Shown: one piece after another, positions 1-64,000 of the stretch
Layout: each line of letters opens with the position of its first letter
How positions within the stretch are numbered: position 1 is the stretch's first letter
Origin: Hyphomicrobiales bacterium
GTDB taxonomy: Bacteria > Pseudomonadota > Alphaproteobacteria > Rhizobiales > Rhizobiaceae
DNA: 64,000 nucleotides
Assembly (NCBI GenBank): GCA_900472605.1
Contig: UCJD01000023.1
Span: forward strand, 1 to 64,000
Direction of reading: 5' to 3'
The notes under the pieces: generated by a model
Told to the model about the DNA's origin: nothing
Databases searched by the model: none
What the model saw: the letters and a program-made list of their open reading frames with translations, nothing else
Position numbers and translations under genes: made by a program

Positions 1-20
1 CCTCCCCACAAGGGGGAGGG
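1..20. repeat. Truncated G/C palindrome upstream of kdpB
   Basis: The window opens inside a small palindrome (CCTCCCC, short loop, GGGGGAGG). It resembles the cores of the larger elements at 2765-2885 and 11692-11882 and probably belongs to the same class of rhizobial intergenic repeat. It would lie between kdpA, off the left edge, and kdpB. The rest of the 77-base leader holds a weak ribosome-binding site just before kdpB. Confidence 0.5.
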
Positions 21-77
21 TTAAGAGCGCGGCGCCCGCCCCCATCCAATAATTGTCTCAAACGCTGGAGTTCTCTT

Positions 78-2165
<2,088 letters not shown>

Positions 2166-2177
2166 GGAAACACGTCC

Positions 2178-2747
2178 ATGTTGAAACAACTCCGCCCGGC
2201 GATCGTGATGATCGTCGCCACCACCGCCATAACAGGCCTCGTCTATCCGCTGGCCATGACCGGCGCCGCACAAGCGCTGTTTCCCGCCAAGGCAAACGGC
2301 AGCCTCATCGAAAAAGACGGCAAGGTGATCGGCTCGTCGCTGATCGGCCAGGCCTTCACCGGCGAGCAATACTTCCACGGCCGGCCCTCGGCTGCCGGCG
2401 ACGGCTACAACGCGGCCAGCTCCAGCGGCTCAAACCTCGGACCAACAAGCCAGAAATTGCTCGACCGGGTGAAGACGGATTTCGAGGCTGCGAAGGCGGG
2501 TAATCCCGGCGTGGCGGTTCCGATCGATCTGGTCACGGCATCGGGCAGCGGGCTCGACCCGCATATTTCGCCCGAGGCTGCATACTTCCAGGTGGCGCGC
2601 GTCGCCAAGGCGCGGGGCGTCGACGCGGCGAAGGTGAAGGCGCTGGTGGATGGGGCCGTCGAGGGCCGGGAGCTTGGGTTTCTCGGTGAGCCTGTGGTGA
2701 ATGTTCTCTCGTTGAACCAGAGGCTTGATGCTTCTATGAGTGAGTGA
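2178..2747 (+). CDS. kdpC: Potassium-transporting ATPase subunit C
   Basis: Small single-pass subunit of the Kdp complex, thought to help the pump bind ATP and K+ with high affinity. The 189 residues match the usual length of about 190. One membrane helix spans roughly residues 8-28 and the remainder is periplasmic. Typical family stretches are seen: a [12 protein letters not shown] segment near residues 57-72 and a DPHISPEAA segment near residues 128-136. It starts 12 bases after kdpB with an AAGGAA-like ribosome-binding site, so it is in the same operon. The next gene, kdpD, is separated by a repeat-bearing 175-base spacer. Confidence 0.96.
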
Positions 2748-2764
2748 AAGGTCTCGGCGGTGGT

Positions 2765-2885
2765 CCCCTCATCCGCCTGCCGGCACCTTCTCCCCGTGGG
2801 GGAGAAGGGGTATGCCGCAACGCCTCCGTCCCTCCTCTCCCCTCGGGGAGAGGGTGGCCGAGCGGAGCGGAGGCCGGGTGAGGGG
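2765..2885. repeat. Rhizobial intergenic mosaic-type palindromic element
   Basis: A 121-base element between kdpC and kdpD, bounded by CCCCTCA on the left and TGAGGGG on the right. It holds two strong hairpins: 2786-2808 (CCTTCTCCCC, loop GTG, perfect complement) and 2834-2853 (CCTCTCCCC, loop TC, perfect complement). The form is that of the RIME-like repeats scattered through rhizobial genomes. It sits inside the kdp operon and could terminate or stabilise the kdpBC message and so lower kdpDE expression. Frames running through it in register with kdpD are not taken as coding. Confidence 0.75.
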
Positions 2886-2922
2886 GCCGCTTGCGCCGAC
2901 CGACGAGAAAGAACCAAACCGC

Positions 2923-5631
2923 ATGCCCGACGACACCCGCGACCAGGCCCAGAGGCCATCGCCCGATGCGCTGCTTGAGAAAGCGCGGGCGGAAACGCGT
3001 GGGCGGTTGAAGATCTTTCTCGGCGCCGCGCCCGGCGTCGGCAAGACCTACGAGATGCTGGCATCGGGCCATGCGAAAATCGCCGACGGCGTCGATGTCG
3101 TGGTCGGCGTGGTCGAGACGCATGGGCGGAAAGAAACGCAGGCGATGCTTGCGGGCTTCGAGATCGTGCCGCGCGTCGCGGTCGAATACAGAGGCCGGCG
3201 GCTGGAAGAGATGGATATCGATGCCATTCTCGCCCGCAAGCCTGATCTGGTGCTGGTCGACGAGCTCGCCCACACCAATGTCGAGGGCAGCCGCCATCCG
3301 AAGCGCTATCTCGACGTCAAGGAACTGCTCGACCGCGGCATCGACGTCTACTCGACGCTCAACATCCAGCATGTCGAAAGCCTGAACGACGTCGTCTCGC
3401 AGATCACCCGCATCCGGGTGCGCGAGACCGTGCCGGACTCGGTGATCGACATGGCCGACGACGTCGAGATCATCGACCTGACGCCCGACGACCTGATCAA
3501 GCGGCTGCACGACGGCAAGGTCTATGTGGCGAACACCGCCGAGCGGGCGCTGACCAACTATTTCACGCCGGGAAACCTCACGGCGCTGCGCGAACTGGCG
3601 CTCAGGCGCACCGCGCAGCGGGTGGACGACCAGCTGCTGACGCACATGCAGGCGCATGCGATCTCCGGCCCGTGGGCGGCGAGCGAGCGGGTGCTTGTTT
3701 CGGTCGACCAGCATCCGGCGTCCGCCTCGCTGGTGCGCTATGCGGCGCGCATGGCCTCGCGGCTCAGGGCGCCATGGGCAGCCGTCTATGTCGAGACCAA
3801 CCGCGCCATCAATCTCTCCGAGGCCGAACTCGACACGGTGGCCGCCAATCTGCGGCTCGCGGAGCAGCTGGGCGGCGAGGCGATCACCGTGCCGGGCCGG
3901 GAGACCTCGGAGGAGCTTATCCGCTATGCGGCCTCCAACAACGTCACCCATATCGTCATTGGCGCGCCGAAGCAGGCGGCATGGCGGGAGTGGCTGACAC
4001 CCTCGGCCGCCAGCCAGCTGATCCGCCGGGCCGGCGATATCAGCGTGCATGTGATCTCGGGCGACGAGAGCCGGGCAACGACGCAGCGCGGCGTCAAGGC
4101 GGCGACTGCCGCGCCCGCCTTCGATATCCGTGCCTATCTTCTCGCGGTGGTCTACGTGGCGATCGCGCTCGTCGCCGGCATCGTGCTCGACCAGGTGCTC
4201 GACGTGCGCAACCTCGCGCTGGTGTTCCTGATGGCGGTGCTGACATCGGCGGTGCTGCACGGGCTGCGGCCGGCGCTGTTTTCCTGCCTGCTTGGCGCCT
4301 TCTCGTTCAACTTCTTCTTCCTGCCGCCGCGCTACACGCTGACGATCAGCGATCCCGAGAGCGTCTTGGCGCTGTTCTTCTTCCTCGGCGTCGCCATCGT
4401 CGCCAGCAATCTCACGGCAACCGTGCAGCGCCAGGCCGCCGCCGCTCGGCAGCGGGCGCGAACGACCGAGGATCTCTACCTCTTCTCCAAGAAGCTCGCC
4501 GGCACAGGCACGCTCGACGACGTGCTGTGGGCGACGGCATTCCAGCTGGCCTCGATGCTGCGGGTCCGCGTCGTGCTGCTTCTGCCGGAGAACGGCACGA
4601 TCGCGGTGCGCGCCGGCTATCCGCCCGACGACACGCTCGACGATGCCGATATCGCCGCCGCCCGCTGGGCCTGGGAGCACAACCATGCCGCAGGCCGCGG
4701 CGCCGACACGTTGCCGGGCGCCAAACGGCTCTACGTGCCGCTGCGCACCGGGCGCGCCGCCGTGGGGGTCATCGGGCTCGACAGCGACCGCCGCGACGGG
4801 CCGCTTCTGACGCCGGAGCAGCAGAGATTGCTCGACGCGCTGGCGGATCAGGCAGCACTTGCGATCGAGCGCATCCAGCTGGTTGCCGATGTCGACCAGG
4901 CGAAGCTCGCAGCGGAGGCCGACCGGCTGCGCTCGGCGCTCTTGACCTCGATTTCGCACGACCTGAAGACGCCGCTGGCAGCCGTGCTCGGCGCCTCGAC
5001 GACGCTGCGCGACTACTTCGCCTCGATGACCGAGGAGGACCGCAAGGATCTGCTGTCGACTGTCGTCGACGAATCCGAGCGGCTGAACCGCTTCATCGCC
5101 AACCTGCTCGACATGACCCGGATCGAATCCGGCGCGATGGAGCCGAATTACGCGCTGCACGATGTCGGCGATATCGTCGGCAGCGCCCTGCGGCGTGCAT
5201 CGAAGATTCTCGCGCATCACGGCGTGCATGTGACCATTCCGGCCGATCTGCCGGCAGTGCGGGTGGATCCCGTTCTCTTCGAGCAGGTGCTGTTCAACCT
5301 CATCGACAATGCCGCGAAATACGCGCCCGAGGGATCGACCGTCGACATCAAGGGCTGGAGTGGCACCGGCGATATCATGGTGCAGGTCTCGGACAGCGGA
5401 CCCGGCATTCCCGCCGGCGATCTCGACCGGGTGTTCGACACCTTCTACCGGGTGCGCAAGGGCGACCAGGTGCGGGCAGGCACCGGGCTTGGCCTCTCCA
5501 TCTGCCGCGGCTTCGTCGAGGCGATGGGCGGCACCATCACCGCCGGCAACCGCCCCGACCGACCGGGCGCCGTGTTCACCATCAGGCTGCCCAGACCCAC
5601 CGACATCACGAAGCTGGAAGACATGAAATGA
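2923..5631 (+). CDS. kdpD: Osmosensitive K+ channel sensor histidine kinase KdpD
   Basis: Inner-membrane sensor kinase that phosphorylates KdpE when K+ is limiting. From the ATG at 2923 it is 902 residues, normal for KdpD. Order: an N-terminal KdpD domain with Walker A (GAAPGVGKT, about residues 35-43), a universal-stress-type domain near residues 250-370, four membrane helices near residues 395-500, a GAF-like region near residues 520-655, then the dimerisation domain with the phospho-acceptor in ISHDLKTPL (H679), and a C-terminal ATPase domain with N and G boxes. The frame is open further upstream to 2740, but that part is the palindromic repeat and looks unlike protein, so 2923 was chosen. 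It overlaps kdpE by 4 bases. Confidence 0.95.
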
Positions 5632-6356
5632 CCGGTTCGCCCGTGAAAATCCTCGTCGTCGACGACGAGCCTCCCATTCGCAAGCTTCTGCGCGTCGGCC
5701 TGACGGCGCAGGGATACGAGGTGCACGAGGCGCCTGATGCGGCCACCGCCCGCGACGTCGCCACGCAGACTGCGCCCGACCTGATCGTGCTCGATCTCGG
5801 CCTGCCCGACATGCCCGGCTACGACCTGTTGCGCGAATGGCGCGAGCAGGGGCTGGCGACGCCTGTCGTCATTTTATCCAGCCGCACCGACGAGGCCGGC
5901 ATCGTCAAGGCGCTGGAGACGGGCGCCGACGACTATGTCACCAAGCCGTTCGGCATGAACGAGCTCGGCGCCCGCATCCGCGTGGCGCTGCGCCACCGGC
6001 TGCAGCAGCAGGGCGAAAAGGCGGTGTTTCGCACCGGCGGGCTATCGATCGATCTGGTGAAGCGGATCGTCAAGGTCGACGACCGCGAGATCAAGCTGTC
6101 GCCGAAGGAATACGACATCCTGCGCGTGCTGGCACAATATTCCGGCAAGGTGCTGACGCACCAGTTCATGCTGAAGCAGATCTGGGGACCGGCGGCCGAC
6201 GTGCAGTATCTGCGCGTCTATGTGCGCCAGCTGAGGCAGAAAATCGAGGCGGCGCCGGACCAGCCGCAATACATCACCACCGAGACCGGCGTTGGCTACC
6301 GGCTGCGCGAGGCCGACCTGCCGGGCGAGGAAAATGCTTCACCCCGCGCGGGATGA
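5628..6356 (+). CDS. kdpE: KDP operon response regulator KdpE
   Basis: Cytoplasmic OmpR-type response regulator activating kdp transcription when phosphorylated by KdpD. It has 242 residues. The receiver domain (about 1-120) carries the acidic pair DD near residues 12-13, the phosphorylated Asp D56 (VLDLGLPD) and the conserved Lys in VTKPF. The C-terminal winged helix (about 140-230) ends with the GVGYR signature. The start ATG overlaps the kdpD stop as ATGA, which signals translational coupling. The following gene, pepT, is separated by a palindrome and is probably a distinct unit. Confidence 0.96.
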
Positions 6357-6373
6357 GGACTCTTTGTCTGTCA

Positions 6374-6416
6374 CATGTCGTTATCGCAAAACCGCTTCAC
6401 AGTTTTGCGCGACATG
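6374..6416. repeat. Palindromic intergenic repeat upstream of pepT
   Basis: Inverted repeat with arms CATGTCG-TTAT-CGCAAAAC (6374-6392) and GTTTTGCG-C-GACATG (6402-6416). Elements of this type (CGCAAAAC...GTTTTGCG with flanking CATGTCG) are, to my knowledge, very common between genes in rhizobia. It could form a hairpin after kdpE or in the pepT leader. Frames through it are not counted as coding. Confidence 0.7.
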
Positions 6417-6458
6417 CTCTATTCAAGTCCAATCGAATTTCACGAGATGGATTGCCTC

Positions 6459-7691
6459 ATGACCGATACCGTTACCGATCGCTTCCTCCGCTATGTCGTC
6501 ATCGACACGCAGTCGGACCCGCAATCGCCGAGCCAGCCCTCCACCGAAAAGCAGAAAAACCTCGGCCGCCTGCTGGTCGAGGAGCTGCTGGCGATCGGGC
6601 TTGCCGACGCGCATCTCGACGAGCACGGCTATATCTACGCGACCATTCCGGCCAACACGGACAAGCCGGTGCCGGTCATCTGCTTCTGCTCGCACATGGA
6701 CACGGCGCCGGATTTCAGCGGCACCGGCGTCAAACCGCAGATGGTGCGTGACTACCGGGGCGGCGATATCAGGCTGGTCGGCGATCCGCAGCAGGTAATC
6801 CGGGTGAGCGAGCATCCTGAGCTGAAAAACCAGATCGGCAACGACGTCATCACCACTGACGGTACGACGCTTCTCGGCGCCGACGACAAGGCCGGGATCG
6901 CCGAGATCATGACGGCGGCGCAGTTCCTCGTCGCCAATCCTGACATCAAGCACGGGACGATCAAGATTCTGTTTACGCCCGACGAGGAGATCGGCCGCGG
7001 GGTGAACAAGGTGGATCTCGCGAAACTCGGCGCCGACTTCGCCTATACGATGGACGGCTCGACGGCCGGGCATATCGAGGACGAGACGTTTTCGGCCGAC
7101 GGCGTCGAGATCACCATCCAGGGCGTCGCCATCCATCCCGGTTTCGCCAAGGGCAAGATGGAGAATGCGATCAAGATCGCCGGCGCGATCATCGACCGGC
7201 TGCCGAGGGATCAAGGCCCGGAGACGACCTCGGGACGGCAGGGGTTCATTCATCCCACCGGCGTCACCGGATCGATGGAGAAGGCGGAGATCGAGCTGAT
7301 CATTCGCGATTTCGACAATGCCGGGCTGACGGCCAAGGAACAGATGCTGGAGGCAATCGTCCGCGACGTGATGACCGGCTATCCGGGTTCAAGCTACGGC
7401 TTCAAGGTCACCGAGCAGTATCGCAACATGAAAGAGGTGGTCGACCGCCATCCCGAGATCGTCGACAACGCCATCGAGGGCATCCGCCGGGCCGGGATGG
7501 AGCCGAAGCGCGGCTCAATCCGCGGCGGCACCGACGGCTCCCGCCTCTCGTTCATGGGCCTCCCCTGCCCCAACATCTTCGCCGGCGGCCACGCGTTTCA
7601 TTCGCCGCTCGAATGGGTGAGCCGGCAGGACATGGAGCGGGCGGCGAAGACGATCGTGGAGATTGCGCGGGTTTGGGAGGAGCGGGCGTAG
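6459..7691 (+). CDS. pepT: Peptidase T (tripeptide aminopeptidase)
   Basis: Zinc-dependent M20-family aminopeptidase that removes the N-terminal residue from tripeptides in the cytosol. It has 410 residues, as usual for PepT. Metal-site motifs are visible: SHMDTAPD near residue 78, GADDKAGIAEI near residue 140, and DEEIGRG near residue 175. The C-terminal glycine-rich RGGTDGS and the His in GGHAFHS complete the M20 pattern. The ATG at 6459 was chosen because the protein then begins MTDTVTDRFLRY, as PepT proteins do; the in-frame extension upstream runs through the palindrome. It converges on the ABC-F gene, with a hairpin between the two. Confidence 0.94.
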   Translation: MTDTVTDRFLRYVVIDTQSDPQSPSQPSTEKQKNLGRLLVEELLAIGLADAHLDEHGYIYATIPANTDKPVPVICFCSHMDTAPDFSGTGVKPQMVRDYRGGDIRLVGDPQQVIRVSEHPELKNQIGNDVITTDGTTLLGADDKAGIAEIMTAAQFLVANPDIKHGTIKILFTPDEEIGRGVNKVDLAKLGADFAYTMDGSTAGHIEDETFSADGVEITIQGVAIHPGFAKGKMENAIKIAGAIIDRLPRDQGPETTSGRQGFIHPTGVTGSMEKAEIELIIRDFDNAGLTAKEQMLEAIVRDVMTGYPGSSYGFKVTEQYRNMKEVVDRHPEIVDNAIEGIRRAGMEPKRGSIRGGTDGSRLSFMGLPCPNIFAGGHAFHSPLEWVSRQDMERAAKTIVEIARVWEERA

Positions 7692-7712
7692 AGCCTGCCC
7701 TTCACGGCAAAT

Positions 7713-7732
7713 GCCGGGCCTCGCGGCCCGGC
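7713..7732. terminator. Hairpin between convergent pepT and ABC-F gene
   Basis: Perfect 8-base-pair stem GCCGGGCC with loop TCGC between two convergent stop codons. It has no clear T run on either side, so it is a weak or bidirectional terminator candidate. Confidence 0.5.
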
Positions 7733-7740
7733 AGTGATGT

Positions 7741-9363
<1,623 letters not shown>

Positions 9364-9580
9364 GGTCTCAGGCGGTCCAAAGCGTGAATTCGGCGCCCTT
9401 ATGCCACGCAACACCGGAGATGTCGCCCGTTTTCCGCACTGCACCAAATGTTCAGCGCGCGCGTTTCCCTGTGGTGACAGGTTTGCGAGACTTCCAAACA
9501 TCAGACAGCGCTGATACGTTCCATCTTTGTTCTGAGTCGCGACCATCGCGCGGCGGGCATGCGAAGAGGCTGAAGAATAG

Positions 9581-11650
9581 ATGCAGGCGGCGGCCTATCT
9601 CGAGAAACTGAACGAGCAGCAAAGGCTGGCCGTCGAGCACGGCGTCGGCACCGGGCCGGATACGACGGGCGGGCCGCTCCTGATCATCGCCGGAGCCGGA
9701 TCGGGCAAGACCAACACGCTGGCGCACCGGGTGGCGCACCTGATCGTCAACGGCGCGGACCCTAGACGCATCCTGCTGATGACTTTCTCGCGCCGGGCGG
9801 CGTCGGAGATGGCGCGGCGCGTCGAGCGGATCTGCCGGCAGGTTCTCGGCGCCAACTCGGCCGTGATGACCGACGCGCTGACCTGGGCCGGCACCTTCCA
9901 CGGCATCGGCGCGCGGCTGCTCAGGATCTATGCCGAGCAGATCGGCCTCAATGTCGATTTCACCATCCACGATCGCGAAGACAGCGCCGACCTGATGAAC
10001 CTCATCCGGCACGAGCTCGGCTTCTCGAAGACCGAAACGCGGTTTCCGACCAAAGGCACCTGCCTTGCGATTTATTCGCGCACGGTGAATTCCGAGACGC
10101 CGCTCAACGAGGTGCTGAAGACCTGGTATCCCTGGGTCGCGACCTGGGAACCGCAGCTGCGCGAGCTGTTCGGCGCTTACGTCGAGGCCAAGCAGGCGCA
10201 GAACGTGCTCGATTACGACGACCTGCTTCTCTACTGGGCGCAGATGGTCAGCGATCCCGAACTTGCCGCCGATATCGGCGGGCGGTTCGACCATGTAATG
10301 GTGGACGAGTACCAGGATACCAACCGGCTGCAATCCTCGGTGCTGATGGCGCTGAAGCCTGGCGGGCGCGGACTGACCGTGGTCGGCGACGACGCGCAGT
10401 CGATCTATTCTTTCCGGGCGGCGACGATCCGCAACATTCTCGACTTCCCTAGGACGTTCGAGCCGCCGGCCGACATCATCACGCTCGACCGCAACTACCG
10501 CTCCACGACGACGATCCTCGCCGCCGCCAACGGCGTCATCGAACTGGCGCGCGAACGCTTCACCAAGAACCTGTGGACCGACCGCAAGTCCGAGGAGCGG
10601 CCGAAGCTCTTGACCGTCAAGGACGAGGCCGAGCAGGCGAACTATATCGTCGAGCAGGTGCTGGCCAACCGCGAGGTGGGGATGACGCTGAAGCAGCAGG
10701 CGGTGCTGTTTCGCACCTCCTCGCACAGCGGCGCGCTCGAAGTCGAGCTGACGCGGCGCAACATTCCCTTCGTCAAGTTCGGCGGGCTGAAGTTCCTCGA
10801 TTCCGCGCATATCAAGGACATGCTGGCGATCCTGCGTTTCGCGCAGAACCCGCGCGACCGGGTGTCCGGCTTCCGGCTGTTGAAAATGCTGCCGGGGATC
10901 GGGCCGCAGACGGCAGGCAAGATCCTCGAGACGATCGCCGCCGATCCGGAGCCGCTGATGGCGCTGGCCGAGATTCCGCCGCCGGCCAAGACCGGCGAGA
11001 GCTGGCCGGCGCTGGTGCAACTTCTCGAAGGGCTGCGCAAGAACGGCGCGCAGTGGCCGGCCGATATCGCCCAGGCGCGCGAATGGTACGAGCCGCATCT
11101 CGACCGCATCCATGAGGACGCCGATAGCCGCAAGGCGGATCTCCTGCAGCTGGAGCAGATCGCGTCGGGCTACGCCAACCGCGAGCGTTTCCTCACCGAA
11201 CTGACGCTCGACCCGCCTGACGCCACCAGCGACCAGGCCGGCGTACCGCTGCTCGACGAGGACTATCTCATTCTCTCGACCATTCACTCGGCCAAGGGGC
11301 AGGAATGGCGGGCAGTGTTCATGCTCAACGTCGTCGACGGCTGCATCCCCTCCGACCTCGCGGTCGGGACAACGCACGAGATCGAGGAGGAGCGGCGGCT
11401 GCTTTATGTCGGGATGACCAGGGCGAAGGACAGCCTGACGCTGATCACGCCGCAACGCTTCTTCACCAGCGGTCAGCACGGGCAGGGCGATAGGCATGTC
11501 TATGCCTCGCGCACGCGGTTCATTCCGGTGACGCTGCTGCAATATTTCGAGACGGCGGCGTGGCCCGTGGTGGTGGCAACGGCTTCGGAGCGGAGCACGC
11601 AGCAGATCCGGGTGGATGTGGCGGCGCGGATGCGGACGATGTGGCGGTAA
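9581..11650 (+). CDS. UvrD/Rep-type superfamily 1 ATP-dependent DNA helicase
   Basis: 3'-5' DNA helicase of the UvrD/PcrA/Rep family, expected in repair or replication restart. It has 689 residues, shorter than typical UvrD, so it may be an accessory paralogue. All SF1 motifs are visible in order: Walker A GAGSGKT (about residue 38), motif Ia TFSRRAASEM, motif II DEYQDT (about residue 243), motif III VVGDDAQSIYSFR, motif IV NYRS, motif V TIHSAKGQEW and motif VI RLLYVGMTRAKD. The C-terminus after motif VI is short, without the Tudor-like tail of UvrD. The ATG at 9581 places Walker A at the usual distance. It converges on the anti-sigma gene with a large inverted repeat between them. Confidence 0.92.
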   Translation: MQAAAYLEKLNEQQRLAVEHGVGTGPDTTGGPLLIIAGAGSGKTNTLAHRVAHLIVNGADPRRILLMTFSRRAASEMARRVERICRQVLGANSAVMTDALTWAGTFHGIGARLLRIYAEQIGLNVDFTIHDREDSADLMNLIRHELGFSKTETRFPTKGTCLAIYSRTVNSETPLNEVLKTWYPWVATWEPQLRELFGAYVEAKQAQNVLDYDDLLLYWAQMVSDPELAADIGGRFDHVMVDEYQDTNRLQSSVLMALKPGGRGLTVVGDDAQSIYSFRAATIRNILDFPRTFEPPADIITLDRNYRSTTTILAAANGVIELARERFTKNLWTDRKSEERPKLLTVKDEAEQANYIVEQVLANREVGMTLKQQAVLFRTSSHSGALEVELTRRNIPFVKFGGLKFLDSAHIKDMLAILRFAQNPRDRVSGFRLLKMLPGIGPQTAGKILETIAADPEPLMALAEIPPPAKTGESWPALVQLLEGLRKNGAQWPADIAQAREWYEPHLDRIHEDADSRKADLLQLEQIASGYANRERFLTELTLDPPDATSDQAGVPLLDEDYLILSTIHSAKGQEWRAVFMLNVVDGCIPSDLAVGTTHEIEEERRLLYVGMTRAKDSLTLITPQRFFTSGQHGQGDRHVYASRTRFIPVTLLQYFETAAWPVVVATASERSTQQIRVDVAARMRTMWR

Positions 11651-11691
11651 CGTCGACGCTTGCCGGACGGCTGGTTTGTGATGCTTGGGAT

Positions 11692-11882
11692 TTGGCGGTG
11701 TTCCGTGGGCCACCCCCCCTCTGCCCGGCCGGGCATCTCCCCCTCAGGTGGGGAGATTGGCTGGGTGCCACCGCTCGCCCCACTCTCATTGTTTGGGGAT
11801 GCCGCCGCGACGAGTCGATCTCCCCCCCTGAGGGGGAGATGCCCGGCAGGGCAGAGGGGGGTGCCACACGGAACACCGCCAA
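11692..11882. repeat. Large inverted repeat (about 65-bp arms) between helicase and anti-sigma genes
   Basis: The left arm begins TTGGCGGTGTTCCGTG (11692) and the right arm ends with its complement at 11882. The arms agree over about 65 bases with a few mismatches, and each contains a nested palindrome of the form ATCTCCCCCTCA...GGGGAGAT. About 60 bases lie between the arms. It fills the space between two convergent stop codons, so the RNA from either side could fold into a very long hairpin. The inner sequence resembles repeats common in Rhizobium intergenic regions. No coding is assigned. Confidence 0.8.
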
Positions 11883-11888
11883 CCATCT

Positions 11889-12680
11889 TCACACAGCCAA
11901 CCGCATCCTCACATCCGCCGCCAACGCCTTCATCCGATCCACCGGCACATGGCCGATCAGCATGAAGGCGTGCGTCTTGTCGGACCAGTAGACGACGTTC
12001 ATGCCCTTGCGGGCTTCGACGTCAGGCGGCTTGACGCCGTCGTCGGAGCGGACGATGCAGAGTGCAAGGGGACCGGTCTCTGGATCGAGGTAGGCGAGTT
12101 GGGCGAGTGGCTGGTCGTCATATTGCAAAAGCAGCGCCCGCTTGAAATCGACGCCTGGCAGCGCGATCGTCTCCGGCGAGAGTGATAGGCCGAGCCTTGC
12201 CTCGACGGCCGACAGCTGCCCCGCTTGCGCCGCGAGCGAGGGCACGGGGCCTGCCAGCGTTTCCGGCGTGTAGAGCGCAATGTAATCGGCGACGGTGGCG
12301 CGCCATTCGCTGTTTTCGTCGTCGGCGGCGAGCTGCCGGCTCAAGCCGATGAAGGCACGGTCGGCGATGACGCCGGCCACGAGGCAGGCGGCGAGAGTGC
12401 CGAGGAAGCGACGGCGGCCGGGGTTTGCGGACGTTGTCGCTGGTGTGGCGGACAGGCGCGAAAGGATGGCTTCGAGCTCGGCCTTTGGTGCCTGAGCGAG
12501 AAGCGGATCGAAGGCGTGGGCGAAGGGCAGGCTGGCGCGCGACAGGAATTCGAGACGGGCAGCGAGGTCGGCGTCCGTTTCCAGAAGCGCTTCGAGGCGC
12601 GCGGCCTCAGCGGGTGGCAGTTCGCCGTCGAGATAGGCGGTCAGCTCTTCGTCGGAGGGGATCGTGGTCTTGTCGGTCAT
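11889..12680 (-). CDS. Membrane-anchored anti-sigma factor
   Basis: Probable inhibitor of the ECF sigma factor encoded immediately upstream. It has 263 residues. The N-terminal 45 residues (DEELTAYLDGELPPAEAARLE) look like the sigma-binding helical region of anti-sigma factors, but the zinc-binding HxxxCxxC motif of the ZAS group is absent. One hydrophobic segment at about residues 92-112 follows an RRRFLG stretch, putting the C-terminal 150 residues outside the cytoplasm as a likely sensor part. Its ATG overlaps the sigma factor stop by 4 bases (ATGA), the usual coupling for such pairs. The signal sensed cannot be read from the sequence. Confidence 0.85.
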   Translation of the reverse strand: MTDKTTIPSDEELTAYLDGELPPAEAARLEALLETDADLAARLEFLSRASLPFAHAFDPLLAQAPKAELEAILSRLSATPATTSANPGRRRFLGTLAACLVAGVIADRAFIGLSRQLAADDENSEWRATVADYIALYTPETLAGPVPSLAAQAGQLSAVEARLGLSLSPETIALPGVDFKRALLLQYDDQPLAQLAYLDPETGPLALCIVRSDDGVKPPDVEARKGMNVVYWSDKTHAFMLIGHVPVDRMKALAADVRMRLAV

Positions 12681-13300
12681 CGTGCGCCCTCCCCGCTCAC
12701 ATTGCCTGCCAGTGTCGCGCGGGCGGCGGCAAGGCGGCTCATTACGGTGCCGATCGGGATATCCAGCACGTTTGCCACCTCCTTGTAGGACAGCCCCTCG
12801 ACATAGGCCAGGAAGACTGCGGCACGCTGCGCATCCGGCAGCGCGCCAACGAGACGAAGCACCTGAGCGGCCATGACATGCGTCTCCGTTTCGCGCGCGC
12901 CATCGACGACGAGCGCCTGCTCGGCATCGACGAAGCCCTGCCCTTCGCGGACCCGCCGCGAGCGGATTTCATTGAGCCAGATCGAATGCAGGATGGCAAA
13001 CAGCCAGCGGTCGAGCCTTGTGCCCGCCTGAAACTGCACGGCTCTTTCGAGCGCACGCACGCAGGTCTGCTGCACCAGATCGTCGGCCACGTCGCGGCGA
13101 TGCGAGAGCACGAGACCATAGCGCCAGAGCCGCGACAGGTTTTCCGTCAGACCGCTCCTGATATCGGATTCGCTTGCGATGGCCGCCTCCGCCACGGGGT
13201 TTGCCGCGGACCGCGCCGGATGTGCCGGCGCGGCCTTGTTGGCGTGACTATAGGCAGGAAATGTCGTGTAGGCGACGACCATCGGCATGTTCCTCGTCAC
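12677..13300 (-). CDS. ECF-type RNA polymerase sigma factor
   Basis: Extracytoplasmic-function sigma-70 factor, 207 residues from the ATG at 13300. The region 2 helix (RRDVADDLVQQTCVRALE, with the DLVQ/T core promoter-melting part) lies near residues 68-86 and is followed by WLFAILHSIWLNEIRSRR. Region 4 (DAQRAAVFLAYVEGLSYKEVANVLDIPIGTV) lies near residues 155-187 and carries the HTH that reads the -35 element. About 45 residues before region 2 are low in complexity, so the true start may be downstream, for example at the Met five residues in. Order in the operon: secreted TPR protein, sigma, anti-sigma. Such systems are usually autoregulated; the promoter would lie before 13868. Confidence 0.9.
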   Translation of the reverse strand: MTRNMPMVVAYTTFPAYSHANKAAPAHPARSAANPVAEAAIASESDIRSGLTENLSRLWRYGLVLSHRRDVADDLVQQTCVRALERAVQFQAGTRLDRWLFAILHSIWLNEIRSRRVREGQGFVDAEQALVVDGARETETHVMAAQVLRLVGALPDAQRAAVFLAYVEGLSYKEVANVLDIPIGTVMSRLAAARATLAGNVSGEGAR

Positions 13301-13322
13301 TTAATTCACTCTGCCTGAAGCC

Positions 13323-13868
13323 TCAGATCTTCGAGGGATCGGCGATCGCCTCGTTGAGATCGCGGTATTCCTCGCAAGTAGTGCCGCACAGCGTCTTGAT
13401 GGTGCCGAGCTGCTCCCTCGCGAGATCGATGCGACCCTTGATCACATAGGCTTCGCCGAGATATTCGCGCACCTTGGCGTATTGCGGATCGAGCTGGACC
13501 GACCTCAGATAGTAGGAGATGCCTTCATCCGTGCGTCCAAGCTTACGCGTTGCGTAGCCGCGATAGTTCAGCGCCTCGGCGGTGTTGCCGTCTTTCAGCG
13601 TATCAAGCATGGCCAAAGCCTCGTCGTAACGACCGGCCTTGGCGAGCGAATAGGCATATTCGGTGCGGTTGTCGTCGCTGATGTTGGCGCCCGACTGCTT
13701 GACGCATTTCTGTGTCTTCTTGTCGTAGACCTCGCCCTTCTTGCAGGTGGGCGTGGTGGCGCCGCCACTATCGTCGCCGCCGGCCGCGAAAGCAGGCGCG
13801 GTGAACGCGAAGGCGGCGATGGCGCCGCTGATGAGGATGGATGCAATCCGAGAGGTTGCTGACGTCAT
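13323..13868 (-). CDS. Secreted tetratricopeptide-repeat protein, first gene of the ECF operon
   Basis: A 181-residue exported protein of unknown role. Residues 1-28 form a clear Sec signal peptide ending in APAFA. A two-cysteine segment follows (C-KKGEVYDKKTQK-C, near residues 42-55). Then come tetratricopeptide-type helices at about residues 65-155 (EYAYSLAKAGRYDEALAML, ALNYRGYATRKLGRTDEG, VREYLGEAYVIKGRIDLA). A second cysteine pair lies near the C-terminus (CGTTC). It lies 22 bases upstream of the sigma gene on the same strand. It may act as a periplasmic sensor or as an effector whose level the ECF system controls; that is inference from position only. Strong AGGAG ribosome-binding site. 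Confidence 0.8.
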   Translation of the reverse strand: MTSATSRIASILISGAIAAFAFTAPAFAAGGDDSGGATTPTCKKGEVYDKKTQKCVKQSGANISDDNRTEYAYSLAKAGRYDEALAMLDTLKDGNTAEALNYRGYATRKLGRTDEGISYYLRSVQLDPQYAKVREYLGEAYVIKGRIDLAREQLGTIKTLCGTTCEEYRDLNEAIADPSKI

Positions 13869-14054
13869 GGGATATCTCCTTCGGGGACAGGGTTGCTCTG
13901 GAAGACGGGGTTGCGGCGAATGAACACGGCAGTCACCGGTTTTATTCGGGCGACATCCCGATTTTCCCGATCACCGTTTCGTGAGCGCGGGCGGCGAATA
14001 AAGCTTCGGCTGACGTGTTTGCTCGGCGTGCCGGGGGGCGAAAAGGAGCATTTC
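13869..14054. promoter_or_regulatory. Divergent promoter region between ECF operon and type III PKS operon
   Basis: 186 bases between oppositely oriented genes. It contains a tandem direct repeat TCCCGAT-TT-TCCCGAT at 13956-13971 (9-base period) and an AAAAGGAG ribosome-binding site at 14041-14048 for the polyketide synthase. An open frame upstream of the synthase start runs through this region but does not look like family sequence. No promoter can be fixed by eye. Confidence 0.5.
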
Positions 14055-15119
14055 GTGAACCAGACCGTCAAACTACTCAGCCTCGCCACCGCGGCGCCAG
14101 AGCACATCATCACGCAGGAAGAGGCCGCGGAGACTTCGGCGCGGCTGTTTTCCAGCCGATTGAAGGATTTCGCGCATCTTGCGCCGGTCTTCACCAATGC
14201 CGGCATCCGCACGCGGCATGCCGCCCGGCCACTGTCATGGTTCACCGAGCCGCATGGCTGGGAAGACCGCATGCAGGCCTACCAGGACGAGGCGCGCGGC
14301 CTGTTTCGGCGGACCGTCACGGCGGCGCTCGATCAGGCGGGACTTGAGGGCGCCGATGTCGACTGCATCGTCGCGGTCTCCTCCACCGGTATCGCGACGC
14401 CGAGCCTCGATGCGCAGCTGGCATCGGAGATCGGGTTTCGAGCGGATGTGGAGCGCGTGCCGGTGTTCGGCCTCGGCTGCGCGGCCGGCGTTTCCGGCTT
14501 CGCGATCGCGGCGCGGCTGGCCAAGGCACGGCCTGGCGCCACCGTGCTTTTCGTCTCTATCGAACTCTGCACACTGGCCTTCCGGCTAGACGCGTTGACG
14601 CGGGCAAACATCATCGCCACTGCGCTATTCGGCGATGGTGCGGCGGCCTGCGTGCTTAGGGCTGGGCCGGAAGGGCTTGCCGCGGTCGAATCCACCGGGG
14701 AGCACCTGTTTCCCGATACGCTCGGCATCATGGGCTGGAAGATCGACGATACCGGCTTCGGCATCGTGCTGGCGCAATCCCTGCCGCCCTTCGCGGAGAA
14801 GGAGCTGGGGCCGGCCATCGACGGCATTCTCGATCGCAACGGACTGAACCGCGCGGATATCGACCGCTTCATCTGCCACCCCGGCGGGGCGCGCGTGCTG
14901 GCGGCGCTGGAAACGGCCCTGTCGATCCCGTCATCAGCGCTCGACCATGAGCGGGCGGTGCTTGAGGAGTATGGCAACATGTCTTCGCCGACGGTGCTGT
15001 TCGTGCTCGAGCGGGTGCTGCGCGAGGGATTGCCCGAGCGGGCGGCCATGATCGCGATGGGGCCAGGCTTCTCGGCCAGTTGCGTGACGTTGACGAGGGC
15101 CTGCCGATGTGGCCCTTGA
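14055..15119 (+). CDS. Type III polyketide synthase (chalcone/stilbene synthase family)
   Basis: Homodimeric ketosynthase that extends an acyl-CoA starter with malonyl-CoA and cyclises the chain, giving alkylpyrones, alkylresorcinols or related products in bacteria. The complete catalytic triad is present: Cys142 in GLGCAAG, His275 in ICHPGG and Asn308 in YGNMSSP. The GTG at 14055, behind AAAAGGAG, gives 354 residues, the normal size; extension upstream gives an abnormal N-terminus. Its 3' end overlaps the next gene, an ICMT-type methyltransferase, by 13 bases. This gene pairing matches bpsA-bpsB of Bacillus, which makes methylated alkylpyrones. The starter and product cannot be told from sequence. 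It is divergent from an ECF sigma operon. Confidence 0.93.
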   Translation: MNQTVKLLSLATAAPEHIITQEEAAETSARLFSSRLKDFAHLAPVFTNAGIRTRHAARPLSWFTEPHGWEDRMQAYQDEARGLFRRTVTAALDQAGLEGADVDCIVAVSSTGIATPSLDAQLASEIGFRADVERVPVFGLGCAAGVSGFAIAARLAKARPGATVLFVSIELCTLAFRLDALTRANIIATALFGDGAAACVLRAGPEGLAAVESTGEHLFPDTLGIMGWKIDDTGFGIVLAQSLPPFAEKELGPAIDGILDRNGLNRADIDRFICHPGGARVLAALETALSIPSSALDHERAVLEEYGNMSSPTVLFVLERVLREGLPERAAMIAMGPGFSASCVTLTRACRCGP

Positions 15120-15607
15120 TCCTCATCCTCGGTTTGGTGACGCTGCAGCGGCTGGCAGAACTCGTCATTGCCCGCCGCAACACCCGCGCGCTGATGGCGC
15201 GCGGCGCCCGAGAGATCGGCGCCGACCACTACCCCCTCATGGTGGCGCTGCATGCGAGCTGGCTTGCCGGGCTTTGGCTGCTGGCGCCCGGCCAGCAAGT
15301 AGAGCCGATATGGCTCATGCTTTTCGTCGTGCTGCAGCTTGGCCGGCTCTGGGTGCTGGCCACGCTCAAGGGGCGATGGACGACGCGGATCATCGTGCTG
15401 CCGGTGGCGTCGCTGGTGCGTAACGGGCCGTACAGGCTGTTCTCGCATCCGAATTACGCTGTCGTGATCGGCGAGATCGCCGTGCTGCCGCTGGCGTTCG
15501 GCATGCCGCTATTCGCGGCCATCTTCTCCATCTTGAACGGGCTGATGCTATGCCTTCGCATCTCGGTGGAGAACGGTGCGCTGAAGGCGGCAATGTTTTT
15601 GAAATGA
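15107..15607 (+). CDS. Isoprenylcysteine carboxyl methyltransferase (ICMT) family membrane protein
   Basis: 166-residue integral membrane methyltransferase of the ICMT/YpbQ group. Helices lie near residues 1-20, 42-62, 68-88 and 125-155. The signature region (VRNGPYRLFSHPNYAVVIGE) lies near residues 104-123 and matches the SAM-binding R-G-PY-RHPNY-G motif of the family. Bacteria do not prenylate proteins this way, and family members next to type III PKS genes (BpsB in Bacillus) methylate the polyketide; the same job is inferred here. The ATG at 15107 lies inside the end of the PKS gene, so the two are translationally coupled. The frame also opens 27 bases earlier, but the family N-terminus begins here. 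Confidence 0.87.
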   Translation: MWPLILILGLVTLQRLAELVIARRNTRALMARGAREIGADHYPLMVALHASWLAGLWLLAPGQQVEPIWLMLFVVLQLGRLWVLATLKGRWTTRIIVLPVASLVRNGPYRLFSHPNYAVVIGEIAVLPLAFGMPLFAAIFSILNGLMLCLRISVENGALKAAMFLK

Positions 15608-15683
15608 ATGCGATTTTTCATTTGCACGCGGCTTGGCGGAGGGGCATTTTCGATACCTGGACTATCGTGGGTTTCGTGGGAAA

Positions 15684-16931
15684 ATGACGAAGAACGTAAT
15701 CGTGCTTGGAGCCGGCATCGTCGGCGTATCGACGGCCATACATCTGCAGCGGCGCGGACGCGAGGTGACATTGATCGACCGCAAGCCGCCGGGCAACGGC
15801 ACCTCCTTCGGCAATGCCGGATTGATCCAGCGCGAAGGCGTTGTGCCTTATGGCTTTCCACAGCAGCTCGGGCTTCTCGTCCGCTACGCCTTCAACAACC
15901 GCATCGACGCGCATTATCACCTCAATGCGCTGCCGAGGCAGCTTTCCTTCCTGGCGCGCTACTGGTGGCACTCCAACACCAAGCGCCACCAGATGATCTC
16001 GAAGGCCTATGCGCCGCTGATCGCGCATTCGATCTCCGAGCATAACGACCTGATCGAGGCGGCCGGCGCCGAGCATCTGATCCGCAAGAACGGCTGGATC
16101 GAGGTGTTTCGCACCGGTGAAAAACGCGACGCGGAATTCGCCGAGGCCGAGCGGCTGCAGCGGGAGTTCGGCGTCGGCTTCGAGCAGCTCGATACCGGCG
16201 ATCTGGCGCGGCTGGAGCCCGATCTCAATCTCGGCTTCGTCGGCGCGCTGAAGTGGCGCGATCCGTGGTCGGTCACCAATCCGCAGGCGCTGACGGCAAG
16301 CTATCTGCGCTATTTCGAGAGCATCGGCGGCCGCTTCATTACCGGGGATGCGAACTCCTTCGGCAAGTTCGGTGCCGGATGGAAGATCGCGACGGACGAG
16401 GGTCCTGTCGAGGCCGACGAGGCGGTGATGGCGCTCGGGCCATGGGCGGCGGTCGCGACGAAGCGGCTTGGCTATGCCTTCCCGCTCGGGGTCAAACGCG
16501 GCTATCACATGCATTATTCGGCGAAGGGCAACGCGGTGCTCAACAATACCGTCGCCGACACGGAACTCGGCTACCTGATGGCGCCGATGGAAAACGGCAT
16601 CCGGCTGACGACGGGTGCGGAGTTCGCGGCGATCGACGCACCGAAGACGCCGGTGCAGCTCGACCGCGCCGAAAAGGTGGCGCGCGGCGTGTTTCCGCTC
16701 GGCGAGCGGCTCGATCCGGAACCCTGGATGGGCGCCCGCCCCTGCACGCCTGATATGATGCCCATCATCGGCAAGGCGCCGCGCCACGAGGGCCTGTGGT
16801 TCGCCTTCGGCCATGCGCATCACGGGCTGACGCTCGGGCCGGTGACCGGAAGGGCGCTGGCGGAGCAGATGACGGGTGAGAAGCCGTTCGTGGATATCTC
16901 CGCCTATTCGCCGCAGCGGTTCAATCCGTAA
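15684..16931 (+). CDS. FAD-dependent oxidoreductase, DadA-like (D-amino-acid dehydrogenase family)
   Basis: 415-residue flavoprotein of the DAO/DadA superfamily, likely oxidising an amine or D-amino acid. The N-terminal FAD-binding Rossmann motif VLGAGIVGVSTAIHL begins at about residue 6, followed by the acidic ribose-binding end LIDRKPPGN and GTSFGNAG typical of DadA. The C-terminal GHAHHGLTLGPVTGRALAE is the second FAD contact. The ATG at 15684 gives a normal N-terminus; 76 bases separate it from the methyltransferase gene, so cotranscription with the PKS pair is possible but not shown. Whether it acts on the polyketide, as an oxidase does in some PKS clusters, or on an unrelated amino acid is open. 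Confidence 0.85.
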   Translation: MTKNVIVLGAGIVGVSTAIHLQRRGREVTLIDRKPPGNGTSFGNAGLIQREGVVPYGFPQQLGLLVRYAFNNRIDAHYHLNALPRQLSFLARYWWHSNTKRHQMISKAYAPLIAHSISEHNDLIEAAGAEHLIRKNGWIEVFRTGEKRDAEFAEAERLQREFGVGFEQLDTGDLARLEPDLNLGFVGALKWRDPWSVTNPQALTASYLRYFESIGGRFITGDANSFGKFGAGWKIATDEGPVEADEAVMALGPWAAVATKRLGYAFPLGVKRGYHMHYSAKGNAVLNNTVADTELGYLMAPMENGIRLTTGAEFAAIDAPKTPVQLDRAEKVARGVFPLGERLDPEPWMGARPCTPDMMPIIGKAPRHEGLWFAFGHAHHGLTLGPVTGRALAEQMTGEKPFVDISAYSPQRFNP

Positions 16932-17063
16932 GCCTGTCGCTTTTCGTATTTAAGGTCGCGATAAGGACATGAATCCGCAATGGCGGCGGATGATGAAAAG
17001 CGATTCCTACAAGAGTAGTGCGCTATCGGTTACAAGACATGGGAAACACTAGGAAATCTCCCC

Positions 17064-18284
17064 ATGTCCATTGCCTCATCTTCCGCTCTCGACACCAGAG
17101 AGCCATCGCTCGGAGCGCCCGGTTTCGGCTCGCTTCTGGTTCTCGTTGTCGGCACGCTGCTGCTCGGCTATGTCTACGGTCCGGCGCAGGGTGCGCTCTT
17201 CCTTGTCGGCGGCGCGCTCGGCATCGCGCTTTATCACGCTGCCTTCGGCTTCACCTCGGCCTGGCGCGTCTTCATCATGGACGGGCGCGGGCGCGGTCTG
17301 CGCGTGCAGATGATCCTGCTGGCCATCGCCGTCGTCTTGTTCTTCCCGTTCCTCGCCAGCGGCACGTTGTTCGGCCATGAGGTGAAGGGTTCGGTATCGC
17401 CGGCCGGTATCGGCGTCATCGTCGGCGCCTTCATGTTCGGCATCGGCATGCAGCTCGGCGGCGGTTGTGCGTCGGGCACGCTGTTTACCGCCGGCGGCGG
17501 CAATGCTCGCATGCTGGTGACGCTGCTGTTCTTCATCATCGGCTCAGTGCTCGGCACCGTCAATTTCGACTGGTGGGTGAGCCTGCCGTCGCTGCCGCCG
17601 ACCTCGCTTGTCACAAGCTTTGGCGCTGCCGGCGGGATCGCCGTATCGCTCATCATCTTCGCGGTCATCGCCGGGTTGACCGTTCTGGTCGAGAAGCGCT
17701 GGCATGGATCGCTGGAGACGGAAGCACCCTCGCCGCGCCATGGCCTTGCGCGCCTGACGCGTGGCCCATGGCCGCTGGTGCTTGGCGCGGTGGCGCTGGC
17801 GCTGCTCAACTTCGCGACGCTGTCGATCGCCGGCCGCCCCTGGGGCATCACCTCGGCCTTCGCGCTGTGGGGCGCCAAGGGCGCGCAGCTGATCGGCATC
17901 GACCCGACGGCCTGGGCCTACTGGCAGACGCCGGGCAATGCCAAGGCGCTGGCCGAAAGCGTCTTCGCCGACATCACCTCGGTGATGGACTTCGGCATCA
18001 TCGCCGGGGCCATGCTGGCCTCATCGCTGGCCGGCCGTTTCGCGCCAAGCCTCGACATTCCGCTACGCTCTGTGCTGGCGGCCGTCATCGGCGGCCTGCT
18101 GCTCGGCTACGGCGCGCGTATCGCCTATGGCTGCAACATCGGCGCCTATTTCTCCGGGATCGCGTCCGGCAGCCTGCACGGCTATCTGTGGGCGGTGGCG
18201 GCGTTTGCCGGCAATGTCGTCGGCGTACGCCTGAGGCCGTGGTTCTTCTTCGAGAAGAAGATCCTGCTGCGCAACGACGGTTAA
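17064..18284 (+). CDS. YeeE/YedE family sulfur-compound transporter
   Basis: Polytopic inner-membrane protein of 406 residues, about 10-12 helices, of the YeeE/TsuA type that takes up thiosulfate. The two characteristic cysteine loops are present: GGGCASGTLF near residue 135 and AYGCNIGAYFSG near residue 355. These cysteines are thought to pass the substrate through the pore. The usual small TusA-like partner (YeeD) is not adjacent, so the cargo, thiosulfate or another sulfur species, is unsure. The ATG at 17064 precedes a short polar N-terminus. The 3' end overlaps the convergent gluconokinase stop by 4 bases. Confidence 0.87.
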   Translation: MSIASSSALDTREPSLGAPGFGSLLVLVVGTLLLGYVYGPAQGALFLVGGALGIALYHAAFGFTSAWRVFIMDGRGRGLRVQMILLAIAVVLFFPFLASGTLFGHEVKGSVSPAGIGVIVGAFMFGIGMQLGGGCASGTLFTAGGGNARMLVTLLFFIIGSVLGTVNFDWWVSLPSLPPTSLVTSFGAAGGIAVSLIIFAVIAGLTVLVEKRWHGSLETEAPSPRHGLARLTRGPWPLVLGAVALALLNFATLSIAGRPWGITSAFALWGAKGAQLIGIDPTAWAYWQTPGNAKALAESVFADITSVMDFGIIAGAMLASSLAGRFAPSLDIPLRSVLAAVIGGLLLGYGARIAYGCNIGAYFSGIASGSLHGYLWAVAAFAGNVVGVRLRPWFFFEKKILLRNDG

Positions 18285-18814
18285 ACGACACCCAACATAG
18301 CGAGATCGCGAAGCGCAGTCTTCGCGATCTCGTCGATCGTGCCATCGATATCGACGGTCACGACGCCGAGTTCGCCGGTTGGAATTTCAAGCGTCGCAAG
18401 CTGGTTTTCCAGCAGGGAAAGCGGCATGAAGTGGCCTTTGCGGGCGCCCATGCGTGCGGTCAAAAGCTCTCTTGAGCCATGCAGGTAGACGAAGAACAGA
18501 TTGCCATCGACGGCGGCGCGCAGGCGGTCGCGATAGCTCTTCTTCAGCGCCGAGCAGGAAACGACAATACCCTCGTTGCGGTCGAGTGCCGACTTCATGG
18601 TCTGGCCAATGACATCGAGCCAAGGCATGCGGTCTTCGTCGGTGAGCGGAATGCCCTTCGACATCTTCTCGACATTGGCGGCCGGGTGCAGCGTATCGCC
18701 TTCCGCGAATTCGACGGAAAGTGCCTTGGCGACTGCCTCACCCACCGACGACTTGCCGCAGCCGCTGACCCCCATGACGATGATGGCATGGGGGCGCGTG
18801 TTATGTGCTGACAT
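18281..18814 (-). CDS. gntK: Gluconokinase
   Basis: Cytosolic kinase turning gluconate into 6-phosphogluconate, the substrate of Edd encoded at 59.9 kb in this window. It has 177 residues, typical of GntK. Walker A GVSGCGKSS is near residue 15, followed by FAEGDTLHPAANVEKMSKGIPL near residues 36-58, which is diagnostic of gluconokinases, then the CSALKKSYRDRLR segment near residues 87-99 and GHFMP near residue 127. It converges with the sulfur transporter (4-base overlap of stops) and lies just after the dpp operon on the same strand as an independent short unit. Confidence 0.94.
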   Translation of the reverse strand: MSAHNTRPHAIIVMGVSGCGKSSVGEAVAKALSVEFAEGDTLHPAANVEKMSKGIPLTDEDRMPWLDVIGQTMKSALDRNEGIVVSCSALKKSYRDRLRAAVDGNLFFVYLHGSRELLTARMGARKGHFMPLSLLENQLATLEIPTGELGVVTVDIDGTIDEIAKTALRDLAMLGVV

Positions 18815-18867
18815 TGGTATGCTTTCTCCTCACTTCGGCATGATCCGCCGTGTCAGGAGACCCAAGG

Positions 18868-19700
<833 letters not shown>

Positions 19701-19704
<4 letters not shown>

Positions 19705-20549
19705 TGGGCCGCTCCCTCACTCGTCTGTTTGAAGATTTCGCCGATGGTCGGCAGGCGGTCACCGGTGGCGTTGTCGGGCAGAGCCGCGAGAAGCGCGCGG
19801 GTGTAATCGCTCTTCGGCGCCTCGAAGAGAGAGAGCACGTCGGCTTCCTCCATCTTGCGGCCCTTGTACTGCACGATGACGCGATCGGCGGTTTCGGCGA
19901 CCACACCCATGTTGTGGGTGATCATGATCAGGCCCATGCCGTGCTCGACCTGCAGACGCATCAGGAGATCTAGGATCTGCTTCTGGATGGTGACGTCGAG
20001 CGCGGTGGTGGGCTCGTCGGCGATCAGGAGCTTCGGGTTGCAGGCAATGGCGATGGCGATCATCACGCGCTGGCACTGGCCGCCCGACATCTGGTGCGGG
20101 AAATGGCCGAGACGCTCGGCGGGGTTCGGAATGCCGACGGCTTCGAAGAGCTCGATGGCGCGCTTGCGGCGCTCCGCCTTGCCGAGGCCGAGGTGAATGC
20201 GCAGCACTTCCTCGATCTGGAAGCCGACCGTGAAGCACGGGTTGAGACTGGCGATCGGCTCCTGGAAGATCATCGACATGTCCTTGCCGATGATCTTGCG
20301 GCGTTCACTGCCCGACATGCCGAGCAGGTTGCGGCCGTCGAAGACCAGCTTGTCGGCCGTGACCTTGGCCGTCCAGGGCAGAAGGCCCATGGCGGCGAGC
20401 ATGGAGACCGACTTGCCGGAGCCGGATTCGCCGACGATGGCCAGAACTTCGCCGGCCGAAACCTTCATCGACACGCCATCGACGGCGCGGAAGGTGCCGG
20501 TCGAGGTCTGGAACTCGACGACGAGATTTTCGATTTCGAGAAGTGCCAT
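19701..20549 (-). CDS. dppD: Dipeptide ABC transporter ATP-binding protein DppD
   Basis: Second ATPase of the Dpp importer, 282 residues. Walker A is [10 protein letters not shown] (about residues 39-48), Q-loop [12 protein letters not shown], signature MSGGQCQRV (with Cys in place of the common Arg), Walker [13 protein letters not shown] and H-loop [10 protein letters not shown]. The C-terminal part carries the short oligopeptide-transporter extension. It is separated by 1 base from dppC and overlaps dppF, so the operon is tightly packed. Confidence 0.93.
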
Positions 20550-20550
20550 A

Positions 20551-21438
20551 TCAGGACCTCTTCAGTTTGGGATCGAGCGCATCACGCAGACCGTCGCCCA
20601 TCAGGTTGATGGCGAGAACGGTGATGAGGATGCACAGGCCCGGGAAAGTGACGAGCGACGGCGAGCTCTGGAAGAACTCGCGGGCATCGGCGAGCATCGT
20701 GCCCCACTCGGATGTCGGCGGCTGGGCGCCCATGCCGAGGAAGCCGAGAGCGGCCGCGTCGAGGATCGCCGCCGAGAAGGCGAGCGTCGCCTGAACGATC
20801 AGCGGTGCCAGGCAGTTCGGCAGGATCGTCTTGAACATCAGACGCAGCGTGCCGGCGCCGGCGACGCGGGATGCCACGACATATTCCTTCTCGCGCTCGC
20901 TGATGACGGCGGCGCGGGTGAGGCGCACGAAGTGCGGCTGGTTGACGATCGAGATGGCGATCATGGCGTTCAAGAGGCCCGGCCCGAGGACGGCGACCAG
21001 CACGAGGGCCAGAAGCAGCGACGGGAAGGCCAGGATGATGTCCATGACGCGCATGATGATCGTATCGGTGCGGCCCCGGAAATAGCCGGCGATCAGGCCG
21101 AGCAGCACGCCGGCAACGGCCGACAGCGAGGCGACGACCAAGCCGATGAACAGCGAGAAGCGGGTGCCGTAGATCAGGCGCGAGAGCATGTCGCGGCCGA
21201 CCGCATCGGTACCGAGCAGATAGGCGCCGTTGCCTGCTTCCGACCAGGACGGCGGCAGGCGCTGGAAGCCGGAGGGTACGTTCGGATCATGCGGAGCGAC
21301 GATCGGTGCGAAGATCGCCAGCAAGAGGACGAAGACGAAGACGACGAGGCCGATCACGGCGCCCTTGTTTCGCGAGAAGTAGTACCAGAACTCCGAGAGA
21401 CCGGAGGGCTGGGCAGACGTGGTATTTGTCGTGCTCAT
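20551..21438 (-). CDS. dppC: Dipeptide ABC transporter permease DppC
   Basis: Inner-membrane permease, 295 residues. An N-terminal cytoplasmic tail is followed by a first helix (about residues 22-46), an extracytoplasmic loop with the family motif HLLGTDAVGRDMLSR-like (YLLGTDAVGRDMLSRLIYG, about residues 74-92), and five more helices. The ATPase-contacting EAA loop is EYVVASRVAGAGTLRLMF. It follows dppB by 10 bases. Confidence 0.93.
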   Translation of the reverse strand: MSTTNTTSAQPSGLSEFWYYFSRNKGAVIGLVVFVFVLLLAIFAPIVAPHDPNVPSGFQRLPPSWSEAGNGAYLLGTDAVGRDMLSRLIYGTRFSLFIGLVVASLSAVAGVLLGLIAGYFRGRTDTIIMRVMDIILAFPSLLLALVLVAVLGPGLLNAMIAISIVNQPHFVRLTRAAVISEREKEYVVASRVAGAGTLRLMFKTILPNCLAPLIVQATLAFSAAILDAAALGFLGMGAQPPTSEWGTMLADAREFFQSSPSLVTFPGLCILITVLAINLMGDGLRDALDPKLKRS

Positions 21439-21448
21439 TGGGCCGCTC

Positions 21449-22453
21449 CTAGTGTCTGATACGGGGGTTGATGAGACCGTACATGAGATCGACGATCAGA
21501 TTGACGAGCATGATGATTGCCGCGATCAGGAGCAGGCCGCCCTGCACCACGGTGTAGTCACGCTTGAAGACCGCATCGACCATCCACTTGCCGATACCCG
21601 GCCAGGAGAAGATCGTTTCCGTCAGGATGGCGCCGCCGAGCAACACGCCGACCTGCAGGCCGATCGAGGTGACAACAGGGATCATGGCGTTGCGCAGCGC
21701 ATGCACGCCGACGACGCGCAGGGGTGCCAGACCCTTGGAGCGGGCGGTGCGGACGTAATCCTCGCCGAGAACCTCGAGCATCGCCGAGCGGGTCTGGCGG
21801 GCGATGACGGCGAGCGGGATGGTGCCGAGAACGATGGTCGGCAGGATCAGCGACTGGAAGGCCGACTTGAAGGCGCCGGCCTGACCGGAGATCAGGCTGT
21901 CGATCAGCATGAAGCCGGTGACCGGCTTGAAGAAGTACATCAGCGAGATACGGCCGGACACGGGTGTCCAGTGCAGCGTATTCGAGAAGAGAACGATGAG
22001 GAGCAGGCCCCACCAGAAGATCGGCATGGAATAGCCGACAAGGGCAACACCCATGACCCCCTGGTCGAACCACGTCCCCCTCTTCACCGCGGCGAAGATG
22101 CCGGCGGGAATGCCGAGGATGATGGCGAACAGGATGGCACAGAGCGACAGCTCCAGCGTCGCCGGAAACAGCGACATGAATTCCTGCAGGACCGGGCGCT
22201 TGGTGACGATCGACGAACCGAGATCGCCCTGCACGAGATTACCGAGGTAATCGATGTACTGGACGTAGACGGGCCGATCGAGGCCGAGGTCGTGCATGAT
22301 TTCGGCGTGACGTTCCGGCGCCATGACGCGCTCGCCCGACATCAGCATGACCGGGTCTCCGGGCAGCAGGCGGATGAATGCGAAGGCGATGATGGAAACA
22401 CCGAGGAAGGTGGGGATCAGGACCGCTAGGCGCCCGATGAAGAAACGAAACAT
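21449..22453 (-). CDS. dppB: Dipeptide ABC transporter permease DppB
   Basis: Inner-membrane permease, 334 residues, six helices. The N-terminus (RLAVLIPTFLGVSIIAFAFIRLLPGDP) is typical of DppB/OppB, and the EAA loop is EDYVRTARSKGLAPLRVVGVH near residues 222-242. It is the first gene after dppA and its two hairpins, so translation and message level are probably below those of the binding protein. Confidence 0.94.
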   Translation of the reverse strand: MFRFFIGRLAVLIPTFLGVSIIAFAFIRLLPGDPVMLMSGERVMAPERHAEIMHDLGLDRPVYVQYIDYLGNLVQGDLGSSIVTKRPVLQEFMSLFPATLELSLCAILFAIILGIPAGIFAAVKRGTWFDQGVMGVALVGYSMPIFWWGLLLIVLFSNTLHWTPVSGRISLMYFFKPVTGFMLIDSLISGQAGAFKSAFQSLILPTIVLGTIPLAVIARQTRSAMLEVLGEDYVRTARSKGLAPLRVVGVHALRNAMIPVVTSIGLQVGVLLGGAILTETIFSWPGIGKWMVDAVFKRDYTVVQGGLLLIAAIIMLVNLIVDLMYGLINPRIRH

Positions 22454-22472
22454 ATCATATGTCCATATTAGT

Positions 22473-22524
22473 CCGGCGGTCAGGTATCAAACCTGACCGC
22501 CGGCCAAGCCCGATCTTGTCGGGC
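22473..22524 (-). other. Tandem intercistronic hairpins between dppA and dppB
   Basis: Two stems follow the dppA stop on the minus strand. The nearer one (22508-22524) is GCCCGA / TCGGGC with a 5-base loop. The further one (22473-22503) is a perfect 13-base-pair stem (CCGGCGGTCAGGT and its complement) with loop ATCAA. No T run follows, so they look like message-end stabilisers or partial terminators that set dppA above dppBCDF, as in many binding-protein operons. Confidence 0.75.
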
Positions 22525-22542
22525 ATCTTTGCATAGTTTTGC

Positions 22543-24138
22543 TTATTCGGCGATATCAACGCCATCGAAGCGGTGAACACCGACCGGATCCTGCACATAG
22601 CCGGAAACCTTAGCGCTCATCGGAACGAATTCCGTCGAGTGGTCGATGGTTGCCCAAGGGGCTTCCTTCTTGAAGACGACCTGCGCTTCTTCGTAGAGCT
22701 TGGTGCGCTCGGCAACGTCAGCAGTCTTCTTGGCCTTCTTCACAAGGGCGTCGAATTCCTTGTTGCACCACTGCGCGCGGTTGTTGCCGCCAACGGCTTC
22801 GCAGCCGAGCAGCGTGTCGAGGAAGTTGTCCGGATCACCATTGTCACCCGTCCAGCCAAGGATCGCAGCGCCGTCGCGCTTCACGTCCTTGGAGAGCTTC
22901 AGATATTCGGCCCATTCGTGGGTGACGATGTCGACCTTGACGCCGACCTTTGCGAGGTCAGCCTGCATCAGCTCGGCGGCGCGACGTGCGTTCAGCATGT
23001 ACGGACGCGAAACCGGCATCGCCCAGATCTTCATCGAGAGATCCTTGACGCCAGCGGCTTCAAGCATCTTCTTGGCTTCGTCGGGGCTGTAGGCATCATC
23101 CTTGACGGCGTCGTTGTAGGACCACATCGTCGGCGGGATCGGGTTCTTGGCAACCTGGCCGGCGCCCTGGAACACGGCGTCGACGATCGCCTGCTTGTTG
23201 ATCGCCATGTTGAGCGCCTTGCGCACTTCAGGCTTGTCGAACGGTGCCTGCTGGGTGTTGTAGGCAAGGTAGGAAACGTTCAGGCCCGGCTGTTCGAGAA
23301 CCTTGAGGCTCGAATCGGCCTTCAGATCCTTGACGTCCGCTGCGTTCGGATAAGGCATGATGTGGCATTCGCCGGCCTTGAGCTTCTGGGCGCGAACCGA
23401 TGCGTCCGGGGTGATCGCGAAGACGAGATCGTCGATCTTTTCCTTGCCCTTGAAGTAGGTCTCGTTGGCCTTGTAGCGGATGACGGCATCCGGCTGGTAG
23501 GCGACGAAGGTGAACGGACCGGTGCCGAGCGGCATCTGGTTCATCTGCTCCATCTTGCCATCGGCCTGCAGCTTGTCGGCATATTCCTTCGACACGACGG
23601 ACGCGAAGTCCATTGCGAGGTCGGCGAGGAACGGTGCTTCCGGGTGGTTGAGCGTGAACTTGACGGTGAGGTCATCGACCTTCTCGACCGACTTGATCAG
23701 ATCCGGGAAGCCCATGCCGGCAGCGTATTCGTAAGAAACGCCGGCGACGTACTTGGCCCAGGGGCTGTCAGCCTTCAGCTGGCGGTCGAACGAGAAGACG
23801 ACGTCGTCGGCGTTCAGGTCGCGGGTCGGGGTGAAGAACTCGGTGGTCTGGAACTTGACGCCCGGATGCAGCTTGAACGTATAGGTCAGGCCGTCGTCGG
23901 AAACCGTCCAGCTGTCGGCGAGGCCCGGCTCGACTTCGGTCTTGCCATGCTTGAATTCGACCAGACGGCTGTAGACGGTACGCGACGAAGCGTCGAAGGT
24001 GGTGCCTGCCGTGTAGATTGCGGGATCGAAGCCTTCCGGCGATCCTTCCGAGCAATATACAAGCGTCTTGGACCAGGCGGTCGACGCCATGGCCGAAGCC
24101 AAAACAGTCGCTGCCAGAAGGACAGAGATCTTTTTCAT
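22543..24138 (-). CDS. dppA: Periplasmic dipeptide-binding protein DppA
   Basis: Substrate-binding protein of the importer, 531 residues, SBP family 5. Residues 1-23 form a signal peptide (MKKISVLLAATVLASAMAS then TAWS). The family motif CSEGSPEGFDPAIYTAGTTFDAS follows directly and matches mature DppA. The ATG at 24138 was chosen because the signal peptide begins there; upstream in-frame sequence to 24312 is the leader. DppA-type proteins bind di- and tripeptides and some also bind heme. The position directly downstream of rirA suggests, without proving, a link to iron supply. Confidence 0.95.
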   Translation of the reverse strand: MKKISVLLAATVLASAMASTAWSKTLVYCSEGSPEGFDPAIYTAGTTFDASSRTVYSRLVEFKHGKTEVEPGLADSWTVSDDGLTYTFKLHPGVKFQTTEFFTPTRDLNADDVVFSFDRQLKADSPWAKYVAGVSYEYAAGMGFPDLIKSVEKVDDLTVKFTLNHPEAPFLADLAMDFASVVSKEYADKLQADGKMEQMNQMPLGTGPFTFVAYQPDAVIRYKANETYFKGKEKIDDLVFAITPDASVRAQKLKAGECHIMPYPNAADVKDLKADSSLKVLEQPGLNVSYLAYNTQQAPFDKPEVRKALNMAINKQAIVDAVFQGAGQVAKNPIPPTMWSYNDAVKDDAYSPDEAKKMLEAAGVKDLSMKIWAMPVSRPYMLNARRAAELMQADLAKVGVKVDIVTHEWAEYLKLSKDVKRDGAAILGWTGDNGDPDNFLDTLLGCEAVGGNNRAQWCNKEFDALVKKAKKTADVAERTKLYEEAQVVFKKEAPWATIDHSTEFVPMSAKVSGYVQDPVGVHRFDGVDIAE

Positions 24139-24424
24139 GATTTCGTTTCCCAGGTTTGTTCTTTTATCGATTATGTCGGATCCCGGAGCCCTCCTCCGGA
24201 TCGAGGGCCGATGGAACGATATTTGCCTGCTGAAATCAACGACCGCGCCGGAAAATTTTTCCAGCCGGACAACTTTAGTAATTTTACGCCAAAAATAGGA
24301 CTTATTCAGCAATATTCACGCTGGATAACCCTTTTTTTGGTCACATTTAATGTCACGGCATATAAACAGTGGTTCAAATACGGGCTCGGCCAATGCCCGC
24401 TTTCGACGGAATCCAGAAACGAAA
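24139..24424 (-). promoter_or_regulatory. dppA leader with operator-like dyads
   Basis: No gene was found in this stretch between rirA and dppA (the whole gap is 24139-24477). It carries a perfect dyad GGAAAA-T-TTTTCC at 24250-24262. It also carries ACATT-T-AATGT at 24343-24353, embedded in a GTCAC-N7-GTCAC direct repeat. The stretch is AT-rich compared with its surroundings, as expected for a promoter. No match to the TGA-N9-TCA iron box was noticed by eye. Confidence 0.45.
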
Positions 24425-24455
24425 CAACCGCAGCCACCATAAGTGACTGCGGTTG
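24425..24455 (-). terminator. Terminator after rirA
   Basis: Stem CAACCGCAG / CTGCGGTTG with an inner CAC/GTG extension and loop CATAA. On the minus strand it is followed by a T-rich stretch (GTTGTTTCGTTTC). It ends rirA transcription before the dpp promoter. Confidence 0.75.
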
Positions 24456-24477
24456 AAGATCAGGGACCGCTGCTACT

Positions 24478-24957
24478 TCAGGCAGCCGGCGCGACGGCAG
24501 GGGCCTTCGGATGATGATGCGGCTCGATGCCGAGCAGGAAGTTGATCTGCGGGCGCGCCTTGACGAGATCGTCGATCGAATATTGCGTCAGCACGTCGAA
24601 GAAGGCGTTCAGCGCCTTTCTGAGTGCCGAGTTCAGACCACAGCTATCGACCAGCGGGCAATCGACCTCGCCGTCGTCTTCAAAGCACTCTGCCATGGCG
24701 AAGCTGTCTTCGGTGACACGCACCACGTCGAACAGGCTGATCTTCTCCGCAGGCTTGCCGAGGCGAACGCCGCCGTTGCGGCCGCGCACGGTCTCGACCA
24801 GACCGGCCTTGTTCAGCGGTTGAAGGATCTTGAACAGGAATAGTTCGGAAACGCCGTAAGCCTTGGCAATTTCCGGAATCCGGCTGAGGCTGCCTTCATT
24901 GGCAGCGCAGTACATCAACATGCGAACCGCATAGTTGGTCTGTTTCGTCAAACGCAT
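24478..24957 (-). CDS. rirA: Iron-responsive Rrf2-family regulator RirA
   Basis: Rhizobial iron regulator that carries an Fe-S cluster and represses iron-uptake genes when iron is sufficient. It has 159 residues from the ATG at 24957 (MRLTKQTNYAVRMLMYCAAN), the canonical start; the frame is open further upstream but without homology. The winged HTH is at residues 10-60 and the Rrf2 signature RGRNGGVRLGKP at about residues 58-69. Three cluster cysteines are at C91, C100 and C106. The C-terminus is His/Pro/Ala-rich. It lies upstream of dppA on the same strand but is separated by a terminator. Loss of its activity would be expected to derepress siderophore and heme uptake. Confidence 0.95.
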   Translation of the reverse strand: MRLTKQTNYAVRMLMYCAANEGSLSRIPEIAKAYGVSELFLFKILQPLNKAGLVETVRGRNGGVRLGKPAEKISLFDVVRVTEDSFAMAECFEDDGEVDCPLVDSCGLNSALRKALNAFFDVLTQYSIDDLVKARPQINFLLGIEPHHHPKAPAVAPAA

Positions 24958-25082
24958 GCCGATCTCCAGAATCGTTCTCGTTGGGACCTTATATAGGGGC
25001 AATCGTAGTTTTGAACAATTCCAAAAAGGCGAAAAGCTGAAATTTTGAATCACGTTTCTTTTTGCTGGAAATCCATAAACGA

Positions 25083-25108
25083 AAACGGGCTCGCTGTGGA
25101 GCCCGTTT
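25083..25108 (-). terminator. Terminator after mmsA
   Basis: Perfect 10-base-pair stem AAACGGGCTC with loop GCTGTG. On the minus strand it is followed by TTTTCGTTT. It ends the mmsA transcript. The rest of the 24958-25130 gap is AT-rich and holds the rirA promoter region. Confidence 0.85.
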
Positions 25109-25130
25109 CCTGATGCATATGTGGCAAGAC

Positions 25131-26627
25131 TTACTTCATCGTCGGCATGACGAACTCGGCGCCGTCCTTGATGCCTGATGGCCAACGGGCGGTGATCGTC
25201 TTGGTCTTGGTCCAGAACTTGATCGAGTCCGTGCCGTGCTGGTTGAGGTCGCCGAAGGACGAAGCCTTCCAGCCGCCGAAGGAGTGGTAGGCCAGCGGGA
25301 CCGGGATCGGAACGTTGATGCCGATCATGCCGATGTTGATGCGCGAGGCGAAGTCGCGGGCGGCGTCGCCGTCACGGGTGTAGATCGCAACGCCGTTGCC
25401 GTATTCGTGCTTCATCGGCAGTTCGAGGGCTTCCTCGTAGTTCTTGGCGCGAACGACCGAGAGAACCGGTCCGAAGATTTCGGTCTTGTAGATGTCCATG
25501 TCGGGCGTGACGTTGTCGAACAGCGTGCCGCCGACGAAGTAGCCGTCCTCGTAGCCCTGCAGCTTGAAGCCGCGGCCATCGACAACCAGCTTGGCGCCTT
25601 CTTCAACGCCCTTGTCGATCAGGCCGGAGACGCGGGCCTGGGCTTCCTTGGTGACGAGCGGGCCGAGGTCGGCCTTGTCATCCGTGTAGGGACCGATACG
25701 CAGCGCCTCGATCTTCGGCGTCAGCTTCTCGACCAGACGGTTTGCGGTTTCCTCACCAACGGGAACAGCGACCGAAATCGCCATGCAGCGCTCGCCGGCG
25801 GAACCGTAGCCAGCGCCCATCAGAGCGTTGACGGCTTGGTCCATGTCGGCATCCGGCATGATGATCATGTGGTTCTTGGCGCCACCGAAGCACTGCGCGC
25901 GCTTGCCGTTCATGGCAGCGGTGCCATAGACATAACGGGCGATCGGGGTCGAGCCGACGAAGGAGACGGCGCCGATATCCGGGTCCGTCAGGATCGCGTC
26001 GACGGCGGTCTTGTCACCATTGACGACGTTCAGGATACCTGCCGGAAGCCCGGCTTCGATCATCAGTTCGGCCAGGCGCATCGGCACGGAGGGATCGCGC
26101 TCGGAGGGCTTCAGGATGAAGGCGTTGCCGCAGGCGATCGCAGGCGCGAACATCCACATCGGGATCATGGCCGGGAAGTTGAACGGGGTGATGCCGGCGC
26201 CGACGCCGACGGCCTGGCGCATCGAGTACATGTCGATCGCAGGGCCGGCGCCTTCGGTGAACTCGCCCTTTTGCAGGTGCGGAATGCCGCAGACGAATTC
26301 GCAGACTTCGAGACCACGGACGATGTCACCCTTGGAATCTTCGACCGTCTTGCCGTGCTCCTTGGAGAGCATGACCGCGAGCTCATCCATGTGCTTGTTC
26401 AAGAGCTCTACGAACTTGAAGAAGACGCGGGCGCGGCGCTGCGGATTGGTGGCTGCCCACTTCGGCTGCGCGGCCTTGGCGTTTTCGACGGCGGCGCGCA
26501 TCTCCTCGATGCTGGCGAGTGCCACGGTTGCCTGAACTTCGCCCGTTGCCGGGTTGTACACATTGCTCGAACGGCCGCTCGAGCCAACGACGTGCCTGCC
26601 GCCGATGAAATGACCAATCTCATGCAT
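25131..26627 (-). CDS. mmsA: CoA-acylating methylmalonate-semialdehyde dehydrogenase
   Basis: NAD-dependent aldehyde dehydrogenase that turns methylmalonate semialdehyde into propionyl-CoA and malonate semialdehyde into acetyl-CoA, in valine and myo-inositol breakdown (also called IolA). It has 498 residues. The catalytic Cys is C281 in GSAGERCMAIS, and the cofactor region contains SFVGSTPIARYVY (near residues 227-239). The C-terminal FVMPTMK is typical of the subfamily. It is monocistronic, with a terminator behind it and a LysR-type gene divergent in front, which is the likely regulator. Confidence 0.94.
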   Translation of the reverse strand: MHEIGHFIGGRHVVGSSGRSSNVYNPATGEVQATVALASIEEMRAAVENAKAAQPKWAATNPQRRARVFFKFVELLNKHMDELAVMLSKEHGKTVEDSKGDIVRGLEVCEFVCGIPHLQKGEFTEGAGPAIDMYSMRQAVGVGAGITPFNFPAMIPMWMFAPAIACGNAFILKPSERDPSVPMRLAELMIEAGLPAGILNVVNGDKTAVDAILTDPDIGAVSFVGSTPIARYVYGTAAMNGKRAQCFGGAKNHMIIMPDADMDQAVNALMGAGYGSAGERCMAISVAVPVGEETANRLVEKLTPKIEALRIGPYTDDKADLGPLVTKEAQARVSGLIDKGVEEGAKLVVDGRGFKLQGYEDGYFVGGTLFDNVTPDMDIYKTEIFGPVLSVVRAKNYEEALELPMKHEYGNGVAIYTRDGDAARDFASRINIGMIGINVPIPVPLAYHSFGGWKASSFGDLNQHGTDSIKFWTKTKTITARWPSGIKDGAEFVMPTMK

Positions 26628-26749
26628 GGGTGTGCCTCCTCTGGGTTTTCACAGTCTTTATTGGATGAGCCAGCATCGCACTTCAATTTGCACAAATCAA
26701 TGAACAGGTTTAAGCAACCGTTGTGCAAAAATTAAAGCCGGAGGGCGAT

Positions 26750-27631
26750 TTGGACTGGGATGATGTGCGAATGTTCCTGGCCGTGGCTCGCACCGGACAG
26801 ATCCTGTCGGCCTCCAAGCGGCTGGGTGTCAACCACGCCACGCTGAGCCGGCGGGTGACGACACTGGAGGAGCGGCTGAAGACGCGGCTGCTCGTCCGGC
26901 GAACCAATGGCTGCGACCTGACGGCGGAGGGCGAGATGTTTCTGCACGCCGCCGAACGCATGGAAACCGAGATGCTGCGGGCGCAGGCGAGCCTCGGCCA
27001 TCTCGACAGCAGCATCGCGGGCACGGTCAGGATCGGCGCGCCCGACGGCTTCGGCGTCGCGTTTCTGGCGCCGCGGCTGGGCCGGCTGATCAAGCGGCAT
27101 CCGGAGCTCCGGATACAGCTGGTGCCGGTGCCCCGCTCCTTCTCGCTGTCGCAGCGCGAGGCCGATATCGCCATCACGCTCGAGCGGCCGGAACAGGGGC
27201 GGCTCGTCTCCTCGAAGCTGACCGACTACACGCTCGGGCTCTACGCCTCGAAGGATTACCTTGCGGCAAACGGCACGCCCGGTGATACCGAGGCGCTCAA
27301 GGACCATCCCCGGATCGGCTATGTCGAGGATCTGATCTTCACCGCATCGCTGAACTTCTCGTCGGCGGTTATGCGCAGCTGGGACGCCGGCTTCGAGATC
27401 TCAACCGCGACCGGCCAGACGGAGGCTGTGCGCTCCGGTGCCGGCATCGGCATCCTCCACGATTACATTGCCAGGCAATATCCGGAGCTGATCCGGATAG
27501 TGCCTGATGTTTCGATCGAGCGCGCCTACTGGACAACATATCACGAGAGCGCACGCGATCTTCTGCGCGTTCGCACCGTCGTCGATTTCCTTCAGGAACT
27601 GGTGTCGGCCGAAAGGCGGATGTTCCTGTAG
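26750..27631 (+). CDS. LysR-type transcriptional regulator, divergent from mmsA
   Basis: LTTR with an N-terminal winged HTH (DDVRMFLAVARTGQILSAS, SRRVTTLEERL) and a C-terminal inducer-binding domain from about residue 85. The TTG at 26750 was chosen: GGAGGG lies 4 bases before it and the protein then begins (M)DWDDVRMFLAVA as LTTRs of this group do, giving 293 residues. An in-frame GTG at 26723 would add nine residues. It shares a promoter region of about 120 bases with mmsA and is the likely regulator of that gene; the effector is unknown. Confidence 0.88.
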   Translation: MDWDDVRMFLAVARTGQILSASKRLGVNHATLSRRVTTLEERLKTRLLVRRTNGCDLTAEGEMFLHAAERMETEMLRAQASLGHLDSSIAGTVRIGAPDGFGVAFLAPRLGRLIKRHPELRIQLVPVPRSFSLSQREADIAITLERPEQGRLVSSKLTDYTLGLYASKDYLAANGTPGDTEALKDHPRIGYVEDLIFTASLNFSSAVMRSWDAGFEISTATGQTEAVRSGAGIGILHDYIARQYPELIRIVPDVSIERAYWTTYHESARDLLRVRTVVDFLQELVSAERRMFL

Positions 27632-27632
27632 C

Positions 27633-27812
27633 CTATCTAGATGCGGCCTGAGCTCGCGCATGCTTGGCCGGTTCGTCGTTTTCATCCGGGTTGGGATTGG
27701 GCACTTCGTCGGGCAACGTGTCGGGCTCCGGCTCCTGGATCGGAGGCTGCGGCGCCCAATCGGGTCCCGGCATCGGCGGCGTGCCGGGCAAGGGTTCGTT
27801 TGGCACGGACAT
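27633..27812 (-). CDS. Small proline-rich hypothetical protein
   Basis: 59-residue cytoplasmic protein with no recognised domain. About a quarter of its residues are proline, with P-x-P runs (PLPGTPPMPGPDWAPQPP) and acidic residues, so it is probably unstructured. The ATG at 27812 has a good AAAGGAG ribosome-binding site. It stops one base after the convergent LysR gene. It lies 43 bases downstream of the DUF4174 gene on the same strand and may be cotranscribed with it. Confidence 0.6.
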   Translation of the reverse strand: MSVPNEPLPGTPPMPGPDWAPQPPIQEPEPDTLPDEVPNPNPDENDEPAKHARAQAASR

Positions 27813-27855
27813 GATCCGCTCCTTTCGTCGATGGTTTAGCTGTGATTGTCCTGGC

Positions 27856-28281
27856 CTAGCGCCGGCCCGCTTCGCCCGAGCGCATCGGCATGGCATCGAT
27901 GATGGCGAAAAGTTCGGCAGTCGTTATCGGCTGGCCGATCGTCAGCTTCACCGTTCCATCCTTGCCGACAAGGAAGACCATGAATTCTCCCGGAGGTGGG
28001 GCGGCCAGATCACGGGCGAGCGGTTTGGCGTCCAAATCCTCGGCAGCGCCGAAAAGCGGGCGTACGGTGTCGCCGGCGACCTTGAGCACGACCACGTCGC
28101 GTTCCGCTAGACCCGGCCGGTCGGCCATCAGCTGGTTTTCCTGCCGGGCGGTTCGCGCATTGTCCTTGTCGGGAAAAATCACGACAACGCGGCTCTGCCA
28201 GCGAAACTGCGCAAGGCTGGCAATGACGGACCTGCCGCAACTGGTCTCCTGGCTTTTCGTTGTGGCTTGAGTTTCCAGCAT
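27856..28281 (-). CDS. DUF4174 domain-containing protein
   Basis: 141-residue protein matching the DUF4174 pattern: LAQFRWQSRVVVIFPDKDNARTARQ-like start of the domain (near residues 22-46), a middle strand ERDVVVLKV and an ending GEFMVFLVGKDGTVKL. The family has a thioredoxin-like fold in outline but no CxxC is present here, so no redox role is claimed. A Cys occurs only near residue 15. The ATG at 28281 was chosen; upstream in-frame sequence overlaps the next gene. Function unknown; family members in rhizobia are annotated only by domain. Confidence 0.7.
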   Translation of the reverse strand: MLETQATTKSQETSCGRSVIASLAQFRWQSRVVVIFPDKDNARTARQENQLMADRPGLAERDVVVLKVAGDTVRPLFGAAEDLDAKPLARDLAAPPPGEFMVFLVGKDGTVKLTIGQPITTAELFAIIDAMPMRSGEAGRR

Positions 28282-28367
28282 ACACACGCTCCTTTGAAAG
28301 CAGGAAAACGTGTGCTGATGGCCGGAGTTCCATGATTGGAAGGATAAGGGTCGGTACTGCCTTGCGA

Positions 28368-28829
28368 TTACCCGCGCCAGGAGCGGCGCAATTGCCATAT
28401 GCTGCCGAACAACAGAAAGAACAGCGGCACGCTGCCGTAGGACAGCTGGAATCCGGCAAGCGGCACTGCGGCAAGACTACCGTCGTCCACCGTCACCGGA
28501 AGATGAACCCATCCTATCAGGTACACAGCGCGAGAGGCGGCAATGGCGGCCATGATCAGGCCAGCGAGATCGATGAAACGCATATGCTCGCGCACGGCCA
28601 GCGCGAAAACCCCGAAGAAGGCGGCGGCGTAGCTCACCAGCATGAGATAGGTGGCAGCCCCAAGCAGGCTGAAGTCATGTAGCAGTATATCGTCCGCCGT
28701 ATCCGGGAGACCGGTGTCGAGGATCGGCAGCAACACGGCCAGAACAGCGCACACGAGCAACATGCCGCGTTCCAATAGCTCACCGCCATCGACCAATCGA
28801 TCGCCGATGCGAAATGCACGTCGTTCCAT
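28368..28829 (-). CDS. Hypothetical four-helix membrane protein
   Basis: 153-residue protein of unknown function. Hydrophobic segments at about residues 20-40 (GMLLVCAVLAVLLPIL), 52-77 (LLGAATYLMLVSYAAAFFGVFAL), 85-106 (IDLAGLIMAAIAASRAVYLIG) and 122-145 (LAGFQLSYGSVPLFFLLFGSI) indicate four membrane helices. It starts at 28829 with a GGGGAC-type weak ribosome-binding site. It is on the same strand as the DUF4174 gene, 86 bases upstream of it. No domain recognised. Confidence 0.6.
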   Translation of the reverse strand: MERRAFRIGDRLVDGGELLERGMLLVCAVLAVLLPILDTGLPDTADDILLHDFSLLGAATYLMLVSYAAAFFGVFALAVREHMRFIDLAGLIMAAIAASRAVYLIGWVHLPVTVDDGSLAAVPLAGFQLSYGSVPLFFLLFGSIWQLRRSWRG

Positions 28830-29051
28830 GATGCCGTCCCCAAGATACCGTCCAGCTACCGCTCAACACGATGTAGCGCCCGGAGGAACATTCGCCCTCA
28901 GGTTGCTAATCTATCTTATATGGAGGGAGGTAAAACTACCTCTGGCATCGGCCCATACCGGTGGTTCGGGCAACACGGTTAATGAACCGCTAAACGAAGA
29001 TGCAGGCGGCAGGACCGGCGAAGAGCCGCCGATCCCGCGATAACAACTGGA
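28830..29051. other. Intergenic region with a GAGGTA/TACCTC dyad
   Basis: 222 bases without a convincing gene. A perfect dyad GAGGTA-AAAC-TACCTC at 28927-28942, just after a TATCTTATAT stretch, is placed where an operator could act on the membrane-protein gene. No other feature seen. Confidence 0.4.
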
Positions 29052-29297
29052 TTATTCCAGGCCGAGCGAAGCAAGCGGCAGCTGCAATGCAGCGGCAATA
29101 CGCTTGATCTTGGCGGAATCGGTGTCTTCGCCGCTTTCGATTTCCTCGATTTCAGCGACAAGCAAACCACACGTCACGGCGAGATCGTCAACACTATAGC
29201 CAATGGTCTCGCGTGCCGTTCTCAGAACTGCTGCTGCGTTGACCGGAGGGATTGGCTGGGCGTTGGATTTATCCAGATTGCTGAGCGAAATGGACAT
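29052..29297 (-). CDS. Small XRE-like helix-turn-helix protein
   Basis: 81-residue protein. Residues 20-75 (AAVLRTARETIGYSVDDLAVTCGLLVAEIEEIESGED, KIKRIAAALQLPL) follow the spacing of a lambda-repressor-type HTH, the ESG at the end of helix 4 being typical. The N-terminal 18 residues are flexible. It has a good GGAGA ribosome-binding site. It could be a stand-alone regulator of the neighbouring small genes; the target is unknown. Confidence 0.65.
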   Translation of the reverse strand: MSISLSNLDKSNAQPIPPVNAAAVLRTARETIGYSVDDLAVTCGLLVAEIEEIESGEDTDSAKIKRIAAALQLPLASLGLE

Positions 29298-29657
29298 ATA
29301 AGTCTCCTTCTAAAATCACTCTGAATTAACCCCCGGCGGGAAAATGGCATTCTCGTTCACATTTTGCAACGCAATATAACGCTGGGGGCGCGGGGCATGG
29401 CGATGATATTGATTAGCAAGGCCTTTTATACAAGGGTGAGTCACGAAAATACCTGTCCGGCGCGCCTGATGGCCTTTGAGAGGCCAGTTCAAGCGCCGCC
29501 TGGAGAGCGCCCGACTCATCGAAACCTTCAACTTTCCCTCTGCGCGGCGTGTTGCGGAGCGTGACCTCCAGGCGTAAAATCACATCATCGGCGCCTGCGG
29601 TGAGGTCGCCTCGATGCGGCCATTGTTTCGTCCCGGCAAGCGCCCTTTGGAGCGCGT
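29298..29657. other. 360-base gap without a supported gene
   Basis: Promoter regions of the HTH gene (leftward) and the UspA-like gene (rightward) must lie here. I see a small hairpin TGGCCT-TTGAG-AGGCCA at 29470-29486. Short open frames exist on both strands but lack ribosome-binding sites and family resemblance. Nothing else is recognised. Confidence 0.4.
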
Positions 29658-30545
29658 ATGGCCATGTTCACGAGGGATCTCAGAGACACTGATCAGGACT
29701 TCAAGAGTTACAGTCCGCTGTGCCGATCGCATGGCGGCGCGGAGGTGCTGGCACTTCTGCCGGACCCGATGACAGCACGGCTCTGCCTCGATCTTGCCGA
29801 AGAGGCCGCCCACGCCATCAATGGCGGCATGGCCGCCGCGCACATCGGATCGGAGCCGATGGCCCTCGTCTTCTCCGCCGAAGAGATCGATCTGATACAG
29901 TTGCGCGATCACGCCGAAGGGTCATCGCGGCAGCGGTTCGAGCAGGTGAGCCGGGCATTCGCGACTTGGCGGCGGCGTCAATCGCAGCGACGAACGGTCT
30001 TTCTCGACGATTGCCGCGGCGATGTCGCGCGTTGCGTCGCCACCGAATGCGCGGCAAGCGAGCTCGTGGTCGCATCGCGTTACGGCAACGCCGACGCGCG
30101 CGACGCCTTTCGCAGCGTCGTGTTCAGCCAGCACAAACTGGTGCTGATGCCGCCCGCCCGAGACTACGACAAGGGCAATCTGTTCGGCCATGTCGTGATC
30201 GGCTGGCGGCAACAGGGACACGCCGAAGACACGCTTATCGCCGCCCGGCGCTGGCTCGCAGCCGCCGCTCGGATCACGCTCGTCTGCATCGACGACACCG
30301 ACGGCAAGGCCAAGACAAGCGCCGAAGCGCTGCTGGCCCGGCTTGCGCTTCAAGGCCAGGTGGTCGCGATCTCATCGGGCGACCGTTCGATCGGCGAGGC
30401 GATCGTGGAATTCGCCGAGGCGCAGAAAGCGACCTGCCTGCTGATCGGCGCCTTCAGGCACGGCTATCTTCTGGAACTGCTCTTCGGCCGGATCACCCGA
30501 TACGTGTTGTCGCACGCGACCATGCCGGTGATGATGAAGCATTGA
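29658..30545 (+). CDS. Universal stress protein-like protein (two-domain, degenerate)
   Basis: 295 residues laid out like a tandem UspA protein: an N-terminal half (VLALLPDPMTARLCLDLAEEAA, ELVVASRYGN) and a C-terminal half (HVVIGWRQQGHAEDTLIAARRWL, CLLIGAFRHGYLLELLFGRITRYVLSHATMPVMM). The closing Gx2Gx9G(S/T) ATP motif is altered: GAFR in place of GSRG, and GR in place of GS. ATP binding is therefore doubtful, as in the UspA rather than UspFG type. GGAG lies 5 bases before the ATG. A stress-induced cytoplasmic role is inferred from the family. Confidence 0.75.
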   Translation: MAMFTRDLRDTDQDFKSYSPLCRSHGGAEVLALLPDPMTARLCLDLAEEAAHAINGGMAAAHIGSEPMALVFSAEEIDLIQLRDHAEGSSRQRFEQVSRAFATWRRRQSQRRTVFLDDCRGDVARCVATECAASELVVASRYGNADARDAFRSVVFSQHKLVLMPPARDYDKGNLFGHVVIGWRQQGHAEDTLIAARRWLAAAARITLVCIDDTDGKAKTSAEALLARLALQGQVVAISSGDRSIGEAIVEFAEAQKATCLLIGAFRHGYLLELLFGRITRYVLSHATMPVMMKH

Positions 30546-30599
30546 GTGTTGTCTCGAGGGAGACCAGAGCCGAATTATTATCTCATTACTGTGGAAGAA

Positions 30600-30676
30600 T
30601 GGTACGGTTGGGGGGTCTCGAACCTCCGACCTCAGGTGCCACAAACCTGCGCTCTAACCAACTGAGCTACAACCGC
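30600..30676 (-). tRNA. tRNA-His (anticodon GTG)
   Basis: 77 bases including an encoded CCA. Cloverleaf on the minus strand: acceptor GCGGTTG / CAACCGT, D arm GCTC / GAGC, anticodon arm CAGGT-TTGTGGC-ACCTG with anticodon GTG, variable loop AGGTC, T arm GGAGG-TTCGAGA-CCCCC. The discriminator is A73, and the base before G1 is T, not the G-1 found in most bacterial tRNA-His; this is the known alphaproteobacterial variant. The T stem as read contains one A-C mismatch in its middle pair. Confidence 0.95.
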
Positions 30677-30754
30677 ACAAACGTCGCTTGGCGCGACGGG
30701 GGTGACATACGGGGACTTGAAATTTAATTCAAGCCCTATCTGTCCTTAATATAC

Positions 30755-30786
30755 AAAAAGGCCGGACGAAGGGTCCAGCCTTTTTG
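30755..30786 (-). terminator. Terminator after the phasin gene
   Basis: Stem AAAAAGGC-C-GGAC / GTCC-A-GCCTTTTT with one internal mismatch and a short loop. On the minus strand it runs GGCTGGAC...GGCCTTTTT, a strong intrinsic terminator. Confidence 0.9.
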
Positions 30787-30803
30787 TGTGTCTGGCATGA
30801 AAA

Positions 30804-31274
30804 TCAGGCAGCCTTGAAAGAGGCCATGACCTTTTCAGCGGCTTCCTTCGACGGCTTGGCAAGCTTTTCGGCCACCTGCTTGGAGGTTTCCTGCATGGCC
30901 TTGGCCTGTTCGATCGTCAGTTCCGCCTGCTTGCGCAGGAACGAAGTCTGCAGCTCGAAGAATTCGGCGACGGACTTGACCGAAAGAAGCGCATCCATGT
31001 GGCTCAGCGAATTCTCGGCATTGGTGCGCAGCGCGCCGATCGCCTGATGGCCGATCTCGGCAGCGCCGGCCTGGGCCGTCTGCACCGTGGATTCGAGCGT
31101 CTTTCCAGCTTCCTCGCCGGCGGCCTTCATCTTGGCATAGGCGTCGCGCGACTGCTGCGAGCCCTTTTCGGCGAAATCGCGAAACGAGTCAGCGAACTTC
31201 GCGGGGTCAAAAGAGGAGATAGAAAATACGTCTTCCATTTTCGCCATTGGTGCTTGATCCTTCTGTCTCGGCAT
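30804..31274 (-). CDS. Phasin (polyhydroxyalkanoate granule protein)
   Basis: 156-residue phasin-family protein that coats PHB granules. Nearly all is amphipathic helix: SRDAYAKMKAAGEEAGKTLEST near residues 40-62, then GHQAIGALRTNAENSLSHMDALLSVKSVAEFFELQ, the phasin core, near residues 75-109, and KQAELTIEQAKAMQETSKQVAEKL near residues 115-138. The start at 31274 has GAGG at 8 bases; a second Met at 31247 (MAKMEDVF) with AAGGA is also possible and would fit some family members better. It is divergent from the cbrA-like kinase gene. A strong terminator separates it from the tRNA. Confidence 0.9.
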   Translation of the reverse strand: MPRQKDQAPMAKMEDVFSISSFDPAKFADSFRDFAEKGSQQSRDAYAKMKAAGEEAGKTLESTVQTAQAGAAEIGHQAIGALRTNAENSLSHMDALLSVKSVAEFFELQTSFLRKQAELTIEQAKAMQETSKQVAEKLAKPSKEAAEKVMASFKAA

Positions 31275-31460
31275 ATTGAAAGCCTCGTTTGTTAGGTAGC
31301 CATCATATAGCGAATTTTATTGTGCACTGCAACATAATTGTGCGGCGCAACCGACGTTAACCTTTTCGGCCGAAAGCCATTGGTCGCGCTGGACCGGTTT
31401 GCGCCCTGTCGTTATTAATAGACCGTTAATTTGCCAGGCCCGAAGACTAAAGGTCCGCTG

Positions 31461-35468
<4,008 letters not shown>

Positions 35469-35474
35469 GAAAAA

Positions 35475-35494
35475 AGGCAGCCAAGAGGCTGCCT
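35475..35494 (+). terminator. Terminator after the cbrA-like gene
   Basis: Perfect 8-base-pair stem AGGCAGCC / GGCTGCCT with loop AAGA, preceded by an A run (AAAAAA) and seven bases after the stop codon. The T tract after the stem is poor. Confidence 0.7.
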
Positions 35495-35540
35495 GAGAGT
35501 TTGGGTGCTGTTCAACAAGGGCTTAGGCGATCTAACATCA

Positions 35541-35639
35541 TGTTGCGGGAGCAAAGGCCCCAAGCTGCCTCGTTCATATGCAGCCCCAAGTTACATTCAC
35601 CTTTGACAAAGCCTTCTTAACGAAAGGTTTCCCGCAACA
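35541..35639. ncRNA. Candidate structured RNA between cbrA and acetoacetyl-CoA ligase
   Basis: A perfect 10-base inverted repeat TGTTGCGGGA (35541-35550) / TCCCGCAACA (35630-35639) closes a 99-base segment. Read on the minus strand, the motif TTGGGGC occurs twice inside. The segment lies between convergent genes, has no open frame of note and is set off from the cbrA terminator. Strand, transcription and family are unknown. Confidence 0.4.
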
Positions 35640-35688
35640 GGAAGCTCTGGCCGGTCAGATATTGTAGTTTCACTATCATTTTAGGCAT

Positions 35689-37641
35689 TCAGGCGCGCAG
35701 CTCTTCGATTTTAGAAAACAAATCAAGAGCTTCCGGATTGGCGAGCGCCTCCTTGTTCTTCACCGGCCGGCCGTGCACGATCTCGCGAACGGCGAGTTCG
35801 ACGATCTTGCCCGACTTTGTGCGCGGAATATCCGTAACCGCGATGATCTTGGCAGGGACGTGACGTGGCGAGGCGCCGCTGCGGATTCGCGCTTTGATTG
35901 ATCTGACCAGCTCATCGGTCAAGGCAACGCCGGATGCCAGGCGCACAAAGAGAACGACCCTGACATCGTCCTCCCAATCCTGGCCGATGCAGAGCGCTTC
36001 GGTAACCTCAGGCATCTGCTCGACCTGATTGTAGATCTCCGCCGTCCCGATGCGCACGCCGCCGGGATTGAGCGTGGCGTCCGAGCGGCCGTGAATGATG
36101 ATGCCATCATGCTCGGTCCATTCGGCGAAATCGCCGTGGCACCAGATGTTGTCGAAGCGCTCGAAATAGGCGGCGCGGTATTTGGCGCCATCATGATCGT
36201 TCCAGAACATGACCGGCATGGACGGGAATGCCTTCGTGCAGACCAGTTCGCCCTTTTCGCCGCGAACGGGATGGCCGTCGTCGTCCCACACATCCATGGC
36301 AAGGCCGAGGCCGGGCCCCTGGATTTCTCCGCGCCAAACCGGCTGCATGGGATTGCCCAGCACGAAGCAGGAGACGATGTCGGTACCGCCGGAGATGGAG
36401 GCGAGCTGAATGTCCGGCTTGATGCCCTCATAGACGAAGGTGAAGCCTTCGGGCGATAGCGGCGATCCGGTCGAGGTCATCAGCCGCAGGCTCTTGAGAT
36501 CGTGAGAGGTGCGCGGCGTCAGGCCGCTCTTGCGCACCGCATCGATATACTTCGCCGAGGTGCCGAAGACCGCGAACTGCTCGGCCTGCGCATAGTCGAA
36601 CAGCACATTGCCATCGGGCGCGAAGGGCGAGCCGTCGAACAAGCAGAGCGTGGCCCCGACGGCAAGCCCCGATACCAGCCAGTTCCACATCATCCAGCCG
36701 CAAGTGGTGAAATAGAAGAGCTTCTCGCCTTTGCCCAGGCCGCAATGCAGCCGATGTTCCTTGAGGTGTTGCAGCAGCGTGCCGCCGGCCGAATGCACGA
36801 TGCATTTGGGCACGCCGGTCGTGCCCGAGGAAAACAGGATGTAGAGCGGGTGCGAAAACGGCAGGCGCAGGAATTCGACTGGGCGGGCGGGATAGGCGCC
36901 GATGAAGGCGTCAAGCGTTCGGGCGCCTGTTACGGCCCTCGCTACATCATCCGCATCGCCGGCATAGTGCACGACGATGGTGGGAACGCCGAGCCTGGCT
37001 GCGACCGCAGCCACCTTCTCCTTGATTGGCTGCAGCTTGCCGCCATACCAATAGGCATCGCAGGTGACGAACAGCTTCGGCTCGATCTGGCCGAAGCGAT
37101 CGAGCACGCCCTGTTCGCCGAAATCGGGAGAGCAGGACGACCAGATCGCGCCGATCGAGGCGGCCGCGAGCATGAAGGCGACCGTTTCGGGCACGTTCGG
37201 CATCATTGCCGCCACGCGATCTCCAGGCGCGATACCCTCGGCCCGCATTGCCTGCTGCAATCTCGAAACCAGCGCGCGCAGGCGTTCCCAGCTCCAGCGA
37301 TCTTCTGCCTTGTCTTCTCCACGAAAGATGATCGCCTCGGCTGTTCCCTCGCCCGAGAGCAGGTTTTCGGCGAAGTTGAGCGTCGCGTCGGGAAAGAAGC
37401 GGGCCTCCAGCATCACTTCATCGTCGACCAGCACCCGTTCGCCGCGCTCGCCCTTGACTGCGCAAAACTCCCAGGCCGCCGTCCAGAATTTGGCGCGATC
37501 GGCGACCGACCAGGCATGCAGCTCGCCATAAGTGGATAGTGAAAGACCGAAGTCCCGATTGCACCTCTGCATGAATGCGAAGATTGGACTGGCTTCGACC
37601 GAAGCTCGCGAAGGGATCCAGAGTGGCTTATCGTCACGCAT
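35689..37641 (-). CDS. acsA2: Acetoacetate--CoA ligase (acetoacetyl-CoA synthetase)
   Basis: ATP-dependent ligase making acetoacetyl-CoA from acetoacetate in the breakdown of PHB and hydroxybutyrate. It has 650 residues, the family length. Adenylate-forming motifs are visible: [18 protein letters not shown] (near residues 270-287), [13 protein letters not shown] (near residues 405-417), HGDFAEW and [17 protein letters not shown] (near residues 500-525). The catalytic Lys lies in [10 protein letters not shown] near the C-terminus. The N-terminus ([18 protein letters not shown]) is characteristic of acetoacetyl- rather than acetyl-CoA synthetases. The symbol acsA2 follows rhizobial usage. It lies near the phasin gene, consistent with PHB metabolism. 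Confidence 0.93.
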
Positions 37642-37801
37642 GCAGAACTCCTCTTGTTAGCCCCTATATAACACGCCATGAAGACGGATAAAGATGGCGG
37701 CCGAGCGGGTCGCCCGGCTATATGTTTGCAACCGCCCGGCATTTGATATATCCGGAATTTCAGTACATTAACGGGCAGATGTCGAAAGACTGGCGAAACG
37801 C

Positions 37802-39694
37802 ATGGGTACGTCCCGACAACCGCCGCGGCGGATAAAAATCAGGCCCGTCTCCCGCTGGCTACCGGGTGTCGCGCGCGTCGCGACGATCTCGCTGCTGATC
37901 TTTCTTGCCGTTTTCGTTTCGCTCAGGGTGGCCGGTCCCTATGTCATCTCGACCGGGCTTGTACGCTCCGGCATCGAGGATACGCTGTCGCGGTGGACGG
38001 GCTACAATGCCGAGATTTCAGGCCGACCTGTCATCGAATTCTGGCCGACGCCGCGCATCACCATCAACAAGATCGCAGTCCGCCAGAAAAGTGCAGACAA
38101 CAAGCTGCTCGGCACGATCGAAAGCATCTCGGCCGAATTCAGCCTGATCGATGCCTTCAGGGGCAAGGCGAGCTTTCACGAGTTCCATATCCTGCGGCCA
38201 AACCTGCTTTTGACGCGGGAGCGCGACGGGACAATCGACTGGACGAATGATGGTCAGCTGGCACAGGCGATTGCCGGCGCGCAGGAGCGGAACGGCGAGG
38301 AGACGCTCGCCTCAACGCTCGACGCCGACATTGGAACCATCACCGTCGAAGACGGCACCTTGAACGTCACCGATGTCGCCAGCGGCAAGACCTACCGCTT
38401 CGACAGCGTCACCGCCGATATCGGATGGCCACGCCTTTCGAGCCCGATCAACGCGGTCCTGATCGCCAGAACGAACGGCCTTGATATCAAGCTGGACTTT
38501 TCCTCGCGTAGCCCGCTGCTGACGTTCGGCGGCAAGAATGCGCCGCTGAGAGCCGCCCTTGCCTCCAAGCTGGTCAACGCGAAGTTCGAAGGCGTGGCAA
38601 ACATCGCCCACCTGTTCAGCCTGCAAGGCAGCATGTCTCTCGGCATACCGGATCTGCCGGCGCTGCTGACGTGGGCCGGGCGGGCGCTGCCGGATGCGGC
38701 GACGCTGAAGGCGTTTTCCATCGAGAGCGACGTGGTTTCGGCCGCAAACGGCTTCCGTTTCGACAATGTCAGCCTGGGCATGAACGGTTCGAGCGCCAGC
38801 GGCGCCATGGATGTGAGCTTCGTGCCCGGCAAGCGCGCAAAACTCGGCGGCACGCTGGCCTTCGACCAGATCAACTTCAAGTCCCTGTTTGATGCCTTCG
38901 TGGTGCGACTCGTGGCCGGCGAGGATCATGGGCCACCCGATGGCGGAGCCTTGCAGCAGCTCGATCTCGACCTCAGGCTGTCTGCCAAGCAGGCCGATCT
39001 CGCCCCCTTCAAGCTCTCCAATGTCGGCGCCAGCATTATCGTTTCCAGCAACGAGGCGCGGTTCGATATTGGCGACAGCCAGTTCGAGGGCGGCGCGCTG
39101 ACGGCGCATATCGAGACCACGCGCGGCGACTTCGATGGCGGCGGCAAGCTGCAGATGTCGATCCGGGGCGCGGATTTCGCCAGCCTGATCGAGCGGCTGA
39201 ACCTCAAAGGTCCGCTGCCGCTCGCAACCGGCTCGCTCGACCTTGCCGTGCGCACCACGCTGCCGATCTGGAAGGCGGGCCCGGAGGATGTGACGGGCAA
39301 CATTCATTTTCGCGCGCAGTCGGGCTCGCTGCCGGGCTTCGATAGCGAGGCGGTGCGAAGCGAAGCGGCGAAGGCGGAGTTCTTTGCGCTGAGCGCGGTT
39401 TCACACCGCGCCTTCGCGTTCGATCGTTTGGATATCGCGGCCGATCTCGATGACGGGGCCGCGCAAATCAAGCGCGGCCGGATCGAAGGGCCGCAGGAAA
39501 CGATCACGCTGTCGGGCGTCATTCCCTACAAATCGAGCGGGCTCGCCCTCTCCGGCAAGATCACCGCGACCGATCCAGCCAACGACGCAGCCTTTCCGGT
39601 GCTGCCGTTCTTCGTCGGCGGTTCCTGGCCGGATCCGGTCCTCTCGGCGCTGCCGGGCAACCAGCAGCAGCCGCAGCAAGGCGCCACGAAGTAA
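37802..39694 (+). CDS. AsmA-family protein
   Basis: 630-residue envelope protein. After a basic N-terminus (RRIKIRPVSRW) one membrane helix spans about residues 25-47. The AsmA N-terminal domain follows (GYNAEISGRPVIEFWPTPRITINKIAV near residues 67-93), then a long beta-rich periplasmic part. The C-terminal AsmA-2 region (LDLAVRTTLPIWKAGPEDVTGNIHFRAQSG) is near residues 480-509. Members of this superfamily are proposed to carry phospholipids between membranes. It stands alone on the plus strand between two minus-strand units, and its stop codon abuts the potI stop. Confidence 0.85.
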   Translation: MGTSRQPPRRIKIRPVSRWLPGVARVATISLLIFLAVFVSLRVAGPYVISTGLVRSGIEDTLSRWTGYNAEISGRPVIEFWPTPRITINKIAVRQKSADNKLLGTIESISAEFSLIDAFRGKASFHEFHILRPNLLLTRERDGTIDWTNDGQLAQAIAGAQERNGEETLASTLDADIGTITVEDGTLNVTDVASGKTYRFDSVTADIGWPRLSSPINAVLIARTNGLDIKLDFSSRSPLLTFGGKNAPLRAALASKLVNAKFEGVANIAHLFSLQGSMSLGIPDLPALLTWAGRALPDAATLKAFSIESDVVSAANGFRFDNVSLGMNGSSASGAMDVSFVPGKRAKLGGTLAFDQINFKSLFDAFVVRLVAGEDHGPPDGGALQQLDLDLRLSAKQADLAPFKLSNVGASIIVSSNEARFDIGDSQFEGGALTAHIETTRGDFDGGGKLQMSIRGADFASLIERLNLKGPLPLATGSLDLAVRTTLPIWKAGPEDVTGNIHFRAQSGSLPGFDSEAVRSEAAKAEFFALSAVSHRAFAFDRLDIAADLDDGAAQIKRGRIEGPQETITLSGVIPYKSSGLALSGKITATDPANDAAFPVLPFFVGGSWPDPVLSALPGNQQQPQQGATK

Positions 39695-40513
39695 TCACGG
39701 CGCGTTCGCCGCCGCCCGCTCATCCCTCTCGCGCTGCAGTTCCCGCCGCTTGGTGATGACGGATGTGCAAATGACGCCGACCGCGACGATCGCGATCAGG
39801 ATGGTGCAGACCGCGTTGATCTCGGGCGTGACGCCGAGACGGACCTGGCTGTAGATCTTCATCGGCAGCGTGGTGGCACCGGGGCCAGACGTAAAGCTGG
39901 CAATCACCAGATCGTCCAACGACAGGGTGAAGGCGAGGATCCAGCCCGATGCCACGGCGGGTGCGATGATCGGTAGGGTGATCTCGAAGAAGGTGCGCAC
40001 CGGCGGCGAGCCGAGATCAAGCGCTGCTTCCTCGATCGAGCGATCGAAGGTCAAGAGGCGCGACTGCACGACGACGGCGACGAAACACATGGTGAGCGTC
40101 GTATGCGCCAGCGTGATCGTCCAGAAGCCGCGGTCGAGGCCAATTGCCACGAAGAGCAAGAGCAGCGACAGGCCGGTAATGACCTCGGGCATGACCAGCG
40201 GCGCGTAGACCATGCCGGAGAAGAGCATGCGGCCGCGGAAACGTGTGTAGCGCACCAGCGTGATGGCGGCGAGCGTGCCGAGGATGGTCGCGGCGGTGGC
40301 CGAGAGCACGCCCACGCGGAGCGTCACCCAGGCGGCGTCGAGCAGCGCCTGGTTCTGGAAGAGCGATACGTACCACTTGGTCGAGAAGCCGCCCCAGACG
40401 GTGACGAGCTTGGATTCGTTGAACGAGAAGACGACCAGGAGCACGATCGGCAGATAGAGGAAGGCGAAGCCGAGCGTCACGGAGGCGACGTTGAAGCGGG
40501 TCCATTTCATCAT
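39695..40513 (-). CDS. potI: Putrescine/spermidine ABC transporter permease PotI
   Basis: Inner-membrane permease, 272 residues, six helices, last gene of potFGHI. The EAA loop is SIEEAALDLGSPPVRTFFEITLP near residues 160-182. The first helix is VTLGFAFLYLPIVLLVVFSFNES-like near residues 12-34. It starts 3 bases after potH. The C-terminal tail is highly charged (KRRELQRERDERAA). Confidence 0.93.
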   Translation of the reverse strand: MMKWTRFNVASVTLGFAFLYLPIVLLVVFSFNESKLVTVWGGFSTKWYVSLFQNQALLDAAWVTLRVGVLSATAATILGTLAAITLVRYTRFRGRMLFSGMVYAPLVMPEVITGLSLLLLFVAIGLDRGFWTITLAHTTLTMCFVAVVVQSRLLTFDRSIEEAALDLGSPPVRTFFEITLPIIAPAVASGWILAFTLSLDDLVIASFTSGPGATTLPMKIYSQVRLGVTPEINAVCTILIAIVAVGVICTSVITKRRELQRERDERAAANAP

Positions 40514-40516
40514 GGC

Positions 40517-41428
40517 CTATCTCCCCTGCTCGTCGGCTTTGGCCTGCACATTCTGGAAGAACACGATGGGGATCACCAGGATGAGAAGCAAGATGGTCGC
40601 CACGGCGGACGAAACCGGCCAGTCGCGGTTGGAATTGAACTCGTTCCACAGCGTCTTGCCGATCATCAGTGTCTGCGATCCGCCGAGCAGATCGGGGATG
40701 ACGAACTCGCCGACGGCGGGGATGAAGACCAGCATGCAGCCGGCAACGACGCCCGGCAGCGACAGCGGGAAGGTCACCCGCCAGAAGGCCGTGATCGGCG
40801 GGCAGCCGAGATCCTGCGCCGCCTCGATCAGCGTGCCGTCCATCTTCTCCAGCGAGGAGTAGAGCGGCAGCACCATGAAGGGCAGGTAGGAATAGACGAT
40901 GCCGATATAGACGGCGATGTTGGTGTTCAAGATGATCAGCGGGCTGTCGATCACGTGCAGCGACAGCAGCAACTGATTGAGCAACCCCTCGGGCTTGAGG
41001 ATGGCGATCCAGGCGTAAACGCGGATCAGGAAGCTCGTCCAGAACGGCAGGATGACCAGCATCAGCAGCGTCGGGCGGATGCTGCGCGGGGCGTTTGCCA
41101 TGCCATAGGCGATCGGATAGGCGATCAGCAGGGTGAGCAGCGTCGAGATGCCGGCGATGATGACGCTGGAGAGATAGGCGTTGAAATAGAGCGGATCGTC
41201 GATCAGGTAGTGATAGTTGTCGAAGGAGAAGCTGGCGATCTTGTCCCAGACATCGGCCCAGCTGTCGGAAAAGGAGAAGGCCGGATCGTAGGGCGGCATG
41301 GCGATCGCCGTCGTCGACAGCGAGATGCGGAAGACGATGAAGAACGGCGCCAGGAAGAACAGCAGCAGCCAGACATAGGGGATGATGATGACGAGGCGGT
41401 TGTAGACCGATGATCCGAGCTTGCCCAT
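40517..41428 (-). CDS. potH: Putrescine/spermidine ABC transporter permease PotH
   Basis: Inner-membrane permease, 303 residues, partner of PotI. An N-terminal helix is followed by a long periplasmic loop (AMPPYDPAFSFSDSWADVW), and then by five helices. The EAA loop is TLIEAAQDLGCPPITAFWRVTFP near residues 198-220. It starts 4 bases after potG. Confidence 0.93.
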   Translation of the reverse strand: MGKLGSSVYNRLVIIIPYVWLLLFFLAPFFIVFRISLSTTAIAMPPYDPAFSFSDSWADVWDKIASFSFDNYHYLIDDPLYFNAYLSSVIIAGISTLLTLLIAYPIAYGMANAPRSIRPTLLMLVILPFWTSFLIRVYAWIAILKPEGLLNQLLLSLHVIDSPLIILNTNIAVYIGIVYSYLPFMVLPLYSSLEKMDGTLIEAAQDLGCPPITAFWRVTFPLSLPGVVAGCMLVFIPAVGEFVIPDLLGGSQTLMIGKTLWNEFNSNRDWPVSSAVATILLLILVIPIVFFQNVQAKADEQGR

Positions 41429-41432
41429 GGCG

Positions 41433-42575
41433 TCAATCCTTCAGCACGACGCCGGCGTCCTCGGCGAAGGTGACCCAGACTTCCTGATCGTAGACGAAGG
41501 GATCATCCACGGCGCGCTGTGCATTGAGCGACGACGCCTTGACGACCTTGCCGCTCTTCAGCTTGACGTGGAAGACGGTCATGTCGCCGAGATAGGCGAT
41601 GTCCCACAGTTCGCCCGACGCGGCGTTGACGCCGGGATTGGCCGGGGGGGTGCGCGTGACCTTCAGTTTTTCCGGGCGGATGGCGAAGCCGGCGGCGCTG
41701 CCGGCCGGCGGGGCCTCGGCGCCCGTGACCCTGATCGTCAGGGTTTCATCCACCGCGATCTCCACGGTGCCGGCGTTCGAGGCGGTGACCTTGCCGTCGA
41801 AGATGTTCACGTCGCCGATGAAGTCGGCCACGAAGCGGGAGTTGGGCGCCTCGTAGATTTCGGCCGGCGTCGCCACCTGGATGACCTTGCCGTGGCTCAT
41901 GACCGCGATGCGGTCGGCCATGGTCATGGCCTCTTCCTGGTCGTGGGTGACGACGACGAAGGTGAGGCCGAGGTTCTGCTGCAGGTCCATCAGCTCGAAC
42001 TGGGTTTCCTCGCGCAGCTTCTTGTCGAGCGCGCCAAGCGGTTCGTCGAGCAGCAGCACTTTCGGGCGCTTGGCGAGCGAGCGGGCGAGCGCCACGCGCT
42101 GGCGCTGGCCGCCGGAAAGTTGGTTGGGCTTGCGGGAGGCGAATTTCTCCAGCTTCACCATCTTCAGCATCTGCAGCACGCGTTCGCCGATCTCGTCCTT
42201 GGCCATGCCATCCTGGCGCAGGCCGAAGGCGATGTTCTTTTCAACCGTCATGTGCGGGAAGAGCGCGTAGGACTGGAACATCATGTTGACGGGCCGCTTG
42301 TAGGGCGGGGTGCCGGCGAGGTCGGTGCCGTCGAGGACGATTTCGCCGGATGTCGGCTGCTCGAAGCCGGCCAGCATGCGCAGCAGCGTGGACTTGCCAC
42401 AGCCGGACGCGCCGAGCAGTGCGAAGAACTCGCGGTGATAGATATCAAGCGACAGGTCGTCGACGGCGGTGAAATCGCCGAAGCGTTTGGTGACGTTCTT
42501 GACCGAGATGAACGGCTTGGCGGCCGGATCGGCCCAAGGCGCAAAGGAACGGCGAATATTGCCGAGTGACTTCAT
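41433..42575 (-). CDS. potG: Polyamine ABC transporter ATP-binding protein PotG
   Basis: ATPase of the polyamine importer, 380 residues from the ATG at 42575. Walker A GASGCGKST is near residues 56-64, signature LSGGQRQRVALARSL, Walker B VLLLDEPLGALD and H-loop VTHDQEEAMTMADR. The C-terminal 130 residues form the TOBE-type regulatory domain with FAIRPEKLKVTR, as in MalK/PotA-like ATPases. An extension to an upstream Met (42605) lies in the intercistronic spacer and was rejected. Confidence 0.94.
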   Translation of the reverse strand: MKSLGNIRRSFAPWADPAAKPFISVKNVTKRFGDFTAVDDLSLDIYHREFFALLGASGCGKSTLLRMLAGFEQPTSGEIVLDGTDLAGTPPYKRPVNMMFQSYALFPHMTVEKNIAFGLRQDGMAKDEIGERVLQMLKMVKLEKFASRKPNQLSGGQRQRVALARSLAKRPKVLLLDEPLGALDKKLREETQFELMDLQQNLGLTFVVVTHDQEEAMTMADRIAVMSHGKVIQVATPAEIYEAPNSRFVADFIGDVNIFDGKVTASNAGTVEIAVDETLTIRVTGAEAPPAGSAAGFAIRPEKLKVTRTPPANPGVNAASGELWDIAYLGDMTVFHVKLKSGKVVKASSLNAQRAVDDPFVYDQEVWVTFAEDAGVVLKD

Positions 42576-42623
42576 GATTTTTCCCCGAAAACTGACCTGA
42601 TCCAATGCGCCACTAAAAGAAAT

Positions 42624-42645
42624 GCCCGAACCGTCAGGTTCGGGC
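42624..42645 (-). other. Intercistronic hairpin between potF and potG
   Basis: Perfect 9-base-pair stem GCCCGAACC / GGTTCGGGC with loop GTCA. It lies 11 bases after the potF stop on the minus strand and is followed by ATTTCTTTTAG. It is likely a leaky terminator that leaves the binding protein in excess over the membrane parts. Confidence 0.75.
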
Positions 42646-42656
42646 AGATCAGTGCA

Positions 42657-43754
42657 TTACTGACCGGTGACGACTGTCGTCCACAGTCGCGTCACGGCGC
42701 GCTGCGCTTTCGCATCGAGCGGCGGAACGGTGAAGAGCTTCGCCATGACCTCGGGAGTCGGATAGATCGCCGTGTCGTCGATCACTTCCTTGTCCAGCAG
42801 CGGCTGCGAGGCCTTGTTGCCGTTGGCGTAGAAGACGTAGTTCGATGCCTTGGCGGCGACTTCGGGCTTCATCATGTAGTTGATGAACTCATGCGCTTCG
42901 GCCACGTGCGGCGCATCCTTGGGGATACCGAACACGTCGAAGAAAATCTGCGCGCCCTGGTTCGGCACCGAGTAATCGACCTTGACGCCGGAGTTGGCTT
43001 CGGTGGCGCGGTCGCGGGCCTGGAAGACGTCGCCCGAGAAGCCGAGCGCGATGCAGATGTCGCCATTGGCGAGCGCGCTGATATATTCCGAGGAGTGGAA
43101 CTTGCGCACGAAGGGACGAACGGCCATCAGCACGTCCTGCGCCTTCTTCAGGTCCTCCGTCTTGGTGCTGTTCGGGTCGAGGCCGAGATAGGCGAGTACG
43201 GAGGGGATGACGTCGGTCGGCGAATCCAGCATGTAGATGCCGCAATCCTTGAGCTTGGCGGCCTTTGCGGGATCGAAGAGCGCATCCCAATTGGGCTTCT
43301 CATCGGTGCCGAGCGCTGCCTTCACCTTGTCGACATTGTAGCCGATGCCCGTGGTGCCCCACATGTAGTCGATGGCATACTCGTTGCCCGGATCGAAGGA
43401 CGCGACGCCCTTGGTGACCACGTCCCACATGTTGGAGAGGTTCGGAAGCTTCGACTTGTCGAGCTTCTGGTAGACGCCGGCGGCGATCTGGCGCTGCATG
43501 AAGGAGACGGTCGGCACCACGACGTCGTAGCCCGTGCCGCCGGCCAGAAGCTTGGCTTCCAGCGTCTCGTTGCTGTCGAAGGTGTCGTAGACGACCTTGA
43601 TGCCGGTTTCCTTGGTGAAATCTTCGAGGATGGAACTGTCGATATAATCGGACCAGTTGTAGACATTGACGACGCGATCCGCGGCAACGGATGGCGTGAT
43701 CGAAAGCCCAGTCACGAGAGCCGTGGCCGCGAGCTTTGCGAGAATTGACCTCAT
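42657..43754 (-). CDS. potF: Periplasmic putrescine/polyamine-binding protein PotF
   Basis: Substrate-binding protein of the importer, 365 residues. The signal peptide covers residues 1-24 (ending PSVAA). The mature protein begins RVVNVYNWSDYID, the hallmark of PotF/PotD with the aromatic substrate-box residues. Further motifs are LAGGTGYDVVVPTVSFMQRQ near residues 74-93 and YMWGTTGIGYNVDKVK near residues 136-151. The ATG at 43754 follows AGGAG. It is the first gene of the operon; with puuA-puuB at 54.7-57.5 kb it forms a polyamine uptake and use set. Confidence 0.94.
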   Translation of the reverse strand: MRSILAKLAATALVTGLSITPSVAADRVVNVYNWSDYIDSSILEDFTKETGIKVVYDTFDSNETLEAKLLAGGTGYDVVVPTVSFMQRQIAAGVYQKLDKSKLPNLSNMWDVVTKGVASFDPGNEYAIDYMWGTTGIGYNVDKVKAALGTDEKPNWDALFDPAKAAKLKDCGIYMLDSPTDVIPSVLAYLGLDPNSTKTEDLKKAQDVLMAVRPFVRKFHSSEYISALANGDICIALGFSGDVFQARDRATEANSGVKVDYSVPNQGAQIFFDVFGIPKDAPHVAEAHEFINYMMKPEVAAKASNYVFYANGNKASQPLLDKEVIDDTAIYPTPEVMAKLFTVPPLDAKAQRAVTRLWTTVVTGQ

Positions 43755-43883
43755 GCTATCTCCTGCTTTTTGTTTGGGCCCCGTTTTCCGCGGATGCCCT
43801 CCCTCTGGTTTTGGTTGCAGACTAGAAAGGATTTCTGGAGCCGACAAGCGCAAAATCCTGCACTCTCAATGATTTCGCCGCGG

Positions 43884-45293
43884 CTAGACGTCGAAGCTGC
43901 TGAGGCCCGAGACCATCTCATCGAGCCCCAACGGGCGTGTGACAGGCGGCTCGGCGCGAGACAGACAGCCGCGCCTTTCGCAGAGGCGACAGCCGGAGCC
44001 TGTCGTGATTGCCTTTTGCGCGGAAACTGCCCGGCCATAGACCGTCCCCTCACCCGCCGGCGCATCACAACCGACGAGAAGCGCCGTACGGCGGACACGC
44101 TCGCCGAACGGTGCGTTCGGCCCCTCCAGCGTTCGCGATATGGTGAGGTAGCGGGTGCTATCGGGCATCTCGACCATCTCGGCCAAAATCTGTCCGGGCT
44201 GGAGTAGCGCGACATGGACATTGAGCTTGGGACAGTCGCCGCCGAAGCGCAGATGCGGAAAGCCGTGTGCGCCCGCGCGCCGCAGCCGATGGCCGGCGCC
44301 GTCGATTTCCATGGTGAAGAAGGAGACCGCCGAAGCGCCGGGGCGCTGCAGCATCGTCAGTCGGGTCGCCGCCTGCGCGAAGGAGACATTGAACCGGACG
44401 CGCAGGAGATCGATGTCGTAAGACGCGGCCTGGGCAGCGGCAAGGAAGGGCGCATAGGGCATGGTCAGCGCCAGCGCCGTATAGCGCGCGAGTTCGAAGC
44501 GGGCGATGCGCCTCGCCTCCTCGGTGGAGAGCATCAGGCCTTCGAGCTCGGCGAGGATCGCCTCGCGCAGCGCCAGCGTCGCGACTTCGATTGCGATCTC
44601 CTGCGCCTGATCTGCCGGCGACAAGCGCTCGGAAATGAAGAGCCGCATGGAGTGACGATCGAAACGGCGGCGGAGATCCGGCATGACGTGGATGGGGAGG
44701 ACGCGGACGCCGATGCCACGCTCGGCGCGCAGCCACTCCTTGAATGTCGAGATGATATCGCGGGGGTCGGAGAGCGCATGAAGGAAGGTTTCCGCCGCCG
44801 TTTCGATGCGTGGAAAATAGGCCGAGCGGCGCTCCAGCACATCGCGCACTTCATCGGCGGGCAGCCGCGCGCCTGACAGCGGCACCTGTCCCTCCCCTGC
44901 ACTCAGAAGCGTGAGATCGGAGAGGCGCGCCGCCTGTTCCCTGTAGGCGCGGTAGAGCTTGATGACGCCGCTTGCCGCATTGGGCGCCGCCTCCGCGACT
45001 TCGACCAGTTCCTGATCGCCCGGCAACTCCCCTGATAGCAGCGGGTCGGCGAAGACCTCCTTCAGCTGAGTGAGGTTGCCGCCGCTTTCGGCCCGCAGCT
45101 CCTCCAGGTCGACTTTGTAGACCGCCGCGAGCTTCAGGAGCAGCTGCACGGTCAGCGGGCGCTGGTTGCGCTCGATCAGGTTGAGATAGGACGGCGAGAT
45201 CTCCAGTGCCTCGGCCATCGCCGCCTGCGTCACGCCAAGGCCGTTTCGGATACGGCGAACCCTGGGACCGGCAAACATCTTGCGCTCAGCCAT
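43884..45293 (-). CDS. XRE-family regulator with ScfR (DUF2083) domain, divergent from aceA
   Basis: 469-residue regulator of the RamB/PrpR/MccR type that senses acyl-CoA or short-chain fatty-acid state. The N-terminal HTH (residues 8-65) reads [20 protein letters not shown], then [16 protein letters not shown]. The middle resembles the IrrE-like part of the family but has no HExxH protease motif ([14 protein letters not shown] is seen there). The C-terminal DUF2083 domain keeps four cysteines: C409 and the C-RLC-ERRGC group at C435, C438 and C443. In mycobacterial PrpR such cysteines hold an Fe-S cluster. The ATG at 45293 was chosen ([14 protein letters not shown]). Position opposite aceA makes it the probable aceA regulator. 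Confidence 0.87.
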
Positions 45294-45488
45294 GTGACAA
45301 TCCTTTACAGAAGATACGAACCGCAAAATTTACAAAAATTGACAACTTTACTATCGCTTCTTGTCATGTTCTTTGCATTGCGACCCCTATTACGTCGTAT
45401 ATCACCAGATAACTCTGGCCATTTCCAGCCGATTTGTAAATCCTGTCAATCAGCCACACCGGCCCTGATGTTATGCAAGGAGGAAGAC
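45294..45488. promoter_or_regulatory. Divergent control region between aceA and its regulator
   Basis: 195 AT-rich bases. The 9-mer ATTTACAAA is present at 45328-45336 and its reverse complement TTTGTAAAT at 45433-45441. A related TTTACAG lies at 45304-45310. They resemble the A/T-rich TTTGCAAA-type sites of RamB-like regulators and are candidate operators. The aceA ribosome-binding site AAGGAGGAA is at 45478-45486. Confidence 0.55.
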
Positions 45489-46778
<1,290 letters not shown>

Positions 46779-46802
46779 TGCCAACCGAAGGAGGAGAAGA
46801 CC

Positions 46803-47039
46803 ATGCCTACGCTTGCACGCGTCAAGGAACGCGCAGAGGAACAATCCACCAGCATGACGCCGGATCAGCAGGGCATGATCCGCATGCTCGCCAACGATCT
46901 GCACCGGCTGAACCAGTCGGTCATGAAGGCGGTCGACGCCGGTGTTTCGGTCGAGATCGTCCGATCCGCCCGCCATCACGGCGGTGATGGGAACTGGGGC
47001 GACCTGTTGATCCCCGTTATCGTTGCAGGCCGGGCCTAA
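46803..47039 (+). CDS. Small conserved-looking protein cotranscribed with aceA
   Basis: 78-residue protein without recognised domain. An N-terminal helical stretch (ARVKERAEEQSTSMTPDQQGMIRMLANDLHRLNQSVMKAVDAG) is followed by VEIVRSARHHGGDGNWGDLLIPVIVAG. It has a clear AAGGAGGAG ribosome-binding site. It lies 24 bases after aceA, with a terminator behind it. It could be an accessory or regulatory partner of isocitrate lyase; this is inference from position. Confidence 0.7.
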   Translation: MPTLARVKERAEEQSTSMTPDQQGMIRMLANDLHRLNQSVMKAVDAGVSVEIVRSARHHGGDGNWGDLLIPVIVAGRA

Positions 47040-47067
47040 CCTAGCCCCTGATCCGACCTGCAACGCG

Positions 47068-47091
47068 GCGCCTCAGCTTCGGCTGGGGCGC
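47068..47091 (+). terminator. Terminator of the aceA operon with TTCG tetraloop
   Basis: Stem GCGCC-T-CAGC / GCTG-G-GGCGC closed by a TTCG loop and followed by TTTC. It overlaps the last codons of the convergent LysR gene. Confidence 0.65.
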
Positions 47092-47942
47092 TTTCCCGCG
47101 AAAAGATCGCTGTAGCTCTTCAACAGCTTGGTCATGCGATCGGCGACGGTGCGGATTTCCTGGCGGTGGCGATCTTCGTTGTTCATGACGATCCATTGCT
47201 GATGGCGCAAGTCCGGCAGTTCCGGGCCGAGGCGTTGCAGGTCGGGATCTAGATCGCCGACGAAACAGGGCAGCACCGCCTTGCCCGCTCCGGCGCGCAC
47301 GAGATCGAACAGCGAGCGTGGGCGGTTGACGGTGGCGACGATGGCGCCTGCGGCATTGCGGTGCGGCCAGCGCAGATAGTTGGAGATCGCATCCTCCTCG
47401 GTGACCGCCAGCCAGCGTTCTTCCTGTTCGCCTGTATTGCGCCTGGCATAGACGGCGTAGGCCACCTCGCCCAGCAGGCGAGCGGCGAGATTGTTTTCCT
47501 CCGGTTCGAAGGCGCGGATGCCGATATCGATCTCGCGGTAATTCAGGTTGGCGCGCGCCTCGCCTATCGTCAGCGATACCGCGAAATGGTCGCCGGGGAT
47601 GCGGATGGCCCCGAAATTCTCGGCCATCAGCCAGGCGACCCAGGTGCCGGCGGCGATCCGTACGGTCGCTCCAACACTGCTTGCCTGGCGCCAGGCATCG
47701 ACCTTGCGGGCGGCGGCTTCCATCTCTTGCAGATGATCAAGCAGAGCCTGGCCATCCGGCGTCAGCCGGTAGCCGGTCTGGCTGCGGGAAAAGAGCGTCC
47801 GGCCGATCTCCTGCTCGAGATCGAGCATCCGCCGGCCGATCGTCGCGGGGCTCAGCCCGCTTGCCGCAGCCGCCCCCGTCAGGCCGCCGAGACGCGCGAC
47901 CTGCAGAAAGAGCTGAAAGGAATCCCACTGCGTGCTTTTCAT
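47073..47942 (-). CDS. LysR-type transcriptional regulator
   Basis: 289 residues. The N-terminal winged HTH (WDSFQLFLQVARLGGLTGAAAASGLSPATIGRRMLDLE) covers residues 6-44. The C-terminal effector domain spans about residues 90-280 and includes GEVAYAVYARRNTG and GAGKAVLPCFVGD. It resembles the LTTR group of which the mmsA-linked regulator is another member (single-domain start WDSFxxFLxVA). It is convergent with the aceA operon. Its target is unknown. No strong ribosome-binding site precedes the ATG. Confidence 0.87.
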   Translation of the reverse strand: MKSTQWDSFQLFLQVARLGGLTGAAAASGLSPATIGRRMLDLEQEIGRTLFSRSQTGYRLTPDGQALLDHLQEMEAAARKVDAWRQASSVGATVRIAAGTWVAWLMAENFGAIRIPGDHFAVSLTIGEARANLNYREIDIGIRAFEPEENNLAARLLGEVAYAVYARRNTGEQEERWLAVTEEDAISNYLRWPHRNAAGAIVATVNRPRSLFDLVRAGAGKAVLPCFVGDLDPDLQRLGPELPDLRHQQWIVMNNEDRHRQEIRTVADRMTKLLKSYSDLFAGKRPSRS

Positions 47943-48032
47943 GGGTGAAAAACATAGTGGGATTTCTTGCGTTTATGAAGCGAATTTTGACGAATATCCT
48001 GTGTCCATCTTCAATTCAGAAAGGACAAGGTC

Positions 48033-48317
48033 ATGATTGAGTTGTTAGCCTTTATCGAGCTCGCCAAACTCAACGAGAGGAATTTCGACCCGCATTGCGC
48101 GCGCGAAGAGGAAGCCTTCTACCAGGGTTTTGGACGATCGAGGCTTGAACGCTTCGCCGCGCATTTTCTCGCGATTCTGCCCATGAAAAAGGGCCGCCCG
48201 ACGGGCAGCCCTTCGATCATCACACCTGACAACAGCCTGGTCAGGCGGCATCGCGCATGCGCGCCCGGCTCGGGGCCGAAGACGCATCAATGCGGAACTG
48301 CTGTATCAGCGACATGA
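48033..48317 (+). CDS. Doubtful small ORF, divergent from LysR gene
   Basis: 94 codons beginning [19 protein letters not shown], preceded by AAAGGACAAGGTC, a usable ribosome-binding site. The first 50 residues look protein-like, with one amphipathic helix. The rest runs through the chemoreceptor terminator and into its 3' end and looks like random translation. It may be a real short gene whose 3' end is frame-shifted, or nothing. Confidence 0.3.
48189..48213 (-). terminator. Terminator after first chemoreceptor
   Basis: Stem AAGGGC-C-GCCC / GGGC-A-GCCCTT with a 3-base loop. On the minus strand it ends in CCTTTTT. Confidence 0.85.
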
Positions 48318-50091
48318 GCGCATCGGCTTCGCTTGCCAGCTGGCGGCTCTGCTCGGTGGTATCCTCCACCATCGCCGCGTTCTTCTGCGTCATCTGATCC
48401 ATCGCGTTGACGGAGCTGTTGACTTCTTGCAGGGCGGCGGACTGGTCGGCGCTGGCGGTGGCGATGGTTTCGACATGCTTGCTGATCGCGATGATCTCGC
48501 TGCTGATCGAGGCCAGCACCGAGCCGGTCTTCTGCACCAGTCCGGAACCTGCCGCGACTTCACGGGTCGAGGTTTCGATCAGGCTCTTGATCTCGCGCGC
48601 TGCATCGGCCGAGCGCTGTGCGAGTTCGCGCACTTCCATGGCGACGACAGCGAAGCCCTTGCCGGCTTCACCGGCGCGTGCCGCCTCGATGCCGGCATTG
48701 AGCGCCAAGAGGTTGGTCTGGAAGGCGATGTCGTCGATCACCTCGATGATCTGCTCGATCTGCTTGGACGCCGCTTCGATGCGGTCCATTGCGGCAACGG
48801 TATCGCCGACCACGACAGTCGAGCTGTCCGCCGTCTTCTTGGTGACGATGACCGCGCTATTCGCCTCGCGGGCGCGTTCGGCCGACGAGCGGACGGTGAC
48901 GGTGATTTCCTCTACGGCGGCGGCGGTTTCCTCCAGGCTCGCGGCCTGGGCTTCGGTGCGCTTGGACAGCTCATCGGCCGAGTGCAGCATGGAGCCGGAA
49001 TTGCGGTGGATCGACACCGCGTTGTCGCGGATGCGCGAGAGCGTATCCTGCAGGCGTTCGAGCGAGGCGTTGAAATCCACGCGCAGCTGCTCAAGCCGGC
49101 CCACGAAGGGCGTTTGGATCATTTCCGATACGTCGCCGCGCGACAGGCGACCAAGGCCGGCCGCGAGCTCACTGACGGCAAACTGGATCTGGTCGTCGAG
49201 CGTGCGCTTTTCCGCATCGTTGCGGCTGCGCTCGGCGTCGCTGAAGGCACGCTGTTCGGCCGCCTGCGTCTCCAGCGTGAGCCGCGCGCGGGCGCCGTCC
49301 TGGAACAAGGCGAGCGCCTTGCCGATCGCGCCGAACTCGTTTTCTTTCTCGGTGCAGGGGATCTTGGTGTCGAGATTGCCCGCGGAGATCGTGTTGATGG
49401 CGCCCGTCAGCGTCTCCAGCGGCCGGACCGTGGCGCGGATCGCGACGTAGGCGATGACGCCGACGATCAGCAGGACCGCGAGGCCAACACCGACCACCAG
49501 GGTCAGGAGCTGCTGCAGGCTGCTGTAATAGACTTCCATCGGAATGCCGATGAACAGGACGCCAACGGTGGCGCCCGCAGCACTCTTGACCGGGAAATAG
49601 CCGGTCATGAACTTCTTGCCGAAGAGATCGGCCGGGCCGTAATAGGCTTCGCCCTTGGCCAGAGCCGCCTGTGCCGGATGCCCGGCGGCAAGCTTGGTGC
49701 CGACGGCGCGCTCGCCGTTTTCCTTCTTCACATTCGTCGAGACACGAACGAAATCGCCGCCCTGACGCTCGAACACCGTGGCGTAGCCTGCGATGGAGGC
49801 AGCCGTGCGATCGACGAGAGCGTGGTCGCCAAGCGACGATGGCAGTGTCTCTTCGCTGACGGCGACCAGCTTGTTGTCGCGAACATCGACCTTCGCGCCC
49901 GGATCGCCGGCAGCATAGAGCACCGCCATTGCACGGCTGGCGTCCTTGGCATCGGTGACCGCGCTGGTCATAACGTACGCGCTAAGATTGTAGTAAGTTA
50001 CAGAAACAATCGCCGCTGTACTGAAAACCAGAAGAGCAAGCGTAATCGCGACGATTTGCCGAACAATAGACGCTGAGAAGAAGCGAAGCAT
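48241..50091 (-). CDS. Methyl-accepting chemotaxis protein with Cache-type sensor
   Basis: 616-residue chemoreceptor. Membrane helices lie at about 11-32 and 193-216. Between them is a periplasmic Cache domain of the Cache3/Cache2 fusion type, recognised by [21 protein letters not shown] (near residues 103-123) and [18 protein letters not shown] (near residues 166-183). HAMP follows at about residues 217-270, a second HAMP-like segment ([22 protein letters not shown]) lies near residues 310-335, and the signalling hairpin tip is [20 protein letters not shown] near residues 455-474. No C-terminal CheR/CheB-binding pentapeptide is present. Ligand unknown; such Cache receptors often sense small carboxylates. 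The signalling half closely resembles that of the next receptor. Confidence 0.93.
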
Positions 50092-50231
50092 ACAAAGACC
50101 CCTGACGAATAATCAGGGCCGACATTAGTGCGAAAGTTTTAAGATAAATCCCATCAAAATTGACAGTTATCATGTCCGGACAAGCTAAAATGCATGGATG
50201 ATTTCCTGCATGTCCGCGCCGGGAAACGCAA

Positions 50232-50253
50232 ATGGCTCCGTTTCCGGAGCCAT
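50232..50253 (-). terminator. Terminator after second chemoreceptor
   Basis: Perfect 9-base-pair stem ATGGCTCCG / CGGAGCCAT with loop TTTC. On the minus strand it is followed by TTGCGTTT. Confidence 0.75.
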
Positions 50254-50284
50254 CGCATGTTCGTGTCGAGTGCATCGGCAGCAA

Positions 50285-52813
50285 TCAAGCCGCGCGGTAA
50301 ACCCTGTCCTGGCTGCCGCTGTCGATCTTGAACTGCCTGACGAGGCTAAGGAGAGCATCGGCTTCGTTCGCGAGTTCGCGGCTGGCGGCCGTGGTTTCCT
50401 CGACCATCGCAGCATTCTGCTGGGTCATCTGGTCCATCTGGTTGACCGTTGTGTTGACCTCCTGCAGCGCGCCGGACTGATCGTGGCTGGCGCGGGCGAT
50501 GACTTCGACATGCTCGCTGATGGCGACGATCTGCGTGCTGATCTTTGCCAGCACCGTGCCGGTCTGCTGCACGAACTGCGAGCCGGAGTTCACTTCGTTG
50601 GTCGACTTGTTGATCAGCCCCTTGATTTCCTGCGCGGCAGCGGCGGAGCGCTGCGCCAGTTCGCGGACTTCCATGGCAACGACCGCAAAGCCCTTGCCGG
50701 CCTCGCCAGCGCGAGCAGCCTCGATGCCTGCGTTGAGCGCAAGCAAGTTGGTCTGAAAGGCGATCTCGTCGATAACGCCGATGATCTGCTCGATCTGGTG
50801 CGAGGCTTCTTCGATGCGCGTCATCGCGTCGATCGCATTGTTGACGACGGTGGCGGAATCATCGGCGCTGCGCTTGGCCTGGCGCACGACCTGATCGGCC
50901 TCCTTGGCGCGCTCGGCGGACGAGCGCACGGTGACGGTGATCTGATCGACGGCGGCGGCGGTCTCCTCCAGCGAGGCTGCCTGGTTTTCGGTGCGCTTGG
51001 CGAGATCCTCGGCGGACTGGGCCATCTGGTTGCCGTTGCCCTGGATCATCTCGACGTTGTCGCGAATATGGCGCATCGTGGCCTGAAGGTTGACCATCGA
51101 GCCGTTGAAATCCTGGCGAAGCTGCTCGAGGCGGCCGATGAAGGGCGTGTCGATCGTGGTCGAAATATCGCCGTGCGACATGCGCTCGAGACCTGCGGCG
51201 AGCGCATTGACGGCGAACTCGATCTGGCGGTCCATCTCGCGTTTTTCGGCGTCGTTGCGCTGGCGCTCATGCTCGGAAGCGGCGCGTTCCTCGTCGCTCT
51301 GCTCCTCGATGCGAATCTTGGAGATGGCGTTCTCCTTAAAGATGCCGAGCGCGCGGGCCATGTCGCCGATTTCGTCGTGGCGCTGTTCACCTGATATGCT
51401 GGTATCGAGCGCGCCATCGGCGATGCGGCGCATGGCGGCAGTGATCTGGCCGATCGGCCGCTGCAGGGTCAGCACCAGCGCGATGCCGCCGACAACCGAG
51501 AGCAGGATGCCGAGGCCCGTGGTGAGAACGGAGATGCCGTTGGCCTGGGTGCGTTCGGCACCGGCCGTCTGTTTCTGCAATTCCGCGAAGGCCGTGAGTT
51601 GACCCCAGACGGCGTTCATCTGCTGACGCGCTGAGGCATAGTCGGCGACGCGCTGCTCGATCGTGGAGACGAGGCTTTCGGCGTCCTTATCCATCGAGGC
51701 AAGCGCCGGCGACATGGCGGCGACAATATCCTCGGCGAAGTTCATGCCCTTGGCGCTCGCAAGCAGCGTATTGAGATTGGTCCCGAGTGTGGCGATCTCC
51801 TGGTGCAGGCGAACGCGGTTGTCCTTGTCGGGCTTGGCGGCGAATTCGCCGAGGACCAGCTGCAGCGAATAGATCGCGCTTTCGAGGCGGCGCGTGTCTT
51901 CCAGCACGGAATTGGTCTGGGCGATGCGGCTGTCGAGCTCGACGAACGTGGTCGTGGCGGCACGCATCATCTGCGTTGCCGTCAGTTGGGTGTAGGTCGA
52001 CATCTGGCGGAAGCGCGAAACGAGACGGCCGAGATTGGCGATCGCCTCGTCGGTGCCGGCGTCTGCGGCCGTCGCCTGGGCCTTCACGTCGCTGATCGTC
52101 TGCGCCAGCGATTGCGTCATGCTCTTCTGGTTCTGCGGAACGGAAATCTCGATCAGGCGCTGGGCTTTCAGGATGCCCGGGAGCGCGTCGGTGACGACCT
52201 TGAGCTTGTCGGCCGGCAGCTGCGCCTTGCCGAAATCGGCCATCACGGTTGCCAGCGCATCGCCGCCCTTCAGGAGCCGGTCGGCGGCGCGCAGCGTCGC
52301 GGTGGCGTTGCCTTCGTCGTTGCGAATGTTTTCCTGCAGCTGCTGGGCGTCATAATTAACGTTGAAGCGGCTGGAGATCATCACCTTCTGGGCTTCGTCG
52401 ATCGACTTGCGCAGGGCGACTTCCTGTTCGTGCAGGGTCCAGAGCTTGCCGACGGTATCGGAGATGCCAGAGGTTCCATCGGTCGCGGCCTGCAGATTGG
52501 CGCGGCCGGCATTGTCGCCGATCTGCTTCAGCGTGGCGCTCAGCGTCGCATGCTGGGTGGACACGTCGGCGTAGAGCTTGTCGCGCGCTTCCTCATTGGT
52601 CACGCGCAGGAAATCGTCCATGGAGCCGAAGAGATCCTTGAAACCGCTCAGCGACTGAAGGACGCTGTTGGAGATCTCCATTCGGCCCTGAAGCAGGCCG
52701 GACGCATAAAGGCCGGTGAAGCCAACTGCTGAAATGCTTAAAACAAACGGCAAGACGAAGATGAGGACCTTGGTCTTGATCCTGAAACGGGAAAGAATCC
52801 TGTCAATAAACAT
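50285..52813 (-). CDS. Methyl-accepting chemotaxis protein with long helical periplasmic domain (McpZ-like)
   Basis: 842 residues from the ATG at 52813. The first membrane helix is at about 15-38, the second at about 412-435. The roughly 375 residues between them are almost wholly alpha-helical by composition (for example QLQENIRNDEGNATATLRAA, DEAIANLGRLVSRFRQ) with no Cache motif, far larger than a four-helix-bundle sensor. HAMP is near residues 436-490, a second HAMP-like part (RMSHGDISTTIDTPFIGRLEQL) near residues 535-560, and the hairpin tip [20 protein letters not shown] near residues 680-699. S. meliloti McpZ has a similar outsized helical periplasmic region and a similar chromosomal position. 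An upstream in-frame extension to 52933 was rejected. Confidence 0.93.
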   Translation of the reverse strand: MFIDRILSRFRIKTKVLIFVLPFVLSISAVGFTGLYASGLLQGRMEISNSVLQSLSGFKDLFGSMDDFLRVTNEEARDKLYADVSTQHATLSATLKQIGDNAGRANLQAATDGTSGISDTVGKLWTLHEQEVALRKSIDEAQKVMISSRFNVNYDAQQLQENIRNDEGNATATLRAADRLLKGGDALATVMADFGKAQLPADKLKVVTDALPGILKAQRLIEISVPQNQKSMTQSLAQTISDVKAQATAADAGTDEAIANLGRLVSRFRQMSTYTQLTATQMMRAATTTFVELDSRIAQTNSVLEDTRRLESAIYSLQLVLGEFAAKPDKDNRVRLHQEIATLGTNLNTLLASAKGMNFAEDIVAAMSPALASMDKDAESLVSTIEQRVADYASARQQMNAVWGQLTAFAELQKQTAGAERTQANGISVLTTGLGILLSVVGGIALVLTLQRPIGQITAAMRRIADGALDTSISGEQRHDEIGDMARALGIFKENAISKIRIEEQSDEERAASEHERQRNDAEKREMDRQIEFAVNALAAGLERMSHGDISTTIDTPFIGRLEQLRQDFNGSMVNLQATMRHIRDNVEMIQGNGNQMAQSAEDLAKRTENQAASLEETAAAVDQITVTVRSSAERAKEADQVVRQAKRSADDSATVVNNAIDAMTRIEEASHQIEQIIGVIDEIAFQTNLLALNAGIEAARAGEAGKGFAVVAMEVRELAQRSAAAAQEIKGLINKSTNEVNSGSQFVQQTGTVLAKISTQIVAISEHVEVIARASHDQSGALQEVNTTVNQMDQMTQQNAAMVEETTAASRELANEADALLSLVRQFKIDSGSQDRVYRAA

Positions 52814-53115
52814 GGGGGTTCCGGCCTTCCATACACCACTCCTCCCACCGGCGGCGAGATTGCGCGTCGGCTGAGTGCATCGAACATTTTGGAACAATGG
52901 GGGATCGCGAGCGCATGCTCGGACGGCAATCATTGCCTGTCACACCACGCAAAACGCGAGGCGCCCATAAGTCATACTAAAGCTTTGCCGAAGATGCGTT
53001 AATTTTTATATAAGCTTATGTAGCCGGATATCGCGATGAACCGGGCGCTCGCGCGCACTTATCGTGCGGGCGCATCGGCGCTCCGCAACGTCTAGTCGTC
53101 TTTGGAATAAGTATC
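52814..53115. other. Intergenic region upstream of the second chemoreceptor
   Basis: About 300 bases. It holds an AT-rich stretch near 52998-53022 (TTAATTTTTATATAAGC) that probably belongs to a promoter. Short open frames are present without ribosome-binding sites. No gene supported. Confidence 0.4.
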
Positions 53116-53259
53116 CTAGAGCATCCGCGGAAGGAAGAGCGCCATGACGGCGGCGGCGGCACTGGCAGCCAGGACGAAGGTGCGGATTGCGACAAGCCGG
53201 GCATCCGGCTGGGCCTTGGCAATTGCGATGGCGCGGGCGCGTCGTGTGTTCTTGTTCAT
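53116..53259 (-). CDS. Small predicted single-helix membrane protein
   Basis: 47 residues: a basic N-terminus (MNKNTRRARAIAIAKAQPDA) followed by one hydrophobic segment (RTFVLAASAAAAVMALFLP) near residues 26-44. GAGG lies 8 bases before the ATG. Codon use is like the neighbours, and stop and start fit the space between two transcription units. A longer frame on the opposite strand at the same place (53144-53419) looks less protein-like. Function unknown. Confidence 0.5.
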   Translation of the reverse strand: MNKNTRRARAIAIAKAQPDARLVAIRTFVLAASAAAAVMALFLPRML

Positions 53260-53422
53260 CTGCAGAACCTCACTTCTCTATGTCACAACAATCCAACAAA
53301 AGACTATGCTCGTAAAGCCTTATTTAGGAAGCAACCGGAGCACGTCATTGAGACAGGATGGCGCACCCTGCTTAAGAACTCTTGAATCCTTCAACTGGTT
53401 TCATCTCTACGAAGAATAAGGC

Positions 53423-54604
53423 TTACAGACTATCGCCGGCCGCAACGCCCGACGCCCAGGCCCACTGAAAGTTATAGCCGCCAAGCCAACCGGTGACGTC
53501 GACGCACTCGCCGATGAAGTGGAGACCGGGCACGGATTTCGCCTGCATGCTGCGTGAATCGAGCGCCGCCGTATCGATGCCGCCAAGCGTGACTTCGGCC
53601 GTGCGGTAGCCCTCGGAACCCGAAGGCTTGATCGTCCAGTTCTGCGCAGCATCGACGAGCCGGGTCAGCACCTTGTCGGACATATCAGCCATGTTGCCGG
53701 TGACACCGGCGCGTTCCGTCAGATATTGCGCCAGGCGCTTCGGCAGGACTTCACCGAGTGCGGTCTGCGCCGACTGGCGACCATTCGCCTGCTTTGCCGC
53801 CTTCAAATGCGCGAGGAGATCGACGTCGGGCTCGATATCGACGGTGATCTCGTCGCCTTCGCGCCAATAAGAGGAGATCTGCAGGATGGCCGGGCCGCTT
53901 AAGCCACGATGGGTGAAGAGCAGCGCCTCGCGAAAAGCGGTCTTGCCATGCCGCAGCTCGGCGGGGGCCGCGATGCCGGACAAGGGTGCCACGCTTTCTA
54001 GCAGCGCCGGGTCGAGCGTCAGCGGCACGAGGCCGGGGCGGGTTTCGATGACAGGCAGGCCGAACTGTTCGGCGATGCGATAGGCAAAACCGGTCGCGCC
54101 CATTTTCGGGATCGACTTGCCGCCGGTGGCGATCACCAGCGAGGTACAGCTGTACTCGCCTTCCGAGGTCGAGATGCGGAAGCCGTCCTCGGTCTTCTCG
54201 ACCGCAACGATCTCGGTGCGCAGTTCGAGCCTCGCGCCGACAGCCAACATCTCGTCCAGCAGCATGCGGATGATGTCCTTGGCGCTGTCGTCGCAAAACA
54301 GCTGCCCCAGCGTCTTTTCGTGCCAGGCAATCTTGTGGCGATCGACCATGGCGACGAAGTCCGATGGCGTGAAGCGGGCCAGCGCCGACTTCATGAAATG
54401 CGGATTGGCCGACAGGAAATTCTTCGGCGAGGCGTGAATATTGGTGAAGTTGCAGCGGCCGCCGCCGGAGATGCGGATCTTGTCGCCGGGCGACTTGGCG
54501 TGGTCGAGAACGATCACCGAGCGGCCGCGCTGACCGGCGCGGATGGCGCACATCATACCGGCGGCGCCAGCGCCCAGGACGATCACATCGCTTTTTCGCT
54601 GCAC
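53423..54604 (-). CDS. HI0933/YhiN-type NAD(P)/FAD-dependent oxidoreductase
   Basis: 393-residue flavoprotein of the HI0933 family. The FAD motif VLGAGAAGMMCAIRAGQRG covers residues 9-27. It is followed by KISGGGRCNFTNIH-type sequence (RISGGGRCNFTN near residues 44-55), diagnostic for the family. The central part includes LVIATGGKSIPKMGATG near residues 133-149, and the C-terminus ends GWLGGYNFQWAWASGVAAG. Its substrate is unknown in all members I know of. It stands divergent from puuA across about 125 bases. Confidence 0.9.
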   Translation of the reverse strand: MQRKSDVIVLGAGAAGMMCAIRAGQRGRSVIVLDHAKSPGDKIRISGGGRCNFTNIHASPKNFLSANPHFMKSALARFTPSDFVAMVDRHKIAWHEKTLGQLFCDDSAKDIIRMLLDEMLAVGARLELRTEIVAVEKTEDGFRISTSEGEYSCTSLVIATGGKSIPKMGATGFAYRIAEQFGLPVIETRPGLVPLTLDPALLESVAPLSGIAAPAELRHGKTAFREALLFTHRGLSGPAILQISSYWREGDEITVDIEPDVDLLAHLKAAKQANGRQSAQTALGEVLPKRLAQYLTERAGVTGNMADMSDKVLTRLVDAAQNWTIKPSGSEGYRTAEVTLGGIDTAALDSRSMQAKSVPGLHFIGECVDVTGWLGGYNFQWAWASGVAAGDSL

Positions 54605-54728
54605 GGCTGTTTCCTTTGTCCAAAGGCGCCTTCTTTTCCATCAATAGGCTGATGTCAACGTGTTTGCCCCCTCGCCAATTGGCAAAGTCTGGTTATTATG
54701 CCTGCAAGATCAACGTAACCGGTGTGTC

Positions 54729-56165
54729 ATGTCCCCAAAAAAGACGACGCTGAAGCCTGCCAAGAACGTTCCCGCCTCGAAGAAATCTCCCCCTGACCCG
54801 GGATCTCTGCGCGGCGTGGCCTCCTGGAAGGAAGCAGCGCAGTTCTTGCGGGCACGCGGCATCGAGGACATCGAATGCATCACGCCCGACCTCGCCGGCG
54901 TGCCGCGCGGCAAGATGATGCCGAGCTCGAAATTCACCTCGAACACCTCGCTGGCACTGCCGTCGGCGATCTACCGGCACACGATCTCGGGTGAATATCC
55001 CGAGGAGACGGAAAGCTTCCGCTACGAGCCGCGCGACAGCGATCTCAAGCTGGTGCCCGACCTTTCGACGCTATCGGTCGTGCCTTGGGAGACCGATCCG
55101 ACGGCACAGGTGATCTGCGACATCGTCAGCGCCGATGGCGAGGAAGTGCCCTATACGCCGCGCAACGTCTTGAAGCGGATCATGAAGCTCTATCATGACC
55201 GCGGCTGGAAGCCGATCGTGGCGCCGGAGATCGAGTTCTATCTCGTCGCCAAGAACGACGACCCGGATTATCCGCTGCATCCGCCGAAGGGCCGCTCGGG
55301 CCGCGCCATTCTCGGCGGCCAAGGCTATTCGATCGCGGGTATCAACGAGTTCGACGAACTGATCGACGACATCTACCACTTCTCCGAAAAGCAGGGTCTG
55401 GAGATCGACACGCTGATCCATGAAGAGGGTCCGGCGCAGCTCGAGATCAACCTGCGTCACGGCAACCCGATCGAGCTTGCCGACCAGGTCTTCATGTTCA
55501 AGCGGACGATCCGCGAGGCGGCGATGAAGCACGGCATCTACGCCACCTTCATGGCCAAGCCGATGCAGGGCCAAGCCGGATCGGCGATGCACATCCACCA
55601 GTCGGTGATCCATGAGGACACCGGCAAGAACGTGTTTTCCAATCCTGATGGATCGCCCTCGAAGGAGTTCTTCCACTTCATCGGCGGCATGCAGAAATAC
55701 GTGCCGAGCGCGCTCTGCATGCTGGCGCCCTATGTGAACTCCTACCGCCGCCTGACGCCCGACATGTCGTGCCCTGTCAACAACGCCTGGGGCTACGACA
55801 ATCGCACGACGGCGTTCCGCGTGCCGGTGTCGGATCCGCAGGCGCGGCGCGTCGAGAACCGGCTGCCGAGTTCGGATGCCAACCCCTACCTGGCGCTGGC
55901 GGCATCGCTTGCCTGCGGCCTGCTCGGGATCATGAAGGAGATTGAACCGACGGCACCGACCGAGGATTCCGCCAATGAAGGCTCGATCGACCTGCCGCGC
56001 GGGCTGCTCGAAGCCGTGGCGCTGATGGAGGACGAGCCGGCTTTCGAAGAGGTGTTCGGGCGCGAGTTCATCGGGCTCTATGCCGGCGTCAAGCGCGGCG
56101 AGTTCGAGACCTTCATGCAGGTGATCAGCCCGTGGGAACGCGAATTCCTTCTGCTCAACGTGTGA
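54729..56165 (+). CDS. puuA: Gamma-glutamylputrescine synthetase-type glutamine synthetase
   Basis: 478-residue enzyme of the glutamine synthetase fold. The N-terminal 25 residues are Lys/Pro-rich (MSPKKTTLKPAKNVPASKK), then come the beta-grasp domain and the catalytic domain. Visible motifs are VAPEIEFYLV (metal Glu, near residue 170), EEGPAQLEINLRHG near residues 235-248, GSAMHIHQS (near residues 288-296) and NNAWGYDNRTTAFRVP near residues 352-367. Members followed by a FAD amine oxidase gene ligate glutamate to putrescine as the first step of the Puu pathway. The ATG at 54729 was chosen over an upstream frame. puuB follows 10 bases downstream. Confidence 0.88.
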   Translation: MSPKKTTLKPAKNVPASKKSPPDPGSLRGVASWKEAAQFLRARGIEDIECITPDLAGVPRGKMMPSSKFTSNTSLALPSAIYRHTISGEYPEETESFRYEPRDSDLKLVPDLSTLSVVPWETDPTAQVICDIVSADGEEVPYTPRNVLKRIMKLYHDRGWKPIVAPEIEFYLVAKNDDPDYPLHPPKGRSGRAILGGQGYSIAGINEFDELIDDIYHFSEKQGLEIDTLIHEEGPAQLEINLRHGNPIELADQVFMFKRTIREAAMKHGIYATFMAKPMQGQAGSAMHIHQSVIHEDTGKNVFSNPDGSPSKEFFHFIGGMQKYVPSALCMLAPYVNSYRRLTPDMSCPVNNAWGYDNRTTAFRVPVSDPQARRVENRLPSSDANPYLALAASLACGLLGIMKEIEPTAPTEDSANEGSIDLPRGLLEAVALMEDEPAFEEVFGREFIGLYAGVKRGEFETFMQVISPWEREFLLLNV

Positions 56166-56175
56166 GGGTGGCATC

Positions 56176-57486
56176 ATGACATCCGAGAACACATCGAAGC
56201 CGGTCTGGCAGAGCCCGATCGCACCCGGCATCTCGTGGTATCAGGCAACAGTGGGCGAGCGTCCCACCTACCCTGAGCTCGACGGTTCCAGGACATGCGA
56301 CGTCGCCATCATCGGCGGCGGCTATACCGGACTGCAGGCGGCCTACCATCTCGCCAAGGCGGGCGTGTCGGTGGTGCTCATCGAGGCCTGCCGGTTCGGC
56401 GATGGTGCATCGGGCCGCAATGGCGGGCAGCTCGGCACCGGCCAGCGCTCGTGGCCGGAGGAGCTGGAAGAAGAGATCGGCTTCGAGCGCTCGAAGGCGC
56501 TGTTCGATCTGGCCGAAGACGCCAAGAAGCACCTCCTCACCTTCGCGACCGAGCACCAGATCGACATCGACTTCATGCCGGGCCAGATGAACGTGGCGCA
56601 CAAGGCGAGCTACGAGAAGGATTTTCGCGACAATGCGGAGATCGCGGCAACGCGCTACGGCTACACGCATGCGGCATTCATGGACCGGGCGGAGACGCAG
56701 GAGCGGCTGGGATCGACGCGCTATTTCTGTGGCGTGCGCGATGCCGGCACCGGGCATATTCACCCGCTGAAGCTGCTGATCGGGCTGGCACGGGCGGCGG
56801 CGGCTTCCGGCGCTCAGGTCTTCGAAATGACGAAGGCCACGGCCATTCGCCAGGGCGGCGGGAAGGTCACGATCGACACGCCGCGCGGGCAGATTACCGC
56901 CGACAAGGCGCTGATCGCCTGCAACGGCTATATCGGCGACCTGGAGCCCGTTACCGCCAGCCATGTGATGCCGATCCGCTCGTTCATCGGCGCCACCGCG
57001 CCGCTTGGCGAGGGATCGCCGGTGCTGCCGGGTGGAGAGGCTGTCGCCGATTCGCGCTTCGTCGTCCGCTACTTCCGTAAATCCAAGGACGGGCGACTGC
57101 TATTCGGCGGTCGCGAGGCCTATACATCGGACAATCCGCGCGACATTTCGCAGCACATCCGTCGCCAGATCGCCGAGATCTATCCCGCGCTCGACAATGT
57201 CGAGATCACCCATGCCTGGGGCGGATCGGTCGCGATCACCATGCCGCGGCAACCCTTCGTGCGCGAGGTGATGCCCGGCGTTACCTCGATCGGCGGCTAT
57301 TCCGGCCATGGCGTGATGCTTGCCAACTATTGCGGACGGCTCTATGCCGAAACTGTGATCGGGAAATCGAGCGATCTCGAGCTCTTCAAGGCGCTGAAAA
57401 TCCCGGCCTTCCCGGGTGGTCCGGCGATGCGCGCGCCGCTGCTCTTCCTGGCGCTTTCGTGGTTTGCGCTGCGCGACAAGTTTTAG
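56176..57486 (+). CDS. puuB: Gamma-glutamylputrescine oxidase-type FAD oxidoreductase
   Basis: 436-residue DAO-family flavoprotein oxidising gamma-glutamylputrescine to the aldehyde, second step of the Puu pathway. The N-terminal region GISWYQATVGERPTYPELDG precedes the FAD motif AIIGGGYTGLQAAYHLAKAG (near residues 40-59), and GASGRNGGQLGTG near residues 78-90 is typical of PuuB/OrdL. The C-terminal YSGHGVMLANYCGRLYAE is the second FAD contact. It has a GAGG-type ribosome-binding site and is coupled to puuA. The later Puu genes (aldehyde dehydrogenase, hydrolase) are not in the window. Confidence 0.88.
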   Translation: MTSENTSKPVWQSPIAPGISWYQATVGERPTYPELDGSRTCDVAIIGGGYTGLQAAYHLAKAGVSVVLIEACRFGDGASGRNGGQLGTGQRSWPEELEEEIGFERSKALFDLAEDAKKHLLTFATEHQIDIDFMPGQMNVAHKASYEKDFRDNAEIAATRYGYTHAAFMDRAETQERLGSTRYFCGVRDAGTGHIHPLKLLIGLARAAAASGAQVFEMTKATAIRQGGGKVTIDTPRGQITADKALIACNGYIGDLEPVTASHVMPIRSFIGATAPLGEGSPVLPGGEAVADSRFVVRYFRKSKDGRLLFGGREAYTSDNPRDISQHIRRQIAEIYPALDNVEITHAWGGSVAITMPRQPFVREVMPGVTSIGGYSGHGVMLANYCGRLYAETVIGKSSDLELFKALKIPAFPGGPAMRAPLLFLALSWFALRDKF

Positions 57487-57620
57487 TCAGATTGCGGATT
57501 TCCTCTGAGGGCTTTTCGATCTAAAACCAGTGCCGGACAAATTCGTTGCAGCGCACACTGGCTTTTTTAAATCGATTAGATTAAAGAGGCCATGAAACAG
57601 TCTGATTGAGAGATAGCCTC

Positions 57621-59096
57621 ATGAGCAGCCAAATCATTCCCGTTGAACCTTTCGATTACGTCGTCTTTGGCGGCAGTGGCGACCTTGCCGAGCGCAAGTT
57701 GCTGCCGGCCCTCTACCACCGTCAGATCGAAGGCCAGTTCTCCGAACCGACCCGCATCATCGGCGCCTCCAGAAGCGCGCTGACCCACGAAGAATACCGC
57801 AAGTTTGCGCAGGACGCTCTCAAGGAGCACCTGAAGAAGGGCGAGTATGACGAGGCCGAAGTCGCCAAGTTCTGCGAGCGCCTTTACTACGTGCCGGTCG
57901 ACGCCCGTTCCGACGCCGGCTGGGCCGAGCTGAAGAAGCTGCTCGACGAGGGCAAGGATCGCGTTCGCGCCTTCTACCTCGCCGTTGCGCCCGGCATCTT
58001 CGGCGACATCTCGCAGAAGATCCACGACCACAAGCTGATCACCAAGACGACCCGCATCGTCGTCGAAAAGCCGATCGGCCGCGATCTCGATTCGGCGCTG
58101 CAGCTGAACGACACGATCGGCAAGGTCTTCAAGGAAGAGCAGATCTTCCGTATCGACCACTATCTCGGCAAGGAAACCGTGCAGAACCTGATGGCTCTGC
58201 GCTTTGCCAACGCGCTCTATGAGCCGCTGTGGAACGCCAACCATATCGACCACGTGCAGATCACCGTTGCCGAGTCGGTCGGTCTCGAAGGCCGTGCCGG
58301 CTACTACGACACCGCCGGCGCGTTGCGCGACATGGTGCAGAACCACATCATGCAGCTCGTCTGCCTGGTTGCCATGGAAGTCCCGTCTTCGATGGATTCC
58401 GAAGCGGTTCGCGACGAGAAGCTGAAGGTGTTGCGCGCGCTGAAGCCGATCGACGCCTCGAATGTCGAGCAGACCACCGTGCGCGGCCAGTATCGCGCCG
58501 GCGCTTCTGCGGGCGGTCCGGTCAAGGGCTATCTGGAAGAGCTCGAAGGCGGCGTGTCCAACACCGAAACCTTCGTCGCCATCAAGGCCGAGATCAACAA
58601 CTGGCGCTGGGCCGGCGTTCCCTTCTACATCCGTACCGGCAAGCGTCTTGCCGGCCGCATGTCGGAGATCGTCATCACCTTCAAGTCGATCCCGCACTCG
58701 GTGTTCGACCAGTCGGCCGGCCGCATCAACCAGAACCAGCTGATCATCCGCCTGCAGCCCGACGAAGGTGTCAAGCAGTCGCTGATGATCAAGGATCCAG
58801 GCCCTGGTGGTATGCGCCTGCGCAACGTATCGCTGGACATGAGCTTCGCCGATTCCTTCCAGGTCCGTAACCCCGATGCCTACGAGCGCCTGTTGATGGA
58901 CGTCATCCGTTCGAACCAGACGCTGTTCATGCGCCGCGACGAAGTGGAAGCCGCGTGGCAGTGGGTCGACCCGATCCTCAAGGGTTGGGAATCCACCGGC
59001 CAGAAGGTTCAGGGCTACACCGCCGGCACCTGGGGGCCGAGCCAGTCGATCGCGCTCATCGAGCGTGACGGCCGCACCTGGCACGACAACCTCTAA
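57621..59096 (+). CDS. zwf: Glucose-6-phosphate 1-dehydrogenase
   Basis: NADP-linked first enzyme of the Entner-Doudoroff and pentose phosphate routes. It has 491 residues. The nucleotide motif FGGSGDLAERKLLPALY covers residues 14-30, and the catalytic signature RIDHYLGKETVQN is near residues 177-189. EKPIGRDLDSA and the C-terminal TAGTWGPSQS also fit. The upstream frame adds only five residues and lacks a ribosome-binding site, so the ATG at 57621 was chosen. The 133-base leader has an AT-rich imperfect dyad TTTAAATC...GATTAAA (57565-57584). pgl follows after 12 bases: operon zwf-pgl-edd. Confidence 0.97.
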   Translation: MSSQIIPVEPFDYVVFGGSGDLAERKLLPALYHRQIEGQFSEPTRIIGASRSALTHEEYRKFAQDALKEHLKKGEYDEAEVAKFCERLYYVPVDARSDAGWAELKKLLDEGKDRVRAFYLAVAPGIFGDISQKIHDHKLITKTTRIVVEKPIGRDLDSALQLNDTIGKVFKEEQIFRIDHYLGKETVQNLMALRFANALYEPLWNANHIDHVQITVAESVGLEGRAGYYDTAGALRDMVQNHIMQLVCLVAMEVPSSMDSEAVRDEKLKVLRALKPIDASNVEQTTVRGQYRAGASAGGPVKGYLEELEGGVSNTETFVAIKAEINNWRWAGVPFYIRTGKRLAGRMSEIVITFKSIPHSVFDQSAGRINQNQLIIRLQPDEGVKQSLMIKDPGPGGMRLRNVSLDMSFADSFQVRNPDAYERLLMDVIRSNQTLFMRRDEVEAAWQWVDPILKGWESTGQKVQGYTAGTWGPSQSIALIERDGRTWHDNL

Positions 59097-59108
59097 GGAT
59101 CGAAGGAT

Positions 59109-59807
59109 ATGGCAGCGACCATGCACAATTTTGCCAACGCCGCCGAACTGGCGCGCAACCTTGCCGACAAGGTCGCTGCATCGCTTTCGACGGCCATCGC
59201 CAAGAAGGGAACGGCTGAAATCGCCGTTTCCGGCGGCTCGACACCGAAGGCATTCTTCCAGGAACTGTCGATGCGCGATCTCGACTGGACGAAGGTGACG
59301 ATCACCCTCGTCGACGAGCGTTTCGTGCCCGCCGACAATCCGCGCTCGAACCATCTGCTCGTGATCGGCAACCTGCTGCAGAACAAGGCTGCGGCAGCGA
59401 CGTTCCAGCCGCTCTACCAGCCGGCGGCAACCGTCGAGGAGGCTGCAAAGCTCTCGACAGCGGCCACGGCTTCGATCGGCAACCCGTTCGACGTCGTCAT
59501 TCTCGGCATGGGCGGCGACGGCCACACGGCTTCGTTCTTCCCAGGTGGCAGCAACCTTACGGTTGCTCTTGACCCGAAGACGCCGCGCGGCATCATCACC
59601 ATGGACGCCGAGGGCGCAGGCGAACCCCGCCTGACCTTCACCTTCTCCAGCCTGCAGGATGCCGGGCTGCTCGTTCTTCATATCGAAGGCGACGGCAAGA
59701 AGGACGTCCTGGCGAAGGCCGAGGGCGCGGGCGACGAGGCGGAGATGCCCATCCGGGCAATCCTGCGCCGCGCCGCGACGCCGGTCGATATATACTGGGC
59801 TCCGTAA
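59109..59807 (+). CDS. pgl: 6-phosphogluconolactonase
   Basis: Hydrolyses 6-phosphogluconolactone to 6-phosphogluconate. It has 232 residues, of the DevB/SOL type. Family segments are ISVSGGSTPKAFFQELS-like (IAVSGGSTPKAFFQEL near residues 38-53), TLVDERFVPADNPRSNHLL near residues 68-86 and ILGMGGDGHTASFFPG near residues 130-145. It lies between zwf and edd with spacings of 12 and 75 bases. Confidence 0.95.
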   Translation: MAATMHNFANAAELARNLADKVAASLSTAIAKKGTAEIAVSGGSTPKAFFQELSMRDLDWTKVTITLVDERFVPADNPRSNHLLVIGNLLQNKAAAATFQPLYQPAATVEEAAKLSTAATASIGNPFDVVILGMGGDGHTASFFPGGSNLTVALDPKTPRGIITMDAEGAGEPRLTFTFSSLQDAGLLVLHIEGDGKKDVLAKAEGAGDEAEMPIRAILRRAATPVDIYWAP

Positions 59808-59882
59808 GCCAGGTCTTACGAGACAGAACGGCGTAAAGCCGCGAACAGACAATCGAATACCAGCAAACGACAAGGATCTCCC

Positions 59883-61703
59883 ATGTCCGCTCATTCGCGC
59901 GTTGCCGCCATCACCAACCGTATCGTCGAACGTTCGAAACCGTCGCGAGAGCTCTATCTCGAGCGATTGCGAAACGCGGTGGGCAAGAGCGTGGTTCGCT
60001 CCTCGCTCGGCTGCGCGAACCTGGCACACGGCTTCGCCGTCTGTTCCCCCGCCGAGAAGGACGCACTGGCCGGCGACCGTATTTCCAATCTCGGCATCAT
60101 CACTTCCTACAACGACATGCTCTCGGCCCATCAGCCGTTCGAGACCTATCCGGCGATCATTCGTGAGGCGGCGACGCAAGCTGGAGGCATCGCACAGGTG
60201 GCGGGTGCCGTTCCCGCCATGTGCGATGGCGTGACGCAGGGCCAGCCCGGCATGGAGCTCTCGCTCTTCTCGCGCGACCTGATCGCCATGGCGGCCGGCG
60301 TCGGCCTGTCGCACAACATGTTCGACGCTGCCCTCTATCTCGGCGTCTGCGACAAGATCGTGCCGGGCCTCGTCATCGCGGCGCTGTCGTTCGGCCATCT
60401 GCCGTCGATCTTCGTGCCGGCGGGGCCGATGACATCAGGCTTGCCGAACGACGAAAAGTCGCGCGTGCGCCAGCTTTACGCCGAGGGCAAGGTCGGCCGC
60501 GCCGAGCTGCTCGAAGCCGAGTCGAAGTCCTATCACGGACCGGGTACCTGCACCTTCTACGGTACGGCGAACTCCAACCAGATGCTGATGGAGATCATGG
60601 GCTTCCATATGCCCGGCGCCTCCTTCATCAATCCGGGCACGCCGTTGCGCGAAGCATTCACCCGCGAGGCGACCAAGCGGGCGCTTGCTATCACCGCGCA
60701 GGGCAACGAGTTCACGCCGGCCGGCGAGATGATCGACGAACGCTCGATCGTCAACGGCGTCGTCGGGCTGCATGCCACCGGCGGCTCGACCAACCATACG
60801 CTGCACCTCGTCGCCATGGCGCGCGCCGCCGGCATCGAGCTCACCTGGCAGGATATCGCCGAGCTCTCCGAAGTGGTTCCGTTGCTTGCCCGCGTCTATC
60901 CGAACGGTCTTGCCGACGTAAACCATTTCCACGCGGCCGGCGGCATGGGCTTCCTGATCAAGGAATTGTTGAAGCACGGGCTGGTGCACGACGACGTGCG
61001 CACCGTGTTCGGCCACGGACTGCAGGCCTACACGATCGATCCGCGCCTTGGTGAGGATGGCAGCATCGTGCGCGAACCGTCTCCCGAAAAGAGCGTCGAT
61101 CCGAAGGTACTCGCAAACATCGAGACGCCGTTCCAGGCGAATGGCGGCCTGAAGATGCTGCGCGGCAATCTTGGCAAGGGCGTGATCAAGATCTCGGCCG
61201 TTAAGGCCGACCGCCACGTCATCGAGGCGCCGGCGATCGTCTTCCACAGCCAGCAGGAGCTTCAGGACGCCTTCAAGGACGGCAAGCTCAACCGCGACTT
61301 CATCGCCGTGGTGCGCTTCCAGGGACCGAAGGCGAACGGCATGCCGGAACTCCACAAGCTGACGCCGCCGCTCGGCGTGCTTCAGGACCGCGGCTTCCGC
61401 GTCGCTTTGCTGACCGACGGGCGCATGTCCGGCGCGTCGGGCAAGGTGCCGGCGGCGATCCATGTGACGCCTGAGGCCGTCGATGGCGGACCGATCGCGC
61501 GGATCCAGGATGGCGACATCATCCGTCTCGACGCGATTGCCGGGACGCTCGAGGTGCTGGTCGACGCAGCGACGATGGCCGACCGCACCCCTGTCGTCGC
61601 CGATCTCTCCGACAACGAGTTCGGCATGGGCCGCGAACTGTTCGCTCCCTTCCGCCGCGCCGTCGGCGCATCCGACAAGGGCGCCAGCGTGCTGTTTCAC
61701 TGA
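59883..61703 (+). CDS. edd: Phosphogluconate dehydratase
   Basis: Entner-Doudoroff enzyme dehydrating 6-phosphogluconate to 2-keto-3-deoxy-6-phosphogluconate. It has 606 residues, of the IlvD/Edd family with an Fe-S cluster. Conserved cysteine segments are [18 protein letters not shown] near residues 110-127 and [21 protein letters not shown]-like sequence ([19 protein letters not shown]) lies near residues 346-364 and [19 protein letters not shown] near residues 508-526. eda, which should follow in the pathway, is not in this operon. A strong terminator lies directly after the stop. Confidence 0.97.
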
Positions 61704-61722
61704 GCAGTGGCGAGAAACGCTA

Positions 61723-61767
61723 GAAACGACAAGGCCCGCGAGACGATCTCGCGGGCCTTGTCGTTTC
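61723..61767. terminator. Strong bidirectional terminator after edd
   Basis: Perfect 21-base-pair stem (61723-61743 with 61747-61767) and a CGA loop, starting GAAACGACAAGG. It lies between convergent edd and the PilZ-like gene and can serve both, the outer parts being A-rich and T-rich respectively. Confidence 0.92.
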
Positions 61768-61785
61768 AGATATGGCGATCGGCGA

Positions 61786-62196
61786 TCAGCCGCGGATGTC
61801 GAGCACGCGGTCGCGATGGGCCGGATGGGAGCTGTACACAAAGATCTTGTTCAGTTCCTTGTCGGTCAGCATGCGCAGGAAGCGGACTTCCACGGTGTTG
61901 TTCGGGTTCACGCGCGTCAGCATGCAGCCGATCTTGGTGATGCGGGCATCGGGAAGATCGAGATAGAACTGACGCGGGAGGTTGAACTGCGTCAGGATCG
62001 CCAGGACCGCGCTGCTCTTGGAAATGCGGATGATGTCGCAACGGCGCGAGGCCATGTTCATGACGCCCTTCTCGGTATATTCGAGACGCGCGGCGTTCAT
62101 CGTGTCCTCCATCTTGAACCGCACTTCGCGGTCGTACATGAAGGATTCTTCCTTGTTTAGAAAATGTCCTGATGACTGTGGGTTTGGTGTCGCCAC
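61786..62196 (-). CDS. Small PilZ-like protein
   Basis: 136 residues from a GTG at 62196 preceded by AGAGGA; an ATG at 62139 (MYDREVRFKMEDTM) with AAGGAAG is an equally good start giving 117 residues. The predicted strand pattern (MNMASRRCDIIRISKSSAVLAIL, near residues 47-69) recalls a PilZ barrel, but neither the RxxxR nor the (D/N)xSxxG di-GMP-binding motif is intact. The C-terminal EVRFLRMLTDKELNKIFVYSSHPAHRDRV is charged and distinctive. Role unknown. It stands alone between the edd terminator and the agl operon. Confidence 0.65.
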   Translation of the reverse strand: MATPNPQSSGHFLNKEESFMYDREVRFKMEDTMNAARLEYTEKGVMNMASRRCDIIRISKSSAVLAILTQFNLPRQFYLDLPDARITKIGCMLTRVNPNNTVEVRFLRMLTDKELNKIFVYSSHPAHRDRVLDIRG

Positions 62197-62270
62197 GGTA
62201 ATATTCCTCTAGGTACGCAATGAGGAAAGACTACCAAGCGATCTTTAACAGAAGGTTCGAACAGCATAGC

Positions 62271-62299
62271 CCCGAGCCGCATTATTCACACGGCTCGGG
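62271..62299 (-). terminator. Hairpin after aglK
   Basis: Perfect 9-base-pair stem CCCGAGCCG / CGGCTCGGG with an 11-base loop, 15 bases beyond the aglK stop. The T tract is weak. Confidence 0.6.
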
Positions 62300-62313
62300 A
62301 AGCAAGTTGCAAC

Positions 62314-63405
62314 TTACTTGCGATAGGTGCGCCCTTCCGCATCGAAGAGGTGCAATTTCGAGCGATCGGCCGAGAAATGCATCTTCTGGCCGCGCTTCAC
62401 ATCATGGGTGCCGGGCAGCTTGACGATGATCGGCTCGTTCTGGACCAGGCCCTCGATATAGAGCAGCGTCACCTCGCCGAGCGCCTCGACGATCGACACT
62501 TCGCCCTCGAAAAGGTAATCATCGGCCGGACCGGCGATGCGCAGGTCTTCCGGGCGAACGCCAAAGCTGGCGGTCTTACCCTTTTCGGATGCCGCCGTCG
62601 GGATATCGAGCGTCACGGACTTGCCCCCGGTCAGCGTCACCGTCGTCGTGTTGCCGGCATCGGTGATCGTTGCGGGGATGACGTTCATGGCCGGCGAGCC
62701 GATGAACTTGGCGACGAAGAGATTGGCCGGGCGCTCATAGAGTTCCAGGGGCGCGCCGACCTGCTCGATATTACCGGCTGACAGCACGACGATACGGTCT
62801 GCCAGCGTCATCGCCTCGACCTGGTCGTGGGTGACGTAGATCATCGTGGTGTCGGCCATCTGCTCGTTGAGACGGGCGATCTCGATGCGGGTGGCGACGC
62901 GCAGCGCCGCATCGAGGTTCGACAGCGGCTCGTCGAAGAGGAAGACCTTCGGGTTGCGGCAGATGGCACGACCGATGGCGACGCGCTGGCGCTGGCCGCC
63001 GGACAGAGCCTTGGGCAGGCGGTCGAGATACTTGGTGAGCTGCAGGCTCTCGGCCGCCGCGCGCACGCGACGATCGATTTCCTGCTTGTTTTCGCCGGCG
63101 ATCTTCATGCCGAAGGCCATGTTGTCGTAGACGGTCATGTGCGGGTAGAGCGCATAGGACTGGAACACCATGGCGATGCCGCGCTTGGAAGGCGGCACGT
63201 CGTTGACCAGCTGGCCATCGATATACATGTCGCCGCCGGTGATGTTCTCCAGGCCGGCGATCATGCGCAGCAGGGTGGACTTGCCGCAGCCCGACGGACC
63301 GACGAACACAACGAATTCGCCCTCCTTGATCTCCAGATCGATGCCATGGAGCACGTCCACGGCACCGTAGGATTTGCGAATGTCCTTGAGTGTCAGTCCT
63401 GTCAT
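62314..63405 (-). CDS. aglK: Alpha-glucoside ABC transporter ATP-binding protein
   Basis: ATPase of an alpha-glucoside (maltose, sucrose, trehalose) importer, 363 residues, MalK/UgpC type. Walker A GPSGCGKST is near residues 36-44, signature LSGGQRQRVAIGRAI near residues 135-149, Walker B VFLFDEPLSNLDA and H-loop VTHDQVEAMTLADR. The C-terminal 120 residues form the TOBE domain (SFGVRPEDLRIAGPADDYLFEG). The gene follows aglA by 24 bases; aglEFG are expected to the right outside the window. The symbol rests on the aglA-aglK-zwf context of rhizobia. Confidence 0.9.
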   Translation of the reverse strand: MTGLTLKDIRKSYGAVDVLHGIDLEIKEGEFVVFVGPSGCGKSTLLRMIAGLENITGGDMYIDGQLVNDVPPSKRGIAMVFQSYALYPHMTVYDNMAFGMKIAGENKQEIDRRVRAAAESLQLTKYLDRLPKALSGGQRQRVAIGRAICRNPKVFLFDEPLSNLDAALRVATRIEIARLNEQMADTTMIYVTHDQVEAMTLADRIVVLSAGNIEQVGAPLELYERPANLFVAKFIGSPAMNVIPATITDAGNTTTVTLTGGKSVTLDIPTAASEKGKTASFGVRPEDLRIAGPADDYLFEGEVSIVEALGEVTLLYIEGLVQNEPIIVKLPGTHDVKRGQKMHFSADRSKLHLFDAEGRTYRK

Positions 63406-63429
63406 CGAGTTCTCCTCCTCCAGAAGTCT

Positions 63430-64000
63430 CTAAGCGAGCCGAGCGAAATACGCGCCCCAGGCGGGTACATCGATCTTGTCGCCGTAGTTATTGCTGACGA
63501 AGCCATGGCCCGTCAACGCCTGCCAGTTGCCTTCAGGTAGAGCAACCAAGGCTTCAGTCGCGCTCATGTTGAAAACGCAGAGCAGCTTTTCGTTGCCGTA
63601 TTCGCGCTGGAAGACCAGCATGTCGCCCTGCGGCTCCATGAACTTGATCTCGCCCTTGGCAAAGGCGGGGTACTGCTTGCGGAAGGCGATGAAGCGGCGA
63701 TAATGCTCGAGCACAGAGGTCTCGTCGCCCTGCTGGACGCTGACGGCGCGCAGGATATGCTCGACGGGAACCGGCAGCCATGGCTTGACGGTCGAGAAGC
63801 CACCCTGGGCGACCTGGCTATCCCAGACCATCGGCGTGCGGCAGCCGTCCCGGCCCTTGAACTCCGGCCAGAACTGGATGCCGTAGGGGTCCTGCAAGTC
63901 CTCATAGGCGAGATCGGCTTCGGTGAGACCGAGCTCCTCGCCCTGGTAGAGGCAGACGGAACCGCGCATGGTCATCAGCATCGCCGCATATTGCTTGGCG
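63430..64000 (-). CDS. aglA: Alpha-glucosidase, C-terminal part (partial at window edge)
   Basis: The 3' 190 codons of a GH13 alpha-glucosidase; the 5' end lies beyond 64000 and the frame is open to the edge. Seen here are the end of the catalytic barrel (LMTMRGSVCLYQGEELGLTE, matching the G-P-YQGEE(L/I)G motif), DPYGIQFWPEFKGRDGCRTPMVW, RRFIAFRKQYPAFAKGEIKF and the C-terminal beta domain (LCVFNMSATEALVALP). The enzyme splits alpha-glucosides imported by the agl transporter into glucose, which Zwf-Pgl-Edd can then take up after phosphorylation. First gene seen before aglK. Confidence 0.9.
   Translation of the reverse strand, partial: AKQYAAMLMTMRGSVCLYQGEELGLTEADLAYEDLQDPYGIQFWPEFKGRDGCRTPMVWDSQVAQGGFSTVKPWLPVPVEHILRAVSVQQGDETSVLEHYRRFIAFRKQYPAFAKGEIKFMEPQGDMLVFQREYGNEKLLCVFNMSATEALVALPEGNWQALTGHGFVSNNYGDKIDVPAWGAYFARLA

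Follow-up and report, generated by a model that had tools for sequence, protein, structure and literature searches.

A predicted small RNA family of Rhizobiaceae in the gap between a sensor kinase gene and acsA2

Does the gap between two convergent genes of this Rhizobiaceae genome encode a structured RNA, and if so, which part of the gap is the RNA? The window (the whole stretch of 64,000 nucleotides analysed here) has a perfect 10-bp inverted repeat in this gap, with TGTTGCGGGA at 35541-35550 and its complement at 35630-35639, 79 bases apart. The original prediction was that this helix closes a structured RNA of a family that it did not recognise. The sequence was described accurately: the gap is non-coding and lies between convergent ORFs (ending at 35468 on the plus strand and at 35689 on the minus strand), two copies of TTGGGGC lie inside the repeat on the minus strand, and a search of Rfam 15 found no family at threshold in the gap. 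We also predict a structured RNA on the minus strand, but the 10-bp helix is not what closes it. Overall, we put the probability that this locus is a small RNA (sRNA) gene at roughly 0.93.

The inverted repeat and its neighbours

The gap is flanked by a gene for a sensor histidine kinase and by acsA2, an acetoacetyl-CoA synthetase gene that shares the RNA's strand and lies upstream of it (Table 1). The profile that matched the kinase best was that of the cell-division kinase PdhS, with 998.9 bits, which falls short of the cut-off (2000), and we take CbrA to be its S. meliloti homologue. (Kinases of the PdhS/CbrA type act on CtrA via DivK.) Just past the kinase gene is a phasin gene (30804-31274, minus strand; TIGR01985 above cut-off). 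Genes for phasin (which serves PHB storage), a cell-cycle-type kinase, the sRNA and an acetoacetyl-CoA synthetase are thus direct neighbours.

Table 1. Features of the locus, in window positions
Feature	Position	Strand	Evidence or remark
PAS-domain sensor histidine kinase, CbrA/PdhS-like, flanking gene	31431..35468	+	
Gap between convergent ORFs	35469-35688 (220 bases)		ORFs ending 35468 (+), 35689 (-)
Intrinsic terminator, 8-bp stem 35494-35475 and U-run	35469..35494	-	terminator scan, covariation
Predicted small RNA, ~123 nt	35470..35592	-	conserved block and covariation
Linker, mostly unpaired, proposed pairing region	35496..35547	-	conservation; function inferred
Linker segment TTGTTGAACAGCA	35518-35506	-	
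Linker segment ACATGATGTT	35543-35534	-	
First-noted inverted repeat	35541..35639	none	present in sequence; helix not conserved
Hairpin 2, second TTGGGGC in 5' arm	35548..35561	-	covariation, RNAalifold
Hairpin 1, first TTGGGGC in 5' arm, AUGA in loop	35562..35586	-	covariation, RNAalifold
Weak -10-like hexamer AAAGGT	35599..35604	-	read from sequence
AA-N7-TTAA box, CtrA-like (GAAA-N7-TTAA in window)	35617..35631	-	5' base 39 nt upstream of 35592
Acetoacetate--CoA ligase (acetoacetyl-CoA synthetase, acsA2), flanking, upstream of RNA on same strand	35689..37641	-	TIGR01217 1044.1 bits, cut-off 520.9

In the window, 58 pairs of 10-mers form perfect inverted repeats within 120 nt of each other, as compared to a mean of 19.35 (maximum 24) in 20 Markov-generated windows. 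With 58 such pairs, one like that at 35541-35639 is expected and is no more than chance. We used BLAST to compare the gap to 100 genomes (including its own), and its minus strand was found in 45 of them, all from one genus (Rhizobium). Most matches run from near position 35632 of the window to near 35469, and the sequence upstream of this block drifts. We aligned 45 sequences, one for each matching genome. The window pairs all 10 positions of the closing helix, which also forms without a mismatch when the 99-nt stretch is folded, but the other 44 sequences pair just 1-6 of these positions. The check for compensatory changes that was proposed for this helix instead refuted it: the changes in relatives support a different structure. 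That the structure is closed by this helix is hardly credible, and by comparison of these sequences the helix is an accident of the window's genome.

The repeat also misplaces both ends of the predicted RNA. The arm at 35630-35639 falls before the predicted start of the RNA, where it overlaps the promoter-like box; the other end of the repeat is too short, as about 70 nt of linker and terminator extend past it. The fold of the 99-nt stretch has similar z scores on the minus strand (-2.50) and the plus strand (-2.67), so folding energy alone cannot pick the strand. We rejected a plus-strand RNA, despite its comparable z score, because the terminator is on the minus strand.

Structure and distribution of the predicted RNA

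The conserved block appears to be an sRNA gene with two small hairpins, a linker and an intrinsic terminator. We inferred the 5' end from the conserved AACTTGGGG and placed the 3' end in the U-run. TTGGGGC had been thought of as an unpaired motif, but its copies sit in the 5' arms of the hairpins: the first copy pairs with GCAGCTT in hairpin 1 and the second copy pairs with GCTCC in hairpin 2.

In a MAFFT alignment of 38 Rhizobium sequences (leaving out 7 of the 45 rows, which have an insertion in hairpin 2), two-sided compensatory changes were found in 10 of 21 pairs (39 cells, versus 14.5 in shuffled alignments). The hairpins and terminator were paired in 94.3% of cells, versus 31.7-52.0% for slid versions of the structure. 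RNAalifold, given no structure beforehand, arrived at these helices as well (17 pairs, of which 9 show two-sided changes). When the window's RNA is folded by itself, its lowest-energy structure differs from this one and is long-range. As a consensus, that fold had 72.0% of cells in pairs, a level that 304 of 500 shuffles also reached, and it showed no covariation, so we rejected it as the consensus fold.

A broader alignment of 69 sequences from the family Rhizobiaceae has two-sided changes in 20 of the 21 pairs (218 cells, versus 51.5 shuffled); it was fitted to the structure, so it leans towards that structure, and related rows inflate the counts. This alignment leaves out the seven insertion rows, re-fetched Rhizobium loci, L129, L130, L132 and L147; the acsA-linked weak match L209, along with L207, L213 and L214; and ten close Rhizobium rows (L004, L005, L012, L013, L015, L017, L021, L026, L029 and L043).

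The insertion in the loop of hairpin 2 (L032:252-351 from genome G023, and L033; shorter remnants in L034, L035, L037, L039 and L041) is a palindromic dispersed repeat of about 100 nt. This repeat has at least 43 matches in G023, at least 47 in G038, at least 26 in G012 and at least 17 in G009, and none in the window's genome. It presumably resembles the RIME elements.

The loop of hairpin 1 contains an ATG, which is followed by 21 open codons in the window, and a short protein-coding gene might begin there. Across the 69 sequences, however, the frame is not conserved. It runs from 1 to more than 37 codons with no common length when counting begins at the first ATG within the model region (a different ATG in some rows), and 12 of the 69 have no ATG there. 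We give a protein-coding gene next to no weight.

Within the linker, CATGA is kept in 62 of the 69 family sequences and AGCA in 65. The strict form ACAGCA is present in 42 sequences and missing from 27, and CATGA is missing from seven (L198, L199, L203, L204, L208, L210 and L211), so the region that we propose for pairing varies among the sequences. (In L199, the promoter-like box is kept even though CATGA is not.)

How widespread is this RNA? When named genomes were scanned for a single conserved stretch, 47 contigs matched, all from Rhizobium or "Rhizobiales bacterium," including R. johnstonii 3841, R. mesoamericanum and R. phaseoli. We built a first model on the 38 sequences and a second model (R2) on the 69. 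The first model matched 56 of 60 Rhizobium genomes, including the window's own. (We rejected a 57th match from the same search, in G091, which belongs to another family and lacks both acsA and the box.) Within the family, the first model matched 60 of 297 genomes from 29 of 109 genera; the second model matched 87 of the 297 genomes from up to 36 of the 109 genera, which is an upper bound, as some weak matches are unverified and at least one (L241) is false. We fetched 20 of the 34 weak family matches and inspected their loci. In a large genus (g113), 129 of 146 genomes matched.

In an order-wide draw of 249 genomes, 20 had matches, of which 8 were in the family and 12 were outside it. All 12 of the outside matches look false, as they have no acsA match and no box; 11 of them end on a terminator hairpin, and the other (L229) looks like coding sequence. 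Within the family, we consider L207, L213, L214 and L241 to be false matches. As sampled here, the RNA family thus appears to be confined to Rhizobiaceae. Two assemblies have two strong copies of the sRNA each, namely G034 (contigs C3 and C66; 1% contamination) and G328 (C11 and C16; 9% contamination), and nearly all other genomes have a single copy.

An own promoter or the tail of acsA2

The RNA is nearly always found behind acsA2. An acsA gene is directly upstream on the same strand in all 45 Rhizobium loci and in 19 of the 26 loci L131-L156, and acsA is upstream in 16 of the 20 weaker matches and in 8 of 8 inspected loci from genus g113 (which are flanked by acsA and the kinase, one on each side). 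This synteny supports the model matches within the family as real. It also makes a serious case that the RNA is the 3' UTR of acsA2, that is, a structured tail with the acsA2 terminator, which could act in cis or be cut off as a 3' UTR-derived sRNA. Two observations argue against this. First, after the stop codon of acsA2 the sequence drifts, and a conserved promoter-like block then precedes the RNA. Second, the block and the RNA are found with no acsA match within about 1.5 kb at L140, L143, L152, L154, L199, L237, L239 and L240. (At L133, L137 and L139, the kinase is present and there is no acsA match.) We consider the tail of acsA2 to be an unlikely explanation, and the RNA is probably transcribed from its own promoter.

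What might this promoter be? A scan of 35300-35900 for the sigma-70 consensus found no promoter. There is a weak -10-like hexamer in the window, and some other genera have GATAGT or GATATT near that place. The other feature is the AA-N7-TTAA box, which lies 32-34 nt ahead of the model start. NNAA-N7-TTWR is present in 52 of the 69 rows (2.5 in shuffled rows), TAA-N7-TTAA in 32 (0.19 shuffled) and TTAA-N7-TTAA in 8 (0.04 shuffled); because the rows are related, these comparisons to shuffled rows are not probabilities. As a control, the R2 model does not include the box, yet 7 of 8 further family matches carry it at exactly -33, and it is absent from all 12 of the matches outside the family. The best box is 38-40 nt from the conserved start in 53 of 66 anchored rows (the anchor is missing in 6 of 72 rows), and in the remaining 13 it is elsewhere, in some cases because of a misplaced anchor. 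We also noticed a hairpin in the box region of many Rhizobium, AACCTTTC-GTTAA-GAAAGGTT. It is not kept in other genera, and we read it as a DNA site instead.

The box resembles the binding site of CtrA. The S. meliloti consensus that we used is TAA-N7-TTAAC (PMC3616915), whereas the window's box ends with TTAAG. In Caulobacter, according to PMC4287350, the 5' base of the full CtrA motif (TTAA-N7-TTAA) lies near -35, at -39 at the activated ctrA P2 promoter and at -49 at podJ P1. The same study lists six non-coding RNAs among the promoters with CtrA motifs. Compared by the promoter box only, 52 of our 69 rows agree with this motif in spacing and place, and 8 have it in full; in the window, as in most of the other Rhizobium rows, half of the box is degenerate (GAAA or GCAA). 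Given the half-degenerate box and the lack of a sigma-70 promoter in the scan, we treat CtrA control as a lead only. We would give even odds that the RNA is under CtrA control.

The RNA is also opposite the region 3' of the kinase gene. No plus-strand terminator was found behind the kinase gene in a scan of 35300-35900, so the kinase mRNA may run antisense through the sRNA. This raises the question of whether the locus mainly affects the convergent kinase gene, either as an antisense RNA to its 3' end or as an intergenic terminator element. However, several genera keep the RNA and acsA and have no kinase match in their 3.1-kb loci (for example L131 and L134-L136), and a bare terminator would have no need for covarying hairpins. 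A main effect on the kinase gene is improbable.

Known RNAs and a proposed mode of action

The MmgR/suhB RNA (RF00519) matched below threshold, with 24.6 bits and E = 0.0035 (in a small search). MmgR is another small rhizobial sRNA with a similar terminator, and it has been linked to PHB storage (PMC7143759). The acsA2 and phasin genes are linked to PHB storage as well. A diverged MmgR is nevertheless very improbable: the gathering score is 41 bits, the match covers just the linker and terminator (35460-35529), MmgR is 77 nt rather than about 123 nt, and three copies over threshold are found elsewhere in the genome. (The window's genome, G000, has five MmgR/suhB-like matches, at C45:47105, C58:187324, C58:187537, C58:118441 and C70:89946. 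Three of these are over the Rfam cut-off, and two lie about 210 nt apart on C58.)

Among the described RNAs, EcpR1 (SmelC291) is a trans-acting sRNA of Rhizobiales that acts on the mRNAs of dnaA and gcrA. Like our RNA, it is chromosomal, has stem-loops and a Rho-independent terminator, and lies beside a cell-cycle gene (divK-pleD). But it is at another location, its conserved loop UCCGCCGCAUCU is absent from our RNA, and the Rfam scans show no relation (for EcpR1, we rely on PMC4414408). MH_s16 of Mesorhizobium huakuii 7653R (PMC5596092) is 123 nt by RNA-seq, lies on the minus strand between a plus-strand and a minus-strand gene, and is not in Rfam; it fits in strand, layout and length, by description only, and MH_s11 and MH_s22 fit in mirror image. 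The table of novel ncRNAs in PMC4167512, as far as it was available, has no entry near 747866-747994, which is the RNA's place in G009 (taken for R. etli CFN42). In the accessible parts of the open-access literature we found no description of this gene; the supplementary tables of sRNAs for R. etli (89 ncRNAs) and S. meliloti were outside this search, so it may have been detected before.

How might the RNA act? In our proposal, the cell-cycle regulator CtrA would bind the AA-N7-TTAA box over the -35 region and switch the RNA on. The transcript would start near 35592, its terminal U-run could bind Hfq, and its linker would pair with mRNAs encoded elsewhere. Each of the two linker segments, either in the window or in relatives, has complementarity to a sequence that contains AUG, which would suit the blocking of start regions. 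Base-pairing in trans seems rather more probable than not having this role, and we lean, with modest confidence, towards an independent gene that has its own promoter and acts in trans.

Our searches for targets gave no convincing candidate. Each of eight genomes has a single copy of the complement of TGTTGAACAGCAC, and in six of them it is at the sRNA itself. AACRTCATGTTK occurs at 40 places in the eight genomes, versus 0 for a reversed control, and 30 of these had loci. Of the places, 6 are the sRNA, 7 are antisense to a motif of ABC-transporter ATPases, 5 are at the flgG-flgA junction, and 22 are others. None of the sRNA, ABC-transporter or flgG-flgA places qualifies as a target, and those at flgG-flgA are in the sRNA's own sense. 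When we compared duplex energies of the linker across 45 gene starts in the window, the best had z = -2.1, with -0.9 for acsA2, -0.3 for phasin and -0.1 for the kinase, and we saw no convincing target.

Around the start of flgA, the flgG-flgA junction contains CCGAAACATGACGTT or CCGAAACATGATGTT (L187 near 1501, which is G000:C52:102006; also L165, L166, L167 and L186). In many relatives the sRNA linker has this sequence too, in the same sense, which could be chance or mimicry.

A more ambitious model would be that CtrA drives this sRNA family in Rhizobiaceae, and that the family connects the PdhS/CbrA-DivK-CtrA circuit with carbon storage (acetoacetyl-CoA synthetase and phasin) or with other genes. 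It would do so by pairing, once in every cell cycle, with the start regions of mRNAs encoded at a distance. One of the kinases of that circuit would be the one that adjoins the sRNA in Rhizobium. We offer this model tentatively, as a possibility that we doubt in its full form.

In summary, the conspicuous helix is accidental, and the predicted gene is the quieter sequence next to it. It appears to represent a new sRNA family, ordinary in kind, that matches nothing in Rfam 15 at threshold. If it is transcribed as predicted, then plant symbionts and their relatives have a conserved sRNA family that is missing from Rfam 15, and the RNA is a candidate for a rhizobial sRNA under the cell-cycle master regulator CtrA. 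Should CtrA turn out to drive the RNA, the promoter feature would be truly interesting. If this is true, then the idea that cell-cycle progression sets a post-transcriptional programme in rhizobia would become directly testable.
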